Source: a virus
Virus record (IMG/VR): IMGVR_UViG_3300042880_000416
Span: 1-40,142 of that record
Length of the DNA stretch: 40,142 nt
Direction: 5' to 3' (one strand)
Shown: positions 1 to 40,142 of the stretch, one piece after another
Layout of the letters: every line of letters begins with the position of its first letter
Numbering within the stretch: the first letter of the stretch is position 1
Position numbers and translations under genes: made by a program
Notes under the pieces: generated by a model
What the model saw: only the letters and a program-made list of their open reading frames with translations
Told to the model about the DNA's origin: nothing
Databases searched by the model: none

Positions 1-2
1 AC

Positions 3-62
3 TTTGGCAAACAGCGGGCCGAAGATCAGGCACGCTTAGACCCTCTAGGATTTCACGAATGA
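3..62 (+). CDS. C-terminal end of an upstream gene (partial)
   Basis: Reading frame 3 is open from the left edge and ends in TGA at 60-62. The visible tail is about 19 residues and ends LDPLGFHE. The stop overlaps the next start as ATGA, the usual coupling here, which favours this frame as coding. The function cannot be judged from the tail. Confidence 0.5.
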   Translation, partial: FGKQRAEDQARLDPLGFHE

Positions 63-292
63 TATCTCAAATATTTTTTAGATTTGTTTGTTTTGTTTGT
101 TCTTTACTTTATTTATGGTTTGGGCTAATTTGTTTTGTTTCTTCATCTAAGATCATCTGCAACTCGCAACAAAGTTTTATGATATTGTTTTCTATTCCTC
201 AGGGTCTTTTACTTGCGGCTATAGGAACGTTTCTTTTTTCCTTGGGTTTCTTTTATCTTTTAAAATCGCTAGACCCAAGAGAATATTTTTAG
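59..292 (+). CDS. Small two-helix membrane protein
   Basis: A 77-residue protein with two hydrophobic stretches, at about residues 4-28 and 44-67, and a short charged tail. It should sit in the host inner membrane. Its ATG overlaps the stop of the upstream gene (ATGA) and a weak AGGA lies upstream. I do not recognise the family. Similar tiny membrane proteins recur through the window and often act in superinfection exclusion or lysis control in phages, but nothing here shows which. Confidence 0.6.
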   Translation: MISQIFFRFVCFVCSLLYLWFGLICFVSSSKIICNSQQSFMILFSIPQGLLLAAIGTFLFSLGFFYLLKSLDPREYF

Positions 293-300
293 TTTAGGTG

Positions 301-328
301 TTGACTTTGCAAAAACAAATTGTATAAT
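301..328 (+). promoter_or_regulatory. Sigma-70-like promoter
   Basis: TTGACT (301-306), a 16-bp spacer and TATAAT (323-328). The expected start near 335 lies only a few bases before the ATG at 339, so the next gene would be nearly leaderless. Confidence 0.65.
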
Positions 329-338
329 AGGTATCACA

Positions 339-554
339 ATGGAAGAAATCACTGAAGTACAAAGACAATACACTTTAAAAAAATCGTCAGACAGTTATGT
401 AATTGAAGATGGCGTGTTCTTTTTCAATCCACAGATGTACTCAGGAAATATGTCCGAGTATGATCTAAGAATCATTGCTGACGAGCTAAAAAGAATAAAC
501 GATGTGTTTGCTGATACTGACTCGTATTATAAACAACGGTCTGGAAGTCGGTAG
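339..554 (+). CDS. Hypothetical 71-aa protein
   Basis: A 71-residue, charged, soluble protein of unknown family. It sits just behind the promoter at 301-328 with almost no leader and no clear Shine-Dalgarno, so it would be read leaderless or nearly so. Its 3' end overlaps the 5' acceptor strand of the tRNA-like element at 538-607, which is unusual packing. A start at an internal Met cannot be excluded. Confidence 0.5.
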   Translation: MEEITEVQRQYTLKKSSDSYVIEDGVFFFNPQMYSGNMSEYDLRIIADELKRINDVFADTDSYYKQRSGSR

Positions 555-607
555 TTTTAGACAGATGGACAACACTAGATTCGCGGGTTCGAATCCCGCC
601 CAGATCA
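538..607 (+). tRNA. Degenerate tRNA-like element
   Basis: The acceptor strands GGTCTGG (538-544) and CCAGATC (600-606) pair over 7 bp with one G-U. The T arm is perfect (GCGGG, TTCGAAT, CCCGC at 583-599). A weak 3-bp D stem GTC/GAC is present. Only 20 nt separate the D and T arms and no 5-bp anticodon stem with a 7-nt loop can be drawn, so no anticodon is assigned. It may be a decayed tRNA or a tRNA mimic. Confidence 0.5.
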
Positions 608-644
608 TATCTTGATTTTTAATTGATCGCAAGGAGATTTAAAT

Positions 645-1052
645 ATGTTGGTAGCGGTTTATGGCACACTAAGAAAAGGCTTTGGAAACAATGCTTTATT
701 GAGAACTTCTAAATTTTTAGGAACAGAAAGAACATCGGCAGATTGGACTATGCACGTTTTTACGGGCGGTATAGTTCCAGTGATAGTTCCAGGCGAAAGT
801 TCTATTACTGTAGAAGTGTATGAAATTACAGACAATACATTAGAAAATCTAGATTTTTTAGAAGGTTATCCTCATGGATACAGCCGAAAATTAATCAAAA
901 CATCCTATGGCGATGCATGGATTTACTTTATGAATAGCCTTTATAGCAACACTTTAAGAGTGGTTGAAAGCGGAGATTTTAGTGAGTTCAAGCAAAGAAA
1001 GAGCTGGGATATCTCTATTGGAGATGATGATAGTAGTTTTGATGATATCTAG
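645..1052 (+). CDS. Gamma-glutamylcyclotransferase-like (GGCT/YtfP fold) protein
   Basis: A 135-residue protein with the N-terminal signature YGTLRKG (residues 6-12) and the later LEGYPHGYSRK segment (about 93-103) typical of the GGCT-like fold. The Glu of LEGYP is the likely catalytic acid. Relatives release 5-oxoproline from gamma-glutamyl amines or peptides such as glutathione, but small phage versions have no proven substrate. A strong AAGGAG lies before the ATG. Residues after about 105 form a polar tail, and that DNA is also read in another frame as the start of the prepilin-like gene. Confidence 0.75.
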   Translation: MLVAVYGTLRKGFGNNALLRTSKFLGTERTSADWTMHVFTGGIVPVIVPGESSITVEVYEITDNTLENLDFLEGYPHGYSRKLIKTSYGDAWIYFMNSLYSNTLRVVESGDFSEFKQRKSWDISIGDDDSSFDDI

Positions 1053-1305
1053 CCTGAGCTTTATGGCTTGGCCCAACATCTCAAAACTAAGAAAAAAATC
1101 ACAACAAAATCTTTTTGAACAAAAGGTTAAAGAAGCAGTTGAAAACTGTCGATACTACGCTATGTTGAACGGAAAGATTGTTGTGGTAGAGGTTGTTGAT
1201 AGCGAAGAAAAAATAACAACCATGACTCTTGACAATCTTGTTTTTAATGGTAAAATTGATAAGAGGTTTTTGATCAATGCACAAGGAGATTTGTATGAAG
1301 AATGA
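982..1305 (+). CDS. Type IV prepilin/pseudopilin-like protein
   Basis: Starting at GTG 982, after GGAG at 972-975, the protein has a short polar leader with Lys and Arg that ends in Ala-Gly. It continues ISLLEMMIVVLMISSL, with Glu at mature position 5, then about 20 hydrophobic residues and a Pro-Asn at the end of the helix. This is the classic prepilin-peptidase site and N-terminal helix of type IV pilins and pseudopilins. The remaining 80 or so residues are soluble and of GspH/FimT-like size. An in-frame TTG at 964 is an alternative start. It overlaps the GGCT-like gene by 71 nt in another frame. Pilin-like genes are not usual phage cargo. It could be exported through host machinery or interfere with host pili, and both ideas are inference. 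Confidence 0.6.
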   Translation: MSSSKERAGISLLEMMIVVLMISSLSFMAWPNISKLRKKSQQNLFEQKVKEAVENCRYYAMLNGKIVVVEVVDSEEKITTMTLDNLVFNGKIDKRFLINAQGDLYEE

Positions 1306-1498
1306 TTCGGTTATTCCAGTTTTTGTTGTTTCTTTGATCTTTGGCGGATTTGTATTTTTTGATATGAACCGAAAAATCGAAGACCTAAAAAACGAGGTTG
1401 TGAGTTTGCAGATTCACCTTTCTCAAAAGGAAGCAAGAAATTTGCAGTTTGTTCCGACTCCATCTCAAGTATCTAACGGATTTTATAACGGTCGATAG
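1295..1498 (+). CDS. Small membrane-anchored coiled-coil protein
   Basis: A 67-residue protein with one N-terminal transmembrane helix (about residues 6-23) and then a heptad-like charged helix (about 25-50). The start at ATG 1295 is chosen because AAGGAG lies seven bases upstream. An earlier in-frame ATG at 1277 lacks a site. It overlaps the end of the prepilin-like gene by 11 nt, which suggests co-translation. The layout (anchor plus coiled coil) resembles spanin-like or pilus-assembly helper proteins, but no family is recognised. Confidence 0.6.
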   Translation: MKNDSVIPVFVVSLIFGGFVFFDMNRKIEDLKNEVVSLQIHLSQKEARNLQFVPTPSQVSNGFYNGR

Positions 1499-1541
1499 AT
1501 AATTAAAATCCAAATTTCCACAGAAAAAACTAAAAACACAG

Positions 1542-1570
1542 TTGACATTTGATCGGCTGTGGTGTATAAT
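1542..1570 (+). promoter_or_regulatory. Consensus sigma-70 promoter of the Y RNA/tRNA/Ro60 unit
   Basis: TTGACA (1542-1547), a 17-bp spacer and TATAAT (1565-1570) make a full-consensus promoter. Transcription should begin near 1577-1580, at the first base pairs of the Y-RNA-like hairpin. It is the best promoter in the window and would drive a stable-RNA unit. Confidence 0.85.
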
Positions 1571-1576
1571 GAAAAC

Positions 1577-1648
1577 ACAGGGGACGACTGAAAAGGGTTA
1601 TCAAACTCTTACTTTGGAAAAGTCCTTTTCGAAAATTTACCCCTAAAC
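1577..1648 (+). ncRNA. Y-RNA-like hairpin, copy 1
   Basis: The predicted RNA has an outer stem AGGGG/CCCCT (1579-1583 with 1640-1644). An internal loop of ACGACT opposite an A/U-rich strand follows. The inner stem is GAAAAGG/CCTTTTC (1590-1596 with 1624-1630), 7 bp and perfect. The apical loop opens with GTTATCA and holds a small ACTTT/AAAGT hairpin. Copy 2 at 1847-1916 shares the inner stem, ACGA-TGAAAAGGGTTATCA and GTCCTTTTCGAA, but has a different outer stem that still pairs. A stem interrupted by a CGA-containing bulge and a GGGUUAUCA stretch recalls known Y RNAs. With a Ro60 gene downstream, a Y RNA is the best reading. Confidence 0.7.
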
Positions 1649-1721
1649 GGTCGCATAACTCAATGGCTAGAGTGCTACTTTTACACAGTAGAAGTTATAG
1701 GTTCGAATCCTATTGTGACTA
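1649..1721 (+). tRNA. tRNA-Val (anticodon UAC)
   Basis: A 73-nt cloverleaf: acceptor GGTCGCA/TGTGACT with two G-U pairs, D stem ACTC/GAGT, anticodon stem CTACT/AGTAG, loop TTTACAC with UAC at 34-36, and T arm ATAGG-TTCGAAT-CCTAT. CCA is not encoded. It begins 5 nt after the Y-RNA-like copy 1, so RNase P cleavage here would also trim that RNA. Confidence 0.88.
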
Positions 1722-1723
1722 TT

Positions 1724-1846
1724 GCCGGGATAGTTTAATTGGCTAGAACACGTAAAAGTCTTGAATAAGTTTTGACAATCGTGTACGATCATTCAAGGTT
1801 ATCCAATTGTAATGGCGATGTATAGGTTCGAATCCTATTCCCGGCG
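1724..1846 (+). ncRNA. tRNA-like RNA with expanded anticodon domain
   Basis: The acceptor GCCGGGA/TCCCGGC is perfect. The D arm (GTTT/GAAC with AATTGGCTA) and the T arm (ATAGG-TTCGAAT-CCTAT) are intact. The element is 123 nt, about 48 nt too long. In place of an anticodon arm lies a region with a 7-bp stem CTTGAAT/ATTCAAG (1760-1766 with 1791-1797), a nested ATCG-TGTA-CGAT hairpin, and then GGTTATCC. No anticodon can be assigned. It is far too short for a group I intron. It may be a tRNA mimic related to Y RNA biology, a spliced tRNA, or a pseudo-tRNA kept as a processing signal. Confidence 0.65.
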
Positions 1847-1916
1847 CTTGAGTACGAATGAAAAGGGTTATCATTTGGAGAAAACGTCCTTTTCGAATAT
1901 TTTACTCATTTTTTTT
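1847..1916 (+). ncRNA. Y-RNA-like hairpin, copy 2, with U-run
   Basis: The outer stem is TGAGTA/TACTCA (1849-1854 with 1903-1908) and the inner stem GAAAAGG/CCTTTTC (1860-1866 with 1888-1894). The loop opens with GTTATCA and contains TTTGGA as in copy 1. Eight Ts follow at 1909-1916, so the hairpin may also act as an intrinsic terminator or attenuator 27 nt before the Ro60 start. Its 5' end lies 2 nt after the tRNA-like element, where 3' tRNA processing would free it. Confidence 0.7.
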
Positions 1917-1943
1917 ACTTTTGTACGAACGAGGAGAATTTGA

Positions 1944-3521
1944 ATGACTTTCAAGTATAGTTTGAAAAATGGGTCTGTTAAACAAAAAATCGTTGGCAGA
2001 TCTTCTGAAATGGTTGCAAACGCTGGTGGCGGATACGCATTTAAGCTAGATGATTTTAAATTTCTAGAAAGATTTTTAATCATGGGCGCCACATCTGGAA
2101 CCTACCATATTTCTAAAAATGATCACCAATACAATAACTTTGAAAACATTATTAGTTGCATCAAGCAAGATGGAGTTAAGGTTGTTTCAGAAATTGTTAG
2201 AGTTTCTACAAACAATCTTGCTCACAAAAACGATCATGCTATTTTTGCATTAGCATTGGTGTTTGCTCATGGATCAAATGACGCCAAACAAAGCGCTGTA
2301 AAAGCCTTCAATAGCGTTGTTAGAACCGGCACTCATTTGTTTATGTTCGCTAGCTTTATCAAGTCTATGAGAGGGTTTGGTATTTCTGTAAGAACAGCGA
2401 TTAACAAGTGGTACACCGAAAAAAGCGATATCGGTTTTGCTAATCAAGTAACAAAATATCAAAGCCGAGAAGGCTGGTCGCACCTAGATGTGTTTAGACT
2501 TGCTCACCCAAGCTTTGCTAGTAGCGAATCAAAAAATAGGATTTCTAATTGGGTCGCCGGAAAAGATGTAGAATTCAATACATCCAACAATGGAGAAGCC
2601 CTGGTTGATGCTTTTGTTAGAGTTCATAAAACAGAATCTCTAAAACAAGTGTTAGAAATGGTTTCTACTTATGGGCTTCAAAGAGAGCATTTGCCAACCA
2701 AATTTTTGAACACAAAAGAAGTTCAAGAAGTTATGTTGCCAAAACTTGGAGGAACCGCCCTTTTAAGAAACCTTGGTAACATGTCCAAGAGTGGGCTATT
2801 GAGCGTTTTTAGTGATGCTTCTAAGTTTGTAGTTGAAAAACTGACAAACAAAGAGTTCCTAAAAGAAAATATGCTTCACCCACTAACAATTCTAGTAGCT
2901 AAAAAGACATACGAAAGTGGTCGAAGCAAGCTAGGGTCTGGAGTTTGGGACGTAAATAGTTCGATAGTAGACGCTCTTGAAACAGCATTCTATTTATCGT
3001 TTGACGCTATCGAGCCAACTGGTAAAAACTACTTTTATGGTATCGACGTGTCTGGTTCTATGGGCGCAGAGGATTCAACCGGACTGAAATACTGCGAGAT
3101 TGCCGCTGTGTTAGCAATGGCACACCTAAGATCAGAAGCGAATACTTTTGTTGGAGGGTTTTCTAGTGACTTTATTGATCTAAAAATCAGTAAATCAGAT
3201 ACACTAAATTCAGCTTCTGCTAAATGTATAATGCGTAACTTTGGGTCTACCAACGCTTCTGCGGCTATCAATTACGCCGCAAGGAAGAAGATTCCAGCAG
3301 ATTGTTTTGTAATGATAACAGACTGTGAAGTTAATAGAGGTTCGCACCCAACGATTGCTTTAAATGACTTTAGGCAAAAAATGGGAAGACAAAGTTCGCT
3401 GATCGTTTGCGGCCTACAAGCTGTTCCATACTCTGTAGCAGATCCAAAAGATCCATTACAGCTAGACATTTCTGGATTTTCTCCAGATATTACTTCGGTT
3501 ATCTCTGGATTTACTAGATAA
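1944..3521 (+). CDS. rsr: Ro60/TROVE-domain RNA-binding protein
   Basis: A full-length 525-residue Ro60 ortholog, close to the usual 530. Residues about 20-345 form the HEAT-like TROVE ring, with the GGTALLRNLGNM segment (269-280) and the HPLTILVAKKTYESG segment (312-326) characteristic of Ro. Residues about 360-525 form a von Willebrand A domain with an intact metal site: D368, S370 and S372 in DVSGSMG, T436 and D460. Ro60 proteins bind Y RNAs on the outer ring and ends of misfolded or damaged RNAs in the cavity. In bacteria they work with exoribonucleases and sit beside RNA-repair genes. GAGGAG precedes the ATG. Two Y-RNA-like RNAs lie directly upstream in the same unit. rsr is the symbol used for bacterial Ro genes. 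Confidence 0.93.
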   Translation: MTFKYSLKNGSVKQKIVGRSSEMVANAGGGYAFKLDDFKFLERFLIMGATSGTYHISKNDHQYNNFENIISCIKQDGVKVVSEIVRVSTNNLAHKNDHAIFALALVFAHGSNDAKQSAVKAFNSVVRTGTHLFMFASFIKSMRGFGISVRTAINKWYTEKSDIGFANQVTKYQSREGWSHLDVFRLAHPSFASSESKNRISNWVAGKDVEFNTSNNGEALVDAFVRVHKTESLKQVLEMVSTYGLQREHLPTKFLNTKEVQEVMLPKLGGTALLRNLGNMSKSGLLSVFSDASKFVVEKLTNKEFLKENMLHPLTILVAKKTYESGRSKLGSGVWDVNSSIVDALETAFYLSFDAIEPTGKNYFYGIDVSGSMGAEDSTGLKYCEIAAVLAMAHLRSEANTFVGGFSSDFIDLKISKSDTLNSASAKCIMRNFGSTNASAAINYAARKKIPADCFVMITDCEVNRGSHPTIALNDFRQKMGRQSSLIVCGLQAVPYSVADPKDPLQLDISGFSPDITSVISGFTR

Positions 3522-3524
3522 AGA

Positions 3525-3533
3525 TGCTATAAT
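3525..3533 (+). promoter_or_regulatory. Possible extended -10 promoter
   Basis: TGCTATAAT fits an extended -10 box, with no convincing -35. A start near 3540 would fall inside the terminator hairpin, so the new transcript would lack its 5' arm. This could let the gene at 3576 be expressed independently of Ro60. Confidence 0.35.
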
Positions 3534-3560
3534 AAATGGGGTCAATCAACCCCGTTTTTT
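3534..3560 (+). terminator. Intrinsic terminator after Ro60
   Basis: AAATGGGG pairs with CCCCGTTT around an 8-nt loop, followed by a T run to 3560. It lies between the Ro60 stop and the next ATG. Confidence 0.8.
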
Positions 3561-3575
3561 ATTTAGTGAGGAAAT

Positions 3576-3956
3576 ATGAATATATTATTTTTAGATGACT
3601 GCCCACAAAGAACTAAAAAGTTTAAAAGACTGCTTCCAATGGCGGTTACATGCGAAACGGCGCAGGAGTGTATAGACCTGCTTCACACAGAGGATTGGGA
3701 CTATGTATTTCTAGATCACGATCTTGGCGGTGAGACATACCAAAGTTCAGATGAATTTAACACTGGTATGCAAGTGGTTCGCAGCGTAATGGAAAATCCC
3801 CCAAACGTTCAGCACTTTGTTGTACACTCTTTAAACTACGGTGCGGCCCTCAATATGGTGAGTTTATTGCGAGAGCGCGAATACATTACAACAAAATGTA
3901 GTTTTTTAGAAATTGAAAATTTCATTAGAACAAAAATTTACGGGTATCTAGATTAA
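3576..3956 (+). CDS. Cyclic-phosphate-processing receiver-like protein (cREC)
   Basis: A 126-residue receiver-fold protein. The acidic pair LDD (residues 6-8) and R12 are followed by FLDHDLGG (46-52), then FVVHSLNYGAALNM (81-94). The DHDLG and HS-N-G-M motifs mark the cREC family, which Burroughs and Aravind predicted to process cyclic phosphates at RNA ends in RNA-repair systems. Ordinary response regulators lack these histidines. It follows the Ro60 gene after a terminator and is nearly joined to the ATP-grasp gene 2 nt downstream. The enzymatic role in this phage is inferred. A strong GAGGAAAT leader precedes the ATG. Confidence 0.7.
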   Translation: MNILFLDDCPQRTKKFKRLLPMAVTCETAQECIDLLHTEDWDYVFLDHDLGGETYQSSDEFNTGMQVVRSVMENPPNVQHFVVHSLNYGAALNMVSLLREREYITTKCSFLEIENFIRTKIYGYLD

Positions 3957-3958
3957 TC

Positions 3959-4768
3959 ATGGAATTTATAATTCAAAAAGATTGTCAATTTTCGGGCGGT
4001 GAAACAGATAGATTGGTTCAGGCTTTAGAGAATAATAAAGTCAAGTATACTCTAGCCGACAGCGCTTATATCCAAGATGGCGTTACAGCCAATGCAGACA
4101 TATTTGTTCGCGGCTCTATCGAGTTTGTCAATGAATTTAATTTAATGTATGGAGAGTACACCAATCTTTATACTACTACACTAAGTAATTATACTTATAG
4201 CGAGTATACTAAAAATATTGACAATGAAATACTTAATAGTGATTATCTCATTCTACCGTGGCATAAATTATACAATGATTCATTGCATCTAATTATGCTT
4301 GCTACTGGGTCTGATAGATTTTTTATAAGGCCGAACAGCGGAAAAAAGATATTCACAGGCATAACACTAGGACGCAAGCATTTCTATAAAGAGCTTGATA
4401 TAATTAAAGGTCTGCCAAATTCAAATATTAATGATAATGATTTAGTTGTGATCGCTTCTGCAAAAAAAATAGACGCAGAGTATAGGCTACTGATGCATGG
4501 AAACAGTATAATTGACTATACTTGCTATAACGACCCAGGATATGGCTATATAAGAACAAGCTGTATTGATATTGATAAAGATTTTTATTGGCTAGCGTCA
4601 AAAATAAAAGATTTTCCTGATTGCTTTTATACACTTGATATTTGTTATGTAAAAGGAGTGCCATTTATTCTAGAATTGAACGGGGCATCTACCGCAGGTT
4701 GGTACGATATGGATTACGATAAGATTGTAAAGTACATAAAAAATCAGAAAGAAGAAGATGATTCGTAG
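3959..4768 (+). CDS. R2K-type ATP-grasp protein
   Basis: A 269-residue protein with a divergent ATP-grasp core. IRPNSGKKIFTG (123-134) supplies nucleotide-binding residues, AEYRLLMHGNSIIDY (173-187) the strand with E174 and R176, and LDICYVKGVPFILELNG (226-242) the metal-binding D227, E239 and N241. This matches the R2K clade described with CDC123, whose members are predicted to ligate amino acids or peptides to proteins or other targets. The N-terminal third is an unassigned domain. It follows cREC by 2 nt, so the two probably act together. The substrate is unknown. Confidence 0.65.
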   Translation: MEFIIQKDCQFSGGETDRLVQALENNKVKYTLADSAYIQDGVTANADIFVRGSIEFVNEFNLMYGEYTNLYTTTLSNYTYSEYTKNIDNEILNSDYLILPWHKLYNDSLHLIMLATGSDRFFIRPNSGKKIFTGITLGRKHFYKELDIIKGLPNSNINDNDLVVIASAKKIDAEYRLLMHGNSIIDYTCYNDPGYGYIRTSCIDIDKDFYWLASKIKDFPDCFYTLDICYVKGVPFILELNGASTAGWYDMDYDKIVKYIKNQKEEDDS

Positions 4769-4970
4769 CTTTTTAAAGCTTATTGTTTCTAGAATTTGCT
4801 TTAACGCTTCTTTAGTGTGCTTTTCTTATGGGTTTTTCTATTTCCTAAAAAATAGAGTTGACACAGCCATTATAAATGGTAGAATAAGTTTTGAAGAATC
4901 GTTTTGTATGCAGTTAATTATTTTTAGTATTTTTTTATTCATGTTTTCATCGGAGTTAAGTGATGTATAA
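4758..4970 (+). CDS. Small two-helix membrane protein
   Basis: A 70-residue protein with hydrophobic segments at about residues 10-30 and 47-64. Its start overlaps the ATP-grasp gene by 11 nt and its stop overlaps the UvsE start by 8 nt, so it is translated within that run. No family is recognised. Confidence 0.6.
   Translation: MIRSFLKLIVSRICFNASLVCFSYGFFYFLKNRVDTAIINGRISFEESFCMQLIIFSIFLFMFSSELSDV
4858..4885 (+). promoter_or_regulatory. Possible internal promoter before uvsE
   Basis: TTGACA (4858-4863), a 16-bp spacer and TAGAAT (4880-4885) lie inside the small membrane gene about 75 nt upstream of the UvsE start. The spacing matches the stronger promoters in the window. Confidence 0.4.
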
Positions 4971-6093
4971 TTTGTGTTGTATCAGTGAAGAATTAAAAAA
5001 AGAAAACATTTGTTTCAAGACCATGACATGGGCTAGGTTTTGCGAACTCCGTGACGCTAATGGACTAAACTCTGCCCTACAAGAACTTGGCGAACGATGG
5101 CTAAATAACATCAAAGTCACCGGCAGAGTTGTAGAGCATTGCGTAAACAACAACTGGGGCTATAGGGTGTCATCATCTTTGATGCCGCTTCTGACCCATC
5201 CAGATTTTCCTGGTGACTCTAGACTAGTGCCACAGTATCAGCAAATACTAGAAGAGTTCAACAAAATCAAAAACTATCTTGCTGACAAAGCAATTAGGAT
5301 TTCTTGCCATCCAGACCAGTTCAATGTTTTGGCTAGCAAAAACCAAGACGCAGTAAACAAAACCATCAAAGAGCTTAACTTTCATGGGGCTGTTCTAGAC
5401 CTTCTTGGTTGCAAGCAGGACTATTCTTGTCCAATCAATATCCATGTTAATTGTTCTGACGGAACGCCCGAAGAAATCGCCCAAAGATTTGTTGCCAATA
5501 TGAACAAGTGCAATAAATCTGTTCGTTCTCGCCTTGTAGTAGAAAACGAAGACAGGGGCATGTGGAATGTAGCTATGCTACTAGAACACTTTTGGAACAG
5601 CCACAAAATACCAATTACTTTTGACAATCTGCATGACAAGTGCAATCCATCAACTGACAGTGTAGATGCGTTTTCTTTGTGTGCCGACACCTGGAAAACT
5701 CTTGGATATGTACCACTGTTTCACTACAGCGAATCCAGTGCAAATGATCGCAAGCACGCATATATGCCAACATCAACCCCCTATTTAGAATTTGGAGAAG
5801 ATGCAAATAAGGTTGACTTTGATATCGAGCTAAAAGCAAAAGATGCCGCTATAAGATTCATGTCAGCAATACTTCGCGGCAAAGCCGAGCTATATAAACA
5901 TACAGGGGTTGCGTCTAGTGACTGTTGTGTGGCTGGAAGCACTCAAGATTGCTGTGTTCCTAGTAATGCGGCAGTATATAATGAAAATGTCAATGTAGCA
6001 ACGTCTGATGCGAGGGATGAATATAGTATGCCGCTTCCAACAGGAATCCTTGAGGGGAAGCTAAAGCCCAAAGTCCCAAAGCGTCCATGGTAG
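4963..6093 (+). CDS. uvsE: UV damage endonuclease UvsE/UvdE
   Basis: A 376-residue TIM-barrel endonuclease. Diagnostic segments are RISCHPDQFNVLAS (112-125), the VENEDR metal-binding Glu, FDNLHDKCNP, FHYSES and the late DIELKAKDAA. These provide the His, Glu and Asp ligands of the metal cluster. The enzyme nicks DNA 5' to UV photoproducts and other lesions and starts an alternative excision repair. ATG 4963 is chosen because CGGAG lies 7 nt upstream; a GTG at 4960 is in frame. After the barrel there is a tail of about 70 residues with two Cys pairs (DCC), absent from typical members, whose role is unknown. Confidence 0.93.
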   Translation: MYNLCCISEELKKENICFKTMTWARFCELRDANGLNSALQELGERWLNNIKVTGRVVEHCVNNNWGYRVSSSLMPLLTHPDFPGDSRLVPQYQQILEEFNKIKNYLADKAIRISCHPDQFNVLASKNQDAVNKTIKELNFHGAVLDLLGCKQDYSCPINIHVNCSDGTPEEIAQRFVANMNKCNKSVRSRLVVENEDRGMWNVAMLLEHFWNSHKIPITFDNLHDKCNPSTDSVDAFSLCADTWKTLGYVPLFHYSESSANDRKHAYMPTSTPYLEFGEDANKVDFDIELKAKDAAIRFMSAILRGKAELYKHTGVASSDCCVAGSTQDCCVPSNAAVYNENVNVATSDARDEYSMPLPTGILEGKLKPKVPKRPW

Positions 6094-6104
6094 TAGAGGA
6101 TAAA

Positions 6105-6185
6105 ATGAGTAAAAATAAAAAAATTCTATTGTGTATGATTATTGTCAGTGCTTATTTAGTTAGCGAAGTTATTGCAAGGTTTTAA
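6105..6185 (+). CDS. 26-aa single-helix membrane micropeptide
   Basis: An AGAGGAT leader precedes ATG 6105. The product starts MSKNKK and continues as one hydrophobic helix of about 18 residues. It sits exactly between uvsE and the next gene, whose ribosome site lies in its last codons. Placement and leader support a real micropeptide of unknown function. Confidence 0.45.
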   Translation: MSKNKKILLCMIIVSAYLVSEVIARF

Positions 6186-6186
6186 G

Positions 6187-6426
6187 ATGACAGATGCTCA
6201 AGTTGTTAGAAACATAATGGCCGAAGCTGGAGTTGAAATAATTCCAGATGAAGCAAAAAAGCTTTTGTTTGTACATAATCAATTGGTGAATCTTTCTAAA
6301 CTTTCGCTGAAAGAACTAAAACAAATGATGAACCCATCGGACATTAACTCTGTGATGGTTTTTGAAACTGTAACAAAATTAAAAAGAGCTAGAAAAAACA
6401 ATGCTAAAACTAAAGAACCCGATTAA
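6187..6426 (+). CDS. Hypothetical 79-aa protein
   Basis: The start is placed at ATG 6187, seven bases after AAGG, rather than an upstream ATG at 6172. The protein is helical and basic at the C terminus and has no recognised domain. Its last 26 nt overlap the next gene. Confidence 0.6.
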   Translation: MTDAQVVRNIMAEAGVEIIPDEAKKLLFVHNQLVNLSKLSLKELKQMMNPSDINSVMVFETVTKLKRARKNNAKTKEPD

Positions 6427-6988
6427 TCTTCAACCTTCTTCCTTCACAGACAAAGAAGGAAAAATAGTAAAGCCCGATCCAATAGTTCTTCAAACTCTAC
6501 AAATTTCTTTTATTGACATTCCTTACAGGAAGCAATATCAGATTAGAATAGAGGGCGTGCCTAGTGCTATAACTCTTTTCAATGAAAACGCTTATTCAAA
6601 AGCGTCAGAAAGAGGCGATATCACAAAGCACGCAGCTTTGGTTAGGCTCGATTCGATGATAGCTGGCAACCCAGAATTCTTTTTGCAGCAGTTTTTTCCC
6701 AAAACCTTAGAAAACCATCCAGATGGAGCCGGAACAATACTGTCTAATTTTTTAAAGAAAATAGGCATAACATCCACCCCAAACTGTATTTGTCGCCAAC
6801 ACGCAATAGAAATGAATGAAAAAGGTAACGATTGGTGCTTGCAAAACGTAGAAACTATTGTACAATGGTTAAAAGAAGAGGCCGATAAAAGGCAACACAT
6901 ATACCAAGATTGGTGTATAAGAGCATTAGTTAATAGGGCAATCAAAAGATCAATCAAAAAATGCCAAAGTTCTACGTTAGTTTCTTAG
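6401..6988 (+). CDS. Phage protein with Cys-rich helical C-terminal domain
   Basis: A 195-residue protein. The second half carries GAGTILSNFLKKIGI, then C129-x-C131, WC (145-146), and a WLKEEADKR helix. I have seen this Cys/Trp pattern in many uncharacterised phage and bacterial proteins, where it often ends larger proteins from structural or glycan-related clusters. It may bind a metal. No function is assigned. It overlaps both neighbours (26 and 28 nt). Confidence 0.6.
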   Translation: MLKLKNPINLQPSSFTDKEGKIVKPDPIVLQTLQISFIDIPYRKQYQIRIEGVPSAITLFNENAYSKASERGDITKHAALVRLDSMIAGNPEFFLQQFFPKTLENHPDGAGTILSNFLKKIGITSTPNCICRQHAIEMNEKGNDWCLQNVETIVQWLKEEADKRQHIYQDWCIRALVNRAIKRSIKKCQSSTLVS

Positions 6989-7164
6989 GATACAAGTATA
7001 TTGTTTTGGCAAAAGATCATATTGACGCTTGCGTTGTAGTGAGTACAAAGTATAATAAGAAAACAACCGATCAACTTTGGAAAGTTTCAGAGCAGGGGTT
7101 TGACGATCATTACGACGATAGACTTATTCCAGATAAAACTATAAGAAAACATATGGGTCGATAG
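6961..7164 (+). CDS. Hypothetical 67-aa protein ending inside a tRNA gene
   Basis: A small soluble protein with a beta-rich start and an acidic, Tyr- and Asp-rich second half. It has no clear ribosome site and probably depends on coupling to the upstream gene, which it overlaps by 28 nt. Its last 10 nt are also the first bases of tRNA-Arg(ACG), so RNase P cleavage of a shared transcript would destroy this mRNA's stop codon. Confidence 0.55.
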   Translation: MPKFYVSFLGYKYIVLAKDHIDACVVVSTKYNKKTTDQLWKVSEQGFDDHYDDRLIPDKTIRKHMGR

Positions 7165-7227
7165 CTCAGATGGAAAGAGCAGTAGTCTACGAAACTACAG
7201 ACACAGGTTCGACTCCTGTTCGACCTA
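7155..7227 (+). tRNA. tRNA-Arg (anticodon ACG)
   Basis: Acceptor GGGTCGA/TCGACCT, D stem GCTC/GAGC, anticodon stem GTAGT/ACTAC, loop CTACGAA with ACG, T arm ACAGG-TTCGACT-CCTGT, discriminator A. A34 would be converted to inosine by the host. CCA is not encoded. Confidence 0.9.
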
Positions 7228-7229
7228 CT

Positions 7230-7303
7230 GGACTGGTAGCTTAATTGGTTAAAGCACCTGACTTTGACTCAGGTTATTGGGAGTTCGAATCTCCCCCGGT
7301 CTG
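7230..7303 (+). tRNA. tRNA-Gln (anticodon UUG)
   Basis: Acceptor GGACTGG/CCGGTCT, D stem GCTT/AAGC, anticodon stem CCTGA/TCAGG, loop CTTTGAC with UUG, T arm GGGAG-TTCGAAT-CTCCC, discriminator G. It lies 2 nt after tRNA-Arg. Confidence 0.9.
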
Positions 7304-7304
7304 C

Positions 7305-7380
7305 TTGCTTGTGGTGTTAATCCAGGCAACACGCATCACGCTTCGTAGATGAATTACTGGTTCAAATCCAGTCAGGCAAA
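7305..7380 (+). tRNA. tRNA-like element with abnormal anticodon arm
   Basis: The acceptor TTGCTTG/CAGGCAA (one G-U), D stem GTGTT/AACAC and T arm ACTGG-TTCAAAT-CCAGT are good. The anticodon arm is CATC/GATG and continues as ACG/CGT around a 3-nt loop with a bulged A, so there is no normal 7-nt loop and no anticodon can be named. It begins 1 nt after tRNA-Gln, so it would be processed with it. It could be an odd tRNA or a tRNA mimic. Confidence 0.55.
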
Positions 7381-7402
7381 TATTTTTAAATAGGGGATTT
7401 TT

Positions 7403-7588
7403 ATGACATTGTTTAATGCTTTTCAGATAGTCGCGGCTTTTGTTGGTTGGCCATTTTTAATTAGCTGGCTCACAACAGCAGAATTTAAGGGCGCTGGAGT
7501 TGCTTTTTATGCGGCCTGTGCTTTATATGTTGTTGCTTTTGGATTTATGACATTAACTGTCGCAGATGCAATAGAAGATAGTAAATAA
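7403..7588 (+). CDS. Small two-helix membrane protein
   Basis: A 61-residue protein with hydrophobic helices at about residues 6-24 and 31-54 and an acidic tail. An AGGGGA leader precedes the ATG. It is placed between two tRNA groups. The family is not recognised. Confidence 0.65.
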   Translation: MTLFNAFQIVAAFVGWPFLISWLTTAEFKGAGVAFYAACALYVVAFGFMTLTVADAIEDSK

Positions 7589-7591
7589 CTG

Positions 7592-7619
7592 TTGACAACC
7601 GCGATTTGTATGTTATAAT
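7592..7619 (+). promoter_or_regulatory. Sigma-70-like promoter of the second tRNA group
   Basis: TTGACA (7592-7597), a 16-bp spacer and TATAAT (7614-7619). The expected start near 7626 is about 12 nt before tRNA-Arg(UCU). Confidence 0.8.
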
Positions 7620-7637
7620 GTGTGTATGAAAACAAAT

Positions 7638-7711
7638 GCTTCCATAGCTCAATTGGATAGAGCAACTGCCTTCTAAGCAGTAGGTTGTAGGTTCGAGTCC
7701 TACTGGAAGTG
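7638..7711 (+). tRNA. tRNA-Arg (anticodon UCU)
   Basis: Acceptor GCTTCCA/TGGAAGT, D stem GCTC/GAGC, anticodon stem ACTGC/GCAGT, loop CTTCTAA with UCU, T arm GTAGG-TTCGAGT-CCTAC, discriminator G. It reads AGA, a codon common in this AT-rich genome. Confidence 0.92.
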
Positions 7712-7716
7712 CTTAT

Positions 7717-7789
7717 GCGTTATTGGTGTTCAATGGTAGCACGCTAGTCTTCCAAACTAATAGAGGGAGTTCGAGTCTCCCATAACGCA
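7717..7789 (+). tRNA. tRNA-Gly (anticodon UCC)
   Basis: Acceptor GCGTTAT/ATAACGC is perfect. D stem GTGT/GCAC, loop CTTCCAA with UCC, T arm GGGAG-TTCGAGT-CTCCC, discriminator A. The anticodon stem CTAGT/ACTAA has one C-A mismatch at its base. Confidence 0.87.
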
Positions 7790-7808
7790 CTTTAAAAAGG
7801 AGAATAAA

Positions 7809-8108
7809 ATGAAAGTTGACTCTTATTATGTTGCAATTACAATTGCTGTATCTTTTTTAGGTGTTGCATTTTTTATTATTCCAGCACTGGTTCCAAAGAA
7901 CAAGCCAAAAATAGAGGTTATAGACTCTAAACCTAAAGTAGCTAAGCAAAGACAATTAAAGAAAGTCAAGTGCGTATGCGACAAAGGAGTTTTTACTTAC
8001 GAGCCAGACGACGACTTGGTTAAGCTTGGATTTGCAAAGGCTGGCGAAAAGGGGCCGTGTGGGTATTGTCACGGCGAAGGATTTTTATATGAAGAAGAAG
8101 CCCGATAA
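7809..8108 (+). CDS. Membrane-anchored protein with DnaJ-like zinc motif
   Basis: A 99-residue protein with one N-terminal transmembrane helix (about residues 7-28), a basic linker, and a C-terminal segment with CVC followed by CGYCHGEG. The latter resembles one zinc module of the DnaJ cysteine-rich domain, so a small zinc-binding knob on the cytoplasmic side is likely. The partner is unknown. AAGGAG precedes the ATG, and tRNA-Met begins 3 nt after the stop. Confidence 0.65.
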   Translation: MKVDSYYVAITIAVSFLGVAFFIIPALVPKNKPKIEVIDSKPKVAKQRQLKKVKCVCDKGVFTYEPDDDLVKLGFAKAGEKGPCGYCHGEGFLYEEEAR

Positions 8109-8111
8109 AAC

Positions 8112-8181
8112 GCCGATATTCCATGGCTGGGGGCGTGGTTTCATAAGCCACAGCACTAAGGTTCGATTCCTTTTATCGGCA
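8112..8181 (+). tRNA. tRNA-Met/Ile-type (anticodon CAU)
   Basis: Acceptor GCCGATA/TATCGGC is perfect, the anticodon stem is GTGGT/GCCAC and the loop TTCATAA carries CAU. The T loop is TTCGATT with a 4-bp core stem. The D arm is very short, giving 70 nt overall. CAU could be elongator Met or a lysidine-modified Ile; this cannot be told by eye. Confidence 0.8.
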
Positions 8182-8203
8182 CTATAATTTGAAAGACACA
8201 AAA

Positions 8204-8578
8204 ATGTTATCTTTGAAAGACGCTAAAAAAATCTACCAAAATATTAAATTCTCAACTAGCCGCAACGAATGGCTTAGAGGCAACGGCGAGAATAGGGTTG
8301 TGACTGAAATCACTCTCACAGCAGAAGATTTAATTAGAAAATACGAAGAGCAGAATGGACTTTGCTATTGGTCTGATCTTTTACTAGAACCTAGATATAA
8401 TTATATCAAGCGACACCCTCTTGCAATTAGTGTCGAAAGAGTTGATAATTCTAAGGGCTATACTTATGAAAATATCAAGCTCGTTATAAGAATGTTTAAT
8501 CTTGGAAGATGCTCTTATCAGGGGGATTTTCATGAAGTCGTTAACTCTCTAAAAATGCGAATTATCTATGGATCATAA
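8204..8578 (+). CDS. HNH-like endonuclease
   Basis: A protein of about 124 residues. NGLCYWSDLLL is followed by ISVERVDNSKGYTYENIKLVIRMFNLGR, matching the beta-hairpin and helix of HNH/endonuclease VII-like nucleases of phages; the usual His is replaced in part by Glu-Arg-Val-Asp. Such enzymes act as homing or recombination nucleases. ATG 8204 is chosen, but an in-frame TTG at 8189 is possible and neither has a strong ribosome site. It follows tRNA-Met closely, a common place for mobile nucleases. Confidence 0.6.
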   Translation: MLSLKDAKKIYQNIKFSTSRNEWLRGNGENRVVTEITLTAEDLIRKYEEQNGLCYWSDLLLEPRYNYIKRHPLAISVERVDNSKGYTYENIKLVIRMFNLGRCSYQGDFHEVVNSLKMRIIYGS

Positions 8579-8987
8579 TATAAACAAAGTCAGAGGAAGA
8601 AAGTTTTGCCCAAATTGCCAATCTCCAAATGGGGCCAGGGCTTACACTTGTAGGAATTGCGAACAAGAGTTCAATGTAAATGTTAAAAAGCGAAAAACAT
8701 TCAGGTCTAAGATAAAAGACTGGAAGCAATTAAAAGAGGGCGATTGCATACGTGTGATTTCTGGCTCTGGCCCTTATTATAACAGGGGCGATCAAAAAGA
8801 TTGCATCGGACACGCAGGTAAGTTTATAGTTAAATCTATCGACCAAAATGGATTGCTGTGTTTTGGATGCTCAAAGAATAACAAAGGTTTTGCTCATATT
8901 TATATGGGTGACAAACAAATGTCGTCTAATGTGCCGAACCTGATAAGGTCGCCGCACAAAATAATTTTGTCTGATCGTGGTAGATAG
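8568..8987 (+). CDS. Zinc-ribbon protein
   Basis: A 139-residue protein. An N-terminal ribbon CPNC (about residues 14-17) and CRNC (28-31) is followed by a basic linker. A beta-rich domain with LKEGDCIRVISGSGPYY then follows, resembling small KOW/SH3-like modules. It probably binds nucleic acid or protein. It overlaps the HNH-like gene by 11 nt. Confidence 0.6.
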   Translation: MDHNINKVRGRKFCPNCQSPNGARAYTCRNCEQEFNVNVKKRKTFRSKIKDWKQLKEGDCIRVISGSGPYYNRGDQKDCIGHAGKFIVKSIDQNGLLCFGCSKNNKGFAHIYMGDKQMSSNVPNLIRSPHKIILSDRGR

Positions 8988-9004
8988 TTTTTTTGGAGAG
9001 AAGT

Positions 9005-9229
9005 ATGACAAATTGGAGTAACTTGTTGGTAGTTAGAAGAAACTACAAAAATACTTTTAGCAACTTTATGAATTTTGCTAATGGTAAAATTTCTGGCGAA
9101 GTCTTGTACGATAAGTATAAAGGCACAGAAAGGGGCGGAGAAGTTAGGTCTTTGCTAAGAAACCACGGGGTTTCACACGCTAGGAAACTTGCGAAGAGAG
9201 CATTGGCACGAAGAGGCGTTCGAGTTTAG
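9005..9229 (+). CDS. Hypothetical basic 74-aa protein
   Basis: ATG 9005 follows GGAGAG. The protein is basic, with an Arg/Lys-rich C-terminal helix, suggesting nucleic-acid binding. The family is not recognised. It precedes ssb. Confidence 0.6.
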   Translation: MTNWSNLLVVRRNYKNTFSNFMNFANGKISGEVLYDKYKGTERGGEVRSLLRNHGVSHARKLAKRALARRGVRV

Positions 9230-9261
9230 TTTTTGGGTTTTTTTGTTTTAGGGAATTATTT

Positions 9262-9582
9262 ATGAACGAAGTTAATTTTATTGGAAACCTTACCAAAGAC
9301 GCTGAGTTTATCAAGTCTGGCGATAAGGAATTCATGGTTTTAAGAATGGCCGTTAATCATAGGTCAAGAGACGGTAACGAGGAAACGATTTATATCGACG
9401 CTACTTGCTTTGGCTATCTAGCAGAATACGGAAAGAATGTTTCACTAGCGAAAGGTGACAAGGTATCTGTAAAGGGCCGACTCCAAGAAAGAACTTGGAC
9501 GGACGCAAATCAAAATAAAAGATCGTCCTTTTGCGTGCTAGCAAACAACTTGTACAAGTGTCAAGTTATGTCACGAATGTAG
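9262..9582 (+). CDS. ssb: Single-stranded DNA-binding protein
   Basis: A 106-residue single OB-fold. It begins with MNEVNFIGNLTKDAEF, continues with MAVNHRSRDG and the TIYIDATCFGYLAEY strand pair, then KGDKVSVKGRLQERTW, the standard bacterial SSB signature. It lacks the long acidic C-terminal tail that recruits partners in bacterial SSBs, ending soon after the last strand. It covers ssDNA in phage replication and recombination with UvsX. A strong terminator follows. Confidence 0.92.
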   Translation: MNEVNFIGNLTKDAEFIKSGDKEFMVLRMAVNHRSRDGNEETIYIDATCFGYLAEYGKNVSLAKGDKVSVKGRLQERTWTDANQNKRSSFCVLANNLYKCQVMSRM

Positions 9583-9601
9583 ATTGTTTTGAACACCGTT
9601 A

Positions 9602-9630
9602 TAGGCGCTCTTTTGCGCCTAATTTTTTTT
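9602..9630 (+). terminator. Strong intrinsic terminator after ssb
   Basis: TAGGCGC and GCGCCTA form a perfect 7-bp GC-rich stem with a 6-nt loop, followed by eight Ts. The next ribosome site begins directly after the T run. Confidence 0.92.
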
Positions 9631-9642
9631 GGAGATAAAAAT

Positions 9643-10020
9643 ATGAAAAATAGAAAACAGTTGGTAAAAGCCAAGCTCGATAAAATAAGAAAAGCTAATC
9701 AAGAGAAAGCAAGGTACGAAAAGCAAATCTTCTTGCTTAAAAGAGAAAGTGAAAAACTTTCCAATAAACAAAATAGGCTTTTTACACCAGATCATTTGCC
9801 TGGGAATTTTGTTAGAGTTATTTCTGATATCAGAGAAGAAACTGTTGTTAGATACAGTTATCATCAAGATATCAGGTTCGCAAGAATCCTAAAAAACGAC
9901 CTGATGCTTGTGCTTCATAGTTCGGAGGTTTCTAGTTTTGTTGATGTAAAATTTAAAAATGGTAGAATGAGGTTATCTAAATCGCTTGACAAATCCGAAA
10001 CAGAAGTTATAATGGTTTAA
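9643..10020 (+). CDS. Coiled-coil protein, 125 aa
   Basis: ATG 9643 follows GGAG immediately after the terminator. Residues about 5-45 are a Lys/Glu-rich coiled coil, and the rest is a small beta-rich domain. The family is not recognised. A consensus promoter for the following gene lies in its last codons. Confidence 0.6.
   Translation: MKNRKQLVKAKLDKIRKANQEKARYEKQIFLLKRESEKLSNKQNRLFTPDHLPGNFVRVISDIREETVVRYSYHQDIRFARILKNDLMLVLHSSEVSSFVDVKFKNGRMRLSKSLDKSETEVIMV
9986..10013 (+). promoter_or_regulatory. Sigma-70-like promoter
   Basis: TTGACA (9986-9991), a 16-bp spacer and TATAAT (10008-10013) at the 3' end of the preceding gene. The start near 10020 would give a short leader to the gene at 10044. 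Confidence 0.75.
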
Positions 10021-10043
10021 AACCACTAACTTTTGGAGGAATT

Positions 10044-10493
10044 ATGGAAAGAATTGGAACTTGGAACAGTGATTTTGCTGTATGGTTGGTAGTTCTTATG
10101 CTATCGCCAGTGTTTATCGTGTTTTTATTTCAGATACTCTCAAAGGCACTTGAATTATTTTCAACAGATGCCTCCAATCAGGAGGCCACTAAAGAGCCGG
10201 GATTTGAGGATGTAAAAAGGGCGGCCCTAGAAAAAGCTGCGGCTGGAGATAGATACGCTAGAGACTGGTGTACCAAGAATATCTTCTCGGTAGAAAGCGA
10301 ATATTTCGGCCCAAAGCAGAAAAAGCCAGAGTTACTGACTTCACAAAAAGTTGTTGATGAAACCATACAGGCTCTTGTTGCTGTTGGATACAAAGAAAAA
10401 GATGCAAAGGTTTTAGCTTGCAGGTACGCTTCTAAACAAGAATACAAAGAAACCGGAGCTATGTTTCTAGATATCATACAGAAAAAATACTAA
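10044..10493 (+). CDS. Membrane-anchored protein with RuvA-C-like helical domain
   Basis: A 149-residue protein. Residues about 10-33 are a transmembrane helix. The C-terminal 50 residues (VVDETIQALVAVGYKEKDAKVLA) resemble the three-helix RuvA C-terminal/UBA-like module, which usually binds protein partners. GGAGG precedes the ATG. No function is known. Confidence 0.6.
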   Translation: MERIGTWNSDFAVWLVVLMLSPVFIVFLFQILSKALELFSTDASNQEATKEPGFEDVKRAALEKAAAGDRYARDWCTKNIFSVESEYFGPKQKKPELLTSQKVVDETIQALVAVGYKEKDAKVLACRYASKQEYKETGAMFLDIIQKKY

Positions 10494-10581
10494 CAAGTGA
10501 AAAGGGAATATCACTAGTTTAAAAGCTATTATATTGTGTATAAAATTGATAGCTATAATTTAAATAGGAGATATTCAACCA

Positions 10582-11442
10582 ATGCCACTTCCAGAAGTAA
10601 AGAAAAAAGAGCCAGAGTCAGCCTATATGCAAAGATGCATGACCTTCTTATCAGAAGAAGATCGTGAGAATGAACAAAAGGTTGCGATGTGTTTGTCAAC
10701 ATATAGAAACTATAAAGAAGATTCTAAAGGGTCTACGGTTTTAGAAGCCGTGGACTTTTCTTTTTCTTGTGATAAATATCTAGAAGAGCATGAACTAGGA
10801 TGGGAAGAAGAGTTAGACGAGTATAATTTTGTTATTCCAGAAAGTTATTGCGATGCTTCTGATTGTGAAGACGACGAAGATGATGACGAAGAAGAAGATG
10901 ACGAAGAAGAGGAAGAAGTTTCTGCCGCGAGCCTCTGGGAAAACATAAGAAAAAAGAAAGAAAGATTAGGTAAAAAATACAAGCCAGCTAAGCCTGGGGA
11001 CAAAGATCGTCCAGACCCATCTTCATGGAAGAAAGCGCAACAATCTTATTCTGGATACAAGTACAAAAATCTAAAAACTGGCGAACTCTATACATACGAC
11101 AAAAAGGGCTCTTATTCTAAAGATGGGGTGAACTTATTTTATGTTGGAAAAGCTAATAGCGATTTTATAGAGCAGGCATCCAATATTTTCGCTCTCGCCG
11201 CAGAATATCAGGGCAGGAAAATAAAGCTTGGCAAACCATTCTTAACGCCAAAAGGCCCAAAAAAACGAGCCGTTTATGTAAAAAATGATCGTGGAAACGT
11301 AGTTCTTGTTAGGTTCGGTGATCCCAATATGCGTATCCGAAAAAGCGATCCTGGAAGAAGGAAAAACTTTAGAGCAAGGCACAACTGCCAAAGTCCAGGC
11401 CCACGCTGGAAGGCTAGATATTGGTCTTGTAAATTCTGGTAA
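10582..11442 (+). CDS. Phage protein with head-cluster-type C-terminal basic domain
   Basis: A 286-residue protein. The N terminus (residues 1-45, with AYMQRCMTFLSEE and KVAMCLSTY) is a short helical module that I associate with phage head-assembly proteins. A very acidic Asp/Glu run follows at about 95-112. The C terminus (VRFGDPNMRIRKSDPGRR, then RARHNC and ARYWSCKFW) is a conserved motif I recall from phage and plasmid proteins, often fused to portal, protease or scaffold genes. I infer a virion-assembly role. The exact function is not known. A strong ATAGGAGAT leader precedes the ATG. Confidence 0.6.
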   Translation: MPLPEVKKKEPESAYMQRCMTFLSEEDRENEQKVAMCLSTYRNYKEDSKGSTVLEAVDFSFSCDKYLEEHELGWEEELDEYNFVIPESYCDASDCEDDEDDDEEEDDEEEEEVSAASLWENIRKKKERLGKKYKPAKPGDKDRPDPSSWKKAQQSYSGYKYKNLKTGELYTYDKKGSYSKDGVNLFYVGKANSDFIEQASNIFALAAEYQGRKIKLGKPFLTPKGPKKRAVYVKNDRGNVVLVRFGDPNMRIRKSDPGRRKNFRARHNCQSPGPRWKARYWSCKFW

Positions 11443-11449
11443 ATAAAAA

Positions 11450-12643
11450 ATGACAAACGCCCAAAAAAACATGTCGCCTTTCGGGGACAATGCAGCTACT
11501 GATGCTTTCAATAGACTAAGAACTTCCACTCCTTTCACGCTTTACGATCATCAGTTTCAGTATGGCAAAGGCGAATTGTTTTGGAGTCAGAAAGTATCTG
11601 GCGGAGGAACAAGCTCGCACCTTTCCAATGAATCTTCTATAGATTTGTCTGTGAGTAGTGCGAACGATGAGGTCATAAGACAAACAAAAAAATATATGAG
11701 ATACGTCCCAGGAAAATCTCAACTCATTATAATGACTTTCGTTTTAGGGGCATCAGATTCGGGGGTTAGAAAAAGGGTCGGCTATTTCGACGACAACAAC
11801 GGAATCTTCTTAGAAAGTACAGGAACCTCTCTCAAACTTGTTATTCGTTCTAAGGCTAGTGGCTCGATTATAACAACAGAAGTCGATCAAAACGATTGGA
11901 ATATAGAAAATTATAGAGATATAGATATAACAAAATCTCAAATACTTGTGATAGATGTTGAATGGTTGGGTGTCGGTAGAGTAAGGGTTGGATTTGTTAG
12001 AGATGGAAAAATATTTTATGTCCACGAATTTTCTCATACAAATCTACTCGATAAAGTTTATATGACAACCGCTAATCTTCCTATAAGGTATGAAATCAAA
12101 AGAGTTTCTGGAAGTGGTTCTGCCAGCTTAAAACAAATATGCTGCTCTGTTTCGAGCGAGGGCGGCTACGAAAAAAGAGGGTTAAGCTTTTCCGCTTCTA
12201 ATGGAGTCACCGGAATAACTCTTTCTGGACGCCGCCCAATACTTTCTATCAGGCCAAAAACTACATTTAACTCTTTAGAAAACAGAGTATTAATAGAGCC
12301 TAAAAGTATCGAACTTCTAGCTGTAACCAATCCAGTATTTTATGAAGTTGTATACAATGGAACTTTAACTAACGCTAGTTTTTCTAATGTAGATGCAAAT
12401 TCTTCGGTAGAATTTGACGTTGCCGCAACAGCTATAACAGGAGGAACTGTTATCAGAAGTGGCTATGTGTCAGCAGGAATAGGCAACAGTTCGCAAGTGC
12501 AAACTCCAGAGCTATTAAATAAACTTGTTTTGGCTTTAGATATAGCCGCCACCGCGCAAGACGTATTGACTATAGTAGCCACAAACATAGGCAATAATCC
12601 TGTGGCCTACGGCAATATAACATGGATGGAGTCTCAAGATTAA
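11450..12643 (+). CDS. Virion structural/adhesin-like protein
   Basis: A 397-residue, Ser/Thr/Gly- and beta-rich protein lacking Cys-rich or catalytic motifs. The N terminus (SPFGDNAATDAFNRLRTSTPFTLYDHQFQYG) and the middle YVPGKSQLIIMTFVLG segment match a group of large-phage structural proteins with a beta-sandwich that are often near tail fibre or receptor-binding genes. I infer a place on the virion surface. It follows the head-type protein by 7 nt. Confidence 0.65.
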   Translation: MTNAQKNMSPFGDNAATDAFNRLRTSTPFTLYDHQFQYGKGELFWSQKVSGGGTSSHLSNESSIDLSVSSANDEVIRQTKKYMRYVPGKSQLIIMTFVLGASDSGVRKRVGYFDDNNGIFLESTGTSLKLVIRSKASGSIITTEVDQNDWNIENYRDIDITKSQILVIDVEWLGVGRVRVGFVRDGKIFYVHEFSHTNLLDKVYMTTANLPIRYEIKRVSGSGSASLKQICCSVSSEGGYEKRGLSFSASNGVTGITLSGRRPILSIRPKTTFNSLENRVLIEPKSIELLAVTNPVFYEVVYNGTLTNASFSNVDANSSVEFDVAATAITGGTVIRSGYVSAGIGNSSQVQTPELLNKLVLALDIAATAQDVLTIVATNIGNNPVAYGNITWMESQD

Positions 12644-12695
12644 TATCTTTAAATTTGTTTTATATAGTTTGCTAAAACTAACATCAGACTCAATA

Positions 12696-12767
12696 ATGAT
12701 ATTGATCTATTTGTTTCTATTGTTCCTGGCCGCCGCCGAAGAAAAAGTAAAAAAGTTTTTTAAATGA
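12696..12767 (+). CDS. 23-aa membrane micropeptide coupled to the glycosyltransferase
   Basis: MILIYLFLLFLAAAEEK followed by a basic end: one hydrophobic helix. The stop overlaps the glycosyltransferase ATG as ATGA, suggesting translational coupling. No ribosome site is obvious, so it may be chance. Confidence 0.35.
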   Translation: MILIYLFLLFLAAAEEKVKKFFK

Positions 12768-13837
12768 TAAATTTATACGCCCCCATCTGCAACACCGGAT
12801 ACGGAATTGCAGCTTACAATATCTTACGGGCTCTTGATAAAATAACAGAAGTTACGCTGTTTAATGTTGGCGAAATAGACAAGAGTATGCCCGACTCTCA
12901 ATCTATACTAAAAAACTGGATTGCGTCTAGTCCATCCAAACAATCTTCTTTTGATAACAACTCTCCCACTGTAAAAATCTGGCATCAGCACGAACTATTC
13001 AATAGGATAGGAAAAGGCAAGCACTATGGCTTTCCTATTTTCGAGTTAGATAAATTTACCGCATTAGAACTGTCTAGTATCAATTCCTGCGATCATCTAT
13101 TGGTTTGCTCTGAATGGGCTAAAAAGATCATAATGTCTAACCCAATCAAGTCTGATTTAGCAATTGATGTTGTTCCACTGGGAATAGACCCAGAAATATT
13201 CAAGCCATCGCGTGAGTCAAGAGATAAAACCATTTTTTTTAATTGTGGCAAATGGGAAGTAAGAAAAGGGCACGATATCGTGTTAGAGTGTTTTGAAAGA
13301 GCTTTTTCACCGAATGACAATGTAGAACTTTGGATGATGTGTCACAATCCATTTCCTTTTGCCAAGGGTGAAAAGTGGGAAGAAATGTATCGCTCTTCGA
13401 AACTTTCTGATAAGATAAAATTGATACCCCGTCAGCCAACCCAGCAAAGTGTGTATAATATTCTTAGGCAGGTTGATTGTGGTATTTTTCCTGCTAGAGC
13501 CGAGGGCTGGAATCTAGAACTACTAGAAACTATGGCTTGCGGTAAAAATGTTATCACCACAAATTATTCTGGCCATACAGAATTTTGCAACTCAGAAAAT
13601 GCAAGACTGATAGAAATAGAAAACCTTGAGCCAGCTATAGACAATGTTTGGTTTCATGGTCAGGGTAACTGGGCCAAGATAGAAGAAAAGCAAAAAGTAC
13701 AGATTGTAGATCATCTAAAAGATGTACACGATAAAAAACAAAGCGGAAAGCTCACATTCAACGATGCTGGCGTTGAAACTGGAAAAATTTTTACTTGGGA
13801 TAATTCTGCTAAAAAATTAATGCGTTTGGTAAGCTAA
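12764..13837 (+). CDS. GT-B fold glycosyltransferase (GT4-like)
   Basis: A 357-residue enzyme. The N-terminal half begins with the sugar-acceptor domain (YAPICNTGYGIAAYNIL). The C-terminal Rossmann domain starts near FNCGKWEVRKG (about 162-172), and the nucleotide-sugar site has RAEGWNLELLETMACG, the E-x7-E motif of family GT4. It transfers a sugar from an activated donor. Target options are virion proteins, host surface glycans or modified DNA bases; the structural neighbours favour decoration of virion or envelope material. It has a weak ribosome site and probably relies on coupling. Confidence 0.85.
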   Translation: MINLYAPICNTGYGIAAYNILRALDKITEVTLFNVGEIDKSMPDSQSILKNWIASSPSKQSSFDNNSPTVKIWHQHELFNRIGKGKHYGFPIFELDKFTALELSSINSCDHLLVCSEWAKKIIMSNPIKSDLAIDVVPLGIDPEIFKPSRESRDKTIFFNCGKWEVRKGHDIVLECFERAFSPNDNVELWMMCHNPFPFAKGEKWEEMYRSSKLSDKIKLIPRQPTQQSVYNILRQVDCGIFPARAEGWNLELLETMACGKNVITTNYSGHTEFCNSENARLIEIENLEPAIDNVWFHGQGNWAKIEEKQKVQIVDHLKDVHDKKQSGKLTFNDAGVETGKIFTWDNSAKKLMRLVS

Positions 13838-13849
13838 ACGGAGAACGAT

Positions 13850-14779
13850 ATGCCTGCATTCAAGACACCACAAAGTATACTAGAAGCTTATGTAAACGGT
13901 TTTGTTGGCTCTATATCAGACCCAGCATCAACCGAAAAACTTTTATCAGAGCTTCCAATGCCCTTATTTGGTGGTGCAGCTACTTCTCTTTATGGTTCTG
14001 GCGATGGTAAATTATCTCTTCCCTACAAGTCAATATTAAAATTTGTTCCAGATTTCGGTTCTTACGAAAGGCAGGGTACGGGCGACTGCGTAGCTCACGC
14101 TTTTAGAAACGCCTCTGACGTTAGCAGAGCCTTTGAAATAGATGTAAACAAAGAGAGAGAAGGATTTATTGCAAGCGGTGCTACAGAAGCCATATACGGC
14201 GTTAGAGGTCACACCGGCGAAGGAATGACTTGCAGCAGAGCCGCCAGATTTTTAAATCAAGAGGGCGGAATTTTATTAAGAAAAAAATATGACAACTATG
14301 ATTTGTCTAAGTATAACCCAAGATTAGCTTCTTCATGGGGGCGATCTGGAACTCCTAGCGAACTAAAAGAATTAGGAAAAGCAAACCAAGTCAAAACTGT
14401 TTCTATAGTTAGAAGTGTTCAAGAAGCCAAAGACGCTATAGCAAACGGATACTGCCTAGCAACATGCAGCATGTCAGGCTTTTCTTCCTCTAGAGATAAA
14501 AACGGTATCGCTTCTAGAAATGGTCAATGGGCTCACGCCATGGCTTGGATAGGAGTAGACGACACAAAGCAAAGATTAAATGAAACTTTATTTTTAATAC
14601 AAAATAGTTGGGGCTTATGGAATAGCGGCCCAAAATTTTATGAACAACCAGATGGGTCTTTCTGGGTTAGAGAACAAGATGCGGCGGCGATGATTGCAAA
14701 TGGAGAGGCGTGGGCTCTTAGCAATGTTAATGGTTTTCCTCCAAGAAAAATATCTTGGTCAATAGACGAGGTGTTCTAA
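13850..14779 (+). CDS. Papain-like (C1) cysteine protease
   Basis: A 309-residue protein with a complete catalytic set: Gln75 and Cys80 in QGTGDCVAHAF, His229 in WAHAMAW and Asn252 in LIQNSWG, in papain order. There is no signal peptide, but the N-terminal 60 residues could act as a propeptide. Virion maturation, degradation of host proteins at entry, or release are all possible; its place among structural and envelope genes favours a virion or lysis role. The stop overlaps the next start as TAATG. Confidence 0.85.
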   Translation: MPAFKTPQSILEAYVNGFVGSISDPASTEKLLSELPMPLFGGAATSLYGSGDGKLSLPYKSILKFVPDFGSYERQGTGDCVAHAFRNASDVSRAFEIDVNKEREGFIASGATEAIYGVRGHTGEGMTCSRAARFLNQEGGILLRKKYDNYDLSKYNPRLASSWGRSGTPSELKELGKANQVKTVSIVRSVQEAKDAIANGYCLATCSMSGFSSSRDKNGIASRNGQWAHAMAWIGVDDTKQRLNETLFLIQNSWGLWNSGPKFYEQPDGSFWVREQDAAAMIANGEAWALSNVNGFPPRKISWSIDEVF

Positions 14780-15303
14780 TGAAAGAAAGACAGTTATTTT
14801 TAACTTCAGTGCTAGCTACAACTCTAGCTTTTTCTACTTATAAAATGTACACCAAGGACGGTAAGATAGATCAAGAGGCTGTTAAAAGTTTCTCAGAGCT
14901 TGTAGCGTCTTCTTTTGAAGGTGCTGAAAAACTTATAATAAAAAATCCAGAAAATCCCGTTAATAAGTGCGATTGTAACGGTGCAAAAATAATTGTTCAT
15001 GGCGATGGCCACAGAACTCCATGTCCATGCACCGGCACATCATCTGGATGCCAATGCGGCAAGTCTCAGGCTTCTATTCCAATCGAGAAAAAAACGGTTA
15101 AGTTTTTTACAAGGCCCGATTGCGTCAATTGCACTAAATGGAAAGGCGAACAAAAAGAAAGATTCAAAAATTCTGGATGGGACATAGAAGAGGGTTACGG
15201 GGCTGGATTGGTTCCGTTTTTTGAGTTTGTCAAGGGCGACAAGAAAGTAGTTAAAGTCGGTTACACTTCGTTAGAAGAAGCGGAAAAGATGATAAATGAA
15301 TAA
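14779..15303 (+). CDS. Membrane-anchored thioredoxin-like protein with Cys-rich linker
   Basis: A 174-residue protein. Residues about 6-24 form a signal anchor. Residues 64-93 contain three CxC pairs (64/66, 82/84, 91/93) that may bind zinc. Residues 105-174 are a thioredoxin/glutaredoxin-like fold with CVNC (115-118) and a likely cis-Pro at 146 (LVPFFEF). It may act on disulfides at the membrane, perhaps on neighbouring envelope or virion proteins. ATG 14779 is used because it overlaps the protease stop and follows GAGG. Confidence 0.75.
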   Translation: MKERQLFLTSVLATTLAFSTYKMYTKDGKIDQEAVKSFSELVASSFEGAEKLIIKNPENPVNKCDCNGAKIIVHGDGHRTPCPCTGTSSGCQCGKSQASIPIEKKTVKFFTRPDCVNCTKWKGEQKERFKNSGWDIEEGYGAGLVPFFEFVKGDKKVVKVGYTSLEEAEKMINE

Positions 15304-15625
15304 TGTAGCAGAAAAAATATCTTTAGAATATGCAAAGAAAAATGGATATTCTATAGACCCGATGACAATAATAATGATCGCTAACTTTGTTATGCAGCTA
15401 GCGAAAGCAGTTTACGAGTGTCGTAAAAGCAAAAATAAAACAATACAAACTATGCTAAAACCCAGTCTTTTCTACAGAATATTACTAGATAGAAGGCTAA
15501 GCAAGTTTATTTCTCAAAATAATCTAACGTTAGACAAGGCATCGCTCAAGGATGTGATGCTTAGCAAGAGTTTTTCCGAGGAAGATATCACACTTTTAGT
15601 AGCAGAGGCTATATCAAATGATTAA
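15296..15625 (+). CDS. Hypothetical 109-aa protein
   Basis: A helical protein with a mildly hydrophobic stretch at about residues 22-40 (MTIIMIANFVMQLAKAV), possibly amphipathic or membrane-associated. The rest is basic. It overlaps both neighbours by 8 nt inside the envelope-gene run. The family is not recognised. Confidence 0.6.
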   Translation: MNNVAEKISLEYAKKNGYSIDPMTIIMIANFVMQLAKAVYECRKSKNKTIQTMLKPSLFYRILLDRRLSKFISQNNLTLDKASLKDVMLSKSFSEEDITLLVAEAISND

Positions 15626-15797
15626 AATTCAAGATTTAATGAAATCCCGCAGATTTTGGGTCGCCATATCTGGCGTTGTTTTGGTTGTTGGAAACGAGGG
15701 GCTTGGTTTGAAGCTAACAGAAGAACAGGTAACTTTGGTTGTTACGATGTTGGCAACATGGCTTGTCGGAGATTCTTTCAGAAAAACTGGAGAATAA
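15618..15797 (+). CDS. Holin-like small membrane protein
   Basis: A 59-residue protein starting MIKIQDLMKSRRFW. A first hydrophobic segment (VAISGVVLVVG) and a second (VTLVVTMLATWLVG) are separated by a short turn with Pro-free polar residues, and a charged end follows. The shape and the KSRRFWVA start resemble small two-helix phage holin-like proteins that I recall. It would form lesions in the inner membrane. It overlaps the previous gene by 8 nt. Whether it is the actual holin is unproven. Confidence 0.6.
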   Translation: MIKIQDLMKSRRFWVAISGVVLVVGNEGLGLKLTEEQVTLVVTMLATWLVGDSFRKTGE

Positions 15798-15800
15798 CAA

Positions 15801-16118
15801 ATGAATACGCAATTGATTGGCGTAGTCTTATTGGCTTTAATTGCAGCATCAAATTTTATAGATTTTAAAAGCTTGTTGGATAAATCTAGCAAGCCTAATG
15901 AACCAGCTAAAAATGATTCGTTGGAACAGTCTACAGAAGATTTGGTGGTAAAGCCAGACTTCCCTATTGACTATACTTGCAACAATTCTCTTTTTTGTGC
16001 TGTAAAAAAGTGGGAAGAATTAAAAAAATACTGCGAAGCACTAGGATTAAAGCAAGCGTCATCAAAGCTCGATGAGATTTTCCCTTTACTGGTTTTAAAA
16101 GAAGATAAAAATGTCTAA
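15801..16118 (+). CDS. Signal-anchored 105-aa protein
   Basis: One N-terminal hydrophobic helix (residues about 4-20) is followed by a polar linker and a helical domain with two Cys (CNNSLFCAVKKW). It should be exported and anchored in the membrane. GGAG precedes the ATG. It follows the holin-like gene, which suggests a spanin-like or other envelope role by context only. Confidence 0.6.
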   Translation: MNTQLIGVVLLALIAASNFIDFKSLLDKSSKPNEPAKNDSLEQSTEDLVVKPDFPIDYTCNNSLFCAVKKWEELKKYCEALGLKQASSKLDEIFPLLVLKEDKNV

Positions 16119-16575
16119 TAAGGTAAAAACTATATTAGCTGTTATAATTTTTTGCGTTTTGTTCCTTGACACAACGTTTTTAAAAGGTATAATAGAGAAA
16201 GTATCAAAGGTAGAGTCTGTTGTATCTGTAGAGCCAGTTCCTAGCCAAGAGTCTATTCTTTTAACAAAAGATACCGCTGAAATCATTACAGACAAAGAGG
16301 ATAGAGCCACTTTAGCAATTTTCAATCTTGAATTTTCTAAAAGGCTTTCATCCTATTCTAATGTTATCAATACGCAGCAATTGCAGGATATCTATGTAGC
16401 CGCTGGCGCTAATGTGTACGGCAAAAGCATAGCTTCTAAATATCAGTCTCTTGGGGCAAAATTAATTGCCTTGATGAAATCTGTATTGGGAGAAGAGGAA
16501 CATATAGTTTCTCAAGAAGAAACTGAACTGCTGTCGGATGTTTTCAGAGGTTTGAGCTTTAATTTGTCTAATTAG
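16111..16575 (+). CDS. Signal-anchored 154-aa protein
   Basis: A transmembrane helix at about residues 7-25 is followed by a long soluble helical domain. It overlaps the previous signal-anchored gene by 8 nt, and the pair has a spanin-like arrangement, although no lipobox is present. The function is not recognised. A strong terminator follows. Confidence 0.6.
   Translation: MSNKVKTILAVIIFCVLFLDTTFLKGIIEKVSKVESVVSVEPVPSQESILLTKDTAEIITDKEDRATLAIFNLEFSKRLSSYSNVINTQQLQDIYVAAGANVYGKSIASKYQSLGAKLIALMKSVLGEEEHIVSQEETELLSDVFRGLSFNLSN
16166..16193 (+). promoter_or_regulatory. Promoter-like sequence inside a gene
   Basis: TTGACA (16166-16171), a 16-bp spacer and TATAAT (16188-16193). It lies inside the 154-aa gene and would make a short transcript ended by the terminator at 16597. 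It may be real or a chance match. Confidence 0.4.
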
Positions 16576-16596
16576 GTTGATTCTAACATAAAATAG

Positions 16597-16622
16597 AAAC
16601 CCAACTTAGTGTTGGGTTTTTT
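16597..16622 (+). terminator. Intrinsic terminator
   Basis: AAACCCAAC pairs with GTTGGGTTT around TTAGT, followed by Ts. It closes the envelope-gene run. Confidence 0.9.
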
Positions 16623-16637
16623 ATTATAGGAAAAGAA

Positions 16638-17036
16638 ATGGATATAAAAATAAGCTATTTAATTTCGGCTTTAGATAAAACAAAGGCGATAACAGATCCA
16701 AGATATTTGAATATATTGCTTGACGAAAATAGAAATATTCCATCGTTAACGATAAAATCATTCCTTGGAAAAACAGAGATTGACTATCTTTTGAGCCTGC
16801 ACAACAAGTATCTTAACTACCATTTTGAGTATGTACAAAAAATGCTGGGCGGCTTTAGAAAGATTGACTTTAATACCGGAGAGGTTACATACGTTTGCGC
16901 TGTTGATTACTATCCAGGTATAAATAAGGCCGGTGATTTCTTCAACATCGCAGAAATTCAAGATCAAAACATTCTTTTAGAGGAATACTATGGAGAACTC
17001 TTTTTCAGATTCGGATCAGGAACATTCAGATACTGA
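16638..17036 (+). CDS. Hypothetical 132-aa protein
   Basis: A soluble, Tyr- and Phe-rich protein with no recognised domain. An AGGAAAAG leader directly follows the terminator. Its end overlaps the next gene by 47 nt. Confidence 0.6.
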   Translation: MDIKISYLISALDKTKAITDPRYLNILLDENRNIPSLTIKSFLGKTEIDYLLSLHNKYLNYHFEYVQKMLGGFRKIDFNTGEVTYVCAVDYYPGINKAGDFFNIAEIQDQNILLEEYYGELFFRFGSGTFRY

Positions 17037-17355
17037 TACAAAGTGTTCGGTTTTACTTTACGTGACCCCGGATGGAACAGTGATGTTCGATGCTTCTTGG
17101 AACGATAAAACCGATAGAGAAGCCAATATGATGAGCTTATCTCAATTAATACACGCAATGACAGCGACAGACCTTTTAGAGAATGCACTAAAAAATTCTA
17201 TAAAGGCTTTAGAAGAAGCAAATAATGCAGAATATTTAGAAGATATGAACACAATTTTTGAAAATTATCAACAGATAAAGTCTAGTAACATTATGAAGAA
17301 AGAAAATCCCGATGCAAAAGATAGCCCTGCTATTCGACCGTTGCAAGCCAAATAA
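16990..17355 (+). CDS. Hypothetical acidic 121-aa protein
   Basis: A protein with a Ser/Asp-rich start, a short beta segment (SVLLYVTPDGTVMFDASW) and a long helical second half. GAGG precedes the ATG. The family is unknown. Confidence 0.55.
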   Translation: MENSFSDSDQEHSDTDTKCSVLLYVTPDGTVMFDASWNDKTDREANMMSLSQLIHAMTATDLLENALKNSIKALEEANNAEYLEDMNTIFENYQQIKSSNIMKKENPDAKDSPAIRPLQAK

Positions 17356-17411
17356 CTGGTGTATAACTTATTGCAACATAAGAAAACACAATAAAAGCGG
17401 AGATATTCTAT

Positions 17412-18035
17412 ATGGATAAAAAAATAGCGTGGGAACACTGGAACTCTCAAGAGCTAGAAGAGTTGATAGAAGATGACGTAGACGCTTTTGAAGAAGATGA
17501 AGATGATGACTACTTTAAAGATAGAGAAGATATTCCCAGCCCGGTAACTCATTTTCTTGAGTCTAGACCAGCGGGGGTAGTGACTCCTTTCGGGGTTTAC
17601 CCAACAGAGTCTAAATTAAAACCCTCCGATAGATGGGATTGCTGGATAGGAAACACAAACTTCACTATCACCACAGAAATTGCGCTAAAGCTAGAATCTG
17701 TAGAGGGCGTTTCTGCTCTTAGGATTATGGATAGATATTCATTTTGCATTGGCGTTGGCAAAATGTTCAACATAAGAGATGTTAGAACAAACATAGAAAA
17801 AGCTATATGCGAATCAGACGATATATTGGAAAGAGAGGATGTAAAAAATGCAATAACAACTTTAATGAATGATAGTATAGGAGATAAAAAGTTTTGGTCT
17901 ATTTATGTTAGCGAAGACGGTGATATTTCTTGGATAGCCGACAACGATAAAACGGAAGAATATTTGGCAGCTTTGGAACTTTTTGAACAATCAAAACAAA
18001 GTAATGGCGGAAAGATTTTAAACTCTGGAGAATAG
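17412..18035 (+). CDS. Hypothetical 207-aa phage protein
   Basis: The very acidic N terminus (residues about 14-40) is followed by VTPFGVYPTESKLKPSDRWDCWIGNTNF and a two-strand region with SFCIGVGKMF. I recall this TPFG...W-G-TNF segment in other large-phage proteins of unknown role. CGGAG precedes the ATG, and it sits 1 nt before the sigma-like gene. Confidence 0.6.
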   Translation: MDKKIAWEHWNSQELEELIEDDVDAFEEDEDDDYFKDREDIPSPVTHFLESRPAGVVTPFGVYPTESKLKPSDRWDCWIGNTNFTITTEIALKLESVEGVSALRIMDRYSFCIGVGKMFNIRDVRTNIEKAICESDDILEREDVKNAITTLMNDSIGDKKFWSIYVSEDGDISWIADNDKTEEYLAALELFEQSKQSNGGKILNSGE

Positions 18036-18036
18036 T

Positions 18037-18492
18037 ATGAATTTTGAAGAACAATTGAATAATGAAGACAACAAGAAGATTATGTTTGCAGTTTGTTACA
18101 GATACAGGAGATTTTTAGACGAGCATGACGCAGAATCTATAAAAAATGAAGCATTGTGGGAGTGCTGTTTAAAGTATGACCCGAATCACCCTAAAAAAGC
18201 CAAATTTACATCGTACCTGTATCAAAAGCTTAACAATAAAATTAGAAATCATTTGAAGCGACCAAAACGAGAAAAAACTGGTATGATACCAGAAAAGGCA
18301 TATAGCCATAGTTCGTTAGAATTCGACGTTTTAAACTCTCTGAGTGTAGAAGAAAAGGGAATACTAGAGCAGTCATATCTACATAACATGACAATAGAAG
18401 AAATAGGGCGAGCCAATGGCTACAGCAGAGAAACCGCCAGACGAAAGCTTAAAAAAATTAAGACTAAATGTAGAGAGTTGGTATCTGCCTAA
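18037..18492 (+). CDS. Sigma-70-family-like transcription factor
   Basis: A 151-residue protein. Residues about 30-75 (NEALWECCLKYDP, FTSYLYQKLNNKIRNHLKR) resemble region 2, and residues about 105-148 (LEQSYLHNMTIEEIGRANGYSRETARRKLKKIK) form a region 4 helix-turn-helix. There is no region 3. It is the size and shape of phage late sigma factors such as T4 gp55, although T4 gp55 lacks a clear region 4. It may direct host RNA polymerase to phage late promoters. The following gene has an unusual leader that may be its target. GGAG precedes the ATG. Confidence 0.78.
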   Translation: MNFEEQLNNEDNKKIMFAVCYRYRRFLDEHDAESIKNEALWECCLKYDPNHPKKAKFTSYLYQKLNNKIRNHLKRPKREKTGMIPEKAYSHSSLEFDVLNSLSVEEKGILEQSYLHNMTIEEIGRANGYSRETARRKLKKIKTKCRELVSA

Positions 18493-18573
18493 TGTGTATT
18501 ACTAAATGGACTAGGACTTTAATTATTATTAGGACATTTAGGAAAGACAGTTTCAATACTGGAGATTTAAATT
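18491..18573 (+). promoter_or_regulatory. Candidate phage-type (late) promoter and leader
   Basis: AATGTGTATTA (18491-18501) and the start-proximal ACTGGAGATT before ATG 18574 recur almost unchanged before the homing endonuclease at 34616. There is no TTGACA/TATAAT pair. It may be a promoter read with the phage sigma-like factor encoded just upstream. Confidence 0.4.
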
Positions 18574-19272
18574 ATGGCAGTTCCTGGTAAAAGAGGACAC
18601 TTACGAACAACTTCTAACGCAGCTTTTTCCAAGCAGACCTACGGCGGAACCGTTATGGGAATCGAAGGAAATAGCACTATTTTGACAAAAGATTTGTCAT
18701 TGCTAGATGGTGTGTCATTAAATCAATACGCTGGATACAACGCTCTTCCAAGACTATTAACTGGCTCTGGAAAGCTTTATAATACAGCGAAAATATTGTC
18801 TTCTGGCACTTTTGCTTTTAATGCAGCGAGAGCCGGTACATACGTTATTTCTAGAATCACTACAAGCCTTGCGGGCGTTGCTAACACAAAACTTCTATTT
18901 ATGGGCACTGGCAATCTTCGTCGCCCTATATTAGATTTTCAGCATGACTTTGGGGCTAAGCTTTTGACAGCTTGGAGAGCCAATCTATTTTCTTGGCTTG
19001 GCGTTTTAGACAATGGGCAAAAGATCAAATCTCGTCGCCTATGGTTAAATTCGTCAAATAGAAATACTTCTGGCGGTGCTGCTCCTGCTACACTAGAAAC
19101 CACAAACATGTGGGATTTAGCTGATGGTAATGCATCAAACAAAGCTGTTGACAATGCAGCTACTCCAACAAGATCTGTTCCTGGCGAGCTAGTTCTTAAA
19201 GTAGACTTTGTTACAAAATCAGTGACAACTGGTGGAGACTTCTTCAACTACAAACCAATAACTGGTATGTAA
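18574..19272 (+). CDS. Likely abundant virion protein, 232 aa
   Basis: A Gly/Ala/Ser/Thr-rich protein without Cys, predicted to be mostly beta, with no enzyme motif. It forms a transcription unit of its own, with a special leader upstream and the strongest terminator of the window 30 nt downstream. That arrangement is typical of highly expressed structural proteins. I cannot say whether it is a capsid, decoration or tail protein. Confidence 0.6.
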   Translation: MAVPGKRGHLRTTSNAAFSKQTYGGTVMGIEGNSTILTKDLSLLDGVSLNQYAGYNALPRLLTGSGKLYNTAKILSSGTFAFNAARAGTYVISRITTSLAGVANTKLLFMGTGNLRRPILDFQHDFGAKLLTAWRANLFSWLGVLDNGQKIKSRRLWLNSSNRNTSGGAAPATLETTNMWDLADGNASNKAVDNAATPTRSVPGELVLKVDFVTKSVTTGGDFFNYKPITGM

Positions 19273-19300
19273 TTTTTAGCTAGTTTTTATCATGGTTACA

Positions 19301-19326
19301 ACGGGCGGGAAACCGCCCGTATTTTT
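19301..19326 (+). terminator. Very strong intrinsic terminator
   Basis: ACGGGCGG and CCGCCCGT form a perfect GC-rich stem with a GAAA tetraloop, followed by ATTTTT. Confidence 0.95.
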
Positions 19327-19341
19327 AATAGGGGCTAGTTT

Positions 19342-19611
19342 ATGAATATAGAATACATAAAAACAGTATTAGAATTTATTGGTCTTCTTTTTATTCCTGT
19401 GATTGCATGGGTATTAAATACCATAAATCATCATAGCAAAAAAATAATCGTTTTAGAAGAAAGAGTAAATGATTCTATCAACAGGCGTTTAACAAATCTA
19501 GAAACAAAGTTTGAAAGCTTTGATAAAAAGCTAGACGAAGTGAATGTAAGTTCTATAAGAATCGCTGGCTTGGTGGAAAATTTAAGCGAGAAAATAGATG
19601 CAAGAAGCTAA
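19342..19611 (+). CDS. Membrane-anchored coiled-coil protein
   Basis: An 89-residue protein. A transmembrane helix (about residues 8-27) is followed by a long heptad-repeat helix to the end. AGGGG precedes the ATG. Its size and layout resemble small phage membrane proteins near lysis or tail genes. No specific family is recognised. Confidence 0.6.
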   Translation: MNIEYIKTVLEFIGLLFIPVIAWVLNTINHHSKKIIVLEERVNDSINRRLTNLETKFESFDKKLDEVNVSSIRIAGLVENLSEKIDARS

Positions 19612-19771
19612 TTATGGCGGAATGTTATCTGATATAGCAACCAGAAAAATTCTTGATTCTTTGGGTATTACTCAAGAACAAGTTGATAAAGTTAAGAAGA
19701 TCGTTGATAATATTGATATCAGAACAGAAAACGGCGTTACAATTATTCAAATAAAACTTTTACAAAAATAG
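19598..19771 (+). CDS. Hypothetical 57-aa helical protein
   Basis: ATG 19598 overlaps the coiled-coil gene by 14 nt and follows GCGAG. The protein contains LGITQEQVDKVKKIVDNI, an amphipathic helix pair, and a short beta tail. Overlap and leader support it. The function is unknown. Confidence 0.55.
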   Translation: MQEANYGGMLSDIATRKILDSLGITQEQVDKVKKIVDNIDIRTENGVTIIQIKLLQK

Positions 19772-19814
19772 ATATAGCTGAATGTTTTTGATTTTTTTCA
19801 GCTTATAATAAAAT

Positions 19815-19862
19815 ATCCAGATAGGACTTAGTTTACTCTATTGTTCTATCTGGTTTTTTATT
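19815..19862 (+). terminator. Intrinsic terminator with long loop
   Basis: CCAGATAG (19817-19824) pairs with CTATCTGG (19846-19853) across a 21-nt loop, followed by six Ts. An AGCTGAA/TTCAGCT hairpin lies just upstream (19776-19803). Together they insulate nrdJ from upstream genes. Confidence 0.8.
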
Positions 19863-19890
19863 TACATTTTCAAAACACAATGGAGACAAC

Positions 19891-22143
19891 ATGAGTTTAC
19901 GCGCTCTTATGGATTATACCTTTACGGCTAAATATTCTAGATATCAAAAAGATAAAAATAGAAGAGAAACATGGAAAGAGGCCAACGACAGAGTGAGAGA
20001 AATGATGCTCACCATGTATTCTGACAAGCCAGACGTTCACAGCTACATAACCTCTGCGTATGAGGCGATGTACAAGAAAAGGGTATTGGGATCACAGAGA
20101 GCCTTGCAATTCGGTGGAGAGCCGATATTCAAGCATCACGCTAGAATTTATAACTGCGTTGCTTCGTATTGTGATAGACTAAGGTTCTTTCAGGAATGTA
20201 TGTATCTTTTGCTTTGTGGTTGTGGGGCAGGTTTTAGTGTTCAGTCTCACCATATAGCAAAGCTGCCGCCACTGAACTCTATTGCCCCTAGTGGACATAA
20301 AAAGTTTGTTATAGAAGACACCATAGAATCTTGGTCTGATGCTGTAGGTGTGTTGATATCTAGTTATTTTGATCAAACAGACCTATTTCCAGAACACAAC
20401 GGAAAAGTTGTTCAGTTTGACTACAGTAAAATCAGGCCAAAAGGTGCGCCACTATCAAACGGTGGGAAAGCCCCTGGCCCAGAACCTTTAAGAAAAGCTC
20501 TAAAAAATATTAAAAAAATACTAGATGCCGCCGTAGAAAGATCTGAATTTGATGCAAGCGAGTTTAGAGTTCTAAAGCCTATCGAGGCTTACGATATTGT
20601 TATGCACTTCGCAGATGCGGTTATATCTGGTGGAGTAAGAAGAAGCGCAACGATCTGTGTATTTTCTCCAGATGACGAAGAAATGGCAAAGGCCAAAACT
20701 GGAAACTGGTTTATCGACAATCCACAAAGAGGTCGATCAAATAATTCTGCGTTGCTGCTGAGAAATAAAACTTCAAAAGAAGACTTTTCTAATCTAATGA
20801 AGTCAGTTAAAGAATTTGGAGAGCCTGGATTTGTTTGGTCTGACTCAACAGAACTTATAGTTAATCCTTGTGTTGAAATAGGGATGTATCCTGTTGATGT
20901 TACAACCGGCCTGTCTGGGTGGCAAGGGTGCAATCTTTCCACTATAAATTGTTCTAAGATAAACAAAGAGCAAGACTTTTATGAAGCTTGCGAAGCTGCC
21001 GCTATAATAGGAACCCTACAAGCAGGATTCACTAAATTTCCATACTTAGGAGAAGTCAGCGAAAGAATATTCGCAAGAGAATCTCTATTGGGGGTCAGTG
21101 GCACTGGCTGGCTTGAAACACCTGAAATATGTTTAAATGCAGAAGTTCAGAAGCGCGGGGCTGAGATAGTAAAAGAAACCAATAGAAAAATAGCTGAAAT
21201 CATAGGTATTCGTGCGGCGGCTAGAACAACGTGCGTAAAGCCAGAAGGTTCCTCTTCTTGCGTTTTGGGTACTGCCAGTGGCATTCACCCGCACCATGCT
21301 AAAAGGTACATACGAAGAGTTCAAGCCAACAAGCTAGAGAATGTTTATAACTTTTTTAAAGGGCGAAATCCAAGAGCTTGTGAAAACTCTGTTTGGTCTG
21401 CAAACAATAGCGACGATGTTATCAGCTTTTGTATAGAGGTTCCAGATGGTTCTAAAACAAAAAATCAGGTTTGTGCAAGTAGTCTTTTAGAAATAGTAAA
21501 GTCAACTCAGCAAAACTGGGTTATGTCTGGAACAAACCAGGAGTTATGCACTCAGCCTTGGCTAAATCACAATGTAAGCAATACAATCAACGTTAAAGAC
21601 GATGAATGGCAGGCCGTAGAAGATTTTATATACGATAATCGTGAATATTTCTGTGGGATAAGCTTGCTTCCTGCTACCGGAGACAAAGACTATCCACAGG
21701 CCCCGTTTACAACGGTTTATCTTCCAAGCGAAATGCTGTCGCATTATGGCGAGGGGGTTATGTTTGTTAGTGGATTGATAGAAGGGGCGTTAAATTCATG
21801 GGATAACAATCTTTGGTCGGCGTGTTCTGACGCTTTAAGATATTCAGCCGCATTCAAGCTCACCCCGGAAATTACCGTAGATTTGCAATCACGCGAAGAA
21901 ATTAAGCTCTCTCAAAAGCAAGTAGAGTGGATACTTAGATGCGCTAAGTATGCTTCTAAGTATTTTGAAGATGATCTTAAAAAGCTAACCTACTGTATGA
22001 AGGATGTGTATAACTATAAGCTGTGGACAGAGCTTAAAAGAGAATACCAAGACGTTGATTATACCGATTTAATAGAATCAGAAGACAATACAGAGCTAGA
22101 GCAATCGTTAGCCTGTTCTGGAGGAGCCTGCGAGATTGTCTAA
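19891..22143 (+). CDS. nrdJ: Adenosylcobalamin-dependent ribonucleotide reductase (class II, RTPR-like)
   Basis: A 750-residue monomeric class II reductase, near the 739 of the Lactobacillus enzyme. Key segments: GSQRALQFGG, YNCVASYCDRLRFF with a redox Cys, GCGAGFSVQ, NPCVEIGMYP with the radical Cys-Glu pair, NLSTINCSK, PEGSSSCVLGTASGIHPHHA, and the C-terminal CSGGACEIV pair that reduces the active site. It converts ribonucleotides (probably triphosphates) to deoxyribonucleotides with B12 and needs thioredoxin or glutaredoxin. It works with Dut, ThyA and DHFR elsewhere in the window. GGAG precedes the ATG. Confidence 0.94.
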   Translation: MSLRALMDYTFTAKYSRYQKDKNRRETWKEANDRVREMMLTMYSDKPDVHSYITSAYEAMYKKRVLGSQRALQFGGEPIFKHHARIYNCVASYCDRLRFFQECMYLLLCGCGAGFSVQSHHIAKLPPLNSIAPSGHKKFVIEDTIESWSDAVGVLISSYFDQTDLFPEHNGKVVQFDYSKIRPKGAPLSNGGKAPGPEPLRKALKNIKKILDAAVERSEFDASEFRVLKPIEAYDIVMHFADAVISGGVRRSATICVFSPDDEEMAKAKTGNWFIDNPQRGRSNNSALLLRNKTSKEDFSNLMKSVKEFGEPGFVWSDSTELIVNPCVEIGMYPVDVTTGLSGWQGCNLSTINCSKINKEQDFYEACEAAAIIGTLQAGFTKFPYLGEVSERIFARESLLGVSGTGWLETPEICLNAEVQKRGAEIVKETNRKIAEIIGIRAAARTTCVKPEGSSSCVLGTASGIHPHHAKRYIRRVQANKLENVYNFFKGRNPRACENSVWSANNSDDVISFCIEVPDGSKTKNQVCASSLLEIVKSTQQNWVMSGTNQELCTQPWLNHNVSNTINVKDDEWQAVEDFIYDNREYFCGISLLPATGDKDYPQAPFTTVYLPSEMLSHYGEGVMFVSGLIEGALNSWDNNLWSACSDALRYSAAFKLTPEITVDLQSREEIKLSQKQVEWILRCAKYASKYFEDDLKKLTYCMKDVYNYKLWTELKREYQDVDYTDLIESEDNTELEQSLACSGGACEIV

Positions 22144-23347
22144 TTTTAACTTTAGATACTATTGTCGGGGGCTCTTGCTCGACTCTCATAAAAATATAGC
22201 CAATATTTCAAATCACTTTATTCCGGGAATTCAGTCTGTTTCTATAGACGAGGGTGTTCCGGGATTGTTTGTGAGTGATATTGGCAGGGTGCAAGAAGCA
22301 AAAAGAATAAATACGCCCCCTTCGCACTCTATTTCCATAGAAAGAGTTTTATCTAGTGTTGACAAACTGTGGCTAGAAAAGAGTTCGGAAAATTTATGGA
22401 ATTCCGCTAATTTCACTGGAGCAAACCAGTACAGAAATTCTTTTTTACTAAAGCCAGAAAATTTTGGGATGGTTATACCAGGGTTCAGCACCGGAACAAA
22501 AGCGGCGATACAGCAAAAAATTCTTCCAGAGTATACCTTAAAAGCTATTTATGCACCCGAAAACAACTCGGTGATCGGGTCGAGTGGCCTGTCTGGAACA
22601 GCTTTGGACATAATTGAAATGCCCTACTGCCTGCTTTCTAGATTATCATACTCTTTCACAAACGAAGGGGCTTTCAAGGAAAATATTGAACTCTCTTCAA
22701 AAGTATTAAAAAAGAGTGATTCTAACTCTTACTCTTTTGATACTCGCGGTGGCGATAGCAGCACCTCAACATCAACATTTGCAAGGACACTCACAAGAGA
22801 AAATTTTGATATATCTTTATCTGTTCTTCCATCTACTATAGAAAATTTGGTTAGCTCAAATAAATATGTAAATGGAGTTCGCGCCACCGCTATAACAAAC
22901 ATAGAAACAAGCGTTTCTTTTGAGTATCAGCAAATGCAAGACACAGGACAACTAAGGGGTGCATCTGACAGCAACTTTGATGAATTAAATTTATTCACAA
23001 CTCTGAGAGTTCCCGTGGAAGTGTCTTGTAGGTTTACTTTAGTTGCGGCTAGATCGCAACAGTCAAATATAAAAAATATAGATACAAATTTTAGTAACGA
23101 GAGAATATGTTTGGTTATGAAGGTTAAAAATCAAGAAACATCTGATTTTAGATTTTTTGTTTTTAATCTCGGAAATAGAAATAGGCTTGTGTCGATTTCA
23201 GAATCGGGAGGTGATACGTCTGGTTCGTTAGTAGAATATACTTTTGAATATATAAATATTAATGATTTTGTGACTTACACTCAGCTTCAGGCTGACTCTA
23301 CAACATTGAATCCATCATTATTTCAACAAACTACCGAAAATTATTAG
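22136..23347 (+). CDS. Putative virion structural protein, 403 aa
   Basis: The protein is Ser/Thr/Asn-rich and predicted to be mostly beta. The N-terminal GIQSVSIDEGVPGLFVSDIGRVQEAKR resembles tail-tube or other self-assembling structural proteins, but this is a weak impression. The TTG start at 22136 is supported by GGAGGAG at 22120-22126 and an 8-nt overlap with nrdJ. A structural gene tucked between nrdJ and phoH is unusual. Confidence 0.55.
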   Translation: MSNFNFRYYCRGLLLDSHKNIANISNHFIPGIQSVSIDEGVPGLFVSDIGRVQEAKRINTPPSHSISIERVLSSVDKLWLEKSSENLWNSANFTGANQYRNSFLLKPENFGMVIPGFSTGTKAAIQQKILPEYTLKAIYAPENNSVIGSSGLSGTALDIIEMPYCLLSRLSYSFTNEGAFKENIELSSKVLKKSDSNSYSFDTRGGDSSTSTSTFARTLTRENFDISLSVLPSTIENLVSSNKYVNGVRATAITNIETSVSFEYQQMQDTGQLRGASDSNFDELNLFTTLRVPVEVSCRFTLVAARSQQSNIKNIDTNFSNERICLVMKVKNQETSDFRFFVFNLGNRNRLVSISESGGDTSGSLVEYTFEYININDFVTYTQLQADSTTLNPSLFQQTTENY

Positions 23348-23355
23348 GTAAAAAT

Positions 23356-24087
23356 ATGAGAAGAAGAATCAGTTCAAAACGCTGGCAAGATAAATTTTCA
23401 AAGAAGGCAAGAGACTCTAAACCAAGCTTTGCCGCAGAACAACCGGCAAAAAAACAGTTTGAAAAAAAGATTCTCATTCCTAAAACAAAAGCACAAAGCC
23501 TGTATATACAATCAATAAAAAGAAATGATATTACGTTTTGCAAAGGGCCAGCAGGCTCTGGAAAAACTGCGATAGCTGTTGCTATAGCGTGCGAATACCT
23601 GCTTTCTGGAAGAGTAGAAAAGCTTGTTATCACAAGGCCGGTTATTGAATCTGGAAAAGGTTTAGGGTTTTTGCCTGGAACTATGCACGATAAAGTAAAT
23701 CCATATATGGTTCCTATTTTAGAAGAAATGCAACAATATCTTGGGCGAGAACTGGTATCGCAATACAAAGAGTCAAATACCATAGAAATATGTCCATTAG
23801 AATATATGCGTGGGCGAAATTTCCACAATACGTTTATGATATTAGATGAAGGCCAAAACTGTACCTTCGAACAAATCAAAATGTTCGTCACTAGAATTGG
23901 AATAAACTCTATAGCTGTTATCAACGGAGATACCAATCAAAGCGATCTTCCAGAGTACACCAAGGGCGGCCTAGATAACTTTATAAAAAAATTAGATGAC
24001 TTGGATGGAATTGGTGTGTGCCAACTTTCTAAAGCAGACATACAAAGAAATAGTTTAATTGCAAGAATTTTAGAGAGGATAGAATAA
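23356..24087 (+). CDS. phoH: PhoH-family ATPase
   Basis: A 243-residue P-loop protein. Walker A is GPAGSGKT (64-71), followed by LVITRPVIESGKGLGFLPG, Walker B FMILDEGQN (about 157-165) and INGDTNQSDLP, the full PhoH signature. The first 45 residues are a basic extension. PhoH proteins are common in large phages. They bind RNA or act as helicase/ATPase partners of RNases, but their phage role is not settled. Confidence 0.93.
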   Translation: MRRRISSKRWQDKFSKKARDSKPSFAAEQPAKKQFEKKILIPKTKAQSLYIQSIKRNDITFCKGPAGSGKTAIAVAIACEYLLSGRVEKLVITRPVIESGKGLGFLPGTMHDKVNPYMVPILEEMQQYLGRELVSQYKESNTIEICPLEYMRGRNFHNTFMILDEGQNCTFEQIKMFVTRIGINSIAVINGDTNQSDLPEYTKGGLDNFIKKLDDLDGIGVCQLSKADIQRNSLIARILERIE

Positions 24088-24090
24088 CGA

Positions 24091-24444
24091 ATGCCTGAAT
24101 ATAATTTCAGTTGCGGAAACTGTAAAAATGATTTCTCTTGTTTTTGGTCTATAAAAAGTTATGACGATAGTTTAGCAAAATTAACCTGCGAAAAATGCGG
24201 GTCTAAAAAAGTTTTTAGAGACTATCAAGAAGATAATATGGTAGTTAGCTATCACGAAGTAAAAACTATAGGCCAACTAGCAGAAAAAAATACAAAGAAA
24301 ATGGGCAGATACGAGCTTGAAGAAAAAATGCGCCAAGACAACATGGACTTGCATAAAAAGAACAAAGAAGTTTCTGCCAAAAGAAGAAAAATCAACAAGA
24401 TGACACCCGAACAAAAGCATAAATACATAATGGAGGGCGAATAA
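24091..24444 (+). CDS. FmdB-like zinc-ribbon protein
   Basis: A 117-residue protein. An N-terminal ribbon MPEYNFSCGNC and CEKCGS (about residues 8-11 and 33-36) is followed by a long charged helix. It resembles FmdB-type zinc ribbons with an added coiled coil. It lies between phoH and small genes, translated from a GAGAGGAT leader. No role is known. Confidence 0.65.
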   Translation: MPEYNFSCGNCKNDFSCFWSIKSYDDSLAKLTCEKCGSKKVFRDYQEDNMVVSYHEVKTIGQLAEKNTKKMGRYELEEKMRQDNMDLHKKNKEVSAKRRKINKMTPEQKHKYIMEGE

Positions 24445-24675
24445 ATGGAGCCTGAAACTCTTTCGTATCAGCATCCTCATCAAGCAGAAATAACTTTTAC
24501 AATAAAGGTTTCTAAAGTATTTTCTGATGGAAGTATCGACCCTTTAGAGGTTTCTGAAAAAACTTTAAACAAGTATGGAATAGCCAAAAAAGGTGTGTTT
24601 TTTGTGACTGGGTTTGACAAAGTTGACTGTATAGTAAAAACAAAAGAGGTCTTAGAAAAAATAAGATATGAGTGA
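24445..24675 (+). CDS. Hypothetical 76-aa protein
   Basis: A small beta-rich protein with alternating charged strands and no known motif. The ATG directly follows the upstream stop, with GGAGGG as ribosome site. Confidence 0.55.
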   Translation: MEPETLSYQHPHQAEITFTIKVSKVFSDGSIDPLEVSEKTLNKYGIAKKGVFFVTGFDKVDCIVKTKEVLEKIRYE

Positions 24676-24958
24676 TAAAAGCGAAACGTATTATGGAATG
24701 GGTGGCAACGCCGTAGAAAACGAAACCAAAGCTTTGGCCAAGGTTGTGCTGATAAAAGAACGAGAATATTACTTTGTTTGGTTTTGGCGCGGCGATTTAT
24801 ACGATCCATACGGCCCAGACATTCTAAGAAAAAGTCAGCAATTCATGTCTAAATTTACAAAAGTAAACAAAGCAACTTTTGAAGATTACTACAGATATCT
24901 CAAAACAAAAAACAGGCTTTATTTAAACAGAGCCAAAAGAAATTCTTTAAGGAGTTAA
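24668..24958 (+). CDS. Hypothetical 96-aa protein
   Basis: A soluble protein rich in Trp/Tyr (YYFVWFWRGDLYDPYGP) with a basic helical C terminus. It overlaps the previous gene by 8 nt. The family is unknown. Confidence 0.55.
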   Translation: MSDKSETYYGMGGNAVENETKALAKVVLIKEREYYFVWFWRGDLYDPYGPDILRKSQQFMSKFTKVNKATFEDYYRYLKTKNRLYLNRAKRNSLRS

Positions 24959-24959
24959 G

Positions 24960-25298
24960 ATGACAACAAAAAGAGGCCCCCTTTCGCAAGATGAAAAAGA
25001 TTTTATAGCGTCAAAATCTACCAAAGGCGCAGAATACATCGCTAAAAAATTAAATAGAAATCAAGATTCTATTCAAAAGTTTTTAGATGCTCAAGCCGAA
25101 GAAGCGCAAGCTAAAGAGCCTGTTCCAGAAACAATGGCTTCCGAGGCATTCGCAAGAAATAAAAAATACGGCGCTGTTGTTATGACAGAAACTGCTTCGA
25201 TGATATCCGACGAAAGTAGAAAGGCCAGGGTTCAAAAAGGCAAGTCGCCAGCTAGTTCACGATACAAAAGCTCTATTCATATAATAAAACCAAAATGA
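24960..25298 (+). CDS. Helix-turn-helix-like basic protein
   Basis: A 112-residue protein. LSQDEKDFI...AEYIAKKLNRNQDSIQKFL (residues 8-42) resembles a short DNA-binding helix-turn-helix. The rest is basic and probably flexible. AAGGAG precedes the ATG. It may regulate transcription or serve in the recombination cluster downstream; both ideas are inference. Confidence 0.55.
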   Translation: MTTKRGPLSQDEKDFIASKSTKGAEYIAKKLNRNQDSIQKFLDAQAEEAQAKEPVPETMASEAFARNKKYGAVVMTETASMISDESRKARVQKGKSPASSRYKSSIHIIKPK

Positions 25299-25810
25299 TT
25301 TGTGACAAAATAGACTCTCTAGTAAAAGAAAAAATTAAAAACCTTGAAATATTATGGTGTGCCACTCTAAACGATGGAACCACTGTTTATTCTGATTATG
25401 ACAGGCCCGCCATGAAACACCCTTGGGAAAGACTAAAAGAACACTGTGCCAACAACAATCTTTATGTATGCAAGATTGAGGTTATAATGTTCGGTGCTGA
25501 AAGACAGGTTGTATTTCAGGACGATAACGGCCTAGACGGGTTTTTCATAGTTAGAGGCGTTAGCAGAGAATTGAATGTCGGAACCGATGAGCTAGGGCCA
25601 TCTTTCAAGCAACTAGCCGTTGGACTTCTTAGAGATTCCGAAGATATTATTGATGTTAGAAAGTATTGCTGGCCACAAAATGAATTTGAACAATTCGAGC
25701 AGACCAGAGTATTGACCGAAGACAACGCTAAATTAATGCTATTTAAAAATGACTCAACAAAGAAAAGTAGGCAAAGCGTACAAATCGCCCTCAACGGGGC
25801 AGGCGTGTGA
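25295..25810 (+). CDS. Hypothetical 171-aa protein
   Basis: A soluble mixed alpha/beta protein with WCATLNDGTTVYSDYD at the start and no recognised domain. The ATGA overlap with the upstream stop suggests coupling. The last 62 nt overlap the next gene in another frame, a long overlap for this genome. Confidence 0.55.
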   Translation: MICDKIDSLVKEKIKNLEILWCATLNDGTTVYSDYDRPAMKHPWERLKEHCANNNLYVCKIEVIMFGAERQVVFQDDNGLDGFFIVRGVSRELNVGTDELGPSFKQLAVGLLRDSEDIIDVRKYCWPQNEFEQFEQTRVLTEDNAKLMLFKNDSTKKSRQSVQIALNGAGV

Positions 25811-26243
25811 TGCGGCTCAATATATAGCCGAGCTTATGCTAACCAGAAGAAGCGAAACAAATAATTCTGGTAGACTTGGATACAAGTTTTGGAACAACGC
25901 CCACAAAGATTCTTATCAAGGGCAAGTGGTGGCAGTCAGAAGATTGATAAAAACATTTGGCGAAAAACTAGTTGTGTCTTTCGTCAATTCTGACGGTGGT
26001 AAAAAAATCTATTCTGTTGGGTTTTTCAAACCCTTAGATTTTGTTGTTGCTGCAATAGAGCGATACAAACCAATCTTTGATAAAGCTCAAGAAAAACTAG
26101 CGGCAAACATTGAGCATTCTCAGCCAACCACAGACACTATAGTTAGCACAAGCTCTCAAAAGCCGTTTGCCAAGAAGAATAGTCTATTTTCTAAAATAAA
26201 AACATTGGAGCAAAAGAATGACGAAGAAAACAAAGATAAGTAA
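25749..26243 (+). CDS. Hypothetical basic 164-aa protein
   Basis: A protein of mixed structure (QACDAAQYIAELMLTRR, FWNNAHKDSYQGQVVAVRRLIKTFG) with a Ser/Lys-rich tail. It is upstream of and overlaps uvsX, so a part in recombination is possible. The family is unknown. Start support is weak because no clear ribosome site is seen. Confidence 0.5.
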   Translation: MTQQRKVGKAYKSPSTGQACDAAQYIAELMLTRRSETNNSGRLGYKFWNNAHKDSYQGQVVAVRRLIKTFGEKLVVSFVNSDGGKKIYSVGFFKPLDFVVAAIERYKPIFDKAQEKLAANIEHSQPTTDTIVSTSSQKPFAKKNSLFSKIKTLEQKNDEENKDK

Positions 26244-27333
26244 AACAGAAGTTTGCGGTGAGTCAAAACTACTTGACGATATTGCAAAAAAGTATGGCAA
26301 TGTAATCAAAAAAGGTGATATCCTACTGGATCAAAGAAAAGATTACAAAATCCTAAAAGTAAGTCCTATTATAGACGTTTCTCTTGGCGGCGGAATAAAA
26401 GAGGGGTCTTGGGTTATGCTTTCTGGTGCGGCAAAGTCAGGCAAAACAACGCTAGCGATGCAGATAGCTAAAAACGGCCAAGACGAAGGCCGCCCAATTA
26501 TTTATATCAACTCCGAAGGTCGATTAAAAGAAATGAACTTCGAGGTAGAAGGGCTAGATCCAACAAAAATGCAAATTGTAACTAGCGATGGCCCACCTCT
26601 TAGCGCTGAGGTATTTTTAGATGTTACTCAAAAACTACTTTCGGCCAAAGAAAACGAAGGGGCTATTTGCATAATCGACTCTATATCTTCGTTGATTCCA
26701 GCTAGAGATTTAGAATCTGAAATCAGCGGTGAACGCCGCCCAGGTCTTCCAAAAATTCTTGGAGATTTTGTGAAGAGGCTCGGTCAGATAGTGCCAAATC
26801 AAAAAAGTATAGTTATCATGATAACTCACTTGATTACAAATACAAGCGGTTATGGCAAAGCTTTTATGGCTGATGGTGGTGTAAAGATTGGTTATCAGGC
26901 TGATACTCGTATGGAAGTCAAATCAATCACTCCATGGATTCAAGACGATCAGCAAGTAGGACAAGCTGTAAACTGGAAGGTGTTGTGTTCTTCTATAGGC
27001 CCTCCTGGCGCAGAATGCCAAAGCTGGATTCGCTATGGAAACGGCATTGATAAAATCCAGGAAGTTGTTATGATGGGTCAAGAAGCCGGACTGATAACTC
27101 AGGCTGGAGCTTGGTTTACTTGCAATTTTTTACTTTTAAGGCCAGATATTATAGTAAAGCTAAACGATTCAGTGTCTCTTAATGAGGATGGTCTGTACAA
27201 ATCCGAAGAAGACACCGCATTGGCTTTAAAGACTTGTAAATTCCAGGGCGGCGAAGCTCTGTATAACTTTGTCAAGTCTAACCAAGATGTTTATGAAGCT
27301 TTGATACAAGAAATAGAAACGATGCTATGCTAA
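26218..27333 (+). CDS. uvsX: UvsX/RecA-type recombinase
   Basis: A 371-residue RecA-fold ATPase. Walker A is GAAKSGKTT (70-78), INSEGRL holds the catalytic Glu region, AICIIDSISSLIPARDLE is Walker B, and VIMITHLITNTSGYGK covers the loop that binds DNA. The L2 region and overall length match phage UvsX rather than bacterial RecA. It forms filaments on ssDNA and exchanges strands in repair and recombination-dependent replication, with SSB and a UvsY-like mediator. GGAG precedes the ATG. Confidence 0.92.
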   Translation: MTKKTKISKTEVCGESKLLDDIAKKYGNVIKKGDILLDQRKDYKILKVSPIIDVSLGGGIKEGSWVMLSGAAKSGKTTLAMQIAKNGQDEGRPIIYINSEGRLKEMNFEVEGLDPTKMQIVTSDGPPLSAEVFLDVTQKLLSAKENEGAICIIDSISSLIPARDLESEISGERRPGLPKILGDFVKRLGQIVPNQKSIVIMITHLITNTSGYGKAFMADGGVKIGYQADTRMEVKSITPWIQDDQQVGQAVNWKVLCSSIGPPGAECQSWIRYGNGIDKIQEVVMMGQEAGLITQAGAWFTCNFLLLRPDIIVKLNDSVSLNEDGLYKSEEDTALALKTCKFQGGEALYNFVKSNQDVYEALIQEIETMLC

Positions 27334-27752
27334 TAACTGGATTTAACGGAAAGCAGCACAATTGGAAGCCCAGGGGGGCAGATTTTTCTGATTCAAGTAG
27401 GTCTAATCTGCACCTGAAAATCAGAGATTTGCTCCGAGAGATATATCCGTTTGATGTGATAATGGAAGAAGTCACGCTACCTGGAAGCAATAGGTTTGCC
27501 AACAAAAAAGAGTTGACTGCTGACTTTTTTCTTCCTAATAGATCAATGATAATTGAGGCTCATGGCGAGCAACACTATCTTTACAATTCGTTCTTTTTTA
27601 AGAATAAATTTGAGTTTGCAAAAGCACAAAGAAGGGATTTAGATAAAAAAGCTTGGTGCGAGTCTAATAACATACAAATAATAGAGTTGAAATACTCTGA
27701 TCCTATAGACTTTTGGAGGCAGCAAATTGTATCAAGACGACAAGAGGGATGA
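27327..27752 (+). CDS. PD-(D/E)XK-like endonuclease
   Basis: A 141-residue protein. ADFFLPNRSMIIEAHGEQHYL (residues about 70-90) supplies the D...E-x-H active core, then RDLDKKAWCESNNIQIIELKY the supporting helix and last strand. This resembles Vsr/DUF559-like and other small phage restriction-fold nucleases. It overlaps uvsX by 7 nt. A role in recombination-intermediate processing or as a homing-type nuclease is plausible. Confidence 0.7.
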   Translation: MLITGFNGKQHNWKPRGADFSDSSRSNLHLKIRDLLREIYPFDVIMEEVTLPGSNRFANKKELTADFFLPNRSMIIEAHGEQHYLYNSFFFKNKFEFAKAQRRDLDKKAWCESNNIQIIELKYSDPIDFWRQQIVSRRQEG

Positions 27753-28218
27753 TGTTATTGAGGGATTTTTTGCAAAAATAGATGGCTGGATAAATGATAA
27801 TAAGCTCAATATAAAAAGAGTTGATACGGACGAGTGCGAAGCCGCTATGAATCTTTCGTTTGACCAGTTGGAAGAAATGAGTCCTGCTGATCTTTTGAAA
27901 AATGGTTATATTCTTTACGGGTACGCTGATTATATTTCGTCTGCTCACAATTCAGAAAAAATGATTTATGAATATGCAGACAACAGTATAAACTATATCT
28001 TGGCCCAACAGTTCAATAACTATGGCGACCAGTATACAAAGTGGGATATCAAATACAACTCTGCCGTTAAAGAAAATCCAATGGCTAAAAAGTTGAACAC
28101 TCTAAAAAACAACGCAAAAGCTAGGCTTACTTTATTGGAATATCGAGCCGAGCATATAAAAAAGATGGGAGATATAATGATAGAATTATCGAGGAAAAAG
28201 AAAAATGAATACTATTGA
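27727..28218 (+). CDS. UvsY-like recombination mediator candidate
   Basis: A 163-residue helical, charged protein. The C-terminal half (KYNSAVKENPMAKKL, ARLTLLEYRAEHIKKMGDIM) resembles the helical pattern of phage UvsY proteins, and the position just behind uvsX and a nuclease fits. UvsY loads UvsX on SSB-coated ssDNA. The assignment is tentative. TTG 27727 is chosen because GGAGG lies 8 nt upstream. It overlaps the nuclease gene by 26 nt. Confidence 0.5.
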   Translation: MYQDDKRDDVIEGFFAKIDGWINDNKLNIKRVDTDECEAAMNLSFDQLEEMSPADLLKNGYILYGYADYISSAHNSEKMIYEYADNSINYILAQQFNNYGDQYTKWDIKYNSAVKENPMAKKLNTLKNNAKARLTLLEYRAEHIKKMGDIMIELSRKKKNEYY

Positions 28219-28780
28219 TATCGCTAAAGACCTACTAAAAAAAGGTATAGCATTAAAAGATAAAGATCTGATCAATATGGCAAATCAATTGATAGAAAAT
28301 CCATTAGAGAATGTTGTGGATGTTTCAATCACCTCAATCGAGTCAAGCCCTGAAATTGATATTTCTGAGTCGAGCGTATTGCCCGCCCAATCTGCCGCAC
28401 CAGCGAAACCGAAAAGGCAAACAAAAAAATCGGTAGCTGTAAAGCAAGAGGCGACCCCAGAACAGGAGAAGCCAAAAACTGCCAGGGCTTCGCAAATTGA
28501 TCAATTCAAAATGCAAAAAGAAAAAAATGTCCGAAAAAAAAGACAGCCGGTAACAGACTCTAAATGGTCTAATAAGTTTGTAGACAATAGAATCGAGGCA
28601 AAGGACGAACATAATATAACTCCGGTGATAGAGCTAGCTAAAAGAGACAGAGAAAAGTTCAAAAAGGTAGGCCAGCTTTGTGAGAACTGCAAGCAGTTGA
28701 TTATGATACATCCTGTTCACGCTAGAGAATTTTTTATATGTGATGAGTGCCTTGCAAACAGAAGCAGAGGTAGAACATAA
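28205..28780 (+). CDS. Zinc-finger protein with disordered linker
   Basis: A 191-residue protein. Residues 1-35 are helical, about 36-110 are Ala/Pro/Lys/Ser-rich and probably disordered, and the C terminus carries CENC and CDEC (about residues 160-183) as a zinc ribbon. The basic linker suggests DNA or RNA binding. It overlaps the UvsY-like gene by 14 nt, with GAGG as ribosome site. Confidence 0.6.
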   Translation: MNTIDIAKDLLKKGIALKDKDLINMANQLIENPLENVVDVSITSIESSPEIDISESSVLPAQSAAPAKPKRQTKKSVAVKQEATPEQEKPKTARASQIDQFKMQKEKNVRKKRQPVTDSKWSNKFVDNRIEAKDEHNITPVIELAKRDREKFKKVGQLCENCKQLIMIHPVHAREFFICDECLANRSRGRT

Positions 28781-28790
28781 GGAGATTATT

Positions 28791-29222
28791 TTGCAAACTA
28801 TAAAATTTAAAAAAACCAGCCCAAATGCTAAAACACCCACAAAAGCCAACGAGTCTGATGCTGGATACGATTTGTATTCTCTGAAGCCTGTGAATCTAAG
28901 GCCAGGAGAACGGCAACTTGTGCCCACTGGAATAGCTCTAGAAATGCCTAGAAAAAATATGGTTGGACTTATTTGGCCGCGATCAAGTCTTTCAGCAAAA
29001 TACGGAATAGATGTTTTGGCTGGTGTTATAGACTCTGGATACACCGGAGAAATAATGGTTTGTCTTTTAAACACATCCACGATGGAAGTTTCTTTTGCAG
29101 AAGAAACAAAAATCGCCCAAATTATTTTTCAAGAACACTTGACTTTTGATTTTCAAGAAGTAGAATCTTTAGGAACTACAGATCGAGGAGCAAAAGGTTT
29201 CGGGAGTTCAGATGCAACATAA
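28791..29222 (+). CDS. dut: dUTP diphosphatase (trimeric dUTPase)
   Basis: A 143-residue enzyme with all five motifs in order: DAGYDLYS, PRSSLSAKYGI, GVIDSGYTGEI, a short motif 4 and the C-terminal TDRGAKGFGSS that closes over the nucleotide. It hydrolyses dUTP to dUMP and pyrophosphate, keeping uracil out of DNA and feeding ThyA. TTG 28791 is chosen because AAGGAG lies 6 nt upstream, although an ATG-led extension into the previous gene is open. Confidence 0.93.
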   Translation: MQTIKFKKTSPNAKTPTKANESDAGYDLYSLKPVNLRPGERQLVPTGIALEMPRKNMVGLIWPRSSLSAKYGIDVLAGVIDSGYTGEIMVCLLNTSTMEVSFAEETKIAQIIFQEHLTFDFQEVESLGTTDRGAKGFGSSDAT

Positions 29223-29478
29223 AGATTTAAACAGTCTAATACCAATTGATGACTTGTATTGGGACGAAATCAGTAAACAATACACTGTTTTTTCAGACGA
29301 GCAATTAGAAAGACTATGTATAATGGGTGTAGAGCAAGGCTTAAACACAGAAGAACTGCATCTCGCTATAAATACTTTTACACAGTGGAAGGTAAATTCT
29401 AAAATATTAGAAAGAATTTTTGAAGGACAACTTTATTTTAAGGTAGAGAATAACGAAGTAGTGATAGGCTATGAATAA
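29212..29478 (+). CDS. Hypothetical 88-aa acidic protein
   Basis: A small helical acidic protein without a known domain. GGGAG precedes the ATG; it overlaps dut by 11 nt and the next gene by 8 nt. Confidence 0.55.
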   Translation: MQHKDLNSLIPIDDLYWDEISKQYTVFSDEQLERLCIMGVEQGLNTEELHLAINTFTQWKVNSKILERIFEGQLYFKVENNEVVIGYE

Positions 29479-29692
29479 CGACCCAGAAAAAATTGAAAAA
29501 CGCATTCGTCAAACTCAGCAAAGAATCAACGAACTAACAGAAAAAGCCAGCGGAGAAACCTCCCCAAGCGAATTGAATAAAATAAGTAAAGCCAAGTCGA
29601 AACTTTTCAAAGAAAAAGACAAGCTTTTGAAAAAACTCTACCCATCAGAAAACTTTGACGATACGGAGCAAGACCAAGATGTTTCCATCTAA
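29471..29692 (+). CDS. Small coiled-coil protein
   Basis: A 73-residue protein that is almost wholly a charged coiled coil (IEKRIRQTQQRINELTEKA, then a Lys-rich helix) with an acidic tail. The function is unknown. It overlaps the SNase gene by 14 nt. Confidence 0.55.
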   Translation: MNNDPEKIEKRIRQTQQRINELTEKASGETSPSELNKISKAKSKLFKEKDKLLKKLYPSENFDDTEQDQDVSI

Positions 29693-30209
29693 AAAAAACG
29701 ACGATCTTTTTGCTAATCCTGTGATAACATCACTCATATTTTTTATACTATTGGCTTTCACTGTATGGGTGATGATTTTTTCTATATTTGTTGCCAGGCC
29801 GGTGTCTGAGCCAAACTATTCTGATCAGACCGAAGTTGTCTTTGGATCAAAATCCGAAGATGCCCCTTTTCGTCTTACCTCACCCGCCCGAATTGTTTCT
29901 ATTCACGATGGAGACACTGTTACTGTAGAACTTAAACTACAAACCAGTATCAGACTATTGGACTGTTGGGCTCCAGAAATTACCGGACAAGAAAAACAAA
30001 ATGGGTTAAAGTCAAAACAATTTCTAGAAACTTGCTTAAAATCAGGCGATGAAGTTGTTGTGGATATTCCATTTCAGGAAAATTTTTCTAAATCATTGAC
30101 TTTATCTAGAGTTCTTGCTAGAATCTATAAAGATGTTGATAACGATGGAACGAAAGACGATCTATCGAAAGTTATGGTAAAAAATGGCTTTGCCAAGGAG
30201 AAAAAATAA
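29679..30209 (+). CDS. Membrane-anchored staphylococcal-type nuclease (SNase/TNase)
   Basis: A 176-residue protein. A signal anchor at about residues 15-38 is followed by a thermonuclease fold with RIVSIHDGDTVTVEL (D77 and D79 region), IRLLDCWAPEITG (R92, D95, E100) and RVLARIYKD with the second Arg. These match the calcium-dependent active site. It would degrade DNA or RNA outside the cytoplasmic membrane, for instance incoming phage DNA or host debris. CGGAG lies before ATG 29679. It is coupled to the metalloprotease by TAATG. Confidence 0.8.
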   Translation: MFPSKKNDDLFANPVITSLIFFILLAFTVWVMIFSIFVARPVSEPNYSDQTEVVFGSKSEDAPFRLTSPARIVSIHDGDTVTVELKLQTSIRLLDCWAPEITGQEKQNGLKSKQFLETCLKSGDEVVVDIPFQENFSKSLTLSRVLARIYKDVDNDGTKDDLSKVMVKNGFAKEKK

Positions 30210-30775
30210 TGAAAACTGTAAATTGGAATTTTGCGTATGAAAAGGGCGCTCAAAACGGCCCTGGAAATTGGTCGGCTGGTAGCTTGTCTCCAGCTTTTGG
30301 TAAAATAACCAGATATTGGAACGTAAATTTCCAGCAAGTAACAAAAAGGCCAGACTTGCAGGTGATCCTTACAAACTCTAGTCGCGGAGCTAATGTTCCG
30401 ATGTGGCAATCTGGAAAAAATATTTATGCTTCTTGCAGATACAAGTGGGTCAACCCAGATCAAATGGTTCTGGCTTTTGTGCATGAGTTTGGCCATTGGC
30501 TGGTGAACGGCGGCGGCCACATCAAGCAATCTGGGCACATTATGAGCGAGGTTTTGGGTGATCCACACATAAATTTTAGCGAGCTTGATATGCGATGGTT
30601 TGGCGGTTTGCCGTGGAAAAGTGCAAAAAGGCCGTGGGACGCTACAGAAAAAAACGTTTTTCGTATAGCAAAATCAGTGGAGCCTCTTGACAACGAGTTT
30701 CCAGATGTTAAAATGAGTTGCGACAAACCCGCTGGTGTTTTGAGAAACTTGTTCAGTGATTTCTTTGGGTGGTGA
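30209..30775 (+). CDS. Zincin-type metalloprotease
   Basis: A 188-residue protein with HEFGHWLVNGGGH (92-104), giving H92, E93, H96 and a third ligand H104, followed by HIMS (110-113) as a likely Met-turn. The third His is two residues further than in ordinary metzincins (HExxHxxGxxH), so it may be a divergent or separate family. No signal peptide is seen. It is coupled to the anchored nuclease by TAATG, so the two may act on the same target. Confidence 0.75.
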   Translation: MKTVNWNFAYEKGAQNGPGNWSAGSLSPAFGKITRYWNVNFQQVTKRPDLQVILTNSSRGANVPMWQSGKNIYASCRYKWVNPDQMVLAFVHEFGHWLVNGGGHIKQSGHIMSEVLGDPHINFSELDMRWFGGLPWKSAKRPWDATEKNVFRIAKSVEPLDNEFPDVKMSCDKPAGVLRNLFSDFFGW

Positions 30776-30778
30776 TTT

Positions 30779-30931
30779 ATGCTATCAAGAGAATTTTTGA
30801 TCGGTAGAGGTCAATGCTGTGGCTTGGGATGCGCTCTTTGCCCGTATATCCCAAAGCACGTCAAAGGCTCCACTAAAACTGAAAGTCAACAAACAACAAA
30901 AGAGGAAAAGCGTGAACACAATAACAGATAA
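30779..30931 (+). CDS. DUF5522-like Cys-rich mini protein
   Basis: A 50-residue ORF with GRGQCCGLGCALCPY (residues 9-23). The RG-x-CC-x-x-GC-x-x-CPY pattern matches the short DUF5522 family, whose four Cys probably bind a metal. The rest is charged. The ribosome site is weak. The function is not known. Confidence 0.55.
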   Translation: MLSREFLIGRGQCCGLGCALCPYIPKHVKGSTKTESQQTTKEEKREHNNR

Positions 30932-31217
30932 AGAAAAAGACTTTTTATTCAAGGCGATGCTAGCCGATATGGGAATAACTTATGTTAAATCTTGTAATTC
31001 TTCATATGCTTACTTCTTAAAATCGGTAGGATTTTTCGGGCGTAAAAAAGTCGTTGGGCGTTTAAATCAAGATTCTGAATATTATGAAATGTATGGATTT
31101 CCGTACACGAATAATAAAATTATCAGTATTATTAATGAAAGATTTAATACAGATCTTAAAATTATTTTTGATTGTGATGAACCACGCCATGAATCTCTTG
31201 CTTACCCATGCTTTTAA
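30912..31217 (+). CDS. Hypothetical 101-aa protein
   Basis: GTG 30912 is chosen because GAGG lies about 6 nt upstream and it overlaps the Cys-rich mini gene. The product is mixed alpha/beta with a DCDEPRHES tail and no recognised domain. Confidence 0.5.
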   Translation: MNTITDKEKDFLFKAMLADMGITYVKSCNSSYAYFLKSVGFFGRKKVVGRLNQDSEYYEMYGFPYTNNKIISIINERFNTDLKIIFDCDEPRHESLAYPCF

Positions 31218-31308
31218 CACTTTATACCAGCCCTAAAATTCGTTATGTTTCACTTACATATACAGGACAAGAGTGCATTAAACTTAGATATACACCGAGG
31301 GCATAATT

Positions 31309-31704
31309 ATGAATTTTAAAATAAGACACCAAATTTCAGATCTTGAAGAAGAAATTTATTGCTTCGAAGCTAATAATTCTGGAATATATTATCGCGGCTT
31401 TTATCTGTCAAAAAGAAAAGACGTAAATGATCCGTTTGGTTATGACTGGGGAGTTTATTATAAAGACGCAAAACAGTCAGAATTAGACCTTCTTGAGAAA
31501 ACATTCGGAGAAGATATTTGCATTTGGGATCATCCAGAGCATGACAGGTATCTTGAAATTAATGATCGCTATAATCCTACTGTACATGGACTTCTTAGTG
31601 GTGTTTATAGTTCAAAAGTATCTAAAGAACACCCTTTAAAAATTTCAAAAGAGACTGTGATTGATAGTCTTATAGAAAAAATAAAAAAGATGGAGATTAG
31701 GTAA
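31309..31704 (+). CDS. Hypothetical 131-aa protein
   Basis: A soluble, Tyr- and Asp-rich protein (FGYDWGVYYKDAKQSELDLLEK) with a basic helical end. The ribosome site GAGGG is upstream. It is coupled to DHFR by TAATG. The 91 nt upstream hold no clear promoter. Confidence 0.55.
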   Translation: MNFKIRHQISDLEEEIYCFEANNSGIYYRGFYLSKRKDVNDPFGYDWGVYYKDAKQSELDLLEKTFGEDICIWDHPEHDRYLEINDRYNPTVHGLLSGVYSSKVSKEHPLKISKETVIDSLIEKIKKMEIR

Positions 31705-32153
31705 TGAACATAATAGTAGCAATTAATAATCGTAATGGTATTGGCTGCAACGGCTTGATTCCGTGGCACAACAAAAACGATTTACAGTTCTTTAAAATGA
31801 TGACCTATGACAATAATGTTTATATGGGCGGGAAAACTTATGATAGTTTAGGCGGGCCGTTAAAAGGCAGACGCAATTATGTTTTATCTCGCACGAAGCG
31901 TAACGATGTAATTACTTATACAGATTACTATAAATTTATTACTGCAATAAAAAATGATCCAAGTGGATTTATTATAGGCGGTGAGTCTATTTACGATATG
32001 GCACTAAGACATCATGCTGTTAATAACATCTATTTATCAAGAATAAATGATAATAGCCCGTGTGATAAGTTTTTTTATGTTCCACACGGCTTTAAGTTAA
32101 TATCGACGGTTCGGTTGGAAGATCTAACTATAGAAAGGTACATTATATCGTGA
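31704..32153 (+). CDS. folA: Dihydrofolate reductase
   Basis: A 149-residue enzyme. NRNGIGCNGLIPWHNKNDLQFFK is the substrate loop (the acidic Asp is within NDLQFF), VYMGGKTYDSL is the cofactor turn, and FIIGGESIYDMAL carries the GG motif. It reduces dihydrofolate to tetrahydrofolate and so supports ThyA further on. It starts in a TAATG overlap with the previous gene. Confidence 0.92.
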   Translation: MNIIVAINNRNGIGCNGLIPWHNKNDLQFFKMMTYDNNVYMGGKTYDSLGGPLKGRRNYVLSRTKRNDVITYTDYYKFITAIKNDPSGFIIGGESIYDMALRHHAVNNIYLSRINDNSPCDKFFYVPHGFKLISTVRLEDLTIERYIIS

Positions 32154-32458
32154 GAATTTGGAGAATAACCGAGTTAGATGAACGCATCGGCAAGTTTACT
32201 GCTATCCATTTCATTATGGCCCCACACGTTGTAGACAAAGGGTTCTACAGAGAAGTTGGAACGTATAGCTCGTTCAATTCAAGGACACGTAGAAGGGGAG
32301 ATAAATTCTACAGATATAAAGATGATGGCGATGACTTCTTTAGACATAATCTTTCTAAAGATTATAAAGAAATTAGGCATAAATCTATTTATGATTTTTT
32401 TGACTACATAGGATACGATAGAAAAAAGAGGGCATTTATATTGGAGCCAATTGAATAA
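32150..32458 (+). CDS. Hypothetical 102-aa protein
   Basis: A GTG start within a GTGA overlap with folA. The protein is basic and aromatic (FYRYKDDGDDFFRHN). The family is unknown. Confidence 0.55.
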   Translation: MRIWRITELDERIGKFTAIHFIMAPHVVDKGFYREVGTYSSFNSRTRRRGDKFYRYKDDGDDFFRHNLSKDYKEIRHKSIYDFFDYIGYDRKKRAFILEPIE

Positions 32459-32459
32459 T

Positions 32460-32819
32460 ATGTTTAATTATGAAAAATTTTCTAACGCTCCTATTATAGT
32501 CAGAAATTTATGCACTAACTATTCTAGTTATATAATTGGCGGAGCCGCTAAATATCTACTGGATGACAATTGTGAGCAATGTAAAGATTGGGATATAGTA
32601 GTTCCGTTACACCAGTGGCACTTAGCACAAAGATTGATACCAAAGTCTGCATACCATAATACATTTGGTGGATCGAAAATAATAGACCACGGAAATTATA
32701 TAGACGTATGGGCCGCTGATATTGGTTTTGTGATGGAAAATAATCCAAGCAATGAGTTTTACATAGTTCATCCATCGTCAAAGTTTTCGGGAATTTTAAA
32801 TCGTGGACTCAAAAAATAA
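32460..32819 (+). CDS. Small nucleotidyltransferase-fold protein
   Basis: A protein of about 119 residues. YIIGGAAKYLL is followed by CKDWDIVVPL and then GNYIDVWAADIGF. The GG, D-x-D and later D of the DNA polymerase beta-like nucleotidyltransferase head are all present, as in CCA-adding enzymes and MNT antitoxins. No C-terminal domains follow, so it is a minimal version. It may add nucleotides to RNA ends or modify protein. An in-frame TTG at 32451 is an alternative start. Confidence 0.6.
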   Translation: MFNYEKFSNAPIIVRNLCTNYSSYIIGGAAKYLLDDNCEQCKDWDIVVPLHQWHLAQRLIPKSAYHNTFGGSKIIDHGNYIDVWAADIGFVMENNPSNEFYIVHPSSKFSGILNRGLKK

Positions 32820-32831
32820 GGAACATAATAT

Positions 32832-33269
32832 ATGAAACTTAAATATCTACTTACAATGCACTGTAAAGAACAGGGGTATTGGGATACTTCTGGCTATTGC
32901 GAGTGGCGAGAAGATGCATTTCATCGCCATGAAGAATTTGATTTAGATGATGAAGAAGGTTTGATCAAAGCTATTGCTTCTTTCACAGAAAAATATCCTC
33001 GTGGCGAATACGAAATTTACATTGTCCAGCCTTATAATGATTGGTCTTATGACGATCCAGAATGGGAAAAATATAAGGATCAAGAAGATAAGATAAATGA
33101 AATCATGCAAAAGTCTTTTAATTTAACAGAAAAAATCAAAAAGGAAAAAAGATCTAAAGAAATTGCCGAAAAGAAAGCTGAAACAGAGAAAGAGACCGCT
33201 AGATTAAAAGAGCATGAATTGGAAACATTGAGAAAATTAAAAGAAAAATATGAAAAGATACAACAGTAA
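32832..33269 (+). CDS. Hypothetical protein with C-terminal coiled coil
   Basis: A 145-residue protein. The N-terminal 80 residues are a small acidic alpha/beta domain (KYLLTMHCKEQGYWDTSGYC) and residues about 85-145 a Lys/Glu-rich coiled coil. It overlaps the next gene by 20 nt. Confidence 0.6.
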   Translation: MKLKYLLTMHCKEQGYWDTSGYCEWREDAFHRHEEFDLDDEEGLIKAIASFTEKYPRGEYEIYIVQPYNDWSYDDPEWEKYKDQEDKINEIMQKSFNLTEKIKKEKRSKEIAEKKAETEKETARLKEHELETLRKLKEKYEKIQQ

Positions 33270-33453
33270 AAATGAAGAAATGGCCGAGTGTCAAGACGGA
33301 GAGTGGGTCAAGTTTGAAGACTTAAACCTTTTCTTAAAGGGCGTTTTGAGAACGTTCGAGATTAAAACTCAAAACAGAAGATACTATAAAGACTGGGAAA
33401 AAGAGATTTTTAATAAGATGAAGGAAATCATAGAAAAAGAAAGACATAATTAG
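33250..33453 (+). CDS. Hypothetical 67-aa basic helical protein
   Basis: A charged, largely helical protein with no known motif. Its start lies inside the end of the coiled-coil gene. Confidence 0.5.
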   Translation: MKRYNSKNEEMAECQDGEWVKFEDLNLFLKGVLRTFEIKTQNRRYYKDWEKEIFNKMKEIIEKERHN

Positions 33454-33474
33454 AACAACCATAAGGAAGATAGT

Positions 33475-33648
33475 ATGAATCTTTTAGAGATATTTGGATC
33501 GGTATTTATAATATTACTTTCAGTATGGTTTTCTATATGGGTTATTTGGTCGTCTATGATATTGTTATTTGCACCATATAGCTCAAGAGACAAAGCATTT
33601 TTTTGTGCTTTACTTATATTTTGGCCAATTATAATATTTAGGAAATAA
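33475..33648 (+). CDS. 57-aa two-helix membrane protein
   Basis: ATG 33475 follows AAGGAAG. Two hydrophobic stretches (residues about 4-33 and 41-55) flank a polar SSRDK loop. It sits 3 nt before the thymidylate synthase start. No family is recognised. Confidence 0.6.
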   Translation: MNLLEIFGSVFIILLSVWFSIWVIWSSMILLFAPYSSRDKAFFCALLIFWPIIIFRK

Positions 33649-33651
33649 AAA

Positions 33652-34557
33652 ATGAATTATCTAGAAATAATGGCTAATAAGCCTAAAAACCCAGATTATA
33701 TACTTCGTCAATTTGACGAAAATCTTGCAAGGATTATGGATGAGGGTTATGACATGGAAGACAGAACCGGCACTGGCTGTAGATATTTGCCGGGTATAAC
33801 TACAACAATAGATATATCAGAAAGAGTTCCGGTTCCAACGCTTAGAGCAACCAAATGGAAAGCAATGTTAGCGGAATATTTATGGTTTCTAACTGGTTCG
33901 GATCGCATAAACGACCTCAGAAATAAATTTGGCAGTAAAGTATGGGATGCTTGGCAAAAATCTGATTGGGCTAAATCTAAAAATTTGCCGGAAGATTCGA
34001 TTGGTTATGGCTATGGCCCCAATTTGATTCAGTATGGATTTAATATATCTAATTCTTTAGATTGGACACCGGAGGGGTTCAATCAAGTAGACCATGTTAT
34101 AAATTTACTTAAAACAAATCCTAATTCTAGAAGAATACTTTGGTCATTTTTTAGACCCGATAAACAAGGCACGGAAAATGTAGTTTTAGATCCATGTCAT
34201 CTAATCTATCAGTTTATACCTGAACCAAATAGAAAATTATCATGCTGTGTTTACATACGCAGTAATGATATGTTTGTGGGCGCGTTAAGTACAAATCTTC
34301 AAGGCGCAGCTTTTTATACTTATATGCTTGGGCAAATTTGCGGATTTACTCCGAGTAAATTAATAGTAATGTCTGCTCACGCACATATCTACAAGGATCA
34401 TTTTCCTTTTATTGGAGATTACCTGTCTAGGGAAGAAGTAAGTAGTCCAATACTCAAGTTAAACAAAAAAGAATCTATTTATGATTATTCTCTAGAAGAT
34501 TTTGAACTAGACGAATACAATCCACTCGAAAAAATGAAGATTCCAATTTCTGTCTAA
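33652..34557 (+). CDS. thyA: Thymidylate synthase
   Basis: A 301-residue ThyA-family enzyme. DRTGTGC near residue 37, the WFLTGSDRINDL helix, RRILWSFFRPD with the two Arg that hold phosphate, catalytic C182 in LDPCHLIYQF, and RSNDMFVGALSTNLQ followed by HAHIYKDH. It methylates dUMP to dTMP with methylene-tetrahydrofolate, working with DHFR. The usual G-x-PFN segment is replaced by GALSTN, with the Asn retained, so substrate preference (dUMP against a hydroxymethylase role) deserves care. A homing endonuclease follows. Confidence 0.88.
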   Translation: MNYLEIMANKPKNPDYILRQFDENLARIMDEGYDMEDRTGTGCRYLPGITTTIDISERVPVPTLRATKWKAMLAEYLWFLTGSDRINDLRNKFGSKVWDAWQKSDWAKSKNLPEDSIGYGYGPNLIQYGFNISNSLDWTPEGFNQVDHVINLLKTNPNSRRILWSFFRPDKQGTENVVLDPCHLIYQFIPEPNRKLSCCVYIRSNDMFVGALSTNLQGAAFYTYMLGQICGFTPSKLIVMSAHAHIYKDHFPFIGDYLSREEVSSPILKLNKKESIYDYSLEDFELDEYNPLEKMKIPISV

Positions 34558-34560
34558 TAA

Positions 34561-34615
34561 AATGTGTATTAATCTAATGTGGTCTATATTACTGTAAACA
34601 CTGGAGATTAATATT
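34561..34615 (+). promoter_or_regulatory. Leader shared with the 232-aa protein gene
   Basis: AATGTGTATTA (34561-34571) and ACTGGAGATT just before the ATG match the leader at 18491-18573. A phage-specific promoter or shared control element is likely. Confidence 0.4.
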
Positions 34616-35371
34616 ATGAAATGGTCGGAAGATAACATTAGATATCTAAAAGAAAACTATGGAAAGATTAAGGCTAAAGAGATAGCCGCAGTCTTAGGTA
34701 GAAGTTATGATGCTATACATAAAAAAGCCCGATCTTTAAAGCTTATTGGGGATAGAGGTATAAATAGAAAATATACTGTTAATCATAATTATTTTTCCGA
34801 AGTTACCTTAGAAAATAGCTATTGGGCAGGATTCATAGCAGCCGATGGGTGTATAACAAAAAACTATGTTAAAATAATGATTGCTCAAAAAGATCTGAAA
34901 ATACTAGAGCAATTTAAAAAAGATATACAATACACAGGGCCGATCTATATTTCAAAGAAAAGAAAGAGATGCTCTTTAGAATTTAGATCTTCCTCTATAA
35001 TTAAAGACTTAAAAACAAAATGGAATATAGTAGAAAAAAAATCTTTAATATTAGAGCCTCCAAAGGTAAAATTATCGAAAGTAAATTTCTTAGCGTATGT
35101 TAAGGGATACATAGATGGAGATGGATCTATTTATGTAGAAAAAAATACTAAGTATTTAAGAATATCTATAATTGGAACACTTGAATTATTAACTTGGATT
35201 AAAGAAAAGATAAATATTAAATGTTCAAATATACAGAAATATAAAAATATATACAAATTTAGATATAGCGGAAAAAAAGCTGAATCTTTGTATGAAAAAC
35301 TGGACAGTCTTAAAACTTTTAAACTTTTGAGAAAATGGAAATTTTCTCTTGACAAACTACAACCCTCATGA
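34616..35371 (+). CDS. LAGLIDADG homing endonuclease with N-terminal HTH
   Basis: A 251-residue protein. Residues 1-45 form a helix-turn-helix of the kind used to read DNA (IAAVLGRSYDAIHKKARSL). Two LAGLIDADG motifs follow, SYWAGFIAADGCI near 68-80 and AYVKGYIDGDGSI near 160-172, each with its acidic residue, so one chain holds both halves. It probably cuts a site in or near a phage gene to spread. It lies free after thyA, not inside an intron. Its AT-rich, Lys/Ile-heavy coding differs somewhat from neighbours, consistent with transfer. Confidence 0.87.
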   Translation: MKWSEDNIRYLKENYGKIKAKEIAAVLGRSYDAIHKKARSLKLIGDRGINRKYTVNHNYFSEVTLENSYWAGFIAADGCITKNYVKIMIAQKDLKILEQFKKDIQYTGPIYISKKRKRCSLEFRSSSIIKDLKTKWNIVEKKSLILEPPKVKLSKVNFLAYVKGYIDGDGSIYVEKNTKYLRISIIGTLELLTWIKEKINIKCSNIQKYKNIYKFRYSGKKAESLYEKLDSLKTFKLLRKWKFSLDKLQPS

Positions 35372-35377
35372 TAAAAT
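35349..35377 (+). promoter_or_regulatory. Promoter-like sequence
   Basis: TTGACA (35349-35354), a 17-bp spacer and TAAAAT (35372-35377). It overlaps the end of the homing endonuclease and would serve the gene at 35402. Confidence 0.5.
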
Positions 35378-35401
35378 AGACGTAGGAGCAGTGACGGTAT
35401 A

Positions 35402-35593
35402 ATGGTAAACCTAAGACAGCTAATTTGTAGATTTATAGACACTGGTTCTGCTAGAGAACATGTTATAAAAGACATACAAGAATCACATCCAAATATTTTT
35501 TCAGATCAAGAAATATCGGACGAAATCACTAAACTTTTAGAAGAGGGTCAAGTGGCCGATAGAGGTGCTTATTTAGTATGGGTGAAACTATGA
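35402..35593 (+). CDS. Winged-helix-like 63-aa protein
   Basis: A small helical protein with FSDQEISDEITKLLEEGQVADRGAYLVWV, resembling the recognition helix and wing of a winged-helix domain. A role in DNA binding is suggested. AGGAG lies 15-19 nt upstream, farther than usual, so the start is uncertain. Confidence 0.5.
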   Translation: MVNLRQLICRFIDTGSAREHVIKDIQESHPNIFSDQEISDEITKLLEEGQVADRGAYLVWVKL

Positions 35594-35961
35594 TACAAAG
35601 AAGAAACGCGATTAAAATAATTGGGGCCGCATTGCTCGCCCCCAAAGTTTGTTTTGCACAAAAGCAACTGCTTCCAGAAACTCAAATGATTATTGATACT
35701 GTCAACAGTTGGAATTTGAAACGTGGCGAGATGGTTAGATTTTGGTCGGGTTCAAAGTTGTATAAAGAACAAAAACTAGCGAATGTATCTCTATTCCATG
35801 AGCATCATACAGGATTATATCCCGATTTCTATGAGGATTTAACATGGCCAATTAGCGGTGTAGATCCTATTCTTGTTCTAATAGAACTTCAAGACTATTT
35901 TGGCGGAAAGATTACTGTTCAGAACAACAAATACTATGGATTAAAAGTTTTTATAGATTAG
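35590..35961 (+). CDS. Exported protein with Tat-like signal peptide
   Basis: Starting at ATG 35590, the N terminus is MIQRRNAIKIIGAALLAPKV with a likely cleavage after CFA. The twin Arg followed by Asn, Ala, Ile and Lys and a weak hydrophobic core fit a Tat signal (RR-x-x-h-K); a Sec signal is also possible. The mature part, about 100 residues, is of unknown fold, with no metal or cofactor motif that would explain Tat use. An upstream ATG at 35578 adds four residues. Confidence 0.6.
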   Translation: MIQRRNAIKIIGAALLAPKVCFAQKQLLPETQMIIDTVNSWNLKRGEMVRFWSGSKLYKEQKLANVSLFHEHHTGLYPDFYEDLTWPISGVDPILVLIELQDYFGGKITVQNNKYYGLKVFID

Positions 35962-36002
35962 GAAATGACAACAGAATTTGATGAATTAATAAGGATAAAA
36001 TA

Positions 36003-36410
36003 GTGAATAGATTTGAAATTGAAAAAGTAGATATAAGTTATTTCTGTAATACAGAGGCGCATATTGGGGAAGCTCTATTTAAAATAGCTAGCGAGAGACA
36101 TGAGGTTACGACAATAAAATACGCTCCAGCAGGAGCAGTTCTAGTGGGTATTAGTTTAAACGACGTTATAGAAATTGACTTATCAAAGTATCATATACCA
36201 AGAAATACAGCTTTGATTGGAAGCAAGGTTGAAATACTTAAAAGAGGAAAAATCACTATTTGCTTACCACCATTAGAAATTCCTTGTGGTCAACCGTTAT
36301 ATATCGACAAGCATGGTAAAATAACTTGGAAATACAGTATTTATAAAATTGGAAAAACTATAAGCAGTCAAGACGAGTCTGGACATATAAAGGCTTTAAT
36401 AAAAATATGA
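36003..36410 (+). CDS. Decoration/cement-like beta protein
   Basis: A 135-residue protein that is mostly beta. APAGAVLVGISLNDV, then an alternating strand region, CGQPLYIDKHGKITW and KIGKTISSQDESGHIKALI have the pattern of small capsid-decoration beta-barrels (DUF2190-like). If so it would trim the capsid surface. The match is by appearance only. The GTG start follows AAGGAT. Confidence 0.5.
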   Translation: MNRFEIEKVDISYFCNTEAHIGEALFKIASERHEVTTIKYAPAGAVLVGISLNDVIEIDLSKYHIPRNTALIGSKVEILKRGKITICLPPLEIPCGQPLYIDKHGKITWKYSIYKIGKTISSQDESGHIKALIKI

Positions 36411-36598
36411 AAACATTCTTAGAGTCTGATACGCAAAATGTCTTGGTGGTTAGTGAAGCTAACGAGCATCCATTTCCAAATCTTGGAGAGTGTCTGGTGA
36501 TTAAATTCATAAAAGAAAACGACAACAAATACTATCTAGATAAAGATGGTATGAATGGGCTTATAGCATATATCAATTATTTGGTGGAAAATGAATAA
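36407..36598 (+). CDS. Hypothetical 63-aa acidic protein
   Basis: The ATG overlaps the upstream stop (ATGA). The product is a small acidic alpha/beta protein. The family is unknown. Confidence 0.5.
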   Translation: MKTFLESDTQNVLVVSEANEHPFPNLGECLVIKFIKENDNKYYLDKDGMNGLIAYINYLVENE

Positions 36599-36647
36599 AA
36601 TATATAAGGAAATTGCAGAAGAAATTAAAAAATGGAAGGTTTTATAA
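36591..36647 (+). CDS. 18-aa coupling micro-ORF
   Basis: A tiny ORF (MNKIYKEIAEEIKKWKVL) overlapping the previous gene and ending in a TAATG overlap with the lipoprotein start. It may serve only to couple translation. Confidence 0.25.
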   Translation: MNKIYKEIAEEIKKWKVL

Positions 36648-36988
36648 TGAGTAACGTTAGTTTTTTAAAAAAATGGTTTATCGTGGTGTGTATGTTGTTG
36701 ACTTTTGGATGCGTTGGTTGTAGTCCATCAGAAGCTGATTTAAAAAAATGGGAAAAATATAACATTGATTCTTTATCTAAGAACGGAGAAGAAGTAGGTG
36801 TCTTACCAGACGGGCGAAAAGTCATTCGCTATTCTGTTGCGATGCCTTCATCGTGGTCAAAAGCAGATCAACACTTTATATATGTTGTAGATGGGTCAGT
36901 TACCATGAACCGAGAGATTCAAAACGGCAAATATACTAAACAAGAAACAACTGTTTTAATCGGAGATTTTACAGAATGTATAGACTAA
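36647..36988 (+). CDS. Putative phage lipoprotein
   Basis: A 113-residue protein. The N terminus has basic residues, a hydrophobic core and then LLTFGCVGCS, a lipobox-like end (Cys at +1 would be acylated). The mature domain includes KKWEKYNIDSLSKNGEEVGVLPDGRKVI and has no known family. Small phage lipoproteins often block superinfection by binding receptors; this is a guess from location. ATG 36647 is used because AAGG lies 8 nt upstream. Confidence 0.6.
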   Translation: MSNVSFLKKWFIVVCMLLTFGCVGCSPSEADLKKWEKYNIDSLSKNGEEVGVLPDGRKVIRYSVAMPSSWSKADQHFIYVVDGSVTMNREIQNGKYTKQETTVLIGDFTECID

Positions 36989-37434
36989 CTTCACCCGACC
37001 GTATCAGTGTTATTCCTCACGTTTGCAATACTTTGGAACTTACTGAAATTGTCAAGAATTACATTGAATCTCGCCACAATTGCGCTATAATAATAGAAGA
37101 ACGGCCAGGAATGATGTACTATGACTGTCCGGGGTCAAAGTTGATCAATCGTGAACTTTATGATGTAGAAATCGGATCTATCAAAGTTAGAATTGATGAC
37201 TTGGGCATTTTATGTGCGGCTATCGCTCGCAATCCTGCATATGTTTTCGACCGAGGATTTCACAGAATCGCATCTTTCGGTGAGAATATCTGTTTATCGG
37301 AGCTAGAACTAAAAGAATGCCGCGATTTTATTCAAGCTAACCAAGAGCTTATAGATCGCTGGAATGAAGAAGCAGACAGAATTATCAAAAATCATTTTAC
37401 CAGAAGGAACAGAAGGAAAAAAAATGCTAATTAA
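36976..37434 (+). CDS. Hypothetical 152-aa protein
   Basis: A soluble protein with a conserved-looking IRIDDLGILCAAIARNP region and a very basic tail. GGAG precedes the ATG, and it overlaps the lipoprotein by 13 nt. The family is unknown. Confidence 0.55.
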   Translation: MYRLTSPDRISVIPHVCNTLELTEIVKNYIESRHNCAIIIEERPGMMYYDCPGSKLINRELYDVEIGSIKVRIDDLGILCAAIARNPAYVFDRGFHRIASFGENICLSELELKECRDFIQANQELIDRWNEEADRIIKNHFTRRNRRKKNAN

Positions 37435-37708
37435 CAATTTAAGTCTTGTTTTTATAAAATCAAGCTTGACAAATCGTGCGGTTGTAGTAGAATATAATGA
37501 CGGAACTGAGGTTGTGGTTAATTTACTCGACCCATGCAACTATTTAATAGAACTTGTGAAAGAGTCGTTAGGTAGGATGGAAGAAGCTGTAGAAGGCTAT
37601 ACTGATATCTATAGATACCTATTTTTATGCAGCGATTCTGGAAGATATGCTTTGTTGTATTCTGAAACTCCAATTGTACGTTGGGAGCTATTGCGAAACA
37701 ATGAATAA
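37424..37708 (+). CDS. Hypothetical 94-aa protein
   Basis: ATG 37424 follows GAAGGAA. A mixed alpha/beta protein (NRAVVVEYNDGTEVVVNLLD) with no recognised family. It overlaps both neighbours slightly. Confidence 0.55.
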   Translation: MLINNLSLVFIKSSLTNRAVVVEYNDGTEVVVNLLDPCNYLIELVKESLGRMEEAVEGYTDIYRYLFLCSDSGRYALLYSETPIVRWELLRNNE

Positions 37709-37784
37709 CTTTATTGGATGTTTTGTGTGCGCTGTTTTTTACAGTGCAGTTTTGGGGGCGGTTATCAAATGGATATTTTTTTAA
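37701..37784 (+). CDS. 27-aa membrane micropeptide
   Basis: A single hydrophobic helix with Gly and Cys (NNFIGCFVCAVFYSAVLGA). It starts within the last codons of the upstream gene and ends 12 nt before the next ATG. Confidence 0.4.
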   Translation: MNNFIGCFVCAVFYSAVLGAVIKWIFF

Positions 37785-37796
37785 AAAGAAAAAATT

Positions 37797-38144
37797 ATGG
37801 AAGCTGATGGCAATCAAAGCAATATGGAATTTATGAAAAATTGTCTTGACATTCTGAGAATAGACAATGAATATATCGTAAATGCCCGCGAAGAACGAGA
37901 CAACTATCGTGAAATGTATCAAAAAACATACGACGATTTAGTTGATACCACGAAGAAAATATCTGAACTAACCTCAAAAATAGAGGCTGAATCCTCAGGC
38001 AGTGCGTTTGCTTATTTTATAATACCACTTTTGCTAGTAACCATTTTAGGATCGGTTATTGGCTTGCAGTACAGAATTTGTTATAAATTGGACACCATAC
38101 AAACCCAAATCAAAGCGTTAGAAAACAATGAACACACAAAGTAA
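37797..38144 (+). CDS. Coiled-coil membrane protein
   Basis: A 115-residue protein. Residues about 20-65 form a charged coiled coil, about 70-92 a transmembrane helix (AYFIIPLLLVTILGSVIGL), and then a short amphipathic end. The helix-first topology leaves the coiled coil in one compartment. The function is unknown. Confidence 0.6.
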   Translation: MEADGNQSNMEFMKNCLDILRIDNEYIVNAREERDNYREMYQKTYDDLVDTTKKISELTSKIEAESSGSAFAYFIIPLLLVTILGSVIGLQYRICYKLDTIQTQIKALENNEHTK

Positions 38145-38667
38145 AATTGAGTCAATTTTAGAGCAACTTTCAATGGTCAACTTCTTAGCAGAAGATCACT
38201 ACGCCCGCGACTACTGTAGATACTGTCACGCAGAGTATGGCAACTATTTCAAGCGTGGATGTGATAAACGATCCACTCAAGAAAATCATGAACCCGACTG
38301 CCTGCATAGACTTGCCGTAGAAGTTCTAGAAAGCCGTGTGCCACCCCAAGAAATTCCAGACCCGATCTCAAAAAATCCAATTCCGCGAATGGCTATGGCC
38401 GACTGTTCGCTTTATTCTAAAGACTCTCGGATGTGCTTAGCTACCGTTGAAACGGGCGAATTTTCTGGCAAAACCGTTGGCGTGATGGTACAATACAAAG
38501 ATGGCTATTGTATCTGTGACATGGGATGCAAGGGAGAACAAGAAGGCCCTATGGAAATTATACACGCGAAACACTTGAGACTATGGGTTCCCATCGAGTC
38601 AATTGAAGTAGATTCTGATGGCCGAACTATTTGTGTTTATTTAGATAAAAAAGCTAAAACAAAATGA
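38128..38667 (+). CDS. Zinc-finger-like 179-aa protein
   Basis: Residues about 29-60 contain CRYCHAEYG, then C and H positions ending DCLH, a possible zinc site. The remainder is beta-rich (TVGVMVQYKDGYCICDMGCKG) with further Cys. A nucleic-acid or structural role is possible. The start overlaps the upstream gene by 17 nt. Confidence 0.55.
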   Translation: MNTQSKIESILEQLSMVNFLAEDHYARDYCRYCHAEYGNYFKRGCDKRSTQENHEPDCLHRLAVEVLESRVPPQEIPDPISKNPIPRMAMADCSLYSKDSRMCLATVETGEFSGKTVGVMVQYKDGYCICDMGCKGEQEGPMEIIHAKHLRLWVPIESIEVDSDGRTICVYLDKKAKTK

Positions 38668-38930
38668 AAAAATATTACTACGTTTGCAACAAATGCATTG
38701 ACAACCAAGAGATAGAATGCTATACTATTGGATGGGTCGGGCCGCGAACTTGCGAAGTATGTAGAAAAGAGTTTGAGCCGAAAAATATTTCATGTGTTTC
38801 TTTAGATAGTTTTTTAAAGATTATCAGGAGATATCCAAAAGATTATAATCACTCTTGGATAAAAGAATTCGAAGATAAAATGTGGGAAGAGGTATTGAGG
38901 ACAGCAAATGGGAATGACAGCCAGATTTAA
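38664..38930 (+). CDS. Small Cys-rich zinc-binding protein
   Basis: An 88-residue protein with CNKC (residues 8-11) and CEVC (about 30-33), a rubredoxin/zinc-ribbon-like spacing. It is coupled to the upstream gene by an ATGA overlap. No role is known. Confidence 0.55.
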   Translation: MKKYYYVCNKCIDNQEIECYTIGWVGPRTCEVCRKEFEPKNISCVSLDSFLKIIRRYPKDYNHSWIKEFEDKMWEEVLRTANGNDSQI

Positions 38931-39204
38931 ATGCCAAAGTTGTTTTATTGTAGAAACGGTAAAAACCGATTTTACTGGGCCTCGCACTTTTACAAAAATT
39001 GTGCATCCTATGCCGGAAGTAGATTTCAGCATAGCTAACTATATAGAATACAATCATCACTACGATATAATTGTTAGTGAAAAAGATCCTAATTTTATGG
39101 ATAGTGGAGAAATTGTATCTATTATAAATGTGCCAAAAAATATGATTACTATTGCAAACAAACACCTAAAGGAGAATCCAAATGGAAGTACAAGCGTTTT
39201 ATAA
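38908..39204 (+). CDS. Hypothetical 98-aa protein
   Basis: Starts MGMTARFKCQSC with two Cys that might pair with metal. The rest is beta-rich. GAGG precedes the ATG; it overlaps neighbours by 23 nt on each side. Confidence 0.5.
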   Translation: MGMTARFKCQSCFIVETVKTDFTGPRTFTKIVHPMPEVDFSIANYIEYNHHYDIIVSEKDPNFMDSGEIVSIINVPKNMITIANKHLKENPNGSTSVL

Positions 39205-39406
39205 AAACTTTGAAAACCCATGTTATTTTACAATAGAGGTATCGCCTCTTGAAGCCTCATGCCTGATAATAAAAGACGAAAACGTAAGCGGCAAACTACG
39301 CCAGCATCTTTTCTCTTTACTAGAAAAACAGTACAATCAAAATTATTTGATGCCTTTAGTAGAGAAGATTAAAGAACATCAAAACCAGCTAAAAGAAAGT
39401 AAATAA
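39182..39406 (+). CDS. Hypothetical 74-aa protein
   Basis: A small protein with an N-terminal beta region and a helical C terminus. AAAGGAG precedes the ATG. The family is unknown. Confidence 0.5.
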   Translation: MEVQAFYKNFENPCYFTIEVSPLEASCLIIKDENVSGKLRQHLFSLLEKQYNQNYLMPLVEKIKEHQNQLKESK

Positions 39407-39410
39407 GCTA

Positions 39411-39584
39411 ATGAACGAATTAGATAAGATTAAATGGAAATTCTTTTGTATTCTTGTTGTAATATATGGAATAGCTGGGGGCATTGCTGTTTATAAACTT
39501 GATAGAGATATCCTAAACTTGAAAAATAAAGTGAAACATCTAGAGGAAAAACATGAGATACAACCTACAATGGCTAAAAAATAA
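39411..39584 (+). CDS. 57-aa signal-anchored protein
   Basis: One transmembrane helix (about residues 10-28) is followed by a charged helix. It lies between the 74-aa gene and the NADAR gene and overlaps the latter by 32 nt. The function is unknown. Confidence 0.45.
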   Translation: MNELDKIKWKFFCILVVIYGIAGGIAVYKLDRDILNLKNKVKHLEEKHEIQPTMAKK

Positions 39585-40086
39585 AATCTCTTCTGGCGAG
39601 CCGGTAGAGTATCTGTTCTTTTACGGTCACACCCCGCCCAAGGATGGTTCTATCGACAAATCGTGTTTAAGTCAGTGGTATGACGCACCATTTTTAGGTA
39701 TGGCCACAGCAGAACACTATATGATGTATGTCAAGGCAGATATCTTTGGTGATGATGAAACGTCCGACAAAATTTTAGAATCTAAATGTCCAAGGCAGGC
39801 AAAAGCACTAGGACGTTCAGTGAAAAACTACGATGAAAAAATATGGAATAAAAGAAGATATGCCGTAGTTGTTGATGGAAATCTTGGTAAATTCTTGGAA
39901 CATCCAAAACTTAAAGAATTTTTGCTCTCTACGGGCGATAAGGTGCTTGTAGAAGCTAGTCCATATGATAAAATATGGGGCATCGGGCTTGGAATTACAG
40001 ACCAACGCAATCAAAATCCCGATAACTGGACGGGAGAAAATCTTTTGGGATTTGCTTTAATGGAAGTGAGGGATATGCTTAGTTAA
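39553..40086 (+). CDS. NADAR-family (YbiA-like) glycohydrolase
   Basis: A 177-residue enzyme. LSQWYDAPF (39-47), TAEHYMMYVKADIFGD (52-67, with K61), KALGR (84-88), EASPYDKIWGIGL (134-146) and NLLG (163-166) are the NADAR signature. The family hydrolyses N-glycosidic bonds; some members remove ADP-ribose from guanine bases and so reverse DarT-type toxins, others act on riboflavin intermediates. In a phage a role against host ADP-ribosylation defence is attractive but unproven. GAGG precedes the ATG. Confidence 0.88.
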   Translation: MRYNLQWLKNKISSGEPVEYLFFYGHTPPKDGSIDKSCLSQWYDAPFLGMATAEHYMMYVKADIFGDDETSDKILESKCPRQAKALGRSVKNYDEKIWNKRRYAVVVDGNLGKFLEHPKLKEFLLSTGDKVLVEASPYDKIWGIGLGITDQRNQNPDNWTGENLLGFALMEVRDMLS

Positions 40087-40089
40087 ATC

Positions 40090-40142
40090 ATGAGCGATTT
40101 TCACATCAGAAAACAAGAACGTAGAACGCACTACGAAAAGTA
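40090..40142 (+). CDS. Start of a gene cut by the window edge
   Basis: ATG 40090 opens a frame (MSDFHIRKQERRTHYEK) that runs to the end, starting 3 nt after the NADAR stop. It is too short to classify. Confidence 0.4.
   Translation, partial: MSDFHIRKQERRTHYEK

Follow-up and report, generated by a model that had tools for sequence, protein, structure and literature searches.

Ro60 and the RNAs encoded ahead of it

The window, that is, the whole 40,142-nucleotide stretch of viral DNA that we analysed, carries a Ro60/Rsr gene on the plus strand at 1944–3521, preceded by the ribosome-binding site GAGGAG (1931–1936, same strand). The 525-residue product contains both Ro60 domains according to Pfam (vWA_Ro60, 5.7e-36; TROVE, 2e-30), and it matched Xenopus Ro60 (1YVP, 2.5e-86) and D. 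radiodurans Rsr (2NVO, 1.3e-74) nearly from end to end. The MIDAS residues of the vWA domain (DxSxS, T, D), namely D368, S370, S372, T436 and D460, did not vary among six phage Ro60s. The first-pass annotation had proposed a full-length Ro60/TROVE gene with an intact vWA metal site, and both points were borne out.

Upstream, a sigma-70 promoter (TTGACA-17-TATAAT, 1542–1570, plus strand) agrees with the consensus at 12/12 positions. Behind it comes a YrlB-like Y hairpin without tRNA module (Y hairpin 1, 1579–1644, plus strand), made of an outer stem (1579–1583/1640–1644), a CGA bulge (1585–1587), an inner stem (1590–1596/1624–1630) and the motif TTATC (1598–1602). An ordinary tRNA-Val (TAC) follows at 1649–1721 on the plus strand (ARAGORN; Rfam tRNA, 67 bits), then a tRNA-like RNA at 1724–1846. 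The last element ahead of Ro60 is Y hairpin 2 (1849–1908, plus strand), with its outer stem at 1849–1854/1903–1908, CGAA at 1855–1858, inner stem at 1860–1866/1888–1894 and TTATC at 1868–1872; a T run (1909–1917) comes directly after it.

The two hairpins have in common two blocks (19/20 and 19/21 bases) lying 264–270 nt apart, and in both a stem pairing the ends and bearing a CGA bulge leads to an inner stem and GGTTATC, in a gene that adjoins Ro60. Outer stem, CGA bulge, inner stem and GGTTATC are also found in the short Y RNAs, such as those of animals and Salmonella YrlB (rsr-yrlBA-rtcBA operon). YrlB is not known to have a tRNA module. In contrast to short-Y-RNA systems, the window has two hairpin copies that flank a tRNA and the tRNA-like RNA. 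Since the single-sequence folding energies were unremarkable (z of -0.8 and -0.95), the hairpins were not supported by folding alone. Both are kept in the sister phage L007 and one is kept in a second related locus, L008, where the inner stem shows a G-C to A-T change. The consensus promoter and the two related Y-type hairpins behind it had been read correctly from the letters.

In L007, whose Ro60 is 88% identical, the whole unit was conserved with the same order of elements; L008 (Ro60 53% identical) presented the promoter, one Y hairpin, two copies of the tRNA-like RNA and then Ro60. The promoter thus precedes the Ro60 unit in both. Because the order is identical in L007 and similar in L008, the unit does not reflect chance, and the window, as judged from its sequence, carries a phage Ro60–Y RNA unit. 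Directly 3' of Ro60, the window encodes a cREC (cyclic-phosphate processing receiver) protein (3576–3956). This gene was ruled out as part of the Ro60 system, as the adjacency was conserved in L007 only. We also observed a permuted tmRNA (RF04321, 66.6 bits) 5' of Ro60 in L007 (2294–2583), the corresponding place in the window being without match.

A tRNA with a Y stem in its anticodon arm

In the RNA at 1724–1846 (plus strand), a circularly permuted Y stem is built into a tRNA cloverleaf, as indicated by Rfam, a rule-based scan and a consensus fold, and we refer to this RNA as a tRNA-Y. With the Rfam tRNA model (RF00005) it scored 44 bits with a large insert, the acceptor (1724–1730/1839–1845, 7 bp), D arm (1733–1749) and T arm (1822–1838) all being present. 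The anticodon arm is discontinuous, an insert of 50 nt (1753–1802, plus strand) splitting it between tRNA nucleotides 28 and 29. Its stem is formed by 1751–1752 and 1803–1805 facing 1813–1817, with the loop ATTGTAA at 1806–1812, so that a complete stem-loop can be read across the insert: C27 G28 [insert] C29 C30 A31-ATTGTAA-T39 G40 G41 C42 G43.

Within the insert, a lead (TAAAAGT) is followed by the 3' strand of the Y stem (CTTGAAT, 1760–1766), a closed outer hairpin (1767–1790, with CGA at 1786–1788), the 5' strand (ATTCAAG, 1791–1797) and GTTAT, giving the order lead-CTTGAAT-AAGTTTTGAC-loop-GTACGATC-ATTCAAG-GTTAT. The insert is thus a rotated Y hairpin: it matched Y hairpins 1 and 2 best when opened in its closing loop, the best rotation points in its 50 nt being 27 for the former and 26–28 for the latter. 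In L008, GATTAAC stands in place of GGTTATC in the tRNA-Ys as well as in the Y hairpin, and the Y stems of the former read CTTGTAT/ATACAAG and CAAGCAT/ATGTTTG, a compensatory covariation. The outer Y hairpin of the window copy is short and AT-rich, which counts against this interpretation. By its predicted fold, the tRNA-like RNA is itself a Y RNA, the third Y element of the unit. The first-pass annotation had described a unit of two Y RNAs, a tRNA and a tRNA-like RNA as new. As far as we could find, the arrangement is indeed undescribed; the number of Y modules has to be raised to three, given the circularly permuted Y stem that the tRNA-like RNA carries in its anticodon arm.

Annotation tools overlook such RNAs. 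Neither ARAGORN nor the Rfam YrlA model reported the tRNA-Y at 1724–1846, and the Rfam tRNA model sees in it no more than a low-scoring tRNA interrupted by an insert. A dedicated model, R1, gave it 113.8 bits, the sequence being among the 11 on which R1 was trained. As R1 includes a tRNA, ordinary tRNAs reach ~55 bits, and matches were accepted only above ~55 bits and >105 nt. Otherwise we relied on a rule-based scan (7/7 acceptor, D arm, T arm and length) over Ro60 loci and viral contigs found by RNA pattern, which returned 23 real matches against 0 in reversed and 0–1 in shuffled sequences. A DNA pattern describing the outer Y hairpin in its closed form was discarded, its matches being mostly due to chance. 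In total, the scan yielded ~35 tRNA-Ys, which come from uncultivated viruses and from a small number of bacteria.

RNAalifold, run unprompted on 11 of these RNAs, returned the acceptor, D, Y, anticodon and T stems and the outer Y hairpin, with double-sided changes in 23/29 pairs. Of 18 tRNA-Ys, 16 also pair 27–28 with 42–43 across the insert (shuffle mean 5.2, maximum 12 in 20,000), a pairing that had played no part in their selection. Insert length varies between 38 and 75 nt, and in a minority the Y stem is found not at 28/29 but in the region of the anticodon loop. In some relatives the 3' end includes an encoded ACCA. As to amino-acid identity, Thr is possible for the window tRNA-Y, and relatives combine class I bodies with Ser or Leu anticodons.

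Relation to YrlA and exchange between the two forms

In its crystal structure, YrlA is a circularly permuted tRNA (PMC11472068). The Rfam YrlA model places the T arm 5' of the D arm. Like the tRNA-Y, YrlA (RF02553; Salmonella 6CU1) is adjacent to Ro60, carries a Ro60-type Y stem at 28/29 of a tRNA-like fold and has D, T, acceptor and often anticodon arms. In YrlA, however, the T arm precedes the D arm, a loop closes the acceptor and the ends lie in the Y stem, whereas the window tRNA-Y follows the normal tRNA order, both its ends forming an open acceptor, and its Y stem is closed. Among 88 YrlA-type units in Ro60 loci, a short loop closes the acceptor, most commonly of 4 nt (TTCG, GCAA and others). 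Where the anticodon arm is clear, in 43 YrlAs, it holds the Y stem at 28/29, and 36 of these pair across the insertion at 27–28/42–43 (shuffle mean 9.3, maximum 21). After rotation in silico, YrlAs aligned end to end with tRNA-Ys and gave one consensus fold. The common 28/29 site, the rotated alignment and the shared fold indicate that tRNA-Y and YrlA are circular permutants of one RNA; on this comparison, the window tRNA-Y is the inverse permutant of YrlA. It is not a YrlA by definition and yet, by analogy, should work like one.

The element scored 16.5 bits with RF02553 (gathering threshold 69), and even this match was a chance bridge between the two tRNAs. Classical YrlAs, phage and bacterial, in the Ro60 loci that we scanned also fall short of the 69-bit cut-off, and since these Ro60-linked RNAs go unrecognised, the model is unfit as a negative test. 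Rfam contains no model for the unpermuted form, and we found no description of it in the literature searched, which was without key papers on bacterial Y RNAs. As far as we found, tRNA-mimicking bacterial Y RNAs have been known only as circular permutants, and the tRNA-Y is the most novel part of the window unit. It reveals YrlA as a tRNA that has received a Ro60-binding stem at 28/29 and is opened at one of two places, an identity shown by the agreement of its counterpart, the tRNA-Y, with it in insertion site and sequence motifs.

The first-pass annotation had called Ro60 with upstream Y RNA genes established in some bacteria and in a few phages such as mycobacteriophage Bxz1. Ro60 in phages is more widespread than that, being present in 348 of 50,697 phage records. 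In viral contigs, an alignment query retrieved the Ro60 loci and a single-protein query gave no match. The Ro60s of actinophages (Colt, Myrna, FuzzBuster, Magritte and others) are full-length, like that of the window, to which they are about 33–37% identical. Most of the actinophage loci examined differ from it in their RNAs, having YrlA-type RNAs beside the gene instead of an unpermuted tRNA-Y. Classical YrlA-type RNAs adjoin Ro60 in 6 of the 10 annotated phage records examined, and unpermuted tRNA-Ys were found in none of these ten loci. In cultured actinophages we noticed YrlA-type RNAs that stand unannotated beside 'Ro-like RNA binding protein' genes (L288:2060–2440, L287:2060–2450, L003:2120–2390 and L001:1600–2000). 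The pseudo 'tRNA-OTHER' of Rhodococcus phage Trina (L005:2098–2306) was considered as a tRNA-Y and rejected, being best explained as part of an array of permuted YrlAs.

Selecting viral contigs by the RNA pattern alone led back to Ro60 in 9 of 14 cases. Similarly, in one bacterial order (43 genomes), the 3 genomes with full-length Ro60 were exactly the 3 with a tRNA-Y. Across 182 Ro60 loci, a tRNA-Y was found in 23, YrlA in 62 and both in 0; about half had neither form under our strict rules. Exchanges between tRNA-Y and YrlA required at least about 10 changes on a FastTree phylogeny of Ro60, in which RNA labels were rule-based (that of L122 being doubtful) and deep branches weak. They probably took place by register shift in tandem arrays. 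Such a shift would interconvert the forms, because a row of tRNA-Ys contains a YrlA between neighbouring units. Given repeated exchange, the origin of a permuted tRNA mimic becomes testable.

Some tRNA-Ys lie 5' of Ro60 in Beggiatoa-like bacterial genomes (L111:956–1084, in a locus with no obvious phage genes, and L424:4310–4570, with two tandem copies). Beside a Chloroflexi Ro60, the stretch L091:5641–5706 matches the Rfam model of nematode stem-bulge RNA (RF01656), which is Y-related.

Possible working of the phage Ro60 unit

We consider the locus, with a probability of roughly 0.8, to be a phage Ro60 operon whose non-coding leader comprises two short Y hairpins together with a tRNA-Val and a single tRNA-Y chimera that permutes YrlA, as far as sequence comparison can tell. 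The precursor would be cut at the tRNA ends by RNase P and tRNA 3' processing. Ro60 would then bind the internal Y stem of the tRNA-Y, which would gate the Ro60 ring, and the tRNA body would protrude, either recruiting a partner or being recognised by tRNA-handling enzymes. The resulting phage-made RNP may serve during infection to handle RNA that is structured or damaged, or to break it down. The tRNA-like domain of YrlA binds PNPase, as in the Rsr–YrlA–PNPase complex of Deinococcus (RYPER), and the same principle, Ro60 tethered through a tRNA-like module, is expected here (PMC8394870). By analogy with YrlA, the most likely role of the tRNA-Y is to link Ro60 to a module shaped like a tRNA. 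The partner in RYPER is PNPase, and its tethering by the phage RNP may be proposed by analogy only.

A bolder proposal is that tRNA-Ys mature like tRNAs (RNase P, a CCA end, perhaps charging) and that YrlA represents one state of a flipping family of chimeras; we take this to be possible, if doubtful. Were it true, Ro60 would be carried on RNAs with real tRNA ends and anticodons that engage tRNA enzymes or anticodon nucleases, and Y–tRNA chimeras would, by way of tandem arrays, switch again and again from one circular permutant to the other. The open acceptor allows a test of whether Ro60 RNPs are drawn into the pathways of tRNA maturation, charging or damage.

Rather unlikely, in our opinion, is a role as a decoy or sensor, in which the anticodon loop would be offered to host anticodon nucleases while Ro60 holds the RNA and handles its fragments. 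YrlA was proposed to inhibit an anticodon nuclease (PMC7790460), which speaks for such a role, as do anticodon loops that mostly have U33 and R37 with varied anticodons, and the RNA-repair-type cREC protein encoded directly 3' of Ro60 in the window. The cREC adjacency, however, is kept only in the sister phage, some tRNA-Ys miss a normal anticodon loop, and neither a nuclease nor a ligase was found among the proteins scanned.

We regard as improbable that the insert is an intron, in other words that a Y RNA, perhaps circular, is excised from a pre-tRNA to leave a working tRNA-Thr(TGT). Removing the insert does leave a complete anticodon stem-loop, with U33 and a purine at 37, and some relatives encode the 3' ACCA. 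The acceptor of the window tRNA-Y begins with GCCG, a start that occurs in some tRNA-Thr. Yet inserts of 38–75 nt (50 nt in the window) are too short for group I introns, whose core takes about 200 nt or more, and we found neither an Rfam intron match in the insert nor a splicing enzyme among the window proteins scanned. Moreover, YrlA carries this stem at the identical position without open acceptor ends, so that splicing there could not yield a tRNA, and several tRNA-Ys have Ser or Leu anticodons but not the long variable arm that those tRNAs need. Insert size, YrlA architecture and these anticodons in class I bodies together disfavour an intron. Lastly, a tRNA in decay that had gained an insertion by chance, next to an ordinary Ro60–Y RNA unit, would fit the low Rfam tRNA score (44 bits), but it is refuted by the covariation, and ~35 Ro60-linked copies with compensatory changes and mostly one insertion site leave it next to no chance.

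Elsewhere in the window, a weak tRNA-like element (538–607) with a perfect acceptor and T arm and without a normal anticodon arm scored 29.2 bits with the Rfam tRNA model, just at the cut-off. A NADAR-domain protein is encoded at 39553–40086 (2.2e-50), and five phage tRNAs (Arg, Gln, Arg, Gly, Met) are clustered at 7155–8182.

Follow-up and report, generated by a model that had tools for sequence, protein, structure and literature searches.

A candidate Ro60 Y RNA laid out in tRNA order, with a Ro60-type hairpin inside its anticodon stem, in a phage gene cluster

YrlA is a Y RNA that mimics tRNA and acts unspliced; to our knowledge, no explanation has been given for the tRNA mimicry of bacterial Y RNAs. 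In the known YrlA RNAs both ends of the molecule pair with each other in the Ro60 helix and the tRNA-like domain then follows, and in the characterised RYPER system YrlA tethers PNPase (PMC8394870). When the YrlA structure 6CU1 is superposed on tRNA, the two are related by a circular permutation (PMC11472068). Y RNAs are not named in a list of natural RNAs that exist in more than one circular order (PMC10085705), and in the open literature, a scope outside which the primary YrlA papers fall, no mention of a Y RNA with a tRNA-ordered layout was found.

The stretch of DNA analysed here (the window) comprises 40,142 nt, positions 1 to 40,142 of the IMG/VR virus record IMGVR_UViG_3300042880_000416. 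On its plus strand, a promoter-like site of the sigma-70 type (TTGACA-17-TATAAT, 1542-1570) agreeing with the consensus at 12/12 positions points into a cluster of RNA elements, which are, in this order, a Y-RNA-like hairpin 1 (1579-1644), an ordinary tRNA-Val (UAC) (1649-1721), the tRNA-ordered Y RNA (tRL, 1724-1846), which starts 2 nt after the tRNA-Val, and a Y-RNA-like hairpin 2 (1850-1907), followed by a T run (1909-1916). The hairpins read AGGGG-A-C-GA..GAAAAGG-GUUAUC..AAAAGU-CCUUUUC..UUU-A-CCCCU and GAGUA-C-GA..GAAAAGG-GUUAUC..AACGU-CCUUUUC..UU-UACUC, respectively, and were recognised from sequence, a shared 19-nt pattern and their retention in a sister phage contig. The next gene after tRL, starting 98 nt downstream on the same strand (1944-3521), encodes a 525 aa Ro60 ortholog with TROVE (Pfam, 2e-30) and Ro60 vWA (vWA_Ro60, 5.7e-36) domains, which aligns over its full length with the Ro60 structure 1yvp (E 2.5e-86) and with Rsr (2nvo, E 1.3e-74). 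Directly 3' of Ro60 lie genes for a cyclic-phosphate-processing receiver (cREC) and an R2K-type ATP-grasp protein (3576-4768, +), plausibly RNA-repair neighbours of Ro60, and the phage also carries a gene for a UvdE-type UV-damage endonuclease (4960-6093, +). A weak tRNA match at the cut-off (29.2 bits) was seen at 538-607 (+), overlapping an ORF at 339-554; it has good acceptor and T arms and no recognisable anticodon arm, and is possibly a decayed tRNA or another tRNA-like RNA.

The sister contig (L314/L138) encodes a Ro60 88% identical to that of the window and retains the promoter, both hairpins, the tRNA-Val and tRL (L314). In its tRL the D stem reads GCUC/GAGC where the window has GUUU/GAAC, so that pairing is preserved, and CGC replaces CGA. 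A permuted tmRNA (RF04321, 66.6 bits) was observed on the same contig (L138:1803-2092, -), approximately 1.2 kb from its tRL.

The original prediction, made for this RNA from the window alone, described a tRNA-like molecule with intact acceptor, D and T arms, and proposed Infernal tRNA and intron models as a check. The RF00005 tRNA model indeed matched exactly 1724-1846 with all three arms, at 44.1 bits (gathering 29; E 2.6e-6), while ARAGORN reported no tRNA at these positions. The acceptor stem is formed by GCCGGGA (1724-1730) and UCCCGGC (1839-1845), followed by G73 at 1846 with no encoded CCA; the D arm spans 1733-1749, and the T arm, AUAGG-UUCGAAU-CCUAU, 1822-1838. The description of the anticodon region had to be revised. 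It was thought to be replaced by a domain larger by 48 nt in which no anticodon was visible, and this absence of the arm was dropped after the split-stem test described below: a 5-bp anticodon stem is present, split between nt 28 and 29 by an insert of 50 nt (1753-1802). C27G28 (1751-1752) pair with C42G43 (1816-1817), i.e. C27-G43 and G28-C42. The remainder of the arm (1803-1817, CCA-AUUGUAA-UGGCG, helix 6) continues with C29C30A31 (1803-1805) pairing with U39G40G41 (1813-1815) around a 7-nt loop, AUUGUAA (1806-1812), which displays a UGU triplet. When the insert was deleted in silico, ARAGORN read the molecule as tRNA-Thr(UGU).

The insert runs from UAAAAGU through Y' (1760-1766), UU.., X' (1775-1777) and an AUCG loop to X (1782-1784), A-CGA (CGA at 1786-1788), Y (1791-1797) and GUUAU, forming helices 4 and 5. 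Y' and Y make up the predicted 7-bp stem (CUUGAAU/AUUCAAG, 1760-1766/1791-1797) with its nested hairpin, of which the X stem measures only 3 bp in the window. The GGTTATC core had been noted as common to both Y-RNA-like hairpins; the shared pattern is in fact longer, since ACGA-N8-GGTTATC is found in the window only at 1584, 1785 and 1854 (expected by shuffling: 0.02), twice in hairpins 1 and 2 and a third time, in register, inside tRL. Judged by this motif, the insert is a putative Ro60-binding Y-RNA helix. None of the group I or II intron models of Rfam matched the 50-nt insert. The thermodynamic optimum of the window tRL alone is another fold (-32.4 versus -21.3 kcal/mol for the proposed one, or -25.6 kcal/mol with the proposed pairs as a constraint); this optimum, one of several pairings considered for the anticodon region (there ACACG/CGUGU), is incompatible with the comparative pairs and was not adopted.

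Relatives were collected with scans for GGTTATC preceded by a D arm and followed by a T arm, the order of a tRNA, which returned 59 and 45 viral stretches, and with a genome scan in the same order, which returned at least 116. About half of the genome-scan matches listed were something else (archaeal or Chitinophagaceae tRNAs, permuted YrlA types or chance matches). Structural checks retained 42 viral cases, including the window, and at least 58 genomic ones, leaving at least 96 distinct RNAs after removal of duplicates; because the scans rely on fixed sequence words, these counts are lower bounds and biased towards canonical D and T arms. They come from phages, cyanobacteria, myxobacteria, Chloroflexota and others, with hosts such as Nostoc, Pseudanabaena, Leptolyngbya, Polyangium, Sorangium, Desulfonema, Anaerolineae, Armatimonadota and Gemmatimonadota, and several genomes hold 2-5 copies close together. 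A search of viral_contigs with the single Ro60 protein of the window yielded no Ro60 relatives, whereas DNA patterns succeeded, and BLASTN for annotated tRL copies in phage and plasmid collections returned nothing useful. In Nostoc spongiaeforme a third arrangement within tRNA ends was observed beside three normal copies (L227:6735-6865, +), in which an X'-X hairpin is followed by CGA-Y-GGTTATC and then by AAAACAT-Y' before the T arm, so that Y' stands after Y.

Selection of candidates relied on the acceptor, both the D and the T arm and GGTTATC, with the Y stem as a further requirement in the viral set; the split anticodon stem was a selection criterion for neither viral nor genomic candidates. 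The full 5-bp split stem was nevertheless detected in 72/96 relatives among the matches listed, compared with 28.7 ± 3.3 (maximum 40 in 1000 shuffles) when the 5' pieces were exchanged among the 96 relatives. The split anticodon stem is thus not due to chance. The Ro60 site UU-X'-loop-X-CGA was present in 44/96 relatives among the matches listed, with 2.2 expected. RNAalifold, run unguided on an alignment of 38 sequences (A3), recovered the acceptor, D, Y, X and T helices, with double changes in 21 of 27 pairs. With the full named structure, 94.7% of the cells of A3 are paired, as against 68.5% after shuffling and at most 49.0% when slid; sequence relatedness inflates such pairing counts, so the slid control outweighs the shuffles. 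In total, 28 of the 35 pairs are doubly changed. Helix 3, whose outer anticodon pairs span the insert, is 97.3% paired, with compensatory changes, and the X helix including its UU/GA pairs is 94.7% paired. Compensatory changes were found in all seven helices, the split anticodon stem included, and a motif in the alignment is invariant across phyla.

The occurrence of tRL is tightly linked to Ro60. TROVE is encoded by 29 of 39 viral contigs with tRL, against a background of 348/50,697 phage records; the other 10 show no TROVE and may be fragments. Among the matches listed, a Ro60 gene was found in the retrieved locus for 46 of 58 genomic cases, invariably on the strand of tRL and mostly less than 1 kb away. 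In 116 cyanobacterial genomes, model R1 detected tRL in 17 and TROVE was found in 19, including all 17, while only 2 of the 99 tRL-negative genomes encode TROVE (Fisher p 1.7e-18; TROVE cut-off E 0.01, as E 1e-8 proved too strict). In 78 genomes of the myxobacterial (Polyangium) class, 9 have tRL and 12 TROVE, with an overlap of 8 (p 1.8e-7). Since R1 also scores ordinary tRNAs up to about 48 bits, both surveys counted only matches of E 1e-14 or better.

Ro60 loci of actinophages carry the YrlA form instead, which reads CGA - Y - GGTTATC - T arm - capped acceptor - D arm - NNNAAAAC - Y'. The window tRL has these parts in rotated order: from acceptor - D arm - NNUAAAAGU - Y' - X' - loop it continues with X - CGA - Y - GGTTATC - T arm - acceptor. 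Scripted parsing of the fetched loci yielded 96 permuted YrlA-type RNAs, of which 67 contain the split anticodon stem (33.2 ± 2.9 after shuffling, maximum 43). The YrlA model RF02553 scored below gathering on tRL (best partial overlap 16.5 bits versus 69). Actinophage YrlA-type RNAs also fall below the cut-off, as does one beside Ro60 in Microbacterium phage Cece (L007:4450-4830, +), so RF02553 misses phage YrlA. In Rhodococcus phage Trina a permuted YrlA-type RNA by Ro60 is annotated as a 209-nt pseudo tRNA (L008:4598-4806, +). On a tree of 102 Ro60 sequences, RNA order changes 11 times as opposed to 33.9 after shuffling, with at least five changes forced by well-supported branches; order therefore travels with Ro60, yet has switched several times.

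The anatomy, the covariation in all helices, the recurrence of the layout in at least 96 distinct RNAs and the tight Ro60 linkage were established by computation. The reading that we consider likely is that tRL serves the phage-encoded Ro60 as a Y RNA, and that the tRNA-like module of tRL comprises an entire tRNA body with its parts in the usual order. The Ro60-type helix would project from the anticodon stem between nt 28 and 29, with the lower stem capped by a short loop. Hairpin 1, tRNA-Val, tRL and hairpin 2 would be made as one transcript, from which RNase P (at the 5' end), the 3' tRNase and CCA addition would free tRL; once tRNA-Val and tRL are excised, the plain Y hairpins on either side would be released as leader and trailer. 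The RNA is thus probably matured by tRNA-processing enzymes, and would remain unspliced with tRNA-type ends. Ro60 would bind the inserted helix on its ring, and the tRNA body, by analogy with YrlA, may tether an RNA-handling partner (compare PNPase) or gate entry to the ring, without being used for decoding. The conserved anticodon-loop features U33 and A37 are not obviously needed by a pure tether. The guess that this is a tRNA mimic linked to Y RNAs has gained support from the adjoining Ro60, the in-register Y motif and the recurrence beside Ro60.

The original prediction had also left room for a spliced tRNA or a degenerate gene. A decaying tRNA gene with a chance insertion would agree with the failure of ARAGORN to annotate tRL, but is refuted by the compensatory changes in every one of its seven helices, the motif invariant across phyla and the Ro60 linkage, and we give it practically no weight. 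Another alternative is a short intron, not self-splicing, that interrupts a tRNA gene at 28/29; the joined halves would give a working tRNA-Thr(UGU), and the excised piece could be the Y RNA. Once the insert is removed, ARAGORN calls a tRNA in 42/42 viral cases; among the matches listed, the 72 relatives with the full split stem have U33 in 69 and A or G at position 37 in 68, and nt 73 fits the anticodon in 29 of the 72 (23.6 after shuffling, p 0.047), a weak association; moreover, a cREC and an ATP-grasp ligase gene follow Ro60. On the other hand, nt 73 disagrees with the anticodon in about 60% of cases, often as C73, and the window's own G73 and the C73 of its sister are both unusual for Thr. 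The triplet drifts as well, with UCC, GUU, CAU, UGG and UAA anticodons among near-identical cyanobacterial acceptor stems (the TGGCAGG/TGGCGGG group). In 8/96 cases among the matches listed, furthermore, an intact 5-bp stem carries the Ro60 helix inside and no separate anticodon loop, and the permuted form, YrlA, is known to act unspliced. Drift, misfit and loop-less cases favour a mimic over decoding or a spliced tRNA, which makes the intron unlikely; since anticodons drift and mostly disagree with nt 73, tRL probably does not decode.

A dual-purpose 123-nt tRNA, charged and bringing Ro60 to ribosomes or synthetases, would account for the full tRNA core and anticodon loop, and the window tRL has G1-C72, C2-G71 and G35 U36, which we take to be Thr identity elements of E. 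coli. These elements drift, however, and a bulky helix on the anticodon stem should clash in the ribosome, so that we regard such a function as very unlikely. Alternatively, tRL could act against anticodon nucleases or other defences that target tRNA, as a decoy or inhibitor held by Ro60; this reading shares the anatomy of the Ro60 Y RNA in part and differs in purpose. It would suit a phage with tRNA genes and predicted RNA-repair genes as well as the retained form of the anticodon loop, and for Salmonella it has been proposed that YrlA inhibits the nuclease competitively (PMC7790460). The anticodon shown is not consistent, however, and tRL is also common in chromosomes of free-living bacteria; we consider a decoy conceivable, though improbable.

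For the Ro60 Y RNA that we prefer, the tRNA-type ends and the nearly intact tRNA suggest a simple origin, in which a tRNA gained a Ro60 helix in its anticodon stem; YrlA would then be a rearranged descendant or sibling. Tandem tRNA-order copies, read from mid-copy to mid-copy, would give the YrlA order. A more far-reaching version, in which tRNA order is the older state, YrlA arose from such tandem copies and some phages additionally excise the insert, so that a single gene gives a functional tRNA as well as a Y RNA with the participation of Ro60 and the adjacent RNA-repair enzymes, is a speculation to which we assign little probability. The model makes clear predictions for processing (RNase P, CCA), charging and Ro60 binding. 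Because Rfam labels RNAs of this type as tRNAs or misses them, the RNA partner of Ro60 may be mislabelled, which may concern cyanobacteria, myxobacteria and many phages.

Compared with described RNAs, tRL differs from tRNA (RF00005) in that its anticodon stem is not contiguous and is split by 50 nt between 28 and 29. Intron-bearing tRNAs are likewise interrupted in the anticodon arm, but what interrupts tRL at 28/29 is a conserved helix of the Ro60 type, and an anticodon loop is missing from some members. tmRNA (RF00023; permuted two-piece form RF04321) resembles tRL in that the anticodon side of a tRNA body leads into another domain and in that the family has permuted and unpermuted gene orders; the added domain of tmRNA is mRNA-like and serves ribosome rescue, whereas in tRL a Ro60 helix takes this place, and we identified no reading frame for a tag in it. 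Plain Y RNAs (of vertebrates, and simple bacterial hairpins) share the C-GA/UU helix, the upper stem and GUUAUC, but have no tRNA body and end in the helix. YrlA (RF02553, 6CU1) is alike in its Ro60 helix with GGUUAUC, its module of D arm, T arm and acceptor and its position adjoining Ro60, and the split anticodon stem recurs in the phage YrlA-type RNAs. The termini of YrlA are located in the Ro60 helix and its acceptor is capped, whereas those of tRL are at the acceptor, with the 5' strand 73 nt before the GGTTATC core and base-paired to the 3' end, and the cap is on the Ro60 helix. By its predicted layout, tRL is thus a circular permutation of YrlA, the un-rearranged counterpart and not YrlA proper, and with it Y RNAs may join the short list of natural RNAs that occur in more than one circular order.
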